Part shown: positions 1 to 46,896 of the stretch, one piece after another
Layout of the letters: each line of letters opens with the position of its first letter
How positions within the stretch are numbered: position 1 is the first letter of the stretch
Source: an uncultured Pseudomonadota bacterium
Lineage (GTDB): Bacteria > Pseudomonadota > Gammaproteobacteria > Methylococcales > Methylomonadaceae
Direction of reading: 5' to 3'
Assembly (NCBI GenBank): GCA_903875455.1
Contig: CAIQWF010000165.1
Coordinates: 1-46,896, forward strand
DNA length: 46,896 nt
The notes under the pieces: model-generated
Database searches by the model: none
What the model saw: only the letters and a program-made list of their open reading frames with translations
What the model was told of the DNA's origin: nothing
Made by a program: the position numbers and the translations under genes

Positions 1-927
1 GTTGTCGAGCGTGTAAGTCCACACGCCAGTGCTGGCATTGACCGCAAAACTGCCATATGTGCCAGTGGTATTGCCGGTGTAAGTAGCCGTTGCGCCATGG
101 TCAACGTCACTGGAAGTGACAGTGCCGGTTGCAGTCAGGGCCGTATCTTCTTGCACGGCGCCAGATTGTGCCGTGCTGGTAATCACGGGGGCATCGTTGG
201 TGCCGGTAATGGTCACTTTGATTTCTTGAGTTGCTGTGCCATCGGCTGATTTCACTGTCAGGGTGTCATAGGCCGTTTCACCACCTTTGAGCGATTGCAC
301 TGCACTTGCCACGCCGTTTGTGCCGTTGCTGAGTGTATAGCCCCACACGCCAGATGTTGCATCGAAAGTGAAATCGCCATAACTGCCTGTCAAACTTGCA
401 GGCGTTTGGAAATGCGCTTCGCCATGATCTACATCATGTACGGTTAGTGTACCACCTGTGGTTAAAGTACCGTCTTCTGTGACATTACCTGTCGCTGCGC
501 CCTCAATGCTTGCTGCATCATTGTCCCCTACTATATCAACGTGTACAGTAGCAAAGCTGAGGGTGCCATTTGCAAGACGTATTGCGTAGGTAAAAGTGTC
601 GTGCATGATTTCACCTGCAGACAGTGCATCGACAGCAGATGAATCTCCTATTCTGTATTCGACCTTACTATTATAAATGCGAATTTGATTGCCAAAAGCT
701 GTTGTTTCCCAGCCATCGCCAATATCAGAACTCAATAAATTTTCAGGGGCTATCGGATTGCCATAACCGTCATCTATTGACCAAAGTACCTTTGCCTTAC
801 CGCCAAGATCATTGGACATTACGTCCAAATATAAAGTATTTCCCGCAATTAAATAATTTTCAGTTGTCGTATATCTGTCATCCCCAGCTTGTGGCGTTAA
901 AGTGGATGATGTAGTGTTAATAGCCAT
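1..927 (-). CDS. VCBS/cadherin-like repeat surface protein, N-terminal part
   Basis: The frame opens at ATG 927 and stays open to the left edge, so 309 N-terminal residues are visible and the C-terminus is missing. A good ribosome site (GAGGAAG) sits just before the ATG. Residues 1-140 form an unusual first domain. From about residue 147 come VCBS-type repeats, each opening with an acidic VTEDG or VQEDT-like strand, passing through a DVDHGA-like motif, and closing with a G-T-N-D-A-P linker near residue 242. No classical signal peptide is visible, which fits a type I secretion substrate whose signal would be at the missing C-terminus. The exporter genes at 2354-6730 lie nearby on the same strand. 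By family it is probably a large calcium-binding adhesin or biofilm protein. I see no LapA-type N-terminal retention module. The substrate assignment is inferred from context. Confidence 0.85.
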   Translation of the reverse strand, partial: MAINTTSSTLTPQAGDDRYTTTENYLIAGNTLYLDVMSNDLGGKAKVLWSIDDGYGNPIAPENLLSSDIGDGWETTAFGNQIRIYNSKVEYRIGDSSAVDALSAGEIMHDTFTYAIRLANGTLSFATVHVDIVGDNDAASIEGAATGNVTEDGTLTTGGTLTVHDVDHGEAHFQTPASLTGSYGDFTFDATSGVWGYTLSNGTNGVASAVQSLKGGETAYDTLTVKSADGTATQEIKVTITGTNDAPVITSTAQSGAVQEDTALTATGTVTSSDVDHGATATYTGNTTGTYGSFAVNASTGVWTYTLDN

Positions 928-998
928 GATTGCTTCCTCAAATATTGTTGTATTGAAAACTGGAAATTAGATTTTGGTTAAAATTTCCAGATGCTTTC

Positions 999-1328
999 TT
1001 ATTCAAACTGCGATTCATTAATTTTTACTGCAAGAGCCGTTTTCTGCCCTTTTGATTCTTTGCGCACAATGTCCCCCGTACATTTGAGCAGCATTTTTCC
1101 GTTTGGCGTGTTTAACTCCAGTTCAAAACTGATTTCAGAGCCAACAGCATTGAAAGTGTCTAACTCAAAAAGTATGCCGCTGGCACTGATGTCACATGAA
1201 TAGCCAAGCTGATCGCAAACCTTGACAGGAACTACGACATTGACTCGTTCATCTTTGCGGTTCTGTTTTTTGGAGGAAGGACGATTTTCCATGATGGAAA
1301 AAGTGTAACTGAAGGATTTACCAAGCAC
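999..1328 (-). CDS. PilZ domain protein (probable c-di-GMP receptor)
   Basis: This 109-residue protein is essentially a single PilZ domain. The RKDER segment supplies the RxxxR c-di-GMP-binding motif near the N-terminus, and CDISASG supplies the D-x-S-x-x-G motif about 20 residues later, so the nucleotide-binding residues look intact. The start is uncertain. The GTG at 1328 has a GGAG rather far upstream (11 nt). An internal ATG at 1292 gives a 97-residue protein that keeps the whole domain but has no clear ribosome site. It lies between the VCBS-repeat protein and a LuxR-type regulator on the same strand. Single-domain PilZ proteins usually signal to surface or motility machinery, so a role in c-di-GMP control of the adhesin or pili is plausible but inferred. 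Confidence 0.8.
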   Translation of the reverse strand: MLGKSFSYTFSIMENRPSSKKQNRKDERVNVVVPVKVCDQLGYSCDISASGILFELDTFNAVGSEISFELELNTPNGKMLLKCTGDIVRKESKGQKTALAVKINESQFE

Positions 1329-1375
1329 ATGATAGGTATCTCCATATTTTTATAGGATAAACATCCTTAATTTTG

Positions 1376-1408
1376 AATGCCTATCCTGAGTGAAATGCCT
1401 ATGCTGAG
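1376..1408. repeat. Two tandem 18-bp direct repeats upstream of the PilZ gene
   Basis: The 15-mer aatgcctatcctgag (1376-1390) recurs 18 bp later as aatgcctatgctgag (1394-1408), differing at one base. Related GATAGG/CCTATC pieces occur at 1332-1340 and 1352-1357. The repeats lie 48-80 bp upstream of the PilZ start and downstream of the LuxR-type regulator gene, where an activator site would be expected. A regulatory role is inferred. Confidence 0.5.
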
Positions 1409-1497
1409 TAGGAGAAAAATCCTATGAAATTGCTAACTCGATTTATGACGCGACTGTGGTCGCAATCATAACGAAATCAAATAGTCATCAAGATTTT

Positions 1498-2175
1498 TTA
1501 ATGAGGGCTTGCGGTAGTAGGCTCGGCAAGGCCATTCTGAAAAGCGAAAGCGATCAGGCCATGACGGTTAACAACTCCGAGCTTATGATAGATAGAGGTC
1601 AAGTGATTGCGGAGAGTGCTTTCACTGATACAGAGGCTACTGGCAATCGCTTTACCGGATTTGCCGCCATTGCAGGCAATAAAGGTAACAATCTCCTGCT
1701 CCCGTCCGGTGAGTAATGAAACTTTGGAGCTGGTGACTTCAGTTTGGGCATTTATCCGAAGAAGATCGACAAAGATGCGTCCGGTTGCAACTTTACTAAG
1801 CCAGACCTGGCCTTCGTTTACTTTCTCAATCGCGGTAAGCAGCATTTCTGGATTGATGCTCCGGTCCACAATCCCGCGAGCCCCGGCAATGATGGCCTGG
1901 TCCTGAAGTGCCACATCTGACAAACTGGTCATAAGAAGAATCTTGGCGTGGGAAACGGCGCATAAAGTATTAATTAGAGGCACAACTTCGTCAGGATAGC
2001 TGTCAATGTCGAGTATTACCACATCGGTGCCGGCATTTGCTATTAACTGCGCGGCTTGAGCATAGCTGTCGGCTGAACCAGCCAAAGAAAAACGCTGAGG
2101 ACTGGACTCGATTAGAGCAGAAAGCCCCCGCAGCAAAATTAAAAAATTACTGATTAAAAAAACTCGGATTGGCAT
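1498..2175 (-). CDS. LuxR/NarL-type regulator with degenerate receiver domain
   Basis: This 225-residue protein has the NarL/FixJ layout: a receiver-like domain (about 1-125) and a C-terminal LuxR helix-turn-helix (about 155-215) containing LTGREQEIV and SESTLRNHLTSIYHKLGV. The receiver looks unable to undergo normal phosphorylation. The acidic pair expected in the first loop is replaced by ISNFLI. The conserved lysine before the last helix appears as arginine in GIVDRS. The central aspartate (VILDID) remains. It may therefore respond to protein or ligand binding rather than phosphate. It sits between the exporter genes and the PilZ and adhesin genes on the same strand, so it is a candidate local regulator of this surface module; that link is inferred. 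Confidence 0.85.
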   Translation of the reverse strand: MPIRVFLISNFLILLRGLSALIESSPQRFSLAGSADSYAQAAQLIANAGTDVVILDIDSYPDEVVPLINTLCAVSHAKILLMTSLSDVALQDQAIIAGARGIVDRSINPEMLLTAIEKVNEGQVWLSKVATGRIFVDLLRINAQTEVTSSKVSLLTGREQEIVTFIACNGGKSGKAIASSLCISESTLRNHLTSIYHKLGVVNRHGLIAFAFQNGLAEPTTASPH

Positions 2176-2353
2176 TTATTATTCTCACAAATTTCAGAAT
2201 ATCTTTATCAACAATAACATGAAGTTGTTTTTTAAACATCTTGTTTTTTGGTTTTGCTGCACAGTTAAAATGTTTGAAAAAAAGCTGATTTTTACTTTAA
2301 GTTGCGGTTTTTAGACGCTGCAAAAGCGTATTATGTTCGTCTGTTTCTCAAGT

Positions 2354-3685
2354 TTATTTGGCAACCAGCCATTTGTTAAATTTCACCAGCTCTTCAATCA
2401 CTAACTGTCCCGCCAGATATAGCAAGCTACTTCGCGCTTTAAAATACCGATACCGCGATTGCAGCTGGTTTTTTCGGGCTTCGGATAACTGCTTTTGTGT
2501 ATCCAGCAAATGTACAATTGTCACTACTCCCAATTCATAACCTTTTTCCATGCTGTTTCTGGATTTTTCACTTGCGGCCACCTCCTGATCTGTCGCGCGA
2601 CTACGTGCCGGAGAGCTTGCCATATCCAGAAACGCTGAACGAATCAGTTTTTCAAACTCGCGCTGTTTTTGTTCCAGTTTGGTCCGACTCAAGCCGTAAC
2701 GCGCTTCCGCTTCTCTGACTCTGGCGCTGGTAATCCCGCCTTCAAACAACGGTACCGGGGCTTCAACGCCAATTGACCCTACATCGTAGGGGGGGGACTG
2801 CTGATTATTAAATGACGTATCGCTGTAATAACCGTTAACCTGCAACTCAAGACGCGGCAAATGCCCGGCCTGATAAGCTGAAATACTTTGCCGTGCCGCT
2901 TCCATATCATGTTTAAGAGCAGAGATTTCAGGATTTATCTGCCCGACTTGCTGGCTCCAGCTCTCAATATTGCCATCTGGCGGCGGTAATACAGCCTCCA
3001 ACCGCACCGCTTGCAGGTTGGCAACTTTGTCGCCAGTCAGCTCCCGCAGTTTTTCCAGCGCGATTTTGGCGTCATTGTCGCTGTCAATCAGTTGCGTCCG
3101 TAAAGTTTCAACCCGGGCCTGAAGCTCGTAAAGATCGGTAATGGTAACCATTTGCCGTTCCTGCATCGCCTTAACCCGCGCCAGCAGTTTTTCATTGGAT
3201 TGCAGTTCATCTTTAATAATGGCGCTTTTATCCATTGCTTCCAACGCATCTACATAACGCTCCAGCAAATCAAAAATCAGTTTCTGTTGCGCCGACTGCA
3301 AGTTTTCTTCACCCTGGCGGGTCCGGGATTCCTGGCTTTTCATTAATAAATAGCTTTGCAGATCAAACAGGGGCTGGCGCACCGCCAGCGTGGCACGCTT
3401 CCCCGGATAAGTTAAAACATTGGGGTTAACAGCTGTTGAATGTCTGTAATAATGCAGCCGATTCTGTGAATAGTTACCCGTAATTTGAGCACTTGGCAGC
3501 AATTTACCAAAAGCCTGGTCTTCCTGCGCTTTGGCAATATCCAGTGCGAATTGACTGCCTTGCAACTCGGGGGAAGACAAAACGGCACGAGCGTAAAGTG
3601 TTAATAAATCATCGGCTGCTGCCGGCAAACTGACAGATACGCTTAAACAGAAAAAAATCAATAAGCGCATGGTGTTAATCCTCAA
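2354..3685 (-). CDS. TolC-family outer membrane protein of a type I secretion system
   Basis: The 443-residue product has an N-terminal signal peptide (about 1-24, ending around PAAADD). It then has two outer membrane efflux (OEP) repeats rich in long amphipathic helices, the usual length and layout for TolC-like channels. It would form the outer-membrane duct through which substrates pass straight from cytoplasm to outside. Its start overlaps the end of the HlyD-like gene by 11 bp, and the ABC gene precedes that, so the three genes form one operon transcribed leftward. The most obvious substrate in view is the VCBS-repeat protein at 1-927. Assignment as type I secretion rather than drug efflux rests on the neighbouring PrtD-like ABC protein. 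Confidence 0.9.
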   Translation of the reverse strand: MRINTMRLLIFFCLSVSVSLPAAADDLLTLYARAVLSSPELQGSQFALDIAKAQEDQAFGKLLPSAQITGNYSQNRLHYYRHSTAVNPNVLTYPGKRATLAVRQPLFDLQSYLLMKSQESRTRQGEENLQSAQQKLIFDLLERYVDALEAMDKSAIIKDELQSNEKLLARVKAMQERQMVTITDLYELQARVETLRTQLIDSDNDAKIALEKLRELTGDKVANLQAVRLEAVLPPPDGNIESWSQQVGQINPEISALKHDMEAARQSISAYQAGHLPRLELQVNGYYSDTSFNNQQSPPYDVGSIGVEAPVPLFEGGITSARVREAEARYGLSRTKLEQKQREFEKLIRSAFLDMASSPARSRATDQEVAASEKSRNSMEKGYELGVVTIVHLLDTQKQLSEARKNQLQSRYRYFKARSSLLYLAGQLVIEELVKFNKWLVAK

Positions 3686-5018
3686 TGAATGAGCGGGCGA
3701 AAATATTGCTAAAAGGCTGTACCAGATACTGAAAAAAGGTGCGATCTCCAGTATTAATCAACACTTCAGCAGGCATTCCCGGAACCAGTATCAAGCCCTG
3801 CTTGCGTAAATCTTCCAGTCCATCTTTATTCACTTCAACCCGCGCCAGATAAAAGCTGGTCTGGTTTTTTTCATCAGTGATTCTGTCAGCTGACAAGGCG
3901 ATTAACTGGCCGTTTATTTTTAAGGTTTTGGCTGATTTAAAGGCGCTGAAACGAATTTCTGTCGCTTGGCCGATATGCACTCTATCAATATCCAGTGGCG
4001 AAACTTGTGCTTCAACAATCAGTTTTTCCTGTTGCGGCACCAAATCTAATAAATGGCCGCCGGGAGGAACAACAGCTCCCAGAGTGTGTACTGTCAAGCC
4101 CAACACCATGCCCGATTCTGGAGCCCTGATAATGGTGCGTTCTACGGTGTCGCTAAGCCATTGGGTTTTCTCTCGTAGTTCTACCAGTTCTGCCTGAACT
4201 TTGCTGAGTTCTTCGACTACTTCCCGCTGAAAGTCTTTTTCAATTTGCAAGGTTTTTAACGATATTTCACTGATCTGGGTTTGTGCGGTGGCGATATTGG
4301 CCGTGAAATCACCCTTGTCGCCTTCGGCTTCTGCCAAGCGTCTTTCCAGTTCAGTGACTTTCTGTTTTTCGACATAGCCTTCTTTTAGCATGGCCCGAAA
4401 ATCAGCCAAATCTTTATTCAACGAGGCGGATAAGGCACTGCGACTATGCTGCTGCGCTTTTATCCCCTGAATTTTGTTAAGCAGTTGTTGACGTTGTTCG
4501 GTTAAAATTTCAATTTCACCGTTGCGCGAATGTTTACGTACTGCAAAAGATTGATCCTGCACCCGCATGGCATCTTGCGCTCTGAAATCGGCGCTGGCAT
4601 TTTTTAGCAGGGCTGGGTAGCTGACGGAATTACGATTATCCCGTTCCGCAATCAAGCGGGCTTCCCGCGCCAGAGCGGAAAACAGTTGCCCACGCAGTGT
4701 TTCCAGTTGAGCACGCGATGAGGTATCTTCCAGCTCGATTAAGACATCGCCTTTTTTAACAGTATCTCCGTCACGGATATGAATGGCTTTAATAATTCCG
4801 CCTTCCAAATGCTGCACGGTTTTGCGGTAGTTTTCCACTGCAATGCTACCAGGTGCTAATGCAGCACTGCCTAACGGTGCAAAATAGGCCCAGCCGCCAA
4901 AAAAGCCAAATACCACCAGCACCAGTAAATAGCCAAGCCTGCGAATCGGCTTGTCATCGGAAAACTGTTGAATATCGAATGAATCCTGATTTTTGGGTTT
5001 CGGAATTAATAAACTCAT
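3675..5018 (-). CDS. HlyD-family membrane fusion protein of type I secretion
   Basis: The 447-residue protein has a short cytoplasmic N-terminus, one transmembrane helix (about 29-50), a first biotinyl-lipoyl half containing VQHLEGGIIKAIHIRDGDTV, a long coiled coil (about 110-290), and a second lipoyl half with RAPESGMVLGL. This is the HlyD/PrtE order. It bridges the inner-membrane ABC exporter and the TolC-like channel across the periplasm. It overlaps the ABC gene by 4 bp at its start and the TolC gene by 11 bp at its end, indicating tight translational coupling. Length is normal for the family and I see no damage. Confidence 0.93.
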   Translation of the reverse strand: MSLLIPKPKNQDSFDIQQFSDDKPIRRLGYLLVLVVFGFFGGWAYFAPLGSAALAPGSIAVENYRKTVQHLEGGIIKAIHIRDGDTVKKGDVLIELEDTSSRAQLETLRGQLFSALAREARLIAERDNRNSVSYPALLKNASADFRAQDAMRVQDQSFAVRKHSRNGEIEILTEQRQQLLNKIQGIKAQQHSRSALSASLNKDLADFRAMLKEGYVEKQKVTELERRLAEAEGDKGDFTANIATAQTQISEISLKTLQIEKDFQREVVEELSKVQAELVELREKTQWLSDTVERTIIRAPESGMVLGLTVHTLGAVVPPGGHLLDLVPQQEKLIVEAQVSPLDIDRVHIGQATEIRFSAFKSAKTLKINGQLIALSADRITDEKNQTSFYLARVEVNKDGLEDLRKQGLILVPGMPAEVLINTGDRTFFQYLVQPFSNIFARSFIED

Positions 5019-6730
5019 GATGTTCGTCCTTGTGCAACAGGAGGTTGCGTCGTTCGTTGCTGATTAAGTTTTGCCAACACTTCATCGCGAGGCCCATCCA
5101 GAACTAAGATTCCTTCATTTAAAAGCATAATTCTATCCACTATCGCTAAAATTCCGATGCGATGGGTAATTACAATGACCGTGCATCCCCGTTGTTTTAA
5201 AACTAACAAAGCTTTTGCCAAAGCTTGTTCACCCTGGTCGTCTAAATTGGAGTTTGGTTCATCCAGAATTACCAAAGCCGGATTGCCATACAGGGCACGA
5301 GCCAAACCAATCCGTTGCCGTTGTCCTGCTGATAGCGCACCGCCTTGCCCGCCGATTTCGGTGTCATATCCTTGTGGCAGATGCAAAATCATTTCATGCA
5401 CGCCAGCCGCCATTGCCGCTTCTACTACGTGAGTGGCGTTAATTTCTCCAAAGCGGGCGATATTCTCGGCAATGGTGCCGTCAAACAATTCAATGTCTTG
5501 AGGCAAATAGCCAAGATAAGGGCCGATTAATCTACGCTCAAACTGGGTTACGTCGGCGCCATCGAGACGGATTGCGCCATTGACGACCGGCCAAATTCCC
5601 AGCAGCGCTCGTGCCAGTGTGGATTTGCCGGAGGCACTTGCGCCAATCAAAGCCACAAATGTGCCTGGATTAATGCTGAAATTGATATTTTTCAGTACAG
5701 GTGTTTTTGAACCAGGTGGAGCTACCACTGCTTGTTCGGCTTGCAAGATGCCCTTTGGAGCAGGCAATGGCATTCGCGGAGCTTCGGCTGGAAATTGTGT
5801 GAGCAAAATATTAAGGCGCTGATAGGCAGTGCGAGCTGTTAGAAACTGCTTCCAGCTGGCAATCATTAAATCAATGGGAGCCAAGGCGCGACCTAACAAA
5901 ATGGAACCGCCTATCATCATGCCTGGGCTAATTTCCTTATGAATCGCAAGCCATGCCCCTAAGCCTAAAATCAATGATTGAATGGTGACGCGATAGGTTT
6001 TGGATAAGGCAGTAATCAAACCGTTTTTTTCACTGGCAACGGCTTGTAACATGATTAATTTATGCTGGTTTTCCTGCCAGCGACTCATCAATGAAGGCAG
6101 CATTCCCAAGGCATGAACGACTTCAGCATTACGCAGGTTTCGGGCGGTGCTATTGGCATTTTCAACTGAAACACGATTGGCCTGTTCTAAATCTGCAGAG
6201 GTTGCTTTTTCATTCCAAAAAGCCAGCAGAATTAACAGTACTGCCGAAACACAGGCTACCACGCCAAAGGCAGGGTTAAACAGAAATAGCAGCGCGAGGT
6301 AAATCGGCAGCCAGGGAGCATCAAAAAAAGCAAATAAACCGTTTCCGGTGAGAAATTGCCGCACCGCTAACAAATCACTTAAAGGCTGGGCACTGCTTTT
6401 ACCGCCGCTGACCAATCCTTGCCGGAACATCACTTTATAAAGTCTTTCGTTAAGTAAAAGGTCAAAACGGGCACTGACTCGAATCAGGATTTGTGAGCGG
6501 ATCCACTCCAGCAGCCCTAAAGTGATAAATAGTACCAGGGCCAGCAGCGTCAGCATCAACAAGGTGGAAGTGCTGTTACTGCCCAATACACGGTCATAAA
6601 CCTGCATCATATATATCGATGGCAACAGCATCAGGATATTAATGAAGAGACTAAAAACAGCCGCTGATTGGAAAGAATCGCGGCAATGATGGATTGCTTT
6701 GGCAAGCTCTGAAGAGGGGAGGTGCATCAA
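5015..6730 (-). CDS. Type I secretion ABC transporter/permease (PrtD family)
   Basis: The 571-residue protein joins a membrane domain of several helices (about 20-310) to an ABC ATPase domain (about 335-555). Walker A is GASASGKSTL, the signature is LSAGQRQRIGLARAL, and Walker B is ALVILDEPNS followed by the H-loop in VITHRIG. There is no N-terminal C39 peptidase-like domain, which places it with PrtD/AprD-type exporters rather than HlyB or bacteriocin exporters. It would power export of unfolded substrates carrying a C-terminal signal. It is the first gene of the three-gene exporter operon. The 240 bp upstream hold no promoter I can name with confidence. Confidence 0.93.
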   Translation of the reverse strand: MMHLPSSELAKAIHHCRDSFQSAAVFSLFINILMLLPSIYMMQVYDRVLGSNSTSTLLMLTLLALVLFITLGLLEWIRSQILIRVSARFDLLLNERLYKVMFRQGLVSGGKSSAQPLSDLLAVRQFLTGNGLFAFFDAPWLPIYLALLFLFNPAFGVVACVSAVLLILLAFWNEKATSADLEQANRVSVENANSTARNLRNAEVVHALGMLPSLMSRWQENQHKLIMLQAVASEKNGLITALSKTYRVTIQSLILGLGAWLAIHKEISPGMMIGGSILLGRALAPIDLMIASWKQFLTARTAYQRLNILLTQFPAEAPRMPLPAPKGILQAEQAVVAPPGSKTPVLKNINFSINPGTFVALIGASASGKSTLARALLGIWPVVNGAIRLDGADVTQFERRLIGPYLGYLPQDIELFDGTIAENIARFGEINATHVVEAAMAAGVHEMILHLPQGYDTEIGGQGGALSAGQRQRIGLARALYGNPALVILDEPNSNLDDQGEQALAKALLVLKQRGCTVIVITHRIGILAIVDRIMLLNEGILVLDGPRDEVLAKLNQQRTTQPPVAQGRTS

Positions 6731-6969
6731 AAGTTCCTGTTAATAAAAACCAGCCTAGGCATGGGGCTTCTCGTGTTAGATAATTAATTTTACAGAGGTT
6801 GGGACTTTAAGCAAGCAAGTTTTGTTTGCGCAGGATTAATCCAGAGTCAGTTATTATAAAAATAACTGGCTTGTTTTATCAGATGTCTTTTTCACAATAA
6901 AGTCGGGATTGCCTGGCATTTTGGCGCGTTGCTTTTTATCATGTGCTGAAGATCTTTTAAAAAACGCAA

Positions 6970-7608
6970 ATGTCACAAATCATTCAAATGCCACCAACAC
7001 AGCAGTGGTTTTTCCGGTTATTGGAAAGCCTATCAATTAATTTCACAGTCTTAATGCTTGAAATCTGGCAAGACTTGCAAACCGCCTATCAACAGCCGCA
7101 GCGCAAATATCACACTCTGCAACACATCAGCGAATGTTTGCAGTTATTCGACACTCATCAACATCTGGCAGAACAACCATTAGCGGTAGAATTTGCAATC
7201 TGGTTTCATGATGCCGTTTATCAGCCGCAACGCGCTGATAATGAACAGCAAAGCGCGGTTTGGGCAAGGCGGATTTTGGAACAGGAAAAAATCAGCCCTG
7301 ATTTTATTCAAACCATTGAAAATTTGATTATGGTAACCGCTCACAATCAACCACCGCAAACGAATGATGAAAAGTTGTTGGTGGATATTGATTTAGCCAT
7401 ATTAGCTGCACCGTCTGCCCGATTTGCAGAATATCAACACCAAATTCGCGCTGAATATGCCTGGGTTGCCGAAGATGTTTATCAACAAAAACGCCGCGAA
7501 GTGTTAAACCGTCTTTATAATAACGGTGATATTTATCATCACCCTGAAATTAAGGCGGCGTTGGAGTCTTCGGCGCAGGTTAATTTGCAGCAGGCTTTAA
7601 AAATTTAA
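6970..7608 (+). CDS. HD-superfamily predicted metal-dependent phosphohydrolase
   Basis: The 212-residue protein carries HD-type metal ligands: a histidine in KYHTLQHI near residue 47, the HD pair in AIWFHDAVYQ near residue 80, and a later aspartate in LLVDIDLA near residue 139. This matches the small bacterial family annotated as predicted metal-dependent HD phosphohydrolase, whose substrate is not established. It is transcribed alone, divergently from the exporter operon, with mepA 20 bp downstream on the same strand. No strong ribosome site precedes the ATG. Confidence 0.8.
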   Translation: MSQIIQMPPTQQWFFRLLESLSINFTVLMLEIWQDLQTAYQQPQRKYHTLQHISECLQLFDTHQHLAEQPLAVEFAIWFHDAVYQPQRADNEQQSAVWARRILEQEKISPDFIQTIENLIMVTAHNQPPQTNDEKLLVDIDLAILAAPSARFAEYQHQIRAEYAWVAEDVYQQKRREVLNRLYNNGDIYHHPEIKAALESSAQVNLQQALKI

Positions 7609-7628
7609 CTTATCTATCGCAAACAAAA

Positions 7629-8492
7629 ATGGCATCAAAACACACAACTATATTATCTTTATTAGCGGTGGTTGCTCTTAGCATCAGCATGAACTGTTTT
7701 GCACGATCTACGGCACACGATTGGGCGAAAATTACCAGACCTACCAAAACCAATGATGGCGGACAAAGTATCGGAACTTATAACGGCGGCTGCCTTGACG
7801 GGGCTATGACTTTGCCGCTGGAAGGAGAGGGATACCAGGTTATGCGCCTGTCACGCAAACGCTATTATGGCCACGCCAATCTGATTCAGTTTATTCAACA
7901 GCTGGGGAAAAACGCTGCTGCTGAAAAGCTGGGGACGTTGTTAATCGGGGACTTGGGACAGCCGCGCGGCGGGCCGACTTTAAGCGGACATCGCAGTCAT
8001 CAAACCGGTCTGGATGTGGATATCTGGTTTTTGCTTTCGGAAAAAGCCAATAGCCGGTTGTTGAGTGCAAACGAGCGAGAGTCATGGGCGGCACCTTCGG
8101 TGGTAGATGTGTCGACGGATACGGTTGACTACAACCAATGGACGGCTGCTCATGAGAAAGCTCTGGAAGCTGCGGCACGTCAACCGGAAGTAGACCGGAT
8201 TTTTGTCAATGCCAGTATCAAACAGGAGTTATGCAATCATAAATCCGATTCATCAGCGGGATGGTTACGCAAGATTCGGCCTTGGTTTAAACACGATGAC
8301 CATTTTCATGTGCGTTTGAAATGCCCTGACAACAATCCGTATTGTGAGAGCCAAAAGGCGTTGCCGGAAGGTGATGGTTGTGATGCAAGTCTGGCGTGGT
8401 GGTTTACCGCAGAAGCAAAACAGCCCGCGAAAAACAAACCCGCGCCGCCACCGCCTTTGCCGGCGTTATGTGAGCAGATTTTAAGGGAATAG
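7629..8492 (+). CDS. mepA: Penicillin-insensitive murein endopeptidase MepA
   Basis: The 287-residue protein has a signal peptide (about 1-25, ending near CFARS) and then the MepA (LAS metallopeptidase) domain. The motif GHRSHQTGLDVDIWF near residue 120 gives the zinc-binding His and Asp, and DDHFHVRLKCP near residue 222 gives the C-terminal HxH zinc ligand. MepA cleaves D-Ala-meso-DAP cross-links of peptidoglycan in the periplasm. Several cysteines are consistent with periplasmic disulfides. Its neighbourhood includes PBP1A (mrcA) 1.3 kb further on, another cell-wall enzyme, though on the opposite strand. The ATG follows 20 bp after the HD gene, suggesting co-transcription. Confidence 0.93.
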   Translation: MASKHTTILSLLAVVALSISMNCFARSTAHDWAKITRPTKTNDGGQSIGTYNGGCLDGAMTLPLEGEGYQVMRLSRKRYYGHANLIQFIQQLGKNAAAEKLGTLLIGDLGQPRGGPTLSGHRSHQTGLDVDIWFLLSEKANSRLLSANERESWAAPSVVDVSTDTVDYNQWTAAHEKALEAAARQPEVDRIFVNASIKQELCNHKSDSSAGWLRKIRPWFKHDDHFHVRLKCPDNNPYCESQKALPEGDGCDASLAWWFTAEAKQPAKNKPAPPPPLPALCEQILRE

Positions 8493-8511
8493 CTGGAAGG
8501 TGTTTAGCGGC

Positions 8512-9717
8512 TTAATCGCCGAAGTAACCCGTGTCAAAGGCATCACAATATTCTTGGTAATCTTGCTGCACTTTTTTAGCATAATTGATGCTGTAATCCA
8601 GCAAACCTTCATGCCAGTGCGCAACAGCGTTACCAAAAGCGATCAGTTCGTCGGCAATAGCAGAACCTTGCCGACCGCTGCTGCGCAATTGATCCCATCC
8701 CAGAATAGCGGCAAAAGTGCTGATGATTGAATCAAGCTTTGCCATATTTCCTTTGCAGATACTTAAAGACATTTTATCCTGAGTTGGTTGCAGTTCTTTT
8801 AAGACAAACCAGCGCTGCTGAAACTCAATCGGGTTAAGCAGTGCCTGTGGAAAAAGCTGCATCCGTTTTTGAATTTGCACAATTCTCTCGGCTTCGTTTT
8901 TCCATGCCGGCTGGCTTAATTTTACATAGGCGTTAAGGCAAGATGGATTGGCTATTTTCATGTCCAGCAGATAATGATTTCCCTCGCCATTACCTTCAAC
9001 CAACAACACATAGCGTTCCAGTCCTAAACTGCCAGTACCGGCAACACGATAGCCGACATCCAGAACTTTATAAAACTCAGGATTTTTTTGATTTTTAGCC
9101 CATGTTTCAACGGCATTGGCAATATGCTGTTTTTCGGAGCTGGCAATTTCAATCACGCGTTTGTTATCGATCAATAATTTGCGTTTGCCGTTATTTTTCT
9201 CGGTACGGCTGTTAATAAAATCTTTGCGCTTGCGGTCGTGAATCTCTTGCAGAAAATCTTTTAAAACTCCTTGCGCCAAATTTTCCGTCATCAGACGTGC
9301 GGCCCCTTCTTGCAGTGCTTTGGCATAACTGTTTAAAAAACTGTTGCATAATTGTGCTGCCGCCCTGGCATCAATTTTCAGAGTGACATCCGCAGCGAGA
9401 ATAATGCTGGTTAAAGCTCTGGCCACATCAAATAGACAAGGGGCTAATACGCCTTCGTCGAAATCGTTAATGTCAAAATAAATGTTTCGGTTATCGGCTT
9501 TATAGCTGCCGAAATTTTCCAGATGTAAATCTCCACAAATCCAGCTTGGCGGTGATTGTTCAAGAATAGATTGAGAAGGTAAACCCTGATAAAACAGATG
9601 ACACGACCCTCGATAAAACACAAAAGCATTGGAGCGCATATTTTCATATTTCTTTTTTAATAGCTGCGGATTTCTGCCACTATTAAATTGTTTGATTTTG
9701 CTCGCGACTGCCGTCAT
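8512..9717 (-). CDS. DUF2252 family protein
   Basis: The 401-residue protein shows the DUF2252 hallmarks: RGSCHLFYQGL near residue 36, ICGDLHLENFGSY near residue 61, and DINDFDEGVLAPC near residue 83. The GDLHLENF element resembles the catalytic loop of aminoglycoside-phosphotransferase-like kinases, and the DFD would correspond to a metal-binding aspartate. A kinase-like fold is therefore plausible, but the family's reaction is not established. It lies 72 bp downstream of mrcA on the same strand, separated by a hairpin, and converges with mepA. Confidence 0.8.
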   Translation of the reverse strand: MTAVASKIKQFNSGRNPQLLKKKYENMRSNAFVFYRGSCHLFYQGLPSQSILEQSPPSWICGDLHLENFGSYKADNRNIYFDINDFDEGVLAPCLFDVARALTSIILAADVTLKIDARAAAQLCNSFLNSYAKALQEGAARLMTENLAQGVLKDFLQEIHDRKRKDFINSRTEKNNGKRKLLIDNKRVIEIASSEKQHIANAVETWAKNQKNPEFYKVLDVGYRVAGTGSLGLERYVLLVEGNGEGNHYLLDMKIANPSCLNAYVKLSQPAWKNEAERIVQIQKRMQLFPQALLNPIEFQQRWFVLKELQPTQDKMSLSICKGNMAKLDSIISTFAAILGWDQLRSSGRQGSAIADELIAFGNAVAHWHEGLLDYSINYAKKVQQDYQEYCDAFDTGYFGD

Positions 9718-9739
9718 TTTTAGGCCTGCTCAGGTTTTG

Positions 9740-9774
9740 GAAATGACCGGGTTTATTTTTAAATCGGTCATTTC
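9740..9774 (-). terminator. Hairpin between mrcA and the DUF2252 gene
   Basis: GAAATGACCG (9740-9749) and CGGTCATTTC (9765-9774) form a perfect 10-bp stem with a 15-base loop, just after the mrcA stop. No clear U-run follows in the transcribed direction, so it may be a weak or factor-dependent terminator or an RNA-stability element. Confidence 0.45.
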
Positions 9775-9789
9775 ATGGAAAAGTTGTGA

Positions 9790-12135
9790 TTAAAACAAAT
9801 CCTCTACCGTTTTTCCTTCGTGTGTTTCCGGGCCATTACTGGTGTGTTTTGATGTAGATGCCGGGCGTGGAGAATAGGTCGAAGCAAAAGTAGCCTTTCT
9901 TGGGCGTTGGCCTTCAATGAAGAAATCGGAAATACCATTCTCTGTCCTTTTTACAATCCCGGCAGGTGGTGTGAAAGGAGTTTCGGGAACATCTTTCAGG
10001 GCAATGCGCATGTAATCTATCCACATTGGTAACGCCGCCTTACCACCGGTTTCAGAACCGCCGAGTGATTTCTCGTCATCAAATCCAACCCAGGCGGTTG
10101 CTACAGCTGTTGGGGTAAAGCCATTGAACCAGGCATCATGTTGGTCATTGGTGGTGCCGGTTTTTCCTGCTAAATCACTACGGCCTAAAACTTTGGCATC
10201 AGTGGCTGTGCCTTTGCGTACCACGTCACGCAGCAGGGAGTTCATTAAAAAGTTAATTTGGGGTGAAATCACTCGTGCGGCATAATGTGAAGGATTTGCA
10301 ACCGCTGGCTTACCTGCTTCTGGAACATCTTTACAGTTGCTGCAAACGGTATCCGGCGTTGCTTGATATAACGTTTTGCCCTTGACGTTTTCAATGCGCT
10401 CTATAATGTAAGGATTTACTAAAAAGCCGCCATTGGAAAAAACCGCATACAAGCGTGCCATTTGTAAGGGTGAGGCATAACCGCTGCCTAAAGCCAAAGG
10501 CAGGTAGTGTGGCAGTTGCTCTTTTTGAAAGCCAAATCGCAATGCTGTTGCAATGGCTTTATCAATTGTTACTTCTTGCAGCAATTTAATCGCGACAATA
10601 TTGCGAGAGTATGTTATCGCCGATCTGATCGAGGTCGGACCATAAAAACGGTTGCTGTAATTTTGAGGATGCCACGGTCTGCTTCCTGGACCATTATCAA
10701 TAGTCATAGGGGCATCATTAATCATGCTGGCTACAGTAAAACCGTCTTCTAAGGCGGTGGTGTAAATAATCGGTTTAAAACCGGAGCCGGGTTGCCGTTT
10801 TGACTGGGTGGCGCGATTGTAAGTATTTTGATGAAAATCGAATCCGCCTTCCAGGGCTAAAATAGCTCCATTCATTGGATTTAGCGATACAAAAGCCCCT
10901 TGAACTTCAGGAATTCTGGTGAGCTGCCAAGCTTTTTCTTTGCCCGGTTTGACACGCACAACATCATTAATGTTTAAACGGCTGCTAATGATTTTGTGCT
11001 CTGATTTTCGCCACTGAACAGTGGTGGCTGCGATTTCAATCAAAGTGTCATTTTGCAAGAGTGCCTTCGAGCTGTTTTCTCCAACTTCTACGATACGGGC
11101 GGGATAGGTGTCGCCAATCACGGGAATCTGTTTAAATTCTGCATCAGTGCTGACGCTTTGGTAAGGCAAGTCTCTCAGACCATGACGTTTGTCATAAAGA
11201 TGCAAGGTATTTCTAAGGGCTTGACTGGCAGTGGTTTGCAGGTTTTTATCAATGCTGGTGTAGACTTTCATGCCGCTGGTATAGGCATCTTCACCGTATT
11301 TTGCCAGAATTTCCTGGCGTACCATTTCGGCAATATATGGTGCGGGAAAATCTGGAGTTGGAACGTGAATTTTTGCGGCATCAGCTTCATTTAAGGCTTG
11401 GTCTACCGCAGCTTGCGAAGCGTAACCAAGGTCGGCCATCCGCCGTAAAATATAATCACGCCGTTGTTTGGCCCGTTCAGGATTGGTGATCGGATTGTAA
11501 TCGGAAGGAGCTTTGGGTAAGCCCGCTATCATCGCTTGTTCTGCAAGAGTTAGCTGAGATAATTCCTTACCATAATAGATTTCTGCTGCGGCTACCACAC
11601 CATAAGCACTGTGGCCCATATAGATGACGTTTAGATAAAGTTCCAGAATTTCACTTTTGCTGAAAGAGCGCTCCATTTGCAGGGATAAAATAATTTCTTT
11701 TACCTTGCGGTTATAGGTTTTTTCGCGGGTCAGCAAAAAATTACGAATAACCTGCATGGTAATAGTGCTTGCACCTTGTTTTTTCTTGCCTGTCAACCAT
11801 AATTGTATGGCAGCACGTACCAAGCTTTTATAGTCAACGCCCGGATGTGAATAGTAGCGGTCATCTTCGGCCGCCAGAAAAGCATTTATCTGCTGCTGAG
11901 GAATTTTGTTAATACTGATAGGGGTGCGTTTTTTCTCCCCAAATTGCGCAATCAGGGCGTTATCTTTCGTGTAGATGCTAAAAGGGGTTTGGTATTGCAC
12001 GTCACGTAGCGAATTAACATCCGGCATGTCTTTGGTCCATTTGGAGTAAAGATAATAGCCAACAGCTGTAGCGCCAAGAATTACTACTAAAGTAGTAATA
12101 GCCAACCATTTTAAAAGAATTTTACACAAAGCCAT
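9790..12135 (-). CDS. mrcA: Penicillin-binding protein 1A (bifunctional peptidoglycan synthase)
   Basis: The 781-residue class A PBP has an N-terminal membrane anchor (about 9-30). The GT51 glycosyltransferase domain includes the catalytic motif EDDRYYSHPG near residues 90-99. An OB-like insert follows, then the transpeptidase domain with SxxK in GSGFKP near residue 449 and the KTGTT box near residue 658. It polymerises lipid II and cross-links peptide stems at the inner membrane during cell elongation. It is divergent from pilM. In many gammaproteobacteria mrcA lies back-to-back with pilMNOPQ, exactly as here. The tail after the KTG box is short and basic. No sign of damage. Confidence 0.96.
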   Translation of the reverse strand: MALCKILLKWLAITTLVVILGATAVGYYLYSKWTKDMPDVNSLRDVQYQTPFSIYTKDNALIAQFGEKKRTPISINKIPQQQINAFLAAEDDRYYSHPGVDYKSLVRAAIQLWLTGKKKQGASTITMQVIRNFLLTREKTYNRKVKEIILSLQMERSFSKSEILELYLNVIYMGHSAYGVVAAAEIYYGKELSQLTLAEQAMIAGLPKAPSDYNPITNPERAKQRRDYILRRMADLGYASQAAVDQALNEADAAKIHVPTPDFPAPYIAEMVRQEILAKYGEDAYTSGMKVYTSIDKNLQTTASQALRNTLHLYDKRHGLRDLPYQSVSTDAEFKQIPVIGDTYPARIVEVGENSSKALLQNDTLIEIAATTVQWRKSEHKIISSRLNINDVVRVKPGKEKAWQLTRIPEVQGAFVSLNPMNGAILALEGGFDFHQNTYNRATQSKRQPGSGFKPIIYTTALEDGFTVASMINDAPMTIDNGPGSRPWHPQNYSNRFYGPTSIRSAITYSRNIVAIKLLQEVTIDKAIATALRFGFQKEQLPHYLPLALGSGYASPLQMARLYAVFSNGGFLVNPYIIERIENVKGKTLYQATPDTVCSNCKDVPEAGKPAVANPSHYAARVISPQINFLMNSLLRDVVRKGTATDAKVLGRSDLAGKTGTTNDQHDAWFNGFTPTAVATAWVGFDDEKSLGGSETGGKAALPMWIDYMRIALKDVPETPFTPPAGIVKRTENGISDFFIEGQRPRKATFASTYSPRPASTSKHTSNGPETHEGKTVEDLF

Positions 12136-12415
12136 GCCAAGGGAAGAAGTGGGTTATGAAAGAGTAAGTTAGGGAGTTTGCTGCGAAGTTGATGCTTTCG
12201 ATTAAAAAAACTCCAGCCTGCGGCTAAAAATAGCCTCTTTTTAAGTGCAGAACAATAGCAGGTTCAAAATAAAATGTATTTTTTCTTTTGAAAAAAAAAA
12301 CACTACTATACTTTTGATAGGTTGTTTTAACTTTGAATATATGCTGGATTAAATGAGAAATAGGCAGTAAAAACCATGAGATATTTAAATTGTCATTACA
12401 TAGCAGGATTGAGTT
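12136..12415. promoter_or_regulatory. Divergent intergenic region between mrcA and pilM
   Basis: This 280-bp AT-rich gap must hold the promoters of both mrcA and the pil operon. A TATACT at 12307-12312 is a reasonable -10 box for pilM, but no good -35 lies at the right distance; TTGAAA at 12288 is too close. An A-run covers 12291-12300. I see no operator I can name. Confidence 0.3.
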
Positions 12416-13498
12416 ATGGACTTGTTTAATCGTAAGCCTTCCGCAGTTTTAGGCATAGATATTAGCACCGCAGCAATTAAGCTGTTAGAACTAAGCAAAA
12501 CCGGAAACCGTTACCGGGTTGAAAGTTACTCAGTAGTGCCGTTGCCGCAAGATGCGGTGGTTGATAAAAACATTGCAAATGTTGATGTGGTGGCAGATGC
12601 GATAAAACTGGCGGTTAAACAGTCGGGCTCAAAGGAAAAAAATGCCTGTGTTGCGGTGGCTGGTTCGTCAGTAATGACAAAAATAATTCAGATGTCAGCT
12701 GGACTGAAAGAAGATGAGCTGGAAGAGCAGATTATGGTAGAGGCCGACCAGTATGTTCCTTATGCTTTGGATGAGGTTAATCTGGACTTTGAGGTTCAAG
12801 GGAAAAATGAACACAATCCCGATATGGTTGATGTTTTATTAGCCGCATCACGGCGGGAAAATGTCGATGACCGGGTTGATGCTCTCGCCAAAGCTGGATT
12901 AAGGGCAAGGATTGTCGATGTAGAGGCGTTCGCGATGGAAAATGCTTTTTCATTGCTGATCGATCAGCTGCGAGGGACTGACAAATTGAGCAAAAGGTCA
13001 GCAGACAAGCAGACTGTAGCAATTGCAGATATCGGCTCTACCATGACGACGCTTAATGTGTTGCATAACGGTCGTACCGTTTATGTACGAGAGCAAAGTT
13101 TTGGTGGCAAGCAATTAACGGAAGAAATTCAGCGCCGTTACGGTCTTTCTTATGAAGAAGCCGGATCAGCAAAGAGGCAGGGCGGATTACCTGACAACTA
13201 CGTTACTGATGTTTTGGAGCCTTTCAAGCAGGCGATGGTGCAGCAAATATCCAGAGCATTGCAGTTTTTTGTTTCATCAAGTGCAAACAGAGATGTTGAT
13301 GCCATTATTCTTGCTGGTGGTTGTGCTTCAATTTCAGGATTGGACAAAATTGTAGAGAAAAATATAGGTATTTCTGCTTATGTCGCCAATCCATTTATCA
13401 ATATGGCACTTTCAAACAGGATTAAACCGCAAAACTTGAGCAATGACGCGCCTGCCATGATGATTGCCTGTGGGTTAGCTTTAAGGAGTTTTGATTAA
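12416..13498 (+). CDS. pilM: Type IV pilus assembly protein PilM
   Basis: The 360-residue protein is actin-like (FtsA/PilM fold). The phosphate-1 loop VLGIDISTAAIKLLEL is at residues 12-27, a second loop IADIGSTMTTL is near residue 203, and ILAGGCASISGL is near residue 300. PilM is a cytoplasmic ATP-binding protein that binds the N-terminal INLLP motif of PilN and links the pilus motor to the inner-membrane platform. It is the first gene of pilMNOPQ; its stop overlaps the pilN start. AGGA before ATG 12416 is a plausible ribosome site. Confidence 0.97.
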   Translation: MDLFNRKPSAVLGIDISTAAIKLLELSKTGNRYRVESYSVVPLPQDAVVDKNIANVDVVADAIKLAVKQSGSKEKNACVAVAGSSVMTKIIQMSAGLKEDELEEQIMVEADQYVPYALDEVNLDFEVQGKNEHNPDMVDVLLAASRRENVDDRVDALAKAGLRARIVDVEAFAMENAFSLLIDQLRGTDKLSKRSADKQTVAIADIGSTMTTLNVLHNGRTVYVREQSFGGKQLTEEIQRRYGLSYEEAGSAKRQGGLPDNYVTDVLEPFKQAMVQQISRALQFFVSSSANRDVDAIILAGGCASISGLDKIVEKNIGISAYVANPFINMALSNRIKPQNLSNDAPAMMIACGLALRSFD

Positions 13499-14094
13499 TG
13501 GCCAAAATTAATTTACTTCCTTGGCGGGAAGAGCTACGGAAAAAACGGCAACAGGATTTTCTTGTGTCTATGGGCGGTGGAGTGGCTCTGACCTGTATTT
13601 TGTTTGGGTTGGTGTACATGCACATTGAATCGTTAAAAGATTACCAGACCCAGCGAAATACCCGTGTGAAAGATGAAATCACGGCAGTGGACAAGAAAAT
13701 TGCCGAAATTAAGGAAATCGAGGAAAAAAAGGCTAAACTAAACGAAAAGATTGGTCTGATTCAGGAGTTACAGGCCAGTCGGCCTAAAATTGTTCATCTA
13801 TTCGATGAGCTCAGAAAAATTACCCCTGTCGGCGTTTATGTCATAAGTCTTACCCAAAAAGGCGAAGATATCACAATCGTAGGTAAATCGCAGTCTAATT
13901 CCAGAGTTTCTGATTATATGCGAGCTATTGATAAGTCTGAATATTTTACAGCTCCTAGTCTTAAGATTGTTAGAGGCATAGGTCATAGTGGAATGAAAAA
14001 CGGATATGACGATTTTACAATGATTTTTAAACAAAAAAAGGACAAGCCAAAAGACGATGAAAATAAACCGGCAGGTCAGCCAGGAGCGAAATGA
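13498..14094 (+). CDS. pilN: Type IV pilus assembly protein PilN
   Basis: The 198-residue protein starts with the PilM-binding motif INLLPWR (residues 4-10), followed by one transmembrane helix (about 24-42), a coiled coil with many Lys/Glu residues, and a ferredoxin-like periplasmic domain. It forms a heterodimer with PilO in the inner-membrane alignment complex. The start codon overlaps the pilM stop (TAATG) and the end overlaps pilO. The lysine-rich C-terminal tail is low complexity. Confidence 0.96.
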   Translation: MAKINLLPWREELRKKRQQDFLVSMGGGVALTCILFGLVYMHIESLKDYQTQRNTRVKDEITAVDKKIAEIKEIEEKKAKLNEKIGLIQELQASRPKIVHLFDELRKITPVGVYVISLTQKGEDITIVGKSQSNSRVSDYMRAIDKSEYFTAPSLKIVRGIGHSGMKNGYDDFTMIFKQKKDKPKDDENKPAGQPGAK

Positions 14095-14699
14095 TGGATT
14101 TATCAGAAATTAATTGGGATTTTAACGCCGCCGGTTCGTGGCCATTGCAAGTTAAAGCTGCTGCGATTTTGATAGTTTGTTGTCTGGTAGCGGGGGGCGG
14201 ATATTATTATTTCACGATGGATCAGTTGGCGGAATTGGAGACTCTTGAGGCACAAGAGCAAACTTTGGTCACAGAGTTTGAAGGAAAGCAACGGAAAGCT
14301 GTTAACTTAGCAGACTACCGTGCCCAGTTTGATGAAATTAAAGGATTATTAAAAGGCATGATGAAGCAGATGCCAACCAAAGCTGAGGTGGCAAACCTGT
14401 TAACCGAAATTTCTCAAACGGCTGTGAATAGTGGATTGGAGCAGAAGCTGTTTCAACCAGAGGCTGAAGATAAAAAAGACTTTTATGTCGAGCTGCCTTA
14501 CTCTATTGAAATGGAAGGCAAATATGAAGAATTAGGAATGTTTGTAGGCGGGTTGGCCTCTTTGCCGAGGATTGTCACAGTGCATGATATTGAGATTAAT
14601 CCAGCACAAGAAGGAGCTCTGCTTATGAGGGCAAGAGTAAAAACATATAATGAGGTTGTCAGCGAGCAAGAAAATGATAATCAGGGGACGGGTAAATGA
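14091..14699 (+). CDS. pilO: Type IV pilus assembly protein PilO
   Basis: The 202-residue bitopic protein has a transmembrane helix at about 20-41, a coiled coil at about 43-75, and a periplasmic ferredoxin-like domain. It pairs with PilN and binds PilP. The ATGA overlap with pilN at the start and with pilP at the end shows coupled translation. Length and layout are normal. Confidence 0.96.
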   Translation: MMDLSEINWDFNAAGSWPLQVKAAAILIVCCLVAGGGYYYFTMDQLAELETLEAQEQTLVTEFEGKQRKAVNLADYRAQFDEIKGLLKGMMKQMPTKAEVANLLTEISQTAVNSGLEQKLFQPEAEDKKDFYVELPYSIEMEGKYEELGMFVGGLASLPRIVTVHDIEINPAQEGALLMRARVKTYNEVVSEQENDNQGTGK

Positions 14700-15271
14700 A
14701 AAATAGTCTGAAATCAAATCGAAAGTACCGGACAAAGTTTTTTGTATTACATCTGTTTTGTTTAGCTTTAACTGCTTGTGGTGGAAATGATTTTTCTGAT
14801 TTGGATCAAAAGATAGCTGAGATAAAAGCCAGGCCCAAAGGGCACATAGATCCTTTGCCACCACTTAAAACAACCGAGCCTTTTTCATTCGATCTTGATG
14901 GTTCCAGAGATCCATTCAAACCGATGGATAAAGAGGCTGCCGCCGCAGGAACTGAGGCTGAAGAAGCCGATAATGGTATTAAGCCTGATCTTACTCGTGT
15001 TAAGGAAGATTTGGAAAGCCATGCCCTCGATACCTTAAGCATGGTGGGGACTATAAAAGATTCAACGTTGTGGGGGTTGGTGAAATCCAACGACGGGACA
15101 ATTTATAAGGTTAAGGTTGGAAATTATATGGGATTTAATTATGGAAAAATTATCGAGATTACTAACGACGAAATCAAGTTAACCGAGATTGTTCCTGATA
15201 AAAATTCTGATAAGGAAAAACCGCGTTGGAATGAACAGCCTGCTTCATTAAAGCTGGTGGCGACTGAGTGA
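14696..15271 (+). CDS. pilP: Type IV pilus lipoprotein PilP
   Basis: The 191-residue protein has a lipoprotein signal with lipobox LTAC (Cys near residue 28), an unstructured linker rich in Pro, Glu and Ala (the DPFKP motif is near residue 72), and the small beta-barrel PilP domain that docks on the N0/N1 domains of PilQ. It links the PilN-PilO inner-membrane complex to the outer-membrane secretin. It overlaps pilO by 4 bp and precedes pilQ by 12 bp. Confidence 0.95.
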   Translation: MKNSLKSNRKYRTKFFVLHLFCLALTACGGNDFSDLDQKIAEIKARPKGHIDPLPPLKTTEPFSFDLDGSRDPFKPMDKEAAAAGTEAEEADNGIKPDLTRVKEDLESHALDTLSMVGTIKDSTLWGLVKSNDGTIYKVKVGNYMGFNYGKIIEITNDEIKLTEIVPDKNSDKEKPRWNEQPASLKLVATE

Positions 15272-15283
15272 TTTAAAGGTAAT

Positions 15284-17515
15284 ATGATGAATATCAAACA
15301 GAATAATAAATTATTACAGGCTCAAAGAGGCTTTTTCTCTGGTAGAGTGGCAGCCGGTTTGTTTCTGATGCTGTTGCCGGTTGGCGTGGCATGGGCTGAT
15401 GGATTAACAATCAAGGCGCTCGATTTTGCAACACTTGCTGGCGATAAAGTGCAGTTGCAGTTGGAAATGGATGGCCCTGCGGTTGAGCCTAAAGTTTTTC
15501 AAACGGATAATCCGGCTCGGATTGCGTTGGATTTTTCTAATGTTAAAAGCGGGCTGGCGAAGAAAAGCTTTTCGGTTAACAAGGGGGCTGCCAGCAATGT
15601 CTATGTGGTTGAGGTTGCAGGGCGTACTCGAGTTGTGATTAATCTTGCTCAAACGGTACCTTATGAGACTAAGATAACCGGAAATAAGGTCTTGGTGACT
15701 TTAAACGAGACGACTCCGACAACAGCTGACAATAAGAAACAGTCTGTAAAAGTCGAGGCCGTACCGGAGTCAGAGCTTGAGTCAGTCGCTGAAAAAGTTG
15801 AGCCAGGCAAAGCTAAAAAGCAATCTGTGGTCGCAAGATTGCTGCCGAAACAAGCTATTAAAGACATAGACTTTAGAAGAGGAGCGGCAGGTAACGGCTT
15901 ATTGTTAATCGCCTTAGCCAAACCCAATACGGTTGTCGACGTTAAGGAAAAAGGCGGAAAAGTTGTTTTGAAGTTTTTGAATACTCAATTGCCTGTTGGA
16001 TTTAGAAAGCGTTTTGATGTTTCCGATTTTGCTACCCCTGTGCAAAAAGTCGATGCGGTGAGTGTCGGATCTGATACAGTGGTAACCGTTTCTACAGCAG
16101 ATGGCAATTATGAATATTCTTCCTACCAGGCTAATGGTTTGTTGACAGTTGATTTCAAACCGCTGTCACCGGAGGAAAAAGAAGCAGTGGCGAAAAAGAA
16201 ATTTCCATATACTGGCAATAAACTGTCGTTAAACTTTCAGGATATTTCAATCCGAAGTGTGTTGCAGATTTTGGCAGACTTTACTGAATTCAATATGATT
16301 GCCAGCGATACTGTGGGTGGAAATGTTACTTTACGGTTAAATGACGTGCCTTGGGATCAGGCATTGGATTTGATTTTAAAAGCAAAGGGGTTAGGACAAA
16401 GGAAAGCCGGTAATGTTGTTTGGATTGCGCCGACTGCTGAAATTACCAAGCTGGAAAGAGATGAGGAAGAATCGCAAAAGGTCAGTGTAAGGTTGGAGCC
16501 GTTGCGTACTGAATATGTCCAAATTAACTACGCCAAAGCAGATGATATTAAAACGATTTTGATGGCGCAGAATGTAAATGCAACAAATGCAGCAAATGCA
16601 GCAAATGCAGCGAATCTTCAACTACCTACAGGTGGCTTGCTTTCTTCGAGAGGAATGGTAAGTGTTGATCCAAGAACTAACACACTTATTGTCAAAGATA
16701 TTGCTGGGAAGATGGATGAGATTAGAGGTTTGATTAAATTACTGGACGTGCCTGTGCGACAAGTAATGATTGAAGCTAGAATTGTCACAGCAGAGAAGAG
16801 TTTTGCGCAACAGTTAGGGGTTAAATTTGGCGTGGGAAAGGCGGCCGACATAGGCGGGAATAGAAGTTTTTCCATGGGAGGGACTGGCATTGGCAATCCC
16901 GCTGCTAGTACTTTAAGCAGTAATCTAGGTGTTGATTTGGCGGCTGCAGCATCTGGAGCATTAAGTGCTTTTCCTCCTGGGGCATTGGCTATGACGTTGT
17001 CGCGCACAGCTGATTATGTGCTTAATTTAGAGCTAGACGCCCTGCAAAATGAGAATAGGGGACAGGTTTTGGCTAATCCTAGAGTAATGACTTCCGATAG
17101 AAAACCGGCCACTATTACATCCGGTACAAAATTACAGGTAACAACTCCTGGAAGTGCAAATAACCCACCTACACAATCGTTTGTAGATGCCAATCTAAAA
17201 CTGACCGTAACACCGCAAATTACTCCTGATGGAAGTGTTATTGTTGAACTAAATATCTCAAAAGATGCGCCGTCAGGTGTTAACATAAGCGTAAAAAATA
17301 TTAACACTACCGTGCAAGTAAATGATGGCGAAACGATTGTTTTGGGCGGGGTTTATGAGACTACAGACAGCGATGGACTAAACAAAATTCCATTTTTCGG
17401 TGATTTGCCTGGTATAGGCTTTTTATTTAGAAACACGAACGTCAGTAAAGTAAATAGTGAGTTATTGTTTTTTATAACTCCGAAGATTGTAAAACCAGCT
17501 TTAACCATTCACTAA
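15284..17515 (+). CDS. pilQ: Type IV pilus secretin PilQ
   Basis: The 743-residue outer-membrane secretin has a signal sequence (about 1-39, ending near AWADG) and two AMIN peptidoglycan-binding domains (about 45-130 and 190-295). These are followed by a secretin/TonB N0 domain (about 312-390), an N1 domain (about 400-500) and the secretin barrel (about 545-740) with VPVRQVMIEARIV and the end motif ELLFFITPKIV. It forms the gated channel for the pilus. An in-frame 9-bp DNA repeat (16577-16612) encodes an Asn-Ala-Ala run inside N1. It is the last gene of the pil operon, before a strong terminator. Confidence 0.97.
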   Translation: MMNIKQNNKLLQAQRGFFSGRVAAGLFLMLLPVGVAWADGLTIKALDFATLAGDKVQLQLEMDGPAVEPKVFQTDNPARIALDFSNVKSGLAKKSFSVNKGAASNVYVVEVAGRTRVVINLAQTVPYETKITGNKVLVTLNETTPTTADNKKQSVKVEAVPESELESVAEKVEPGKAKKQSVVARLLPKQAIKDIDFRRGAAGNGLLLIALAKPNTVVDVKEKGGKVVLKFLNTQLPVGFRKRFDVSDFATPVQKVDAVSVGSDTVVTVSTADGNYEYSSYQANGLLTVDFKPLSPEEKEAVAKKKFPYTGNKLSLNFQDISIRSVLQILADFTEFNMIASDTVGGNVTLRLNDVPWDQALDLILKAKGLGQRKAGNVVWIAPTAEITKLERDEEESQKVSVRLEPLRTEYVQINYAKADDIKTILMAQNVNATNAANAANAANLQLPTGGLLSSRGMVSVDPRTNTLIVKDIAGKMDEIRGLIKLLDVPVRQVMIEARIVTAEKSFAQQLGVKFGVGKAADIGGNRSFSMGGTGIGNPAASTLSSNLGVDLAAAASGALSAFPPGALAMTLSRTADYVLNLELDALQNENRGQVLANPRVMTSDRKPATITSGTKLQVTTPGSANNPPTQSFVDANLKLTVTPQITPDGSVIVELNISKDAPSGVNISVKNINTTVQVNDGETIVLGGVYETTDSDGLNKIPFFGDLPGIGFLFRNTNVSKVNSELLFFITPKIVKPALTIH
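16577..16612 (+). repeat. Four tandem 9-bp repeats inside pilQ
   Basis: The unit AATGCAGCA is repeated four times with single-base variants (AATGCAACA, AATGCAGCA twice, AATGCAGCG). It encodes Asn-Ala-Thr/Ala triplets. Because the unit is a multiple of three, gain or loss by slippage would change loop length without breaking the frame. Confidence 0.85.
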
Positions 17516-17534
17516 ACAAACTACACCAAAGGAC

Positions 17535-17561
17535 AAAAAAGGGGCATAATGCCCCTTTTTT
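17535..17561 (+). terminator. Rho-independent terminator after pilQ
   Basis: GGGGCA (17541-17546), loop TAA and TGCCCC (17550-17555) form the stem core. It is flanked by six A and followed by six T, extending the stem to 12 bp and giving a U-tract. It sits 20 bp after the pilQ stop. Because the stem is A-flanked it could also work on the other strand. Confidence 0.9.
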
Positions 17562-17585
17562 AATTTTGTGACTGCCCAGTTATTT

Positions 17586-18110
17586 ATGAAACAATCTGAA
17601 AATATCTATTTAATTGGCCTGATGGGTGCTGGAAAAACCACGATTGGCAGACAGCTAGCAAGTGCGTTGCGTTTGCCTTTTTACGACAGTGATAAAGCAA
17701 TTGAGGAAAGTACGGGCGTGGATATTCCTACTATTTTTGAATATGAAGGCGAAAATGGCTTTAGGAATCGAGAGCAAGCCATGATAGCGCAGTTGACTGA
17801 CATAAATGGGATTGTTTTAGCAACTGGTGGCGGTGCAATTCTGCGCGAAGAAAATCGCAGACAATTACAAAACAATGGTTTTGTGGTTTATTTGCAATGT
17901 TCAATAGAACATATTTTGCAAAGAACCCGACGCGACACTCAGCGGCCGTTGTTAAATACTGAAGATCCAAGACAGCGCCTTGAAATGCTACTTAAAGAAA
18001 GAGAGCCGCTTTATCTTGGTTGCGCTGATTTCAAAATAGATACTGGAGAAATGCAAAGCAAAGCGGTAGTTAAGGCAATATTGCAGGCTTTTCAGGATGC
18101 CAACAATTAA
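17586..18110 (+). CDS. aroK: Shikimate kinase AroK
   Basis: Starting at ATG 17586 the protein is 174 residues and begins with the typical AroK N-terminus. The upstream in-frame GTG at 17568 lies in the terminator tail and is less likely. Walker A is GLMGAGKTTIG (about 11-21), the substrate-binding DSD is near residue 34, and the GGGA motif is near residue 81. It phosphorylates shikimate in the route to chorismate. aroB follows 9 bp later, the usual aroKB pair. The strong terminator before it implies its own promoter or readthrough from pilQ. Confidence 0.96.
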   Translation: MKQSENIYLIGLMGAGKTTIGRQLASALRLPFYDSDKAIEESTGVDIPTIFEYEGENGFRNREQAMIAQLTDINGIVLATGGGAILREENRRQLQNNGFVVYLQCSIEHILQRTRRDTQRPLLNTEDPRQRLEMLLKEREPLYLGCADFKIDTGEMQSKAVVKAILQAFQDANN

Positions 18111-18119
18111 AGTAAAACT

Positions 18120-19208
18120 ATGAAACAATTGCAAGTTGAGTTAGGGGTAAGAAGTTATCCTATTTATATTGGCGAAAATCTCTTAACACGGTCGGATTTA
18201 TTAGGACGGCACATCAAATCCAGACAGGTTGTGGTTGTCACAAATGTAACTGTCGCGCCGTTGTATTTAGAGGTTGTGTTAAAAAAATTAACTGATTATC
18301 AAGTCGAAACTGTTATTTTGCCAGATGGCGAACAATATAAAACTTTAGAGCATGTCGAGACTATTTTTACAGCATTGCTAGAAAAAAAGTTTAGCCGGAA
18401 TGCAACTCTAATTGCGTTAGGTGGCGGCGTTATCGGTGATATGGGCGGTTTTGCAGCGGCTTGCTATCAGCGAGGCATTGCCTTTATTCAGATACCCACA
18501 ACTTTATTAGCCCAGGTTGATTCGTCTGTAGGCGGCAAAACCGGCGTCAATCATCCATTAGGTAAAAATATGATTGGGGCGTTTTATCAGCCACAAGCGG
18601 TTATTGCTGATACAACAGTGTTAGATACACTCGACGATAGGCAATTTTCGGCAGGGTTAGCCGAGGTTATTAAATACGGCTTGATTGCTGATGCGGAGTT
18701 TTTTTCCTGGCTGGAGCTGAATGCAAAAAAACTACTTGCGCGAGAAAAAGAGGTTTTAGCTTATGCAATTGAAAAATCTTGCATTACGAAAGCCAGGATT
18801 GTGGGGGAAGATGAGTTTGAGTCAGGGGTTCGAGCTACGCTGAATTTAGGACACACGTTTGGACATGCAATTGAAACGGGGACGGGGTACGGCGAATATC
18901 TGCATGGTGAGGCTGTGGCGATAGGGACTTGTCAGGCAGCTGATTTATCCAGGCGACTAGGCTGGTTGAATGATAAGGATGTTGCCAGAATTATCAGAAT
19001 TTTTGAACAGGTAAATCTGCCTGTAACGCCTCCTAAAACTATGACTACTAGGCATTATATTGAGTTAATGTCCGTTGATAAAAAAAATATAGATGGCGCA
19101 ATTCGGGTTATTGCTCTGGAAAAAATAGGCAGAGCTTCATTGCCTTTTAATGTTAAGCGCGAAGTATTAGAGCAGACATTGAATAGTACTTTGGAACATA
19201 GTGGATAA
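18120..19208 (+). CDS. aroB: 3-dehydroquinate synthase AroB
   Basis: The 362-residue protein has the NAD-binding segment [15 protein letters not shown] near residue 99, the [17 protein letters not shown] stretch near residue 125, and metal ligands in [12 protein letters not shown] near residue 242 and in the LHGEAVAIG stretch. It converts DAHP to 3-dehydroquinate, the second step of the shikimate pathway. Length is normal. Its end overlaps the damX-like gene by 8 bp. Confidence 0.97.
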
Positions 19209-20490
19209 CGTGGTTTCTGAAGCAATGAACCCAGATTTTTATGGGCTGATAACAAAAGAACGGGCTGAAAAATTTGATTTGTTAGGACAGCTTATTTTAA
19301 ATCAAAGGGAAGTTATTATTCTTTGTGGAGCAGAAGGGGTAGGCAAAACAAATCTGCTTAATACTTTTAAAAAACAAAGAGAAAATGTCTGGGCCATTTG
19401 TTTACTTCAGGGATTGGGGACTTTACGTTTTGAGCAAATTCAAATACAGCTTACCTCTACAATACAACAGCATAATCCTGAGTTAGTAAATCACGATTTA
19501 CAGTTTGCGTTAAATTTTTGCGAACAACAGCAAAAAAAAGCCGTGTTAATGATTGACGATGCCGTTAATTTAACTGCCGGACTTATTACAGCCTTAACAG
19601 AGTACGCCCTACATAATCCAGCACTTAGAGTTGTTTTTGCTTTCACCAGAGAACAGTTACATTCAAAAAATATCACGGACAATGTGCTGGATGACTGTTA
19701 TTTTATGGAGATTCCTGCTTTAACAAAAAACGGCATCGCTGTTTTTTTGCAAGGCTTGTCGATGTTCGCAAATGCAGAAAATGAAAACGGCGAGATTGAT
19801 GATAAATTACTTAGCAGGATTTATCAGCGCACTGCTGGGATTCCGGGAAAAATAGCTGCCGAGCTCCCGTTGTTGGTCAAGCTGGAGCAGAAAAAAACGC
19901 TCTGCCGGTCGTTAAAAACTCCGTTAGCTGGCAGTGTTATCTTGATCAGTGCGATGTTTATTTTCTTGATTTATAAAACGACCCGCGAAGCTGTTTCACC
20001 AAGTTCACAGCCTATAGCAAATTCAGCCAATTTGGTGGCAAAACCAAAGGTTTCGGCAATAGTAGTCCAACATAACAAAGTTGACACATCTGATAATCTT
20101 AAGCTGATTACAACAGCACCAGGAAAAACACTAGAGTCGCAAGCAAATAAACCACTTATTCAACAAGATGCTGATGAACAATGGATTTTGGAACAAGCAC
20201 CAGGAAAATATACGTTACAGCTAATAGCCTTATCAAGCAGGCAAGCTTTACTAAATATTGTAAAAAAACATCATAACTTGGAAAGTGAATTAAAGATTTT
20301 GCGAGTTAAAAGTAGAAATCTGGAAAAGTATATTTTGTTATATGGCTCTTTTGCAGATAACAAAGACGCATATACTACAGTGAAATCATTGCCAGCCGAG
20401 TTTAGGCAGGCATGGCCTAGAAAGATTCAAGCGCTACAGCAAGAAATAAAAAAGCGAGACATTTCATTAAATCAGTCGTCCTCAAAATAA
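19201..20490 (+). CDS. damX: DamX-like cell-division protein (AAA ATPase plus SPOR domain)
   Basis: The 429-residue protein has an N-terminal AAA-type ATPase region with Walker [12 protein letters not shown] near residue 42 and a Walker B-like VLMIDDAVN near residue 116. A single transmembrane helix (about 245-262) follows, then a low-complexity linker and a C-terminal SPOR domain (about 328-405) beginning at [12 protein letters not shown] domains bind denuded septal peptidoglycan. The place after aroKB matches damX in gammaproteobacteria. The start is uncertain: GTG 19201 overlaps aroB, while ATG 19225 gives a protein eight residues shorter that looks closer to typical family starts. The gene overlaps the hemE start by one base. 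Confidence 0.85.
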
Positions 20491-21563
20491 TGCAACCTTT
20501 AAAAAACGATATTTTTATTAGAACTTTATTAAAACAACCCGTTGATAGAACGCCGATCTGGATGATGCGACAAGCCGGACGTTATTTGCCTGAATATCGA
20601 AAAGTGCGCGAACAGGCGGGGAGTTTTTTGGATTTGTGCACCAATCCTGAACTGGCTTGTGAAGTGACATTACAGCCGTTAGAGCGGTTTGATTTTGACG
20701 CGGCAATTTTATTCTCTGATATTTTAACTATTCCTGATGCGATGGGGTTAGGTCTTTATTTTACTGAAGGTGAAGGGCCTAAATTTAAAAAGCCGGTCAG
20801 AACAGCGGCTGATATTCAGGCGTTGCCGATTCCAGACCCGAATAGCGAACTGCGTTATGTTACTGATGCTGTTAGTCTAATCCGAAAAAATTTGCAGGGG
20901 CGTGTGCCATTGATTGGTTTTTCCGGCAGTCCTTGGACGCTGGCTACTTATATGGTGGAGGGGGGTAGCAGCAAAATTTTTCAAAGAATTAAAAGCTTAA
21001 TGTACAACGAGCCGAAATTAATGCACCAAATGCTCGATAAATTAGCCTATTCCGTTGCACTTTATCTGAATGCACAGATTGAAGCGGGGGCGCAGGCGGT
21101 GATGCTTTTTGATACCTGGGGGGGCATGTTAAGCACGGAGGATTATCAGGAATTTTCCCTTTCTTATGCAAAACAGGTTAGAGAGTTATTGAAAGTTGAA
21201 CAAAACGGAGAAAAAATTCCCACAATTTTGTTTACCAAAGGCGGTGGCTTGTGGCTAGAGTCTATGGTAGACGCCGGGTATGATGCTTTAGGATTGGATT
21301 GGCAAACAGATATTGCTCAAGCTCGTTTACGGGTAGGCGAAAAAGTTGCGTTGCAAGGTAATCTCGATCCGATTGCTTTATATGCAGAACCCAAAGTAAT
21401 TGAAGAAAAAGTCAAAACGATTTTACAAAAATACGGCAATGGCCCGGGACATGTATTCAACTTGGGGCATGGAATTTTGCCTGATGTTAATCCAGAACAT
21501 GTGAAAGCAATGGTTGATGCGGTTCATGAATTTAGTCCGCAGTATCATCAGAATGCGTTGTAA
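20490..21563 (+). CDS. hemE: Uroporphyrinogen decarboxylase HemE
   Basis: The 357-residue protein has the HemE signature [16 protein letters not shown] near residue 22, the [14 protein letters not shown] stretch near residue 73, and [13 protein letters not shown] near residue 144. It decarboxylates the four acetate side chains of uroporphyrinogen III to coproporphyrinogen III in heme biosynthesis. Length is standard. The ATG overlaps the damX stop, so the two are probably co-transcribed with aroKB. Confidence 0.97.
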
Positions 21564-21587
21564 CAAATTATTTCAACAGGTGCTGTT

Positions 21588-22067
21588 ATGAAAAATTTAA
21601 TGTTGGCTGTGACTTTAAGTCTATCTTTTTTGGCTTTCAATGGTTATGCAGAACAAGCTTCAAAACCCGCAGCGACAGTCTCTGAGCCGGTTAAGATTGA
21701 TGTTTATAGAAGCCCTAGCTGTAGTTGTTGCGGAAAATGGGTAGAGCATTTAAAAGAGAATAATTTTCAGGTTACAGATAATGTTGTTGAGGATGTTCAA
21801 GCGATAAAAGACAAATACGGGGTGTCAAAAGAAATGGCATCCTGTCATACCGCTGTGGTTAATGGTTATGTGATTGAAGGGCATGTGCCAGCAAATGACA
21901 TCAGAAAATTGTTAAAACTTAAACCGCGTGTAGTTGGCATTGCTGTTCCTGCAATGCCTAGCGGCACACCAGGAATGGAAATGGGCGGTAGAAAAGATGC
22001 TTATGATGTCATGAGTTTTGATAAAGATAAAAAATATCAAGTTTTTACTCATCATGAGGGTAAATGA
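21588..22067 (+). CDS. DUF411 metal-binding protein (periplasmic)
   Basis: The 159-residue protein has a signal peptide (about 1-21, ending near GYAEQ) and a DUF411 domain. The motif SPSCSCCGKWVEHL near residue 43 provides three close cysteines, ASCHTAVV near residue 84 adds a Cys-His, and EGHVPANDIRKLL follows. The C-terminus is rich in Met and His. DUF411 proteins are often near copper-resistance genes and are thought to bind copper; the function is not settled. The pmo operon, a heavy copper user, lies 3 kb downstream. It overlaps glk by 4 bp, which suggests an operon. Confidence 0.85.
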   Translation: MKNLMLAVTLSLSFLAFNGYAEQASKPAATVSEPVKIDVYRSPSCSCCGKWVEHLKENNFQVTDNVVEDVQAIKDKYGVSKEMASCHTAVVNGYVIEGHVPANDIRKLLKLKPRVVGIAVPAMPSGTPGMEMGGRKDAYDVMSFDKDKKYQVFTHHEGK

Positions 22068-23047
22068 TGATATTGGCAGGAGATGTAGGCGGTACAAAAA
22101 CGCTATTGGCTTTATATCAGCAGCAGGGGGCGGAATGGTTGTGCGTAAAAAAACAGCAATATGCGAGTGCTGATTTTGCGAGTTTTACCGATGTACTGGC
22201 TTTGTTTTTGGCAGGTGAAAAAGTCTCGCAAGTTTGTATTGGTGTTGCGGGGCCGGTGGTTGATGGTGATTGCAAAACGACGAATTTGCCCTGGTTTTTA
22301 AAGAATGCAGAAATTGCAGAGCAAAGCGGTGCGACTGGCGTTTTGTTGCTCAATGATTTGGAAGCTATGGCATGGGGCGTTTTAAATTTACCTGAAGATG
22401 ATTTTGTCGAGCTAAATGCGATTGGCAAAGTAAAAAAGGGAAATATTGCCGTATTAGCAGCCGGAACAGGACTGGGCGAGGCGACTGTGGCTTGGGATGG
22501 TCAAAAATATCATGTGATTGCTTCTGAAGGTGGCAATACCGATTTTGCACCGCAAAATGAAGAGGAAATTGCGTTACTGCGTTATTTAATGACGCTTTAT
22601 CCAGAGCATGTTTGTTACGAAAGGGTCTTATCCGGTGTTGGATTGATAAATCTATATCAGTTTTTGAAAACCATTAAGTACGCGCCAGTCAATGCTGAAA
22701 CTGAACAAAAAATGCAGAAAACGGATCCGGCTACTGTGATAAGTGCGCTAGGAATGACTGGCGAAGATGTGTTATGCGTTAAAGTGCTGACGATGTTTTG
22801 TCGCATTTATGGCGCAGAGGCGAGTAATTTAGCCCTCAAATGCTTGCCTCACGGCGGCGTGATTTTAGCAGGTGGGATTGGGGCAAAAATATTGCCGTTT
22901 ATTCAGCAAGGCGCGTTTATGGAAGGTTTTTTAGCGAAAGGTCGTTATCGCGGCTTATTAGAGTCAATTTCAGTAAAAATTTGTACTAATGCCGATGCTG
23001 CATTATGGGGTGCGGCGGTTTGCGCTATGCAAGCAACAAAGCAATGA
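22064..23047 (+). CDS. glk: Glucokinase
   Basis: The 327-residue protein is a ROK-independent, E. coli-type glucokinase. The phosphate loop AGDVGGTKTLLAL is at residues 5-17, VCIGVAGPVVDGD is near residue 57, LLNDLEAMAWG with the catalytic Asp is near residue 97, and LAAGTGLGEATV is near residue 130. It phosphorylates glucose with ATP in the cytoplasm. In a RuMP-pathway methanotroph it probably recycles glucose from glycogen or sucrose. The ATGA overlap with the DUF411 gene and the 10-bp gap before ald indicate one transcript. Confidence 0.95.
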   Translation: MMILAGDVGGTKTLLALYQQQGAEWLCVKKQQYASADFASFTDVLALFLAGEKVSQVCIGVAGPVVDGDCKTTNLPWFLKNAEIAEQSGATGVLLLNDLEAMAWGVLNLPEDDFVELNAIGKVKKGNIAVLAAGTGLGEATVAWDGQKYHVIASEGGNTDFAPQNEEEIALLRYLMTLYPEHVCYERVLSGVGLINLYQFLKTIKYAPVNAETEQKMQKTDPATVISALGMTGEDVLCVKVLTMFCRIYGAEASNLALKCLPHGGVILAGGIGAKILPFIQQGAFMEGFLAKGRYRGLLESISVKICTNADAALWGAAVCAMQATKQ

Positions 23048-23057
23048 GACTTCCTTG

Positions 23058-24185
23058 ATGAAAATTGGTGTTATTAAAGAAATAAAAGACAATGAAAATC
23101 GGGTTGCTGCAACGCCGGATGGTGTGAAACTCCTGATCGCAGCCGGGCATGAAGTTTTGGTTGAAAACAATGCAGGCAGCGGCTCAGGATTTTGCAATCA
23201 GGAATATCAACAGGCGGGAGCGCAATTAGTTTCAACGGCACAAGCCTGGGCTGTTGATTTGGTCGTGAAAGTCAAGGAGCCGCAGCCGTCAGAATATCAA
23301 TATTTGCAACAGCAAATTGTTTTTACTTTTTTTCATTTATCTGGGGTAACAAAAACACTGACAGAAGAGTTGCTTAAAAAAGGTACGACCGCCATAGCCT
23401 ATGAATCTGTGGAAGACGAACAAGGACGGCTGCCGATTCTCGCGCCGATGAGTGCTATTGCTGGGAATATGGCAGTAACGATGGGGGTTTATTATTTGGC
23501 AAAACACCAGCAGGGTAGGGGGGTGCAGTTAGGGCTGGTTTTAAATAAGCGTCACGGCAAAGTGGTGGTGATAGGTGATGGTATCGTTGGACAACATGCG
23601 GCAAGAACTGCGAGTGCGATGGGGGCGAATGTATTTTTAGCTGGTTTAAAAAGTGAAAGTTTGCAAAGACTACATCAAGAACATTTGTCGGATGTCAGTA
23701 TTTTTTTATCCAATCAACAAAATATTAGTGAACATATTGTTGATGCTGATCTTGTGGTGGGAGCGGTGCTGTGTCGGGAGGCCAGGGCTCCGAAAATAAT
23801 AACCGAGTCAATGGTGAAAACCATGCAAAAGGGCTCTGTCATTGTTGATGTTAGTATTGATCAAGGTGGCTGTGTAGAAACATCTATCCCAACAACCCAC
23901 AGTAATCCTGTTTATCTGAAGCACAATGTTGTGCATTACTGCGTGGCAAATATGCCAGGAGCTTATCCTAAAACTGCAACAATCGCGCTTACCGATGCGA
24001 CGATAAGTTATATTCTTGAGATCGCTGCACTGGGTATGGTTTGCGTAGCCAAACGTCGAGGACTATTGAGGGCAGTTAATATTTATCAAGGATATATCAG
24101 TTCTGAGCAAGTGGCGTTAGATTTGAATATGCAGCACCAATACATGCCAATAACTGCGGTTTTAAGCGCAAAAGAAACAAACTAA
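23058..24185 (+). CDS. ald: Alanine dehydrogenase
   Basis: From ATG 23058 the protein is 375 residues and starts with the family's typical MKIGVIKEIKDNENRVA. A longer frame from 22989 would overlap glk and has no support. The substrate residues lie in the N-terminal half (VVKVKEPQ near residue 74, FTFFHLSG near residue 92). The NAD-binding Rossmann motif is VVVIGDGIVGQHAA near residue 169. It interconverts pyruvate plus ammonia and L-alanine. Alanine dehydrogenase is a known ammonia-assimilation route in some methanotrophs. Its frame is followed by a hairpin. Confidence 0.95.
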   Translation: MKIGVIKEIKDNENRVAATPDGVKLLIAAGHEVLVENNAGSGSGFCNQEYQQAGAQLVSTAQAWAVDLVVKVKEPQPSEYQYLQQQIVFTFFHLSGVTKTLTEELLKKGTTAIAYESVEDEQGRLPILAPMSAIAGNMAVTMGVYYLAKHQQGRGVQLGLVLNKRHGKVVVIGDGIVGQHAARTASAMGANVFLAGLKSESLQRLHQEHLSDVSIFLSNQQNISEHIVDADLVVGAVLCREARAPKIITESMVKTMQKGSVIVDVSIDQGGCVETSIPTTHSNPVYLKHNVVHYCVANMPGAYPKTATIALTDATISYILEIAALGMVCVAKRRGLLRAVNIYQGYISSEQVALDLNMQHQYMPITAVLSAKETN

Positions 24186-24187
24186 AT

Positions 24188-24215
24188 TTCAGAAGTCAAT
24201 AAACTGACTTCTGAA
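24188..24215. terminator. Hairpin between convergent ald and the small membrane gene
   Basis: TTCAGAAGTCA (24188-24198) and TGACTTCTGAA (24205-24215) form a perfect 11-bp stem with a 6-base loop, 3-30 bp after the ald stop. There is no U-tract on either side, so it may be a weak bidirectional terminator or a 3'-end stabiliser. Confidence 0.6.
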
Positions 24216-24228
24216 TAAATCTCAAAAT

Positions 24229-24669
24229 TTACAAATCACTTAGTCCTGATATTCCATTAACAGACCAGTTATTAATATCAGACACTCCTGTCTTATCGGC
24301 TTTATTTTTATATTTGATATTGCACGCATAACGTTTTGTGATCGCTGCCGCACCTGATGGTGTGATTTGAATATCAGCATTGATTACATATTCATAATTA
24401 CCCATGGCCCACGAGTTAATCGGCTCTTTTGGAAAGACTACCGAAAACTTTGAGCCTAAATCTTTCGCAACGTGTGTATTGCATTGAGTAAATGCAAAGC
24501 GAGTCATGTCAGTAGAAACCGGTATTTGACTGCCAGAATCTCCCGAATCTTCAAGAAAAAGATCGGAAGCCACTATTTTGTAGACCCAAGGCATAACCAG
24601 TTTGCTCTGAAAAGCCAGAAGAACAATCAATGAAATAACGAAAAGCGCGATTTTGTAGCGTATGTTCAT
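24229..24669 (-). CDS. Small membrane-anchored hypothetical protein
   Basis: From ATG 24669 the protein is 146 residues; an upstream TTG at 24720 would add 17, and neither start has a clear ribosome site. It has one N-terminal transmembrane helix (about 5-24) and then an extracytoplasmic domain of about 120 residues with two cysteines (in TQCNTH and YACNIK) that could form a disulfide. I do not recognise the family. The helix-plus-exported-domain layout resembles pilin-like or anchored periplasmic proteins, but there is no prepilin cleavage motif. It is divergent from pmoCAB and shares its upstream region. Confidence 0.65.
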   Translation of the reverse strand: MNIRYKIALFVISLIVLLAFQSKLVMPWVYKIVASDLFLEDSGDSGSQIPVSTDMTRFAFTQCNTHVAKDLGSKFSVVFPKEPINSWAMGNYEYVINADIQITPSGAAAITKRYACNIKYKNKADKTGVSDINNWSVNGISGLSDL

Positions 24670-24755
24670 ATAGTTTAGGGGGATAAAAAGCTTTTTAGGA
24701 TTAAAGTCTAAGTTTATCAAAAAAGTGAATTTATCCGTAGAAAATTAATGTAAAA

Positions 24756-24774
24756 CTGCGACAATTTGTCGCGC
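24756..24774. promoter_or_regulatory. Palindromic 19-bp motif, copy 1 (pmo upstream region)
   Basis: The core GCGACAATTTGTCGC (24758-24772) is a perfect 7+1+7 palindrome. The surrounding 19 bases match 18 of 19 with a second site at 31516-31534. It lies about 160 bp upstream of the pmoC -35 box and about 90 bp upstream of the divergent small membrane gene. It looks like a dimeric transcription-factor operator; the factor is unknown. Confidence 0.6.
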
Positions 24775-24930
24775 AAGAGATGAGCTTAAGTTTTGTTTTT
24801 TTTTGAGTTATAAGGTCAATTGTTATCGGTAGAAGATTGTATAGTATGTTGATTATAAAGAATTATTTTTTTATATTTTAAAAAAAAACGAGTAAAAGTT
24901 AGATTTTTTTTTTAATATTTTTTTTTACGC

Positions 24931-24958
24931 TTGACATAGATTATCGAACTGGTAGACT
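24931..24958 (+). promoter_or_regulatory. Sigma-70-type promoter of pmoCAB
   Basis: TTGACA (24931-24936) is a perfect -35 box. A 16-bp spacer leads to TAGACT (24953-24958), which matches the -10 consensus at 4 of 6 bases including the key TA...T. It is preceded by long T/A tracts (24885-24926) that could act as an UP element. Transcription would begin near 24965, giving a leader of about 118 bases. Confidence 0.75.
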
Positions 24959-24962
24959 CCAC

Positions 24963-24986
24963 CCCCACAGCAGGGACGATGTGGGG
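24963..24986 (+). promoter_or_regulatory. Hairpin at the 5' end of the pmoC leader
   Basis: CCCCACA (24963-24969) and TGTGGGG (24980-24986) pair perfectly around a 10-base loop. With the predicted start near 24965 this GC-rich stem lies at the very 5' end of the mRNA in an otherwise AT-rich leader, the position of stability-conferring stem-loops in highly expressed transcripts. Confidence 0.6.
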
Positions 24987-25082
24987 TTGCTCAAAGTTGG
25001 GGTGACTTAACGCACGGATGTAAACTTAAGAAACTTCTAGCTGTAATGGCCGGAAATTTTAATAATATTTAGGAGGTAGAAT

Positions 25083-25835
25083 ATGGCTGCTACAACTGAG
25101 TCAGTCAAAGCTGATGCTGCGGAAGCACCGCTTTTAAACAAAACTAACCTGATTGCAGGTTTTATGTTGTATCTTGTGTTTTATTCATTCATTCGTTGGT
25201 ACGAAGGTGTTTATGGTTGGTCTGCAGGTTTGGACTCATTTGCTCCAGAGTTTGAAACATACTGGATGAACATGTTATACATCGAAATGGTTATTGAAGT
25301 ATTGTTGTTCTCAGCAATCAATGGCTATTTGTGGAAAACTCGTGATCGTAAAGTTATGTCTATCACTCCACGTGAAGAATTAAGAAGACATTTTACACAC
25401 TGGACATGGTTGGTAATGTACGGTTGGGCAATTTACTGGGGTGCTTCTTACTTTACAGAGCAAGATGGTACATGGCATCAAACAATCGTTCGCGATACTG
25501 ACTTTACACCAAGTCACATTATCGAGTTCTATTTGTCATACCCAATCTATATCATCACTGGTACTGCTTCTTTCATGTATGCAAAAACAAGATTGCCTAC
25601 ATATCAAGAAGGTTTGCACTTGATGTATTTGGTTGCTGTTGTTGGACCATTTATGATTCTGCCAAACGTTGGTTTAAACGAGTGGGGACACACATTCTGG
25701 TTTATGGAAGAGTTGTTCGTTGCTCCTTTACACTACGGTTTCGTATTCTTCGGTTGGGCTGCACTGGCTGTTTTAGGTGTAGTAAACACAGAAGTTATGT
25801 CAATCACAAAATTATTGAAAAAAGATTTGGCTTAA
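25083..25835 (+). CDS. pmoC: Particulate methane monooxygenase subunit C
   Basis: This 250-residue inner-membrane protein has about six hydrophobic segments and is the first gene of pmoCAB. The copper ligands of Methylococcus capsulatus PmoC all have equivalents with a constant offset of 28. D128, H132 and H145 lie in DGTWH and TPSH (the CuC site), and N199, H203 and H217 lie in NEWGH and APLHYG (the CuD site). pMMO oxidises methane to methanol in intracytoplasmic membranes. A strong AGGAGG precedes ATG 25083. The gene is transcribed from the promoter at 24931 with a structured leader. Confidence 0.98.
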   Translation: MAATTESVKADAAEAPLLNKTNLIAGFMLYLVFYSFIRWYEGVYGWSAGLDSFAPEFETYWMNMLYIEMVIEVLLFSAINGYLWKTRDRKVMSITPREELRRHFTHWTWLVMYGWAIYWGASYFTEQDGTWHQTIVRDTDFTPSHIIEFYLSYPIYIITGTASFMYAKTRLPTYQEGLHLMYLVAVVGPFMILPNVGLNEWGHTFWFMEELFVAPLHYGFVFFGWAALAVLGVVNTEVMSITKLLKKDLA

Positions 25836-25878
25836 TTGCTTAATCGTTTTTTAGTAACAGAAATACTATCTCCTATGA

Positions 25879-25906
25879 CATGTCCTGATTTTATTGTCAG
25901 GACATG
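25879..25906 (+). promoter_or_regulatory. Hairpin in the pmoC-pmoA gap
   Basis: CATGTCCTGA (25879-25888) and TCAGGACATG (25897-25906) form a perfect 10-bp stem with an 8-base loop. No U-tract follows, so it is probably not a full terminator. It may set relative subunit mRNA levels by processing or protecting 3' ends. Confidence 0.7.
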
Positions 25907-25962
25907 CAGTCCGTGAGATGGTAAATAAAAAAATATAATTTTAATTTTTAGGAGGTAAGCTA

Positions 25963-26712
25963 ATGAGCGCATCTCAATCAGCTGTAAGATCACGTGCAGA
26001 AGCGGTTCAAGCTTCTCGTACGTTCGACTGGATGATTCTTTTTGTAGTGTTCACTGCCATTCTTGGTGGCTATCACATTCACTATATGTTAACTGGTGGT
26101 GACTGGGATTTCTGGACTGACTGGAAAGACAGACGTCTGTGGGTAACTGTAGCACCTATCGTGGCAATTACTTTCCCTGCTGCTGCTCAAGCATGTTTGT
26201 GGTATCGTTACCGATTGCCTTTCGGTGCGGTTGTTTCTGTATTAGCTCTGATGTTAGGTGAGTGGATTAACCGTTATATGAACTTCTGGGGATGGACATA
26301 TTTCCCAGTTAACTTCTGTTTCCCTTCTAACCTGATTCCAGGCGCTATCGTTCTTGACGTAGTATTAATGCTGTCAAGCAGCGTAACATTGACTGCTGTT
26401 GTTGGTGGTTTGGGATTCGGATTGCTTTTCTATCCAGGTAACTGGCCAATTATTGCTCCATTGCATGTTCCTGTTGAATACAACGGCATGATGATGACTT
26501 TGGCTGACTTGCAAGGTTACCACTATGTACGTACTGGTACTCCAGAGTACATTCGTATGGTTGAAAAAGGTACATTAAGAACTTTCGGTAAAGACGTTGC
26601 TCCTGTATCTGCGTTCTTCTCTGGTTTCGTTTCTATCATTATCTATTTCTTGTGGCACTTCTTCGGTAAATGGTTTTCTAAAACTGATTTTATCGCTGAT
26701 GACGCTTCTTAA
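25963..26712 (+). CDS. pmoA: Particulate methane monooxygenase subunit A
   Basis: The 249-residue integral membrane subunit has several hydrophobic helices and the sequence blocks used as methanotroph markers, such as GGDWDFWTDWKDRR (about 45-58) and FCFPSNLIPGA near residue 123. The overall sequence is that of type Ia gammaproteobacterial PmoA rather than AmoA or alphaproteobacterial PmoA. It lacks the main copper sites but packs against PmoC and PmoB. AGGAGGT precedes ATG 25963. Hairpins lie in the gaps on both sides. Confidence 0.98.
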   Translation: MSASQSAVRSRAEAVQASRTFDWMILFVVFTAILGGYHIHYMLTGGDWDFWTDWKDRRLWVTVAPIVAITFPAAAQACLWYRYRLPFGAVVSVLALMLGEWINRYMNFWGWTYFPVNFCFPSNLIPGAIVLDVVLMLSSSVTLTAVVGGLGFGLLFYPGNWPIIAPLHVPVEYNGMMMTLADLQGYHYVRTGTPEYIRMVEKGTLRTFGKDVAPVSAFFSGFVSIIIYFLWHFFGKWFSKTDFIADDAS

Positions 26713-26744
26713 GAAGAGTTTTGAGACAGTACTAGAATTGAGAC

Positions 26745-26765
26745 CTGGCAATTTTATGTTGCCAG
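26745..26765 (+). promoter_or_regulatory. Hairpin in the pmoA-pmoB gap
   Basis: CTGGCAA (26745-26751) and TTGCCAG (26759-26765) make a perfect 7-bp stem with a 7-base loop, 33 bp after pmoA and 40 bp before pmoB. As in the pmoC-pmoA gap, no U-tract follows. Confidence 0.6.
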
Positions 26766-26805
26766 ATAATCTAAAAATAGATTCTCTAGTAATAGAGGAG
26801 GATAT

Positions 26806-28050
26806 ATGAAAATAATAAAAGACAAAGTTGCTAAATTATCCTTTGTCGCACTGCTGATGTCATTAACGGCAGCGATGTTCTACACTCCAACTGCATCTGC
26901 TCATGGTGAAAAATCGCAAGCTGCATTTATGCGTATGCGTACTATTCACTGGTTTGACTTGAACTGGTCAAAAGATTCAGTAGCAGTTAACGATACAATG
27001 ACAATTTCTGGTAAATTCCACGTTTTCGCGGGCTGGCCAGAGACTGTTGATAAACCAGAAGTTTCTTTCTTGAACATCGGTATTCCAGGTCCTGTATTTA
27101 TCCGTGCCGGATCTTGGATTGGCGGTCAATTAGTTCCACGTTCTGTAACTTTGGAATTAGGCGAAACTTACGAGTTTAAAGTATTGTTGAAAGCACGTCG
27201 TCCAGGTGACTGGCACGTTCATACAATGATGAACGTCCAAGGCGGTGGCCCTATCATTGGTCCAGGTAAATGGGTAACTGTTACTGGTTCAATGGGGACT
27301 TTCGTAAATAACATCACTACTTTGACTGGCGAAACCATTAACTTAGAAACATACAACTTAAGTAATATTTACTTTTGGCATGCTTTCTGGTACGCATTAG
27401 GTTTGGCATGGTTAGCGTTCTGGATTAAACGTCCATTGTTCGTTCCACGTCATATCGCTATTAGCAGTGGTAAAGCAGATACATTGATTTCAGCAACTGA
27501 TAAAAAAGTTGGTCTAGGTTTCGCTGTAGCTACTATGGCTATCGTTGCTGCTTCTATGGGCACAACAAACGAAAAATATCCTGTAACTACACCATTACAA
27601 GCTGGTTTGTTACGTGGTATGAAGCCAATTGAAATGCCAGAAGCAACAGTGTCTGTAAAAGTTGATGATGCTTCTTACCGTGTACCTGGTCGTGCTATGC
27701 AAATGACACTGACTGTTACAAACAACGGTGATTCAGCAATTCGTTTAGGCGAATTCAACACTGCAGGTGTCCGTTTCTTAGATCCAGCTGTATTACAAGA
27801 CGAAACTGCTTACCCAGACGACTTGTTGGCTGAAGAAGGCTTAACTGTAAATGACAATAGCCCATTGGCTCCAGGTGAGACAAGAACTATCGAAGTTACA
27901 GCTTCTGACGCTGCATGGGAAGTTTACCGTTTAGCTGACTTGATCTACGATCCAGACAGCCGTTTCGCTGGCTTGCTGTTCTTCTTCGATGCAGAAGGCA
28001 ACCGTCAAATGGTTATGGTTGACGCTCCATTAATCCCATCTTTCATCTAA
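26806..28050 (+). CDS. pmoB: Particulate methane monooxygenase subunit B
   Basis: The 414-residue subunit has a cleaved signal (about 1-32) so that the mature protein starts with His33, the N-terminal copper ligand. H137 and H139 in GDWHVHTMM complete the CuB site, and H48 and H72 correspond to the bis-His site; the numbering equals that of Methylococcus capsulatus. Two cupredoxin domains (about 33-170 and 265-414) flank two transmembrane helices (about 185-205 and 233-250). It holds the large periplasmic part of pMMO. GAGGAGG precedes ATG 26806, and a palindrome and terminator follow. Confidence 0.98.
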   Translation: MKIIKDKVAKLSFVALLMSLTAAMFYTPTASAHGEKSQAAFMRMRTIHWFDLNWSKDSVAVNDTMTISGKFHVFAGWPETVDKPEVSFLNIGIPGPVFIRAGSWIGGQLVPRSVTLELGETYEFKVLLKARRPGDWHVHTMMNVQGGGPIIGPGKWVTVTGSMGTFVNNITTLTGETINLETYNLSNIYFWHAFWYALGLAWLAFWIKRPLFVPRHIAISSGKADTLISATDKKVGLGFAVATMAIVAASMGTTNEKYPVTTPLQAGLLRGMKPIEMPEATVSVKVDDASYRVPGRAMQMTLTVTNNGDSAIRLGEFNTAGVRFLDPAVLQDETAYPDDLLAEEGLTVNDNSPLAPGETRTIEVTASDAAWEVYRLADLIYDPDSRFAGLLFFFDAEGNRQMVMVDAPLIPSFI

Positions 28051-28060
28051 TGAAAGCTCT

Positions 28061-28078
28061 CTAAAACCTAGGTTTTAG
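28061..28078. repeat. 18-bp palindrome after pmoB
   Basis: CTAAAACC-TA-GGTTTTAG is a perfect 18-bp palindrome 10 bp after the pmoB stop and 13 bp before the operon terminator. With only a 2-base centre it would not form a good hairpin unless opened to a 4-base loop. It could be a 3' stability element or a protein site. Confidence 0.5.
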
Positions 28079-28090
28079 AAGGGATTAGGA

Positions 28091-28126
28091 AACCCTCACT
28101 ATCAAAAAATAGTGGGGGTTTTTTTA
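28091..28126 (+). terminator. Rho-independent terminator of pmoCAB
   Basis: AACCCTCACTAT (28091-28102) pairs with ATAGTGGGGGTT (28109-28120) with one G-U pair and a 6-base loop. A run of eight T begins inside the last stem bases. Confidence 0.92.
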
Positions 28127-28198
28127 TTGAGTTATAAAAAAATTTGTTTGATGTTGCAAAAAATGGCAGCTTCCAAGGCTGCCAATTTGGAAGAATGC

Positions 28199-29242
28199 TT
28201 AACAATAGACTACTTTCGCTTGACCTTGCGCGGGCACTATTTCGCCTATTTTAAAAACAGTTTCTCCTTGTTGCTGTAAAACTTCAATTGTTTTTGCTAC
28301 ATCTTCAGCAGCAACACAAACAATCATGCCAATTCCACAATTAAAAGTAGTCAACATATCGGCTAAGGAAACATTGCCTTTTTCTTGCAGCCATTGAAAT
28401 ATCGCAGGCAGTTGCCATGAATCCAGTTTAACCGAGGCATTAAGACCTTCAGGTAATACACGAGGTAAGTTTTCGGTAATGCCTCCGCCAGTAATATGAG
28501 CTAAAGCGTGAATTTCTACATGCTTCATCAGCTCCAATAATTGCTTAACGTATATTTTGGTGGGCTCTAACAGAGTTTCACCTAAGGTTTTATCGTTGAA
28601 TGGTTCATTCAAAGAGATGCTATTCACTTCTATGATTTTGCGAATTAATGAATAACCGTTGGAGTGTGGACCTGATGAAGCGATGCCGATGAGTTGGTCA
28701 CTCGCTTTAACTTTACTGCCGTCGATAAGCTGATCTTTTTCCACAATGCCGACACAAAAACCGGCCAAATCGTATTCGCCCTCTGCATACATGCCGGGCA
28801 TTTCAGCTGTTTCACCTCCGACTAAAGCCGCGCCAGCCAGTTCACAGCCTTTTCCTATGCCCTCAATAACTGCGGCAGCCGTATTAACATCCAGTTTTCC
28901 GGTAGCGAAATAGTCCAGGAAAAACAATGATTCAGCGCCTTGTACCACAATATCGTTTACGCACATTGCAACTAAATCAATGCCGACAGTGTTGTGGATA
29001 TTCATATCTATCGCCAATTTGAGTTTGGTTCCTACCCCGTCGGTACCGGAAACTAAAACCGGTTTTTGATAGCGATCCAGCGGCAGTTCAAACAAGGAAC
29101 CGAATCCACCTAATCCTGCCATTACGCCGGGTGTGCGGGTTTTTGCAGCAATGGGTTTAATCCGTTCAACTAACGCATCACCTGCCTCAATATCAACGCC
29201 GGCACTTTTATAATTCAGGCTTTCTTGACTTTTCAGACTCAC
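28199..29242 (-). CDS. purM: Phosphoribosylformylglycinamidine cyclo-ligase PurM
   Basis: The 347-residue protein begins with a GTG codon at 29242, read as fMet, which gives the normal PurM N-terminus. Landmarks are [15 protein letters not shown] near residue 62, the metal-binding CVNDI motif near residue 92, and [12 protein letters not shown] near residue 140. It makes AIR from FGAM with ATP in purine synthesis. It is the last gene of a leftward group and converges on the pmo terminator. No purN is visible beside it. Confidence 0.97.
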
Positions 29243-29338
29243 AATCTTCTCTTTATATTAAGGGTTTAAGATGTGCGATATTGTACAAGACCAAACCGTT
29301 TTTGTCTGAAGATGTAAGATGGAAAAATTACTTTCAAA

Positions 29339-29728
29339 TCAGCTGGCTTCAATAACCTCAATGGCGTTGCCATCAGGATCTCTGAAAAAAATCGCCTGTC
29401 GTCCTGATTTGCTTTTGGAATAAGTCACTCCATAATGTTCCAGACGAGCAATTAGTGGCGCAAGGCTTGTAATTTTCACAGCGACATGCCGATCTACTCC
29501 TCCGTGTTCCGGGCGATTTTCTACCGGATCAGGATTTGGCAAACACAAGCAATGCAAAGTTTGTCCGTTGCCTATTTTGAACCAAGCTCCGTCAAAAGGT
29601 AGCGGCGGGCGCCCTGGCGCAATTTCCAGGCCCATTACTTCCAAAAAGAAAAATTTTGATTTCTCAATGTCTGATGAAATCATGCTGTGATGATCTATCC
29701 CCAAAAAATTGGTTTCTTCAAGCTGCAT
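29339..29728 (-). CDS. VOC (glyoxalase/bleomycin-resistance) family protein
   Basis: This 129-residue protein has one vicinal-oxygen-chelate domain with the paired beta-alpha-beta-beta-beta modules. Likely metal ligands are the His in GIDHHSMI near residue 13, the His in GVDRHVAVKI near residue 80, and the Glu in DPDGNAIEVIE near residue 124. The family includes glyoxalase I, fosfomycin resistance enzymes and dioxygenases, and the substrate cannot be told here. AGGAA lies before the ATG. It lies 15 bp downstream of dhaL on the same strand, so a shared role in handling small carbonyl compounds is possible but inferred. Confidence 0.85.
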   Translation of the reverse strand: MQLEETNFLGIDHHSMISSDIEKSKFFFLEVMGLEIAPGRPPLPFDGAWFKIGNGQTLHCLCLPNPDPVENRPEHGGVDRHVAVKITSLAPLIARLEHYGVTYSKSKSGRQAIFFRDPDGNAIEVIEAS

Positions 29729-29743
29729 ATTTTATTCCTGTGG

Positions 29744-30385
29744 TTATTCGGTTAAATTTTGTGCCAATACTATAACCAATGCACAAATCATCAATTGTGC
29801 AGTTTTCGCTCCAGCATCAATATGGCCTCGGCTGCGTTCATCCAGAAAAGAAGCTCTTCCTTTGGTAGCTAACATATCGCGAGTAGATTCCATACCTGCA
29901 ATTGCCACATCAGGAAGGCTTTTTAAAGTTTCTGATAATGGCGCTGCATCAGCGGCTGACTGTGTTAGGGTATTTGCAACTGGAATCAAAACATCCAGCA
30001 TGGTTTTTTCACCGGCATCGGATTTGCCGCGTTGTTTTACAGACTCTACGCCTTGATGAAAGGCGCTGGCAAAAACTTTCAAGTCCATAGTTTGGTCACG
30101 GGCGGCTTTACTCATGCTTACAAACAGTGTGCCATATAAAGAACCTGATGCTCCGCCGACCGTTGACATAAGCGTCATGCCAATTTTTTGCCAGGCGCTT
30201 GCCCAGTCAAGCTTGGTTAATTCGGAACTTTGTGCGGCCAAGGCGTGCAGGCCACGTAGCAAATTAATCACATGATCGCCGTCACCGATAGCCTGATCTA
30301 ATAAGGTGACTTCTTCAGCATTGTTATCAATGGTTTGGGAGATAGCTGAAATTAAATCAGGCAATAAAGCAGGAGTCAGTTGCAT
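29744..30385 (-). CDS. dhaL: DhaL/DAK2-domain dihydroxyacetone kinase subunit
   Basis: From ATG 30385 the protein is 213 residues; an in-frame ATG at 30397 has a poorer ribosome site. The nucleotide and Mg-binding loop is AIGDGDHVINLLRG near residue 34, where classical DhaL has GDGDHGxN. GGASGSLYGTLF near residue 76 and the acidic DAGEKTMLDVL near residue 120 complete the active site, and DAGAKT is near the end. DhaL normally transfers phosphate to dihydroxyacetone bound on DhaK, using ATP or the DhaM relay. No dhaK or dhaM is present in this window, so its partner is unknown. Confidence 0.85.
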   Translation of the reverse strand: MQLTPALLPDLISAISQTIDNNAEEVTLLDQAIGDGDHVINLLRGLHALAAQSSELTKLDWASAWQKIGMTLMSTVGGASGSLYGTLFVSMSKAARDQTMDLKVFASAFHQGVESVKQRGKSDAGEKTMLDVLIPVANTLTQSAADAAPLSETLKSLPDVAIAGMESTRDMLATKGRASFLDERSRGHIDAGAKTAQLMICALVIVLAQNLTE

Positions 30386-30564
30386 AGTGATTTCCATTAA
30401 AAAGTTTTTTGGAATAAGTTAAGAGGTGAAAATTACACAGAACAAAGGAAATAAAATTGGCGAAAATAGAGACGAAGACATTACATGCCGGAATCAATTA
30501 AAAAACTGTTTTTAATCGTTGCAATACCGGGCAATAGTCAATTCGTTCACTTTAGCGGACAAAC

Positions 30565-31221
30565 CTAACTTGGTTGTTTAACCAAACGCAAATACGGTTT
30601 CAAGGTTTTAAAACCCTGCGGATATTTCTCACGCGCCTCGGCATCAGAAACAGAAGGCGAAATAATAACATCATCGCCGTATTGCCAATTCGCTGGAGTT
30701 ACCACCTGGTGGCGGTCCGTGAGCTGAATAGCATCGAGTACTCTTAGTATTTCATTGAAGTTGCGCCCTGTACTCATCGGGTAGGTCATCACCATTCTGA
30801 TTTTTTTATCAGGGGCAATGATGAAAACAGATCTTATTGTCGCAAAAGTCTCCACGGATTGTCCTTCAGAATTAACAGTCTCTGCCGGCAGCATGTTGTA
30901 GAGTTTGGCAATAGCCAAATTGGTATCAGCTATGATTGGATAAGTGACTTTATGGCCTTGAGTCTCTTCAATATCCATCGCCCATGAATCATGATGGGAA
31001 ACAGAATCAGTGCTCAAACCGATCAGCTTGCAGTGACGCTCGGTGAATTCCGGTTCCAGTTTTGCCATGCAACCTAACTCGGTGGTACAAACCGGGGTAA
31101 AATCTTTTGGATGAGAAAATAAAATTGCCCACTTATCTCCAATCCAGCGATGAAAACTTATTTTTCCTTTAGAGCTATCGGCAATAAAATCAGGGGCTAT
31201 ATCATTGATACGTAATAACAT
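30565..31221 (-). CDS. 1-Cys (Prx6-type) peroxiredoxin
   Basis: The 218-residue protein has the peroxidatic motif HPKDFTPVCTTELG with Cys near residue 45, the conserved Arg in the segment after TFATIRSVF near residue 131, and the long Prx6-type C-terminal extension (PANWQYGDDVII near residue 176). It would reduce hydrogen or organic peroxides in the cytoplasm. An additional Cys occurs in RHCKLIGL. GGAG precedes the ATG. sodB lies 650 bp away on the other strand, so two oxidative-stress genes flank the same intergenic region. Confidence 0.92.
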   Translation of the reverse strand: MLLRINDIAPDFIADSSKGKISFHRWIGDKWAILFSHPKDFTPVCTTELGCMAKLEPEFTERHCKLIGLSTDSVSHHDSWAMDIEETQGHKVTYPIIADTNLAIAKLYNMLPAETVNSEGQSVETFATIRSVFIIAPDKKIRMVMTYPMSTGRNFNEILRVLDAIQLTDRHQVVTPANWQYGDDVIISPSVSDAEAREKYPQGFKTLKPYLRLVKQPS

Positions 31222-31515
31222 TTTTATTCTCCACTACTAAATAAATCAACCGTCTTCATCTTGAGCAATCCTGAATCCGATATAATTGTCGAGTCAAAGC
31301 TTAACCGCGAACAATTCTAAAAATAAGATAATATCATTGCTTATAAACTAACTTAAACGGTTATCTGGCGCTGTTCTGATATTTTGTCTAAACCACTTTA
31401 TATTTAACTAGAACATACAATAATATTAACGCTTTGTAGATCGCTTTGAAATTTTTATTTTCTTTTAAAATCAAATTGATGCTGTTTAAAAATTAGTTTA
31501 GGTTATGGATTTTCT

Positions 31516-31545
31516 CTGCGGCAATTTGTCGCGCGACACTGTGTC
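31516..31545. promoter_or_regulatory. Palindromic 19-bp motif, copy 2, with two overlapping palindromes
   Basis: Bases 31516-31534 match 18 of 19 with the motif at 24756-24774. They run into TGTCGCGCGACA (31527-31538) and GACACTGTGTC (31535-31545), both perfect palindromes. The last one overlaps where the -35 region of the extended -10 box at 31561-31569 would lie, so this looks like an operator cluster for the downstream RNA. Confidence 0.55.
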
Positions 31546-31575
31546 ACATTTTCTTGTGCCTGCTAAAATCTTATG

Positions 31576-31666
31576 ATTATGACGACTCTTGAATGCGATC
31601 CAGCTTTCTAAGCGGAGCGGAGTTATATATCCTTCTCTAAACGGCTAGTTAATAGCCGTTTTTTTT
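31576..31666 (+). ncRNA. Candidate small RNA upstream of sodB
   Basis: TGCTAAAAT (31561-31569) is an extended -10 box, so transcription could start near 31576 and end at the strong terminator at 31639-31666, giving an RNA of about 90 bases. There is no good -35 box. The only frame inside is ten codons (ATG 31579 to TAA 31611) and would be nearly leaderless. The class of RNA is not recognised. A leader peptide with attenuator ahead of sodB is an alternative reading. Confidence 0.45.
31639..31666 (+). terminator. Rho-independent terminator upstream of sodB
   Basis: AAACGGCTA (31639-31647) and TAGCCGTTT (31653-31661) form a perfect 9-bp stem with loop GTTAA, followed by a run of eight T (31659-31666). 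No protein gene lies upstream on this strand for over 3 kb. Confidence 0.88.
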
Positions 31667-31874
31667 GCCTGTCTTTTTTGCAAAATTGCCTTTTTCTGAT
31701 GCCCAAACAGGCTTATATAACTGAGTGCTAATCGTTTGGAATCGAACTTATACTTTATTAAATTGGTTAGCAATGTTAGAGTTACAATACTTTATCAAAA
31801 CACTCGGTATTTGAAATAGGATTTTACTATTCTTGCGAGACAAAATTTTTTAACCTCAGCTTTGGAGAAAAAAC

Positions 31875-32456
31875 ATGGCTTTTGAATTACCCGCTTTACC
31901 TTACGCAAAAGATGCTTTAGCGCCTCATATTTCTGCTGAAACTTTGGATTTTCACTACGGCAAACATCATCAAACTTATGTAACGAACTTGAACAATTTG
32001 GTACCCGGCACTGAATTTGAGGGGTTATCTTTGGAAGAAATCGTCCTGAAATCATCAGGCGGTGTTTTTAACAATGCGGCACAAGTCTGGAATCATACTT
32101 TTTACTGGAACAGCTTGTCTCCAAATGGTGGCGGCGAACCGACCGGCGCATTAGCTGCGGCGATTAACGCTGCTTTTGGTTCATTTGATGGCTTTAAAGA
32201 GGCATTTACCAAATGTGCAGTGACCACTTTCGGTTCTGGCTGGGCGTGGCTGGTTAAAAATGCAGATGGCAGTTTGGCATTAGTGAGCACCAGCAATGCC
32301 GGTTGCCCTTTAACTGCTGGACAAAAACCGCTGTTGACCTGCGATGTGTGGGAACACGCTTATTACATTGATTACCGCAATGCCCGTCCTACTTATTTGA
32401 ATGCTTTCTGGGCGTTGGTAAACTGGGAATTTGCAGCCAGCAACTACGCAGCGTAA
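31875..32456 (+). CDS. sodB: Iron superoxide dismutase SodB
   Basis: The 193-residue protein has the four metal ligands of Fe/Mn-SOD: His in LDFHYGKHH near residue 27, His in VWNHTFYW near residue 74, and Asp and His in DVWEHAYY near residues 157-161. The sequence around the active site ([21 protein letters not shown]) is of the FeSOD type. It converts superoxide to oxygen and peroxide in the cytoplasm. GGAG precedes ATG 31875, and a terminator follows. Confidence 0.96.
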
Positions 32457-32477
32457 TTTCTGAATAAAAAAGTTAAA

Positions 32478-32513
32478 AACCTTCTGTATCCTAACGGGTG
32501 CAGGAGGTTTTTT
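32478..32513 (+). terminator. Rho-independent terminator of sodB
   Basis: AACCTTCTG (32478-32486) pairs with CAGGAGGTT (32501-32509), one G-U pair included, around a 14-base loop, followed by T-rich sequence to 32513. Confidence 0.75.
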
Positions 32514-32632
32514 ATGTCGCTCAGGTTGTAAAAATACTTTCTCCTCGCCAGTGAAAAATAGATTACACTTGCAAATATAGTGCTTATGCTTTCTGCATGT
32601 ATTCGACTTAATTTTCCAGAGGGGATTAAATC

Positions 32633-34855
32633 ATGACAGCGAAACCTTCAATTGCAGGCCTGATGAGCCGTGATTTCATCAACGAGTTTTGGGGCGGGCT
32701 CGCTTCTATGCTCGTTGCTTTACCGTCAGCTATCGCCTTTGGGGTATTGGTATTTTCAGCGATTTCGCCGCAGATGGTGGGCGAAGGAGCATTTGTCGGG
32801 ATGATGGGAGCTGCGGCGCTAGGATTATCAGCACCGCTATTTGGTCGCACCCCTGCTTTAATTTCTACTCCCTGTGCACCCGCAGCGGCTGTTTTATCCG
32901 GGCTGGCGTTAGAACTTTCCTCACATGGCATAGAAGTAGGACGAATTCCTGGGTTACTGGCGTTGACAGCCTTATTGGCCGCATTTTTGCAAATATTGTA
33001 CGGTTTGTTAAAAGGCGGGCGATTGATTAAATATATCCCTTTTCCGGTAGTTAGCGGCTATTTGTCTGGGGTTGGTCTGATTATCGCCATCGGACAGCTT
33101 CCCAAGCTACTAGGATTGCCTAAAGGCACTACGCTTGGGCATGGTTTAATGACCCCTGATTTGTGGCAATGGCCGGGGATTATCGTAGGCATCATCACCA
33201 TTACCGTGATGATTACTGCGCCACGCTTCACTAAAAAAATTCCGGCGGCCATTTTGGGGCTATTTTCGGGAATTGTCAGTTATTTTATTTTAAGCTTATT
33301 TGTGCCCTCCCTGTTGAGTCTACATGGCAATTCTCTGGTGATAGGCGAGGTTAGGGCTAGTGCGCCATTTTTTGAAACAGTGGCAGGGCGCTTTAAAGGT
33401 TTGTTGGATATTCGGATGACGGATTTAGACTTGGTTGCTCATTCCGCGCTGGCTTTATCGGCCTTGCTATCGATTGATACTTTGAAAACCTGCGTAGTGC
33501 TGGAAGCGCTTACTAAAAACCGCCATGACTCAAATCAGGAATTGTTAGGACAAGGAATTGCTAATCTGGCATCGTTTTTTGCAGGGGGAATGCCGGGTGC
33601 TGGAGCTATGGGGCCATCGTTAGTCAATGTCACCAGTGGCGGACGCAAAACTCAATCCGGTGTGACTGAAGGTGGTTTGGTGGTTTTGGCAATTTTAGTT
33701 TTAGCGCCGCTGATTGCCTGGGTACCGATTGGCGCATTAGCCGGTATTTTGTTAGTCGTGGCGTTTCGGATGTTCGACTGGCATTCTTTTCAGTTGGTGA
33801 AACATCCTGAAACCCGGTTTGATTTTGCGGTGATTGTTGCTGTGGTTATCGTTGCTGAAACGATTGGCCTTATTCAGGCATCCGCTACCGGTATTGGTTT
33901 GGCGATTCTGTTATTTATTCGGGACCAAATTCGGATTTCAGTGCTGCGGCGGCGTGCTACTCTGAAAGAAACCTCTTCTAAAACTTACCGTTTGGAAGAA
34001 GAACTGCGCATTTTACAGGAGCATGGCGATGCCGCCGCCGTTTATGAGCTACAAGGTAATCTGTTTTTTGGCACTACAGATTATTTGTTTACCATGCTGG
34101 AAAATGATTTAAATGAACGTAAATGGCTGTTATTTGATATGCGGCGGGTGCAGTCCCTCGATTATACCGCTACGCATTTGTTTAGTCTGATGAAAGACCG
34201 GGTTGGAGTACGCAGTGGAGAGTTATTATTTAGTGGTATGCCATCGAGCTTGCCGGGTGGGCAGGATTTCCAGCAATACATGCAGCAAGTAGGATTAATC
34301 AAGGAAAATGGCGGAGGGATTCGGATTTTTGAAACCCGTGATGAAGCATTGGAGTGGATGGAAAATAAAATTTTGCAAGAAGCAGGCTGGGTTGCTGGGC
34401 AAGAACAACAGGCTTTAGACCTGAAACAGATTGAATTATTAAGGGAAACTGACGACTACACCATTACTGCCTTACGTCGCTGTATCCATGAGCGCAGCGT
34501 AAAAGGCGGAGAAAAAATATTTTCCTCTGGAGATAGCGGTGATGAAATCTTCTTGATTCGGCGCGGCATCATTCAAATCTTTTTGCCGCTAAAAGGCGGT
34601 AAACGCCATCATTTAGCGACTTTTTGTCCTGGCGATTACTTTGGGGAAATGGCGTTTCTTGATCAGCATCACCGTTCTGCCGATGCGGTTGCCAAAACTG
34701 ATTGCGATTTGTATATCCTTTCCAGAAAAGAGTTTAATGAGCAAGTGTATGTTGACAGTGTGTTAGGTGTGCGGATTTTTGCCCGGATCGCCCGAGCTAT
34801 TTCGCTGCGCTTGCGGCAAACCGATGTTGAACTTTCGGCTCTTGAAGATCGTTAA
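32633..34855 (+). CDS. SulP anion transporter fused to STAS and cyclic-nucleotide-binding domains
   Basis: The 740-residue protein has three parts. A SulP (SLC26) membrane domain spans about 12-430, with FWGGLASMLVALPSAIAFG near the start and AGAMGPSLVNV near residue 323. A STAS domain spans about 450-580, including YELQGNLFFGTTDYLF. A C-terminal cNMP-binding domain spans about 618-725, with the phosphate-binding cassette FGEMAFLDQHHRSADAVA, whose Gly, Glu and Arg are present. SulP proteins move sulfate, bicarbonate or other anions; the substrate is not visible here. The fused sensor suggests transport gated by cAMP or a similar ligand. The mutarotase gene follows 12 bp later. Confidence 0.93.
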   Translation: MTAKPSIAGLMSRDFINEFWGGLASMLVALPSAIAFGVLVFSAISPQMVGEGAFVGMMGAAALGLSAPLFGRTPALISTPCAPAAAVLSGLALELSSHGIEVGRIPGLLALTALLAAFLQILYGLLKGGRLIKYIPFPVVSGYLSGVGLIIAIGQLPKLLGLPKGTTLGHGLMTPDLWQWPGIIVGIITITVMITAPRFTKKIPAAILGLFSGIVSYFILSLFVPSLLSLHGNSLVIGEVRASAPFFETVAGRFKGLLDIRMTDLDLVAHSALALSALLSIDTLKTCVVLEALTKNRHDSNQELLGQGIANLASFFAGGMPGAGAMGPSLVNVTSGGRKTQSGVTEGGLVVLAILVLAPLIAWVPIGALAGILLVVAFRMFDWHSFQLVKHPETRFDFAVIVAVVIVAETIGLIQASATGIGLAILLFIRDQIRISVLRRRATLKETSSKTYRLEEELRILQEHGDAAAVYELQGNLFFGTTDYLFTMLENDLNERKWLLFDMRRVQSLDYTATHLFSLMKDRVGVRSGELLFSGMPSSLPGGQDFQQYMQQVGLIKENGGGIRIFETRDEALEWMENKILQEAGWVAGQEQQALDLKQIELLRETDDYTITALRRCIHERSVKGGEKIFSSGDSGDEIFLIRRGIIQIFLPLKGGKRHHLATFCPGDYFGEMAFLDQHHRSADAVAKTDCDLYILSRKEFNEQVYVDSVLGVRIFARIARAISLRLRQTDVELSALEDR

Positions 34856-34867
34856 TTTAAAAAATAA

Positions 34868-35794
34868 ATGCAGATGAGCGCAAATCCGTTATCCAAATCG
34901 CAACAAACTATTGATGAACTTAAACAACAGTTCGGCAGTGAGCAAATAACTTTTATTCAGGTCGCTCCAGGACTGATTAAAGCTGTGCTGTGTTTTTCGG
35001 AACAGGCTTGTGCAGAAATTCATTTGCAAGGCGCTCATCTTACGCAGTGGCTTGATACCTCAGGGCGCGATAATATTTTTACTAGCGCAACGGCGGTTTA
35101 TAAAACAGCGGTACCGATACGCGGCGGCAATCCGATTATTTTTCCGCAGTTTGGCCCCGGTGAAATTTGTCAGCATGGTTTTGCCCGAAATTCGGTGTGG
35201 CGGGTAGTGAGTAGCCAAGCCAGAACTGATGCAACCCTGGTGTCATTGGAACTAAAGCCTGAAGATATTGATGTCAGCTATCGCCAGCAGTGGCCGCATG
35301 ATTTTGTATTAACCGTGACAATTTCGCTGGGTGAAACGCTGGTAACACAAATGCAAGTGCACAATCCCAATTCTTATCCACTGCCGTTTACCTTGGGTTT
35401 TCACACCTATTTGGCGGTTGATGATATTAAGAGTGTTGAAATCAGCGGATTGTCGGGTTTGGAATATATGGATAATCTACGTGAGCGGGCGATTTTTCAG
35501 GAAGATAGGGAGATTGTGAGTGTCTTTGAATTTATTGACCGACGTTATCAGAATATTCCGGCCACGATTGCGATTAATGACAAATCCACTGGTCGGGCAA
35601 TTTTAATGCAGACTAAAAACTGTCAGGATGCTTTTGTCTGGAATCCCTGGCAAGAGGCGGAAAAAAAGCTGACGGATTTGGCCCCCAATTCCTTCCAAAA
35701 GTTTGTTTGTGTTGAACCGGGCAATATGCAAAATCCTGTTGTTTTGGCGGCTGGGCAGAATTTTATCGCCGAACAGGAAATCAAACGTTTGTAG
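34868..35794 (+). CDS. D-hexose-6-phosphate mutarotase (aldose 1-epimerase family, YeaD-like)
   Basis: The 308-residue protein has the YeaD-type galactose-mutarotase fold, with HLQGAHLTQW near residue 57, PIRGGNPIIFPQFG near residue 82, and catalytic residues in FTLGFHTYL near residue 175 and KFVCVEPGNM near residue 278. It interconverts alpha and beta anomers of glucose-6-phosphate, useful in a cell whose carbon passes through hexose phosphates. It follows the SulP gene at 12 bp and may be co-transcribed. ATG 34868 was kept; an ATG six bases on is equally possible. Confidence 0.9.
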   Translation: MQMSANPLSKSQQTIDELKQQFGSEQITFIQVAPGLIKAVLCFSEQACAEIHLQGAHLTQWLDTSGRDNIFTSATAVYKTAVPIRGGNPIIFPQFGPGEICQHGFARNSVWRVVSSQARTDATLVSLELKPEDIDVSYRQQWPHDFVLTVTISLGETLVTQMQVHNPNSYPLPFTLGFHTYLAVDDIKSVEISGLSGLEYMDNLRERAIFQEDREIVSVFEFIDRRYQNIPATIAINDKSTGRAILMQTKNCQDAFVWNPWQEAEKKLTDLAPNSFQKFVCVEPGNMQNPVVLAAGQNFIAEQEIKRL

Positions 35795-35802
35795 CAACAG
35801 CT

Positions 35803-36660
35803 TTAGCCATAAAAAGTTTCTACAATCGATTTCATTAAATGTAAGGTACGATGTTCAATATCGTTGTCAGGATTAAATTCACTGATTTCCAGCCCGCAAA
35901 TTTTGGGTTGCTGTTTAATCTGGGATAGCGCATTTAACAAGGTTTGTGCAGGGATACCGCCAGCCACCGGAGTTTCTACACCCGGCGCATCTTCAGGGCG
36001 GATAAAGTCCAAATCGATGCTCAGGCCAATCAGATCGCAACTATGGTTAAGTTTCTCAACCGCCTGCACCAATAAATGTTCAAAATCGTGGATTTGTTCG
36101 GCAAACACAATCGTTACATCGGCATGTTTCAGCAATTCATGTTCAGCAGGCTCAAAACTGCGAGTTCCCAGTAAAATCAGATTTTCAGGCTGAATCGCCT
36201 TGATGGTGGGCAGCAAGTGCCGCAGTTTGCCATCAGCTTTTCCCAATAAAGCCGACAGCGGCATTCCGTGAATATTGCCGGATGGGGTGGTTTCAAAAGT
36301 ATGTGCGTCCATATGCGCATCCAGCCAGATTAATCCCAGGCGTTTCTCAAGGGGCAAAGCATTCAAGACTCCCGACCAGGTACCCAGCGCACAGGAGTGG
36401 TCCCCGCCAATCACCAAAAAAGGTTTATGCTGCTTGATCCAGTATTCAGTAAAACTGCTGATAGCGTCGTTTAGTTTGCAAAGTTGGGTTTCTTTTGAAT
36501 CATTTTGTTCAGGATGCAGAATTTGCCAGTGCAGTTGCAGCAGATTTTGCCGCGACGCATTGTGATCCCACTCTTCGCGCAACATTTCTGCGCCATCGCC
36601 GCAGGCCGGAGCAGGCCCTCCTAAACAGGCTGCGACCCCTAAAGTTTCTAAGACAGGCAT
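35803..36660 (-). CDS. Arginase/agmatinase-family ureohydrolase
   Basis: The 285-residue protein carries the binuclear manganese motifs of the family: GGDHSCALG near residue 85, DAHMDAH near residue 114, and SIDLDFIRPEDAPG near residue 220, with VAGGIP after it. It most resembles arginase, which hydrolyses arginine to ornithine and urea; agmatinase or another guanidino substrate cannot be excluded by eye. It converges with the mutarotase gene. A probable phosphoketolase remnant lies just upstream on the same strand. Confidence 0.9.
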   Translation of the reverse strand: MPVLETLGVAACLGGPAPACGDGAEMLREEWDHNASRQNLLQLHWQILHPEQNDSKETQLCKLNDAISSFTEYWIKQHKPFLVIGGDHSCALGTWSGVLNALPLEKRLGLIWLDAHMDAHTFETTPSGNIHGMPLSALLGKADGKLRHLLPTIKAIQPENLILLGTRSFEPAEHELLKHADVTIVFAEQIHDFEHLLVQAVEKLNHSCDLIGLSIDLDFIRPEDAPGVETPVAGGIPAQTLLNALSQIKQQPKICGLEISEFNPDNDIEHRTLHLMKSIVETFYG

Positions 36661-36726
36661 GTTTTTTTACTCACTATATGGTTTGCTGAGGCTCGATAAC
36701 AGCTTTCCACGAGATGTTTACCGGTT

Positions 36727-36834
36727 TCAATCTACTTTTAGCCGGGCCATTTTCCACTTGCGAATTTCCTGTGTATCTTCGTCATATTCACGCACATAAA
36801 GCTTGTGATTAATCAGCTTGTTAGGCTTTTGCTA
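36727..36834 (-). pseudogene. Decayed C-terminus of a phosphoketolase
   Basis: The minus strand at 36819-36727 encodes KLINHKLYVREYDEDTQEIR followed by KWKMARLKVD and a stop. This closely resembles the conserved C-terminus of xylulose-5-phosphate/fructose-6-phosphate phosphoketolase (pattern KLIEH-YI-YGEDMPEIR-WKW). Read upstream, the frame hits a TAG at 36832-36834, and a residual LAKA-like piece appears only in another frame, so the reading frame is broken. No start codon belongs to it. The identification rests on memory of the family ending; the rest of the gene is gone. Confidence 0.55.
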
Positions 36835-36863
36835 GTAGTCCTGGCAAATTATATTAGGTTGAC

Positions 36864-36907
36864 AGTTTAAATTTTAAACTTCACACTGAAAAACGTTTCA
36901 GCTGAAA
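36864..36907. promoter_or_regulatory. Palindromes upstream of the von Willebrand A gene
   Basis: AGTTTAAA-T-TTTAAACT (36864-36880) is a perfect 17-bp palindrome, and TTTCAGCTGAAA (36896-36907) is a perfect 12-bp palindrome. Both lie within 100 bp of the ATG at 36964. The sequence TGACAGTTTAA at 36860-36870 recurs at 38810-38820 before the L,D-transpeptidase gene. An operator role is possible but unproven. Confidence 0.4.
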
Positions 36908-36963
36908 TGAAACTGTCAAATAAGCAGTGAAGATTTCTTAAAAATTTTAATAGGTCGTGCACT

Positions 36964-38376
36964 ATGAAAACAAAATTTTTTTTCCAATCGCCGCAACGTT
37001 TAATTTTTAGATTAGCGTCTATATCTTTTTTTCTTGTTGCGTTTGCTTTTACTTCTTACGCAGTAGCCGCCAGTTCTGAACAGGTTCAGATTGAAGCTAA
37101 AGTCTCACAGACAGTCCTGTTACAAAATAGTGATAATACTATTTATCTGGATGTTACCATTAAAGCGCCCACGCAAACATTGACTGCGCCGCAAACTCGT
37201 CCGACCGATATGTTAATTATTCTGGATCGAAGCGGTTCAATGTCGGCTGAAAAGAAAATAAGTTTTGCCAAGGCTGCCATTCATGATGTGTTGGCACAAC
37301 TCACAAACAATGATCGTTTCGGTCTGGTGTCGTTTTCTACTAATGCCATTGTTCACTCGCCGCTGGTTCCGATTAACGAGGCTAATCGTGAAAACCTGAA
37401 CCGGATTGTAGACACCATTCCCGCAGACGGTAGCACCAACATGGGCGAAGGATTGCAGTTTGCATTGAAGTTGCTTACAGATAACCACCACGGCGAGCGG
37501 CTTAAAAAAGCTTTGTTGCTGTCTGACGGCCAAGCCAATCAAGGGATTAGTGACCCGCAAGGTTTAGCTTTTATTGTGGGGCAAATTGCCAAAACCGGCA
37601 CGGTGTTGTCGACTATTGGCATGGGGCTGGATTTTAATGAAACCTTGATGACCTCACTGGCGGATTATGGAATGGGACATTATTCGTATCTCGAAGAACT
37701 GTCTGGTTTGGGGGAGATTTTAGAGAAAGATTTAACCGATACCCGCAGCATTTATGCCAGCGCGAGTACCATTGATGTGACTTTAGGGAGTGGAGTGGCT
37801 TTGGTTGATGCCGGTGGTTATCCTATTGCGCCGCTTGGAGGCAATTCTGTACGGATTATGACCGGGCAAATTCTGGATAACACAGACAAACATTTTGTGA
37901 TGACATTTGCTGTGCCGACACAAAAAACAGGAGCTCTATCATTAGGGTCTGTGCAGTTAAACTATCAAACTGGCAAAAACCAGCTGCAAACACGGTTGCC
38001 TGATACTCATCTGAAATTGTCGGTTGTCGATACCTCACGGCAAAACGAAGCAGTAAAATCGGTGAATGCAGATGTTTATAAAAAAACCTGGACCGAAAAC
38101 AATTTAGGCAGGATGAAAAAAGCCTTGAGTGATTCAGTGCGCGAAGGCAATAAAACCAAGGCCCAGCAAACAATTAATGAATATCGTCAGGCGGTAGAGA
38201 AAGCACAAAAAGTCAGCAATGTGCCTTTGTTAACCCCCGATGTTGAAAAGGAATTAAACACCATGAACAGTCAGGTAGAGGAAAGCTTTAAAGGGGAGGC
38301 CGCAGAGCAGGATGTGAAAAGAAAGCGCTCGGCAAAAAGCATCCAGAGAGATTCTGTTTATCAGCAACGCAAATAA
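36964..38376 (+). CDS. Exported von Willebrand factor A domain protein
   Basis: The 470-residue protein has a signal peptide (about 1-35, ending near AVAAS). Its vWA domain (about 80-265) has the MIDAS motif DRSGSMS near residue 88, the conserved Thr in STNMGEGL near residue 158, and an Asp in LLSDGQAN near residue 180, so metal binding should be intact. A beta-rich segment follows, and then a basic, helical C-terminus (about 370-470). Such proteins usually mediate protein-protein contacts in the periplasm or on the surface; the partner is unknown. It is followed by a convergent small membrane gene. Confidence 0.88.
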   Translation: MKTKFFFQSPQRLIFRLASISFFLVAFAFTSYAVAASSEQVQIEAKVSQTVLLQNSDNTIYLDVTIKAPTQTLTAPQTRPTDMLIILDRSGSMSAEKKISFAKAAIHDVLAQLTNNDRFGLVSFSTNAIVHSPLVPINEANRENLNRIVDTIPADGSTNMGEGLQFALKLLTDNHHGERLKKALLLSDGQANQGISDPQGLAFIVGQIAKTGTVLSTIGMGLDFNETLMTSLADYGMGHYSYLEELSGLGEILEKDLTDTRSIYASASTIDVTLGSGVALVDAGGYPIAPLGGNSVRIMTGQILDNTDKHFVMTFAVPTQKTGALSLGSVQLNYQTGKNQLQTRLPDTHLKLSVVDTSRQNEAVKSVNADVYKKTWTENNLGRMKKALSDSVREGNKTKAQQTINEYRQAVEKAQKVSNVPLLTPDVEKELNTMNSQVEESFKGEAAEQDVKRKRSAKSIQRDSVYQQRK

Positions 38377-38382
38377 GGCTGA

Positions 38383-38724
38383 TTATGTATAAACAATAAC
38401 AAAAACGGCGAGCAAAAAAACAGCAACGAAGCAAAACAGTAATCCCCAGCTTAAAAGACTAACTTGCCATTGCGGATTAGGTCGGGGAATTAACTTTTCA
38501 TCTTGCTGTTTTTTTATTTTATCCAGCCAGATGGAGCTACCAATAAATATTCCAAAACCACAGAGAGTAACAAGCCCGTATCTCCAGAAGATATGCAAAG
38601 ACTCACTGTCGATCTCAATCGCAACACCCGCAATGCCAATTGCAGCGGCTATACCGCCAAATACCTTGCCTAGCATGGCCGGCAGGTGTTTTATTTCAAA
38701 TTGAAGCTGATTGCGTAGATTCAT
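38383..38724 (-). CDS. Small integral membrane hypothetical protein
   Basis: This 113-residue protein has three hydrophobic segments (about 14-32, 47-65 and 90-111), separated by a short polar loop with KIKKQQDEK. I do not recognise a named family. It lies between the vWA gene, with which it converges, and the divergently oriented L,D-transpeptidase gene. The start ATG 38724 is the only good candidate. Confidence 0.6.
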   Translation of the reverse strand: MNLRNQLQFEIKHLPAMLGKVFGGIAAAIGIAGVAIEIDSESLHIFWRYGLVTLCGFGIFIGSSIWLDKIKKQQDEKLIPRPNPQWQVSLLSWGLLFCFVAVFLLAVFVIVYT

Positions 38725-38935
38725 TACTGAACTCCGTTAAAGTCAATATTCTGCTGAAGACGCAAGCCGATAAACTAAACGCTTTGCTGTTGGTAACTTG
38801 ATTTAAGACTGACAGTTTAATTTACCATCCATGCTTCAAAATTTGTAGTTATGGAAGTTTCGCCTAATATAAATCATTGAAATATAAATAAACTCAAAAA
38901 TAAAGGTTACACATACAGTCAATAACTCTCAAAAT

Positions 38936-40105
38936 ATGTCGACCAGGTTTTTTCTTTTAATTTTCATGCTTTTGTTTGCTCCCATTTTATCTGGTGAGCC
39001 TTTTTGGGGAAGCAAAGCTTCTCAGCCCGTTGATACTGAGTTGAATAGCCTGAAGCCGGGGCAGTTTATCTGGAAAGGTAATGGTGTTCCTTTTGGCCCG
39101 ATGCGAGCCGAGGTGAATATTGCTGAGCAAAAAGTTTATCTTTATCGCAATGGCATTTTGATTGGAGTTTCTACTATCAGTACCGGAAGGTTCAGACGCA
39201 GTACGCCGACAGGTGCCTTTACCGTGCGGCGAAAAAACAGGTATTACCGTTCCAGAAAATACGATAATGCCCCGATGCCATACGCACAGTGGTTGACAGC
39301 AAGTATTGCCATGCACGCTGGCAAGTTGCCCGGATATCCGGCTTCTCACGGCTGTATCCGCTTACCCACAGGATTTGCCCGTCTGCTATTTGCATCGACA
39401 TCAATAGGAATGCCGGTGGCAATTAGTAGAAAAGTGCCTCTCGACTCAAACTATTCCGCGACACCGTTAGTTGCTAATAGCAAAGCAGAAAAGCTAAGCA
39501 ACACGGCAACTTTATCTCCGGCAAAAAATTTTCGCTGGCAGCCAGAAATTTCGACTGTAGGCCCAGTTTCGATAGTAATAAATAAAACGCATCAGCATAT
39601 TCTGGTTTATCGCAACGGGATTGAAATTGGTCGGGCTAAACTTTTAGCACTTCAGCACGAAAAATTGCGCGGGACTCATGCCTACATTATGCAAAAGGGC
39701 GGGGCAGCGGGGATTAACTCATTTTCGCCTGATGCCCCATCGCAACGATGGCTAGAGGTTGAGCTGCCAGGGTATAACGCTAAAGAAGGAGTGATGCTGG
39801 ATTCATCGGTGCTTCAGCAGCCCAGCATCCCTGTGGATTTTGCCAAAGCTCTCAATTCTATTTTAACGCCGGGCACAACGTTATTGATAACCGATGCTCC
39901 AATTTCCGCACAAGCGGCACAGAATGCCAATCAGAAAACCCAGGATTCAAAACGTCAAAACATTTCGCCTCAGCTAAATAAATCGCCATTAGCAAAAGCC
40001 AGAGCTGAAGTAGAATCACTGGATAGCGAGATACAAAAAACACAGGCTAAAGTTGATAGTCTCAAAAAAGATTTGGCTAATCTTGGAAAACAACAGCGTA
40101 AATAA
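38936..40105 (+). CDS. L,D-transpeptidase with a second, degenerate YkuD-like domain
   Basis: The 389-residue protein has a signal peptide (about 1-20) and a YkuD catalytic domain (about 55-165), with the motif HAGKLPGYPASHGCIRLP and catalytic Cys near residue 140. A second segment (about 205-320) repeats the same pattern (VYRNGIEIGRAKLL echoing the first domain's LYRNGILIGVSTI) but has lost the SHGC motif. The C-terminus (about 325-389) is a coiled coil rich in Lys and Gln. It would form or edit 3-3 or Braun-type peptidoglycan links in the periplasm. The second copy may bind substrate. Confidence 0.9.
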   Translation: MSTRFFLLIFMLLFAPILSGEPFWGSKASQPVDTELNSLKPGQFIWKGNGVPFGPMRAEVNIAEQKVYLYRNGILIGVSTISTGRFRRSTPTGAFTVRRKNRYYRSRKYDNAPMPYAQWLTASIAMHAGKLPGYPASHGCIRLPTGFARLLFASTSIGMPVAISRKVPLDSNYSATPLVANSKAEKLSNTATLSPAKNFRWQPEISTVGPVSIVINKTHQHILVYRNGIEIGRAKLLALQHEKLRGTHAYIMQKGGAAGINSFSPDAPSQRWLEVELPGYNAKEGVMLDSSVLQQPSIPVDFAKALNSILTPGTTLLITDAPISAQAAQNANQKTQDSKRQNISPQLNKSPLAKARAEVESLDSEIQKTQAKVDSLKKDLANLGKQQRK

Positions 40106-40168
40106 CTTTCAAAACTGCGAATATATTTTCCAGGACAATTTCGGTTTTGCCGCGCTGAATTTCATCGC

Positions 40169-40396
40169 CTAGCCGCCAACTTCCAAAACAATAATGTATT
40201 CGCCATCGACATTTTCAGAACTCAACACCTTGTGCTTGTTAATCCGGCACCAGGTAGGAATATCCTGCATCACTCCCGGGTCGGTGCAAATCACTTCTAA
40301 CGTATCACCTGCCTGTAACTGTTTGACTTTATCCTGGGTGCGGATTACCGGTAACGGGCACAGCAACCGCCGTGCGTTTAAACTATGGACTGTCAT
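40169..40396 (-). CDS. TusA-like sulfur-carrier protein
   Basis: From ATG 40396, preceded by AGGAG at 8-base spacing, the protein is 75 residues. It carries the TusA/SirA motif CPLPVIRTQ with the active-site Cys near residue 13, and the domain ends in the usual beta strands. TusA proteins hand persulfide sulfur to thiolation enzymes. The start overlaps the stop of the upstream PP-loop gene (ATGA), so the two are coupled, which suggests sulfur delivery to that enzyme. Extra cysteines occur in VICTDPG and TWCRI. Confidence 0.88.
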   Translation of the reverse strand: MTVHSLNARRLLCPLPVIRTQDKVKQLQAGDTLEVICTDPGVMQDIPTWCRINKHKVLSSENVDGEYIIVLEVGG

Positions 40397-41436
40397 ATAA
40401 ACCACTCCTGCGGCACTTCATCCGGTAAAAATGGTGCAACTGTCAATTGTTTGGTTTCGCCATTCAAAAGTTGAATTTCCACCGTTACTTCTTTTGCTTC
40501 CCGCCCTTGGCCATAACGCCCGACTAATTTTGCCGCCGTAATTAAATCCTCTTCAGTTGGTGCGCCGTCTATCATGGCTAAGGGGCCTTGATGACTGATG
40601 CCGTAAAGCTGAATAAACGATTTTCGATAACCTTCCATAAAACGCCCTTCGCCATCTTCACGAGCAACAATCACTTTAAAACGCGGATTCGGGCGAATGT
40701 GGCGACCGACTTTTAACAGCATGATGTCATCGAGTTCATATTCTTTGCTGCCACGGGTTTGCCACAAATCTACCAGCTTTTTGGAATAATTCTCATCGGT
40801 TAAAAAACAGCAGCCGCCTGCGGGCTGGGCAAAATCAACAAAACCAAATTTTTTCGCCAGATCCATTTGCGGTTTGCGCGAGCGACCACTGAAATCGTAT
40901 AACTTTTCCCGATCAATCCAGCCTTCTTTTTCCGGCAAGGTCGGCGGCAGATTTTTTCCGCACAATGGCCGCAATAACCGGTCATCGGCACCGGATTCTC
41001 TGGAAATAATCGGCATGGTGGCTTTGCGTTGCGACATGGGCCGCTGCCCTATCACTTCGCCGGTGATAATAAAATCAAAACCGTTTTCCTCCATCCATTG
41101 CTTGGCTTTGTTGACCATAAAAATCTTGCAGTCGAGACAGGGGTTCATGTTGGCGCCATAGCCGTGTTTCGGGTTAATCAACACGTCTTTGTATTCTTCA
41201 ATTACGTCGATAATGTGTAATTTGATTCCCAGCTGTTCGGCTACCCACAATGAATTATTGCGTTTAGGTTTATCTGAATCGCGCTTTCTAATCGCGTGGG
41301 TATGGCCTTCAACACAAAAGCCGGTAAAAAAATTAATCCCTTCGACATGGATTCCCTGCTCCAGCACGGCTTTGGTTGCCAACATCGAATCCAGTCCGCC
41401 GGAGATTAAGGCGACTGCTTTTATTTGTTTGCTCAT
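40393..41436 (-). CDS. PP-loop tRNA thiolation-type protein with C-terminal NFACT-R-like domain
   Basis: From ATG 41436 the protein is 347 residues; an upstream GTG at 41475 adds 13 unlikely residues. The PP-loop SGGLDSML near residue 11 is the ATP pyrophosphatase motif of MnmA/ThiI-like enzymes. CLDCK near residue 94 and GGCCFLTD near residue 197 supply possible catalytic cysteines. The C-terminal third (about 225-300, KVGRHIRPNPRFKVIVARED) resembles the RNA-binding NFACT-R domain. It is not MnmA itself: it lacks MnmA's layout and carries this extra domain. A tRNA-thiolation role with the coupled TusA-like protein is inferred. Confidence 0.8.
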   Translation of the reverse strand: MSKQIKAVALISGGLDSMLATKAVLEQGIHVEGINFFTGFCVEGHTHAIRKRDSDKPKRNNSLWVAEQLGIKLHIIDVIEEYKDVLINPKHGYGANMNPCLDCKIFMVNKAKQWMEENGFDFIITGEVIGQRPMSQRKATMPIISRESGADDRLLRPLCGKNLPPTLPEKEGWIDREKLYDFSGRSRKPQMDLAKKFGFVDFAQPAGGCCFLTDENYSKKLVDLWQTRGSKEYELDDIMLLKVGRHIRPNPRFKVIVAREDGEGRFMEGYRKSFIQLYGISHQGPLAMIDGAPTEEDLITAAKLVGRYGQGREAKEVTVEIQLLNGETKQLTVAPFLPDEVPQEWFI

Positions 41437-41530
41437 TGAGGTTTTCACTTTCAAAATAGAGCGTATTATACGCACTTGCAGAAAAAAACAAGATTGTCGA
41501 TTTAGCTTTTCATCCGGGAAGTGGTTATTT

Positions 41531-41559
41531 TTTTCAGCTTCCCTAACATACGCTATAAT
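41531..41559 (+). promoter_or_regulatory. Promoter of the pilU-like gene
   Basis: TATAAT (41554-41559) is a perfect -10 box. TTTTCA (41531-41536) at 17-bp spacing is a 4 of 6 match to the -35 box. Transcription would begin near 41566, 57 bp before ATG 41623. Confidence 0.6.
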
Positions 41560-41622
41560 CGCCTCATTGATTCACCTTTGGGGTGAAGGCCACGCATGTC
41601 ATCAAGATAGAGAGAGTATAAA

Positions 41623-42804
41623 ATGGAAAGAAACGAAGCCATGGGGTTTATGATTAAATGCCTGAAAGTCATGTTGCAGCAGGGCGGTTCGGATTTGTTC
41701 ATTACCGCCGGATTTCCGCCGGCGATGAAAGTCAAAGGGAAAATGACGCCTATCACCAAGCAGCCTTTAACCGCTGAAGATTCCAAATCTCTGACGCAGT
41801 GCATCATGAATGACAAGCAGCTGAAAGAGTTTGAAGCAACCCAGGAATGTAATTTTGCGATTTCCCCGGCAGGACTCAGCCGTTTTCGCTGTAATGCCTA
41901 TGTCCAGCAAGGCTGTCAGGGGCTGGTAATGCGGGTTATTACTGCGGAAGTGCCGAATTTTGATAAATTAGGTTTGCCGCCGATTTTAAAAGACGTGATT
42001 ATGGCGAAAAATGGCCTGATTATCATGGTAGGCGGTACGGGTTCAGGCAAATCTACCACGATGGCGGCTTTGATTGATCACCGTAACAGCAACAGTTATG
42101 GCCATATTATTACCCTGGAAGACCCGATTGAATATGTGCATCCGCATAAGAACTGCGTCATGATGCAGCGCGAAGTCGGCGTAGACACCAAAAGCTGGGA
42201 AGCGGCACTGCATAACACCTTGCGCCAAGCTCCCGATGTGATTTTGCTGGGTGAGATTCGCGATAAGGAGATTATGAACTTCGGGATGGAGTTTGCCCAA
42301 ACCGGACACTTGGCGATGGCAACCCTGCACGCCAATAACGCTAACCAGGCGATTGACCGGGTTTTAGGATTCTTCACAACTGAAACCCAGCAAAAATTAA
42401 TGGTGGATTTGTCCATTAACTTACGCGCCATCGTTTCACAGCGACTGGTTAAAACAACCGACGGCGGACGTTGTGCCGCCATTGAAATCCTGTTAAACAC
42501 GCCGTTAATTTCAGAACTGATTGCCAAAGGTGAAGCTGCCAGCATTAAGCCGATTATGGCAAAATCCAAAGAACTGGGAATGCAGACTTTTGACCAAGCT
42601 TTGTTTGACCTGTATAAATCTGGCAAGATTGAATATGAAGAAGCTATTCGCAATGCCGACTCTGCTAACGAGCTGCGCTTAAGAATCAAACTGGCCGAAG
42701 GCGGAGACTTAAGTAACAACACACTGTCTTTGCACGAGGAAGAGGAAGAGGACAGTGTGGTTGCTGCAAGCACTCCAAAACCAGGCGTTAATGCGAAACA
42801 TTAA
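41623..42804 (+). CDS. pilU: Type IV pilus retraction ATPase, PilU-type
   Basis: The 393-residue ATPase has the N-terminal PAS-like domain (about 5-105, GGSDLFITAGFPPAMKVKG) and a RecA-like domain. Walker A is GGTGSGKSTT near residue 138. The Asp box is in IITLEDPIEYVHP, Walker B is DVILLGEIRD near residue 205, and the His box is GHLAMATLHANN near residue 226. The catalytic Glu is kept. The acidic C-terminal tail (EEEEED) is typical of PilU. It works in the cytoplasm with PilT in pilus retraction. A second PilT/PilU-type ATPase follows 45 bp later. Confidence 0.9.
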   Translation: MERNEAMGFMIKCLKVMLQQGGSDLFITAGFPPAMKVKGKMTPITKQPLTAEDSKSLTQCIMNDKQLKEFEATQECNFAISPAGLSRFRCNAYVQQGCQGLVMRVITAEVPNFDKLGLPPILKDVIMAKNGLIIMVGGTGSGKSTTMAALIDHRNSNSYGHIITLEDPIEYVHPHKNCVMMQREVGVDTKSWEAALHNTLRQAPDVILLGEIRDKEIMNFGMEFAQTGHLAMATLHANNANQAIDRVLGFFTTETQQKLMVDLSINLRAIVSQRLVKTTDGGRCAAIEILLNTPLISELIAKGEAASIKPIMAKSKELGMQTFDQALFDLYKSGKIEYEEAIRNADSANELRLRIKLAEGGDLSNNTLSLHEEEEEDSVVAASTPKPGVNAKH

Positions 42805-42849
42805 TAAATCCACAATTTCTTTTACCTTGACTCCTATAAGGATAAAAAG

Positions 42850-44334
42850 ATGGACTTAACCCCGTATTTAAAATTAATCACCGAAAAAAATGCTGACGGT
42901 CTGTTTTTTAAAATAGGCTCGGTTCCTGTCGTATCATTGGGAGGCCAACAGAAGCCGGTTGGCAAAACGGTGTTTGATGCCAAACTCGTTAAAGAAGCGG
43001 CGTTTGATTTTCTCGACGACATCAAGAAAAAAGAACTGGTCCAGAATAAAACCATCTCCTTTCATTACACCAATGCCGAGCATTTCATCTTTAACATCAC
43101 CATAAATGTTGAAGGGGACGGTTTATCTTTATCTATTGAGCCGGGCCTTAAGGCCGATGACATTTCTTTAAGTGATCTGGAAGATAAAAAAATAGAGACG
43201 GTTGCTCCTGCAACTCAGGCAGACCCAAGTTTGGGAGGTATTCAGGTCTTAGGGGAGATTCCTGCTGATGGCAATCTCGACATTTTTCCTTATCTGGCAA
43301 AAATGATTGAGATTGGAGCTTCTGACATATTTTTAACCGCAGGCTCTCCGGTGAAGGCGAAAGTGTCAGGGCGTGCAATTGAATTAGACCGTTTTATCGT
43401 CACTCCTGAATTAAGCCGCTCAGGAACCCTGGGGATTATGAACGATGAGCAGCGCGAAGAGTTTGAAGCCACCAAGGATTTAGACTTTGCAATCGCCATG
43501 CCCGATGGCAGTGCCCGGTTTCGTGCCAACGCCTTCTATCAACGTAAAACCATCGGTTTGGTCATGCGCTTGATTCCTTCACAAATTCCTGATGCCAGAG
43601 AAATGGGCTTGCCGGAAATTTTGCTGGAACTGATTATGGCAAAGCGCGGGTTATTGTTAATGGTGGGCGGTACAGGCTCTGGTAAATCCACCACCCTGGC
43701 GGCCATGATTAATCACCGTAACGCCAATTCGCCCGGCCATATTTTAACCATTGAAGACCCGGTGGAGTTTTCTCACCCCAACAAGATGTCGATTGTGAAT
43801 CAGCGTGAAGTCGGTGTGGATACCGCCTCTTATGCCCGCGCCCTAAAAGCCAGTCTGCGCGAAGCTCCTGACGTAATTTTAATCGGCGAGATTCGCGATG
43901 AAGAAACCATGGAAGCGGCGCTGGAACTGGCAAATACCGGTCACTTGTGTATTTCCACCATGCACGCCAACAATGCCAATCAGGCGATGGAACGGATTGT
44001 GAACATGTTTCCACAGGCACGCCACAAACAATTATTCATGGATATTTCTGGAAACTTGAACGCAGTGATTTCGCAGCGCTTGATTCCTGATGTGCGCGGC
44101 AAACGTTGTGCGGCGATTGAGATTATGATTAATACCCCGCATATCGCCACTTTGATTTTGAAAGGCGAGCTCTATGCGATTAAAGAGGCGATGGCAACTA
44201 GCGGCAGTAAAGGCATGAAAACCTTTGATAGTGCTCTTTATGATTTATATAAAGAAGGGAAAATTACTCTGGATGAGGCTTTGAAAAATGCCGACTCTCA
44301 AAATGATATGGAAGCAAAAATCAATTTCGGTTAA
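42850..44334 (+). CDS. PilT/PilU-type ATPase with duplicated N-terminal domain
   Basis: The 494-residue protein has a complete PilT-family ATPase in its C-terminal two thirds: PAS-like domain about 142-245, Walker A GGTGSGKSTT near residue 275, Walker B DVILIGEIRD near residue 342, and His box GHLCISTMHANN near residue 363. Residues 1-100 are an additional, diverged copy of the same PAS-like domain: DLTPYLKLITEKNADGLFFK aligns with DIFPYLAKMIEIGASDIFLT. Normal PilT is about 345 residues. The extra domain may regulate the hexamer or bind a partner. It follows the pilU-like gene at 45 bp, with AAGGA before ATG 42850. Confidence 0.9.
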   Translation: MDLTPYLKLITEKNADGLFFKIGSVPVVSLGGQQKPVGKTVFDAKLVKEAAFDFLDDIKKKELVQNKTISFHYTNAEHFIFNITINVEGDGLSLSIEPGLKADDISLSDLEDKKIETVAPATQADPSLGGIQVLGEIPADGNLDIFPYLAKMIEIGASDIFLTAGSPVKAKVSGRAIELDRFIVTPELSRSGTLGIMNDEQREEFEATKDLDFAIAMPDGSARFRANAFYQRKTIGLVMRLIPSQIPDAREMGLPEILLELIMAKRGLLLMVGGTGSGKSTTLAAMINHRNANSPGHILTIEDPVEFSHPNKMSIVNQREVGVDTASYARALKASLREAPDVILIGEIRDEETMEAALELANTGHLCISTMHANNANQAMERIVNMFPQARHKQLFMDISGNLNAVISQRLIPDVRGKRCAAIEIMINTPHIATLILKGELYAIKEAMATSGSKGMKTFDSALYDLYKEGKITLDEALKNADSQNDMEAKINFG

Positions 44335-44354
44335 AGCATTGTCTGAATCAAGAT

Positions 44355-44954
44355 TTAACGATTTTCAGGATTTTTGCGTGTTTTGCTGGCTTTGATGATT
44401 TTGGAATTCTGTCTGGCAAAAATCAGCACGATGAGCAGTAAAACCCCGCCGGAAAACTGCACTAAAATTTTAGTAACTGGAATTCCGACCAGAAACAAAA
44501 AACTTTGTGAAATAATTTTTTTATCTTCTCTTTGCAGCTTGATATTCAAGGCATAAAGTCCCGGCTCTTGAATATCAGTTTGCAGCATCTTTACCCCTTC
44601 ATTAAAACCTTGCAATTCTGTTTTTTTCAATAACAGCGAATTTGAGCTATTAAGCGAAGTGCAATTAAGCCATGATTTCGGCTTTAATAATTCCAGCGCA
44701 ACTTTTTGCGTTTCTAATTGCGCATTAACAGGTTCAATTTTAATAATCACCGAACCTGAATACGGAAAAATCCGACAAAAAGCTTCATCAGGATGCAGGC
44801 CCTGAAACTGATAGCCGCTAAAACGCACGGTATTGTTGTTGATCGAAATAAAGCAGTTTTTATTTTCGTGTGAGCCGGCGTGAGAAAAGGCGGGCGCAGA
44901 AAACAGGCTGAAAAAAATGGCAAAGCTTAGGTGAAAAACACGGGGCAGCATCAA
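44355..44954 (-). CDS. Exported hypothetical protein with C-terminal membrane anchor
   Basis: The 199-residue protein has a signal peptide (about 1-24, ending near AFSHAG), a beta-rich periplasmic domain with three cysteines (NCFI, FCRI, NCTS), and a C-terminal helix (about 158-181) followed by a basic cytoplasmic tail. This is a type I membrane topology. I do not recognise a family. It converges with the PilT-like gene and lies 6 bp downstream of another unrecognised gene on the same strand, probably in one transcript. Confidence 0.7.
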   Translation of the reverse strand: MMLPRVFHLSFAIFFSLFSAPAFSHAGSHENKNCFISINNNTVRFSGYQFQGLHPDEAFCRIFPYSGSVIIKIEPVNAQLETQKVALELLKPKSWLNCTSLNSSNSLLLKKTELQGFNEGVKMLQTDIQEPGLYALNIKLQREDKKIISQSFLFLVGIPVTKILVQFSGGVLLLIVLIFARQNSKIIKASKTRKNPENR

Positions 44955-44960
44955 ACTCTC

Positions 44961-45467
44961 TTAGTCTATTTTTACGATAAAGGTATGTTTGTCCAAACAG
45001 CGGGCTTTCATGCCTTTTACCGTCAATAACGCCACAAAATTCATCACCGCATCGCCGAGTTTAAAGCCTGCGCCGTAACCGCGAATGCTGTTCTCTTTTT
45101 TATTGGCGGTTAAAAACAGTTTCAGCTGGCTGTTGCTGCGTTCATTGAACAGCTTTAAAAATTCTTTGATTTTGGCTTCGGTTTGTTGCAGATTCATGTT
45201 GCCGATTTCTGCGCTGAATGAGTGGCTTTCAGGCTGGCAACTTTCAACTATCGGTGTATACCAGGAATGGTTTTCTGCGTTGAGGATTTCCGCAATCGCT
45301 GTCAAAGCGGTTTGTTCATCATCAAAAATAAAAGCGCCGGTTTTATCTTTGCTGAAAATCAGGTCTATGGATTCTGGATGATTGCATAGCCAGTGGATTT
45401 CTTCCTGTTCTGGATTGTGTTTGTAGCCTGCAATAAATTGGGGTGTTGTTAAATCATTAATACTCAT
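44961..45467 (-). CDS. Hypothetical protein, 168 residues
   Basis: This appears to be a soluble, slightly acidic protein with no signal peptide and no transmembrane segment. It has mixed alpha/beta composition. Cysteines occur in LCNHPE, VESCQPE and ARCLDK. I do not recognise a family. It precedes the membrane-anchored hypothetical gene at 6 bp, so the two may be functionally linked. The 101 bp upstream, up to the toxin gene, hold nothing I recognise. Confidence 0.65.
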   Translation of the reverse strand: MSINDLTTPQFIAGYKHNPEQEEIHWLCNHPESIDLIFSKDKTGAFIFDDEQTALTAIAEILNAENHSWYTPIVESCQPESHSFSAEIGNMNLQQTEAKIKEFLKLFNERSNSQLKLFLTANKKENSIRGYGAGFKLGDAVMNFVALLTVKGMKARCLDKHTFIVKID

Positions 45468-45568
45468 TTTTCTAAATTATTGTAAATCGAATTTTTCAAT
45501 AGGATGCCTATCTTTCGCGGCGTGTTTAGGGAAAGTAAAAACAAGGCGAATATAAATTCTACGCTGTT

Positions 45569-45961
45569 TCATCTAATCAATTTATTCGTCAGTTCAACAT
45601 AAAACGGAAATTTTTTATCGACGGATATGATTTTTGCGTTACATGCAATAACAGTGGCAATAATGATTCGGTCTTGCGGGTCACTGTGATAGTCAGTTAA
45701 AGAAACAGCTAATGTGGCAATTTGTGGCGTTAAGGGAATAAGTGAAATGTTCGAGCCCGACAATGCTTTTTCAAACCATTCGTTTTGTTCACAAGGTAAT
45801 TTGATTCTGCCATGTTGTTCTAGCCAGGCAACTTCAAACAAGCTGATAGCTGATACGCCGACTTGATCCGCTTGTTCGATAGTTTCCAGCCATGACAGTT
45901 TTAAAAACTCAGTATCTTGATTAACCCACCACAGCCAGATGTGGGTGTCTAAAATAATCAT
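45569..45961 (-). CDS. vapC: PIN-domain toxin, VapC-like
   Basis: The 130-residue protein is a PIN-domain ribonuclease. Acidic active-site residues are D5 in MIILDTHIWLWW, the Glu in SLFEVAWL near residue 43, and the Asp in DPQDRIIIAT near residue 97, followed by a later Asp in ISVDKKF. VapC toxins cleave tRNA or rRNA and are neutralised by a cognate antitoxin. Its start overlaps the end of the upstream antitoxin-like gene by 4 bp, the usual arrangement. The family fit is good; the target RNA is unknown. Confidence 0.88.
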   Translation of the reverse strand: MIILDTHIWLWWVNQDTEFLKLSWLETIEQADQVGVSAISLFEVAWLEQHGRIKLPCEQNEWFEKALSGSNISLIPLTPQIATLAVSLTDYHSDPQDRIIIATVIACNAKIISVDKKFPFYVELTNKLIR

Positions 45962-46182
45962 GCCGGCAAGTCCCAGTCAGATTGCGTCACCGTGTTAATA
46001 ATATCGCCTGTTATTTTTATCCGTCCGGCGATGTCAGGATGCGGGCGACGTTTGGGCGGGGGCAGTTCGTCATTTTCGAGAATTAAAAAAATGGCCTCAA
46101 ATCGTTTATTGGCAGGCAATTTGGGCATGGTTTGCAGATTGCCAAAGTTATCGGTTTTTACGATTAGTTTTTCAGCGTACAT
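45958..46182 (-). CDS. Antitoxin-like partner of the PIN-domain toxin
   Basis: From ATG 46182, preceded by AAGGAAAA, the protein is 74 residues; a longer frame from 46221 has no support. It has a beta-rich N-terminus (LIVKTDNFGNL) and a C-terminal stretch RRPHPDIAGRIKITGDI that recurs in antitoxins encoded upstream of VapC-type toxins. By position and size it is the antitoxin that binds the toxin and probably represses the pair. I call no specific VapB subfamily. Confidence 0.75.
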   Translation of the reverse strand: MYAEKLIVKTDNFGNLQTMPKLPANKRFEAIFLILENDELPPPKRRPHPDIAGRIKITGDIINTVTQSDWDLPA

Positions 46183-46304
46183 TTTGGTTTTTCCTTTGAA
46201 ACATATAAAAAAACAACACATTACCAGAAAAAATCAATTGGGCTTTGGTGTATTTTTTTAATTTTCTTAACATACTGGCTGTTTTTAATAGGGTATTTAT
46301 ATCT

Positions 46305-46896
46305 TTAGACGGATTTACTAAAAACCTTATTGCGATGATGCTCAAGGTATTTTTGATGTTCAAAAGAAATGTTGCGCAATTTCATGTTTTTAGTAACACC
46401 AAGCTGTTCTGCTGCTTTAGGTAAAAGCAGAGGAGAGAATTCGATGCTGCCATCATTATTAAAGGTAATAAAACCTTTGTCGAATAGCTTGTCCAGATTT
46501 GGAGTTAATAGCAAACCATTCCATTTATCTATAGCTTCTACAACTGTATCACTATCTTTATCGCAGTCTCTCCAAGGTTTAATATGAGACGCAATTAACA
46601 AATCCTGATTTTTAAAGCCTGTTACTGAGCATGTTTTCCAAAGTTTAATAACCTCTTCTCGAAACTTACCCTGACCAATTCTAGCTTTAATATAAGTATC
46701 GCGCTCTTTTTCAGTCTGCTTTTCTATAACGTCTTTTTTATTTTCAATATCGGTAATAAGTAGTTAAACAAAAGTTATACGGTATTTAGTTCCAAAATTT
46801 GAAAGTATATCCACCACCGTTTTTTTCAAATTTGCATAACTGACGTAACACGACAAAGGCAACCATTCATATTTAACCTTACGCCATAAAATCTCA
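46305..46896 (-). pseudogene. HNH endonuclease, frame interrupted by a stop; 5' end outside window
   Basis: The C-terminal part is a clear HNH nuclease domain: ARIGQGKFREEVIKLWKTC, then ASHIKPWRD (the HNH His) and NGLLLTPNLDKLFDKGF. In the same frame upstream an ochre TAA at 46764-46766 interrupts it, and beyond that the frame stays open for 43 codons to the window edge. Between the stop and the HNH core there is no ATG, GTG or TTG, so the HNH part cannot easily start on its own. The simplest reading is one longer gene with a nonsense mutation; a sequencing error is also possible. Such proteins are often restriction-like or mobile nucleases. Confidence 0.65.

Follow-up and report, generated by a model that had tools for sequence, protein, structure and literature searches.

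PcrZ of Rhodobacter sphaeroides is an sRNA under the control of PrrA and FnrL (PMC8307010, PMC4263372), FnrS of E. coli is FNR-dependent (PMC4263372), and CcsR1-4 of Rhodobacter, described together with the related 'cuckoo' RNAs, are processed from the ccaF1 3' UTR under the control of a stress sigma factor (PMC8307010, PMC10253847). In Methylomonas sp. DH-1, analysis of the RegB/RegA regulon left the intermediary between RegA and its indirect targets tbdr and tonB unknown (PMC13274454). The unannotated sRNAs listed by a survey of type II methanotrophs are EcpR1 and ar45 only, and our literature search, most subscription journals being outside its scope, retrieved no report of post-transcriptional control or of an sRNA for methane monooxygenase. 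The particulate form of this enzyme (pMMO) is the main biological methane-oxidising enzyme.

The DNA analyzed here (the window, 46,896 nucleotides) is that of a gammaproteobacterial methanotroph and carries pmoC, pmoA and pmoB, as well as a predicted sRNA unit flanked by genes for a peroxiredoxin and an Fe-SOD (Table 1). Like PcrZ, this RNA would be governed by a RegA-class redox regulator and is predicted to pair with, and damp, mRNAs of the main energy conversion of its host. No sequence relation to PcrZ was seen; unlike the methanotroph RNA, PcrZ is not multicopy with a common linker, belongs to another lineage and acts on photosynthesis-gene targets. The RNA resembles CcsR1-4 and the 'cuckoo' RNAs, whose C-rich motif is CCUCCUCCC, in having several homologous copies and C-rich motifs, but each methanotroph copy comes with a promoter, a RegA-type box and a terminator of its own, and there is no Rfam match. 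An oxygen/redox regulator that drives an sRNA is likewise the common element with FnrS, a repressor of many mRNAs, whereas the FnrS regulator FNR is not a two-component system and no sequence or structure match in Rfam connects FnrS with the RNA studied here. For the paired palindromes of the methanotroph operator, we found no counterpart described for PcrZ in PMC8307010 or PMC4263372. The DH-1 regulon involves the same methanotroph family and the same regulator as here; PMC13274454 mentions no sRNA, and the direct target feo lacks the present box. None of the Rfam covariance models reached its gathering score on the window and relaxed thresholds yielded nothing credible, the best weak match being MicF (19.6 bits versus a gathering score of 79). 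The large family, absent from Rfam at gathering thresholds, appears to be unreported, with prior mention elsewhere being possible.

Table 1. Predicted and annotated features of the window discussed in the text
Feature	Position	Strand	Remarks
pmoC-pmoA-pmoB operon (particulate methane monooxygenase)	25083-28050	+	Pfam AmoC, AMO, Monooxygenase_B
pmoA start region TTAATTTTTAGGAGGTAAGC	25941-25960	+	perfect antisense target of sRNA G000:C17:14390-14481
pmoA	25963-26712	+	Pfam AMO
predicted target at pmoB, spanning Shine-Dalgarno and start codon, UAGAGGAGGAUAUAUGA	26793-26809	+	17 contiguous pairs with the linker
pmoB	26806-28050	+	PF04744, 641 bits
1-Cys peroxiredoxin	30565-31221	leftward	upstream neighbour of the sRNA unit
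distal RegA/PrrA-type box TGCGGCAATTTGTCGCG	31517-31533	.	13/14 to TGYGRCANNNTGYCRCA
proximal RegA/PrrA-type box CGCGACACTGTGTCACA	31532-31548	.	13/14; edge common to distal box
promoter	31549-31577	+	weak -35 TTTTCT 31549-31554, 17-bp spacer, -10 TATGAT 31572-31577; inferred from homologue alignment
small RNA, ~84 nt	31583-31666	+	start inferred at 31583-31585; model R1 match 31579-31666, E 4.9e-7 (151 genomes searched)
stem-loop 1	31584-31624	+	GACUCU 31584-31589 pairs with GGAGUU 31619-31624; two-sided changes at 6/6 pairs in family
linker UUAUAUAUCCUUCUCUA	31623-31639	+	predicted pmoB-pairing region; 17 contiguous pairs
intrinsic terminator AAACGGCUA-loop-UAGCCGUUU plus U tract	31639-31666	+	9-bp stem, U8; covariation in family
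Fe-SOD (sodB)	31875-32456	rightward	begins 208 nt downstream of terminator

The sRNA unit and its family

A covariance model (R1) was built from a 20-sequence alignment of 90 positions that comprised the RNA only, the operator being left out. Of 151 genomes from the methanotroph family, 133 gave matches, commonly with more than one copy each, as did few genomes outside this family, which, as far as searched, suggests a multicopy sRNA family specific to gammaproteobacterial methanotrophs. Besides the window copy, the R1 search of the same genome returned C17:14390-14481, C17:13754-13819 and C141:32149-32240. When 61 related genomes were searched at the DNA level, the unit was located in other genera, with several copies in some. 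Tandem arrays of complete units occur, such as the four copies in G006. No match to the unit was found in the plasmid collection searched. The sRNA is also present in G005, a family genome of 100% completeness that gave no PmoC match, which reflects either an assembly gap or another target.

Among 80 distinct sequences, two-sided changes were found at 12 of the 13 base pairs and in both helices, amounting to 89 two-sided-change cells versus 23 in shuffles and at most 8 in slid controls. The linker, AUAUCCUUCU, is the most conserved unpaired part in the same set (92-99% per column, a range that holds for every position of its core A-U-A-U-C-C-U-U-C-U). The fold of the window RNA taken by itself is unremarkable (z -1.4), and the sRNA is convincing because of the comparative evidence rather than its single-sequence fold. 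The homologue comparison found both the stem covariation and the conserved RNA body outside the terminator and establishes, at the level of sequence, a conserved RNA family in which two stems covary, the C-rich linker hardly varies and the operator keeps a fixed distance. The stand-alone, operator-controlled small RNA proposed in the preliminary description is supported by the covarying stems, the fixed distance of the operator and the independence of neighbour genes.

The terminator recognized in that description holds, including compensatory changes in its 9-bp stem among homologues. As stated there, it does not belong to a protein gene: the peroxiredoxin gene is opposite in direction and Fe-SOD starts further on. 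The extended -10 box described at 31561-31569 is indeed present in the sequence, but it is not the conserved promoter, for which the homologue alignment gives TATGAT; this position is occupied by, e.g., TAAGAT, TAATAT or TATTAT in homologues, and the aligned -35 hexamer abuts the palindrome, with the -10 element 17 bp further on. Promoter-like matches as such are not in excess in the region (7 versus 6.4 in shuffles). The aligned -10 position would set the RNA start near 31583-31585, shortening the RNA from the 90 bases originally given to about 84 nt. A short ORF, MTTLECDPAF, was rejected as part of the RNA, as its ATG at 31580 precedes the presumed start and is not conserved. Overall, these elements point to a free-standing sRNA with its own promoter and Rho-independent terminator.

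The location 208 nt upstream of Fe-SOD, along with SOD genes near two other homologues, might indicate that the unit is a sodB leader or attenuator, or part of a peroxide/superoxide response, without a free sRNA. We rejected the leader on genomic context across 72 loci and regard this whole explanation as highly improbable: Fe-SOD adjoins 3 of the 72 sRNA loci and peroxiredoxin 1 (the window only), the U8 terminator stands before sodB, and complete units form tandem arrays elsewhere. The link to oxidative stress implied by the mention of the two neighbours is likewise unsupported.

Two side observations were also made. Downstream of sodB, the window (32633-34855) encodes a protein in which a SulP-type sulfate permease is joined to STAS and cyclic-nucleotide-binding domains. 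At L071 4473-5304 (G000:C141), a further box-driven sRNA-like unit stands immediately before an ORF that has a HEAGHA motif, and similar terminator-then-ORF layouts occur in L042, L044 and L054; such units may represent either an attenuator or a distinct branch.

Operator boxes and RegA as candidate regulator

The palindrome cluster noted at the outset was confirmed; it consists of two inverted repeats of 17 bp each, TGCGGCA-ATT-TGTCGCG and CGCGACA-CTG-TGTCACA, which overlap and extend from 31517 to 31548. The 32-bp palindrome pattern occurs in 1-7 copies in 36 of the 61 related genomes, compared with 0 for the reversed control pattern. Although R1 excludes the box, the box ended 30 (or 29) nt before the R1 start in 55 of 56 matches. 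The distal palindrome is missing in about one third of homologues, in which the proximal one keeps its place; the distal box thus seems dispensable. A loose pattern (CACATT, gap 20-34, AACTCTTRARATG) scanned against 84,980 species genomes gave two clean groups, one of 88 matches with box scores of 12-14/14 and a span of 52 or 51, the other of 52 matches with box scores of at most 10 and scattered spans. Among the carriers that bear a name are Methylotuvimicrobium buryatense 5G, Methylobacter tundripaludum, Crenothrix polyspora and Methylovulum psychrotolerans. A further RegA-type box, TGCGACAATTTGTCGCG (13/14), is located at 24757-24773, ~310 bp upstream of pmoC; a conserved box at this site was rejected, since 13/14 was reached only in this genome and G015 among 30 pmoC loci.

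The RegR consensus GNGRCRTTNNGNCGC and the PrrA site have been published (quoted in PMC5506826). The window boxes resemble GNGRCRTTNNGNCGC with few positions differing, and the homologous boxes of L006 and L044 (GCGACATTTTGTCGC) fit it at every position. Nearly all of the 61 genomes encode one regulator that fits the ActR/PrrA/RegA model far more closely than the rest do; in the genome of the window, regA and regB are adjacent (L065 5112-5654 and 5657-7039), and the RegA protein, with the HTH GNISAAARALNMHRRTLQRKLDKRPV, scores 190 bits, which is below the NCBIfam curated cut-off of 250. Based on these similarities and on the distribution described below, RegA probably binds the palindromes, and the weak -35 element beside the box suggests that it would activate rather than repress.

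A reading that keeps the sRNA with its pmo targets but places a different dimeric regulator (CRP/FNR- or GntR-like) on the palindromes, with a signal other than the RegBA redox state, appears rather unlikely. The pattern TGYGRCA-N3-TGYCRCA could suit such regulators, and several promoters where a RegA box might be looked for came out negative. The feo promoter of Methylomonas DH-1, bound by RegA in ChIP (PMC13274454), is the sole ChIP-proven RegA target in the methanotroph family; at 29 feoA promoters of relatives, the best scores were 8-11/14, equal to background, so that the feo operon failed as independent proof of the RegA box. No box was found upstream of regB in the window's own genome or in G026, and a search for RegA-class regulators in the drafts G008 (98% complete) and G006 (77%) found none, yet box-driven sRNAs are present in both, which reflects either assembly gaps or another regulator. 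Beyond the agreement with the published RegR consensus, however, boxes of 12-14/14 precede regB by 20-240 bp in eight genomes of several families (0 in 94.7 kb of background), a box-driven sRNA is divergent from regBA in two other families (G039, G051, G054, G040), and the f8 genomes without RegA are also without boxes, all of which favors RegA. In two other Methylococcales families (L066-L069), an sRNA with a CCUCC loop was seen to share its upstream region with divergent regBA.

Predicted pairing with pmoB and pmoA

The linker UUAUAUAUCCUUCUCUA can pair with UAGAGGAGGAUAUAUGA, located 5 kb away in the window, through 17 contiguous nucleotides (15 Watson-Crick and 2 G-U pairs), a helix equalled by 0 of 883 other start regions and 0 of 3000 shuffles. 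Cofolding of the window sRNA gained -17.4 with pmoB versus -7.4 with pmoA and -8.9 with pmoC, while sodB and prx were dismissed as targets at ranks 34 and 32 of 68 start regions. In the genome of the window, GAGRAGGATATATR occurs only at pmoB and, antisense, in two sRNAs. Across the 61 genomes, the GAGG form of this site is that of pmoB, the exception being the leader of a different gene in G030 and G077, whereas terminator-bearing sRNAs contain the GAGA form; of seven GAGA-form sites inspected in other genomes, six had a 13/14 box (G068 being without). When contiguous helices were ranked for the family, pmoB was within the best 5% of start regions for 30 of 41 sRNAs, and the pmoB of the same genome paired better than foreign pmoB in 25 of 25 cases. 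About one quarter of the sRNAs tested showed no pmoB enrichment at 0.05, and for these other targets are likely. With bulge-tolerant duplex energies, pmoB was not exceptional for most family sRNAs; since this ranking failed to single out pmoB, our pmoB proposal is built on contiguous complementarity, uniqueness and conservation. A target rule demanding the exact linker complement near ATG (AGAAGGATAT...ATG) was abandoned: its matches were for the most part sRNA genes and scattered loci, and pmoB escaped it owing to a G-U within the pairing.

A paralogue (C17:14390-14481) carries a loop that is perfectly antisense to 20 nt of the pmoA start region. At up to 3 mismatches, this 20-mer has two sites only in the 3.49-Mb genome, namely pmoA and the sRNA gene, and the predicted interaction (-37.5 kcal/mol) ranks first of 68 start regions, the next reaching -25.4. 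The 12-mer TTACCTCCTAAA, with NNNT after it, was found across 121 family genomes in pmoA (antisense), in box-linked sRNAs and in a few unlinked places. The pmoA start region has the clade variants AATTTTTAGGAGG and AATCCTTTAGGAGG, which the sRNA loops track (AAAAATT or AAAAGTT; AAAGGGTT); pmoA was within the best 0.1% of start regions for 11 of 41 sRNAs, and the same-genome pmoA paired better than foreign pmoA in 13 of 14 cases. This matching between the sRNAs and the variants of pmo may reflect a small number of independent events. Taken together, a conserved and accessible sRNA region is complementary to start regions encoded elsewhere, as would be expected of a trans-acting RNA.

The CCUCC loops and the CCUUCU linker would fit many ribosome-binding sites, and several family members with CCUCC loops are not pmo-specific, features that, along with the quarter of sRNAs devoid of pmoB enrichment, would suit a general anti-Shine-Dalgarno sRNA for which pmo genes are only a few of many targets. 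We nevertheless consider this unlikely, as the pairing extends well past the core to a helix that no other start region equals, the paralogue has a unique 20-nt match to pmoA, and the 12- and 14-mers match almost solely pmo and box-linked sRNAs in 61-121 genomes. The pmoB leader itself contains a conserved hairpin, CUCUA-GUAA-UAGAG (26783-26800), that partly hides the Shine-Dalgarno sequence and resembles the sRNA linker, making an RNA switch possible. Its conservation and position would also allow the sRNA to activate pmoB by invading the hairpin; this is improbable, given that the predicted duplex spans the whole Shine-Dalgarno sequence and the start codon and would exclude ribosomes, and that the paralogue likewise covers the start region of pmoA.

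A proposed redox-tied brake on methane oxidation

Operator and pairing evidence combined point to redox (RegBA) control of methane monooxygenase rather than to oxidative stress. We consider it likely, judging from comparative genomics, that the units constitute a RegA-controlled trans-acting sRNA family that represses pMMO synthesis. According to this model, RegA of the RegB/RegA redox system would bind the palindromes and activate transcription from the weak -35 element abutting the box; the sRNA would then pair with the pmoCAB mRNA across the Shine-Dalgarno sequence and start codon, and the duplex would block translation, assuming repression rather than activation. Synthesis of pMMO would consequently fall when the redox state activates RegA. 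A more tentative extension, for which we see a somewhat less than even chance, is a riboregulatory circuit dedicated to methane oxidation, in which one redox regulator commands several sibling sRNAs that silence successive pmoCAB cistrons, some (such as the C17 copy) clamping the pmoA and pmoB starts of one mRNA via two separate antisense elements, and in which the partners coevolve across gammaproteobacterial methanotrophs.

The family can be addressed at once in model strains, for instance in the carrier Methylotuvimicrobium buryatense 5G, and, if the model is correct, the sRNA would provide a simple handle for methanotroph engineering. In the RegA regulon of Methylomonas DH-1, it would also be a candidate for the missing intermediary. 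The sRNA probably lets methanotrophs turn methane oxidation down, and such a redox-tied RNA brake would explain how methane oxidation is matched to electron supply.
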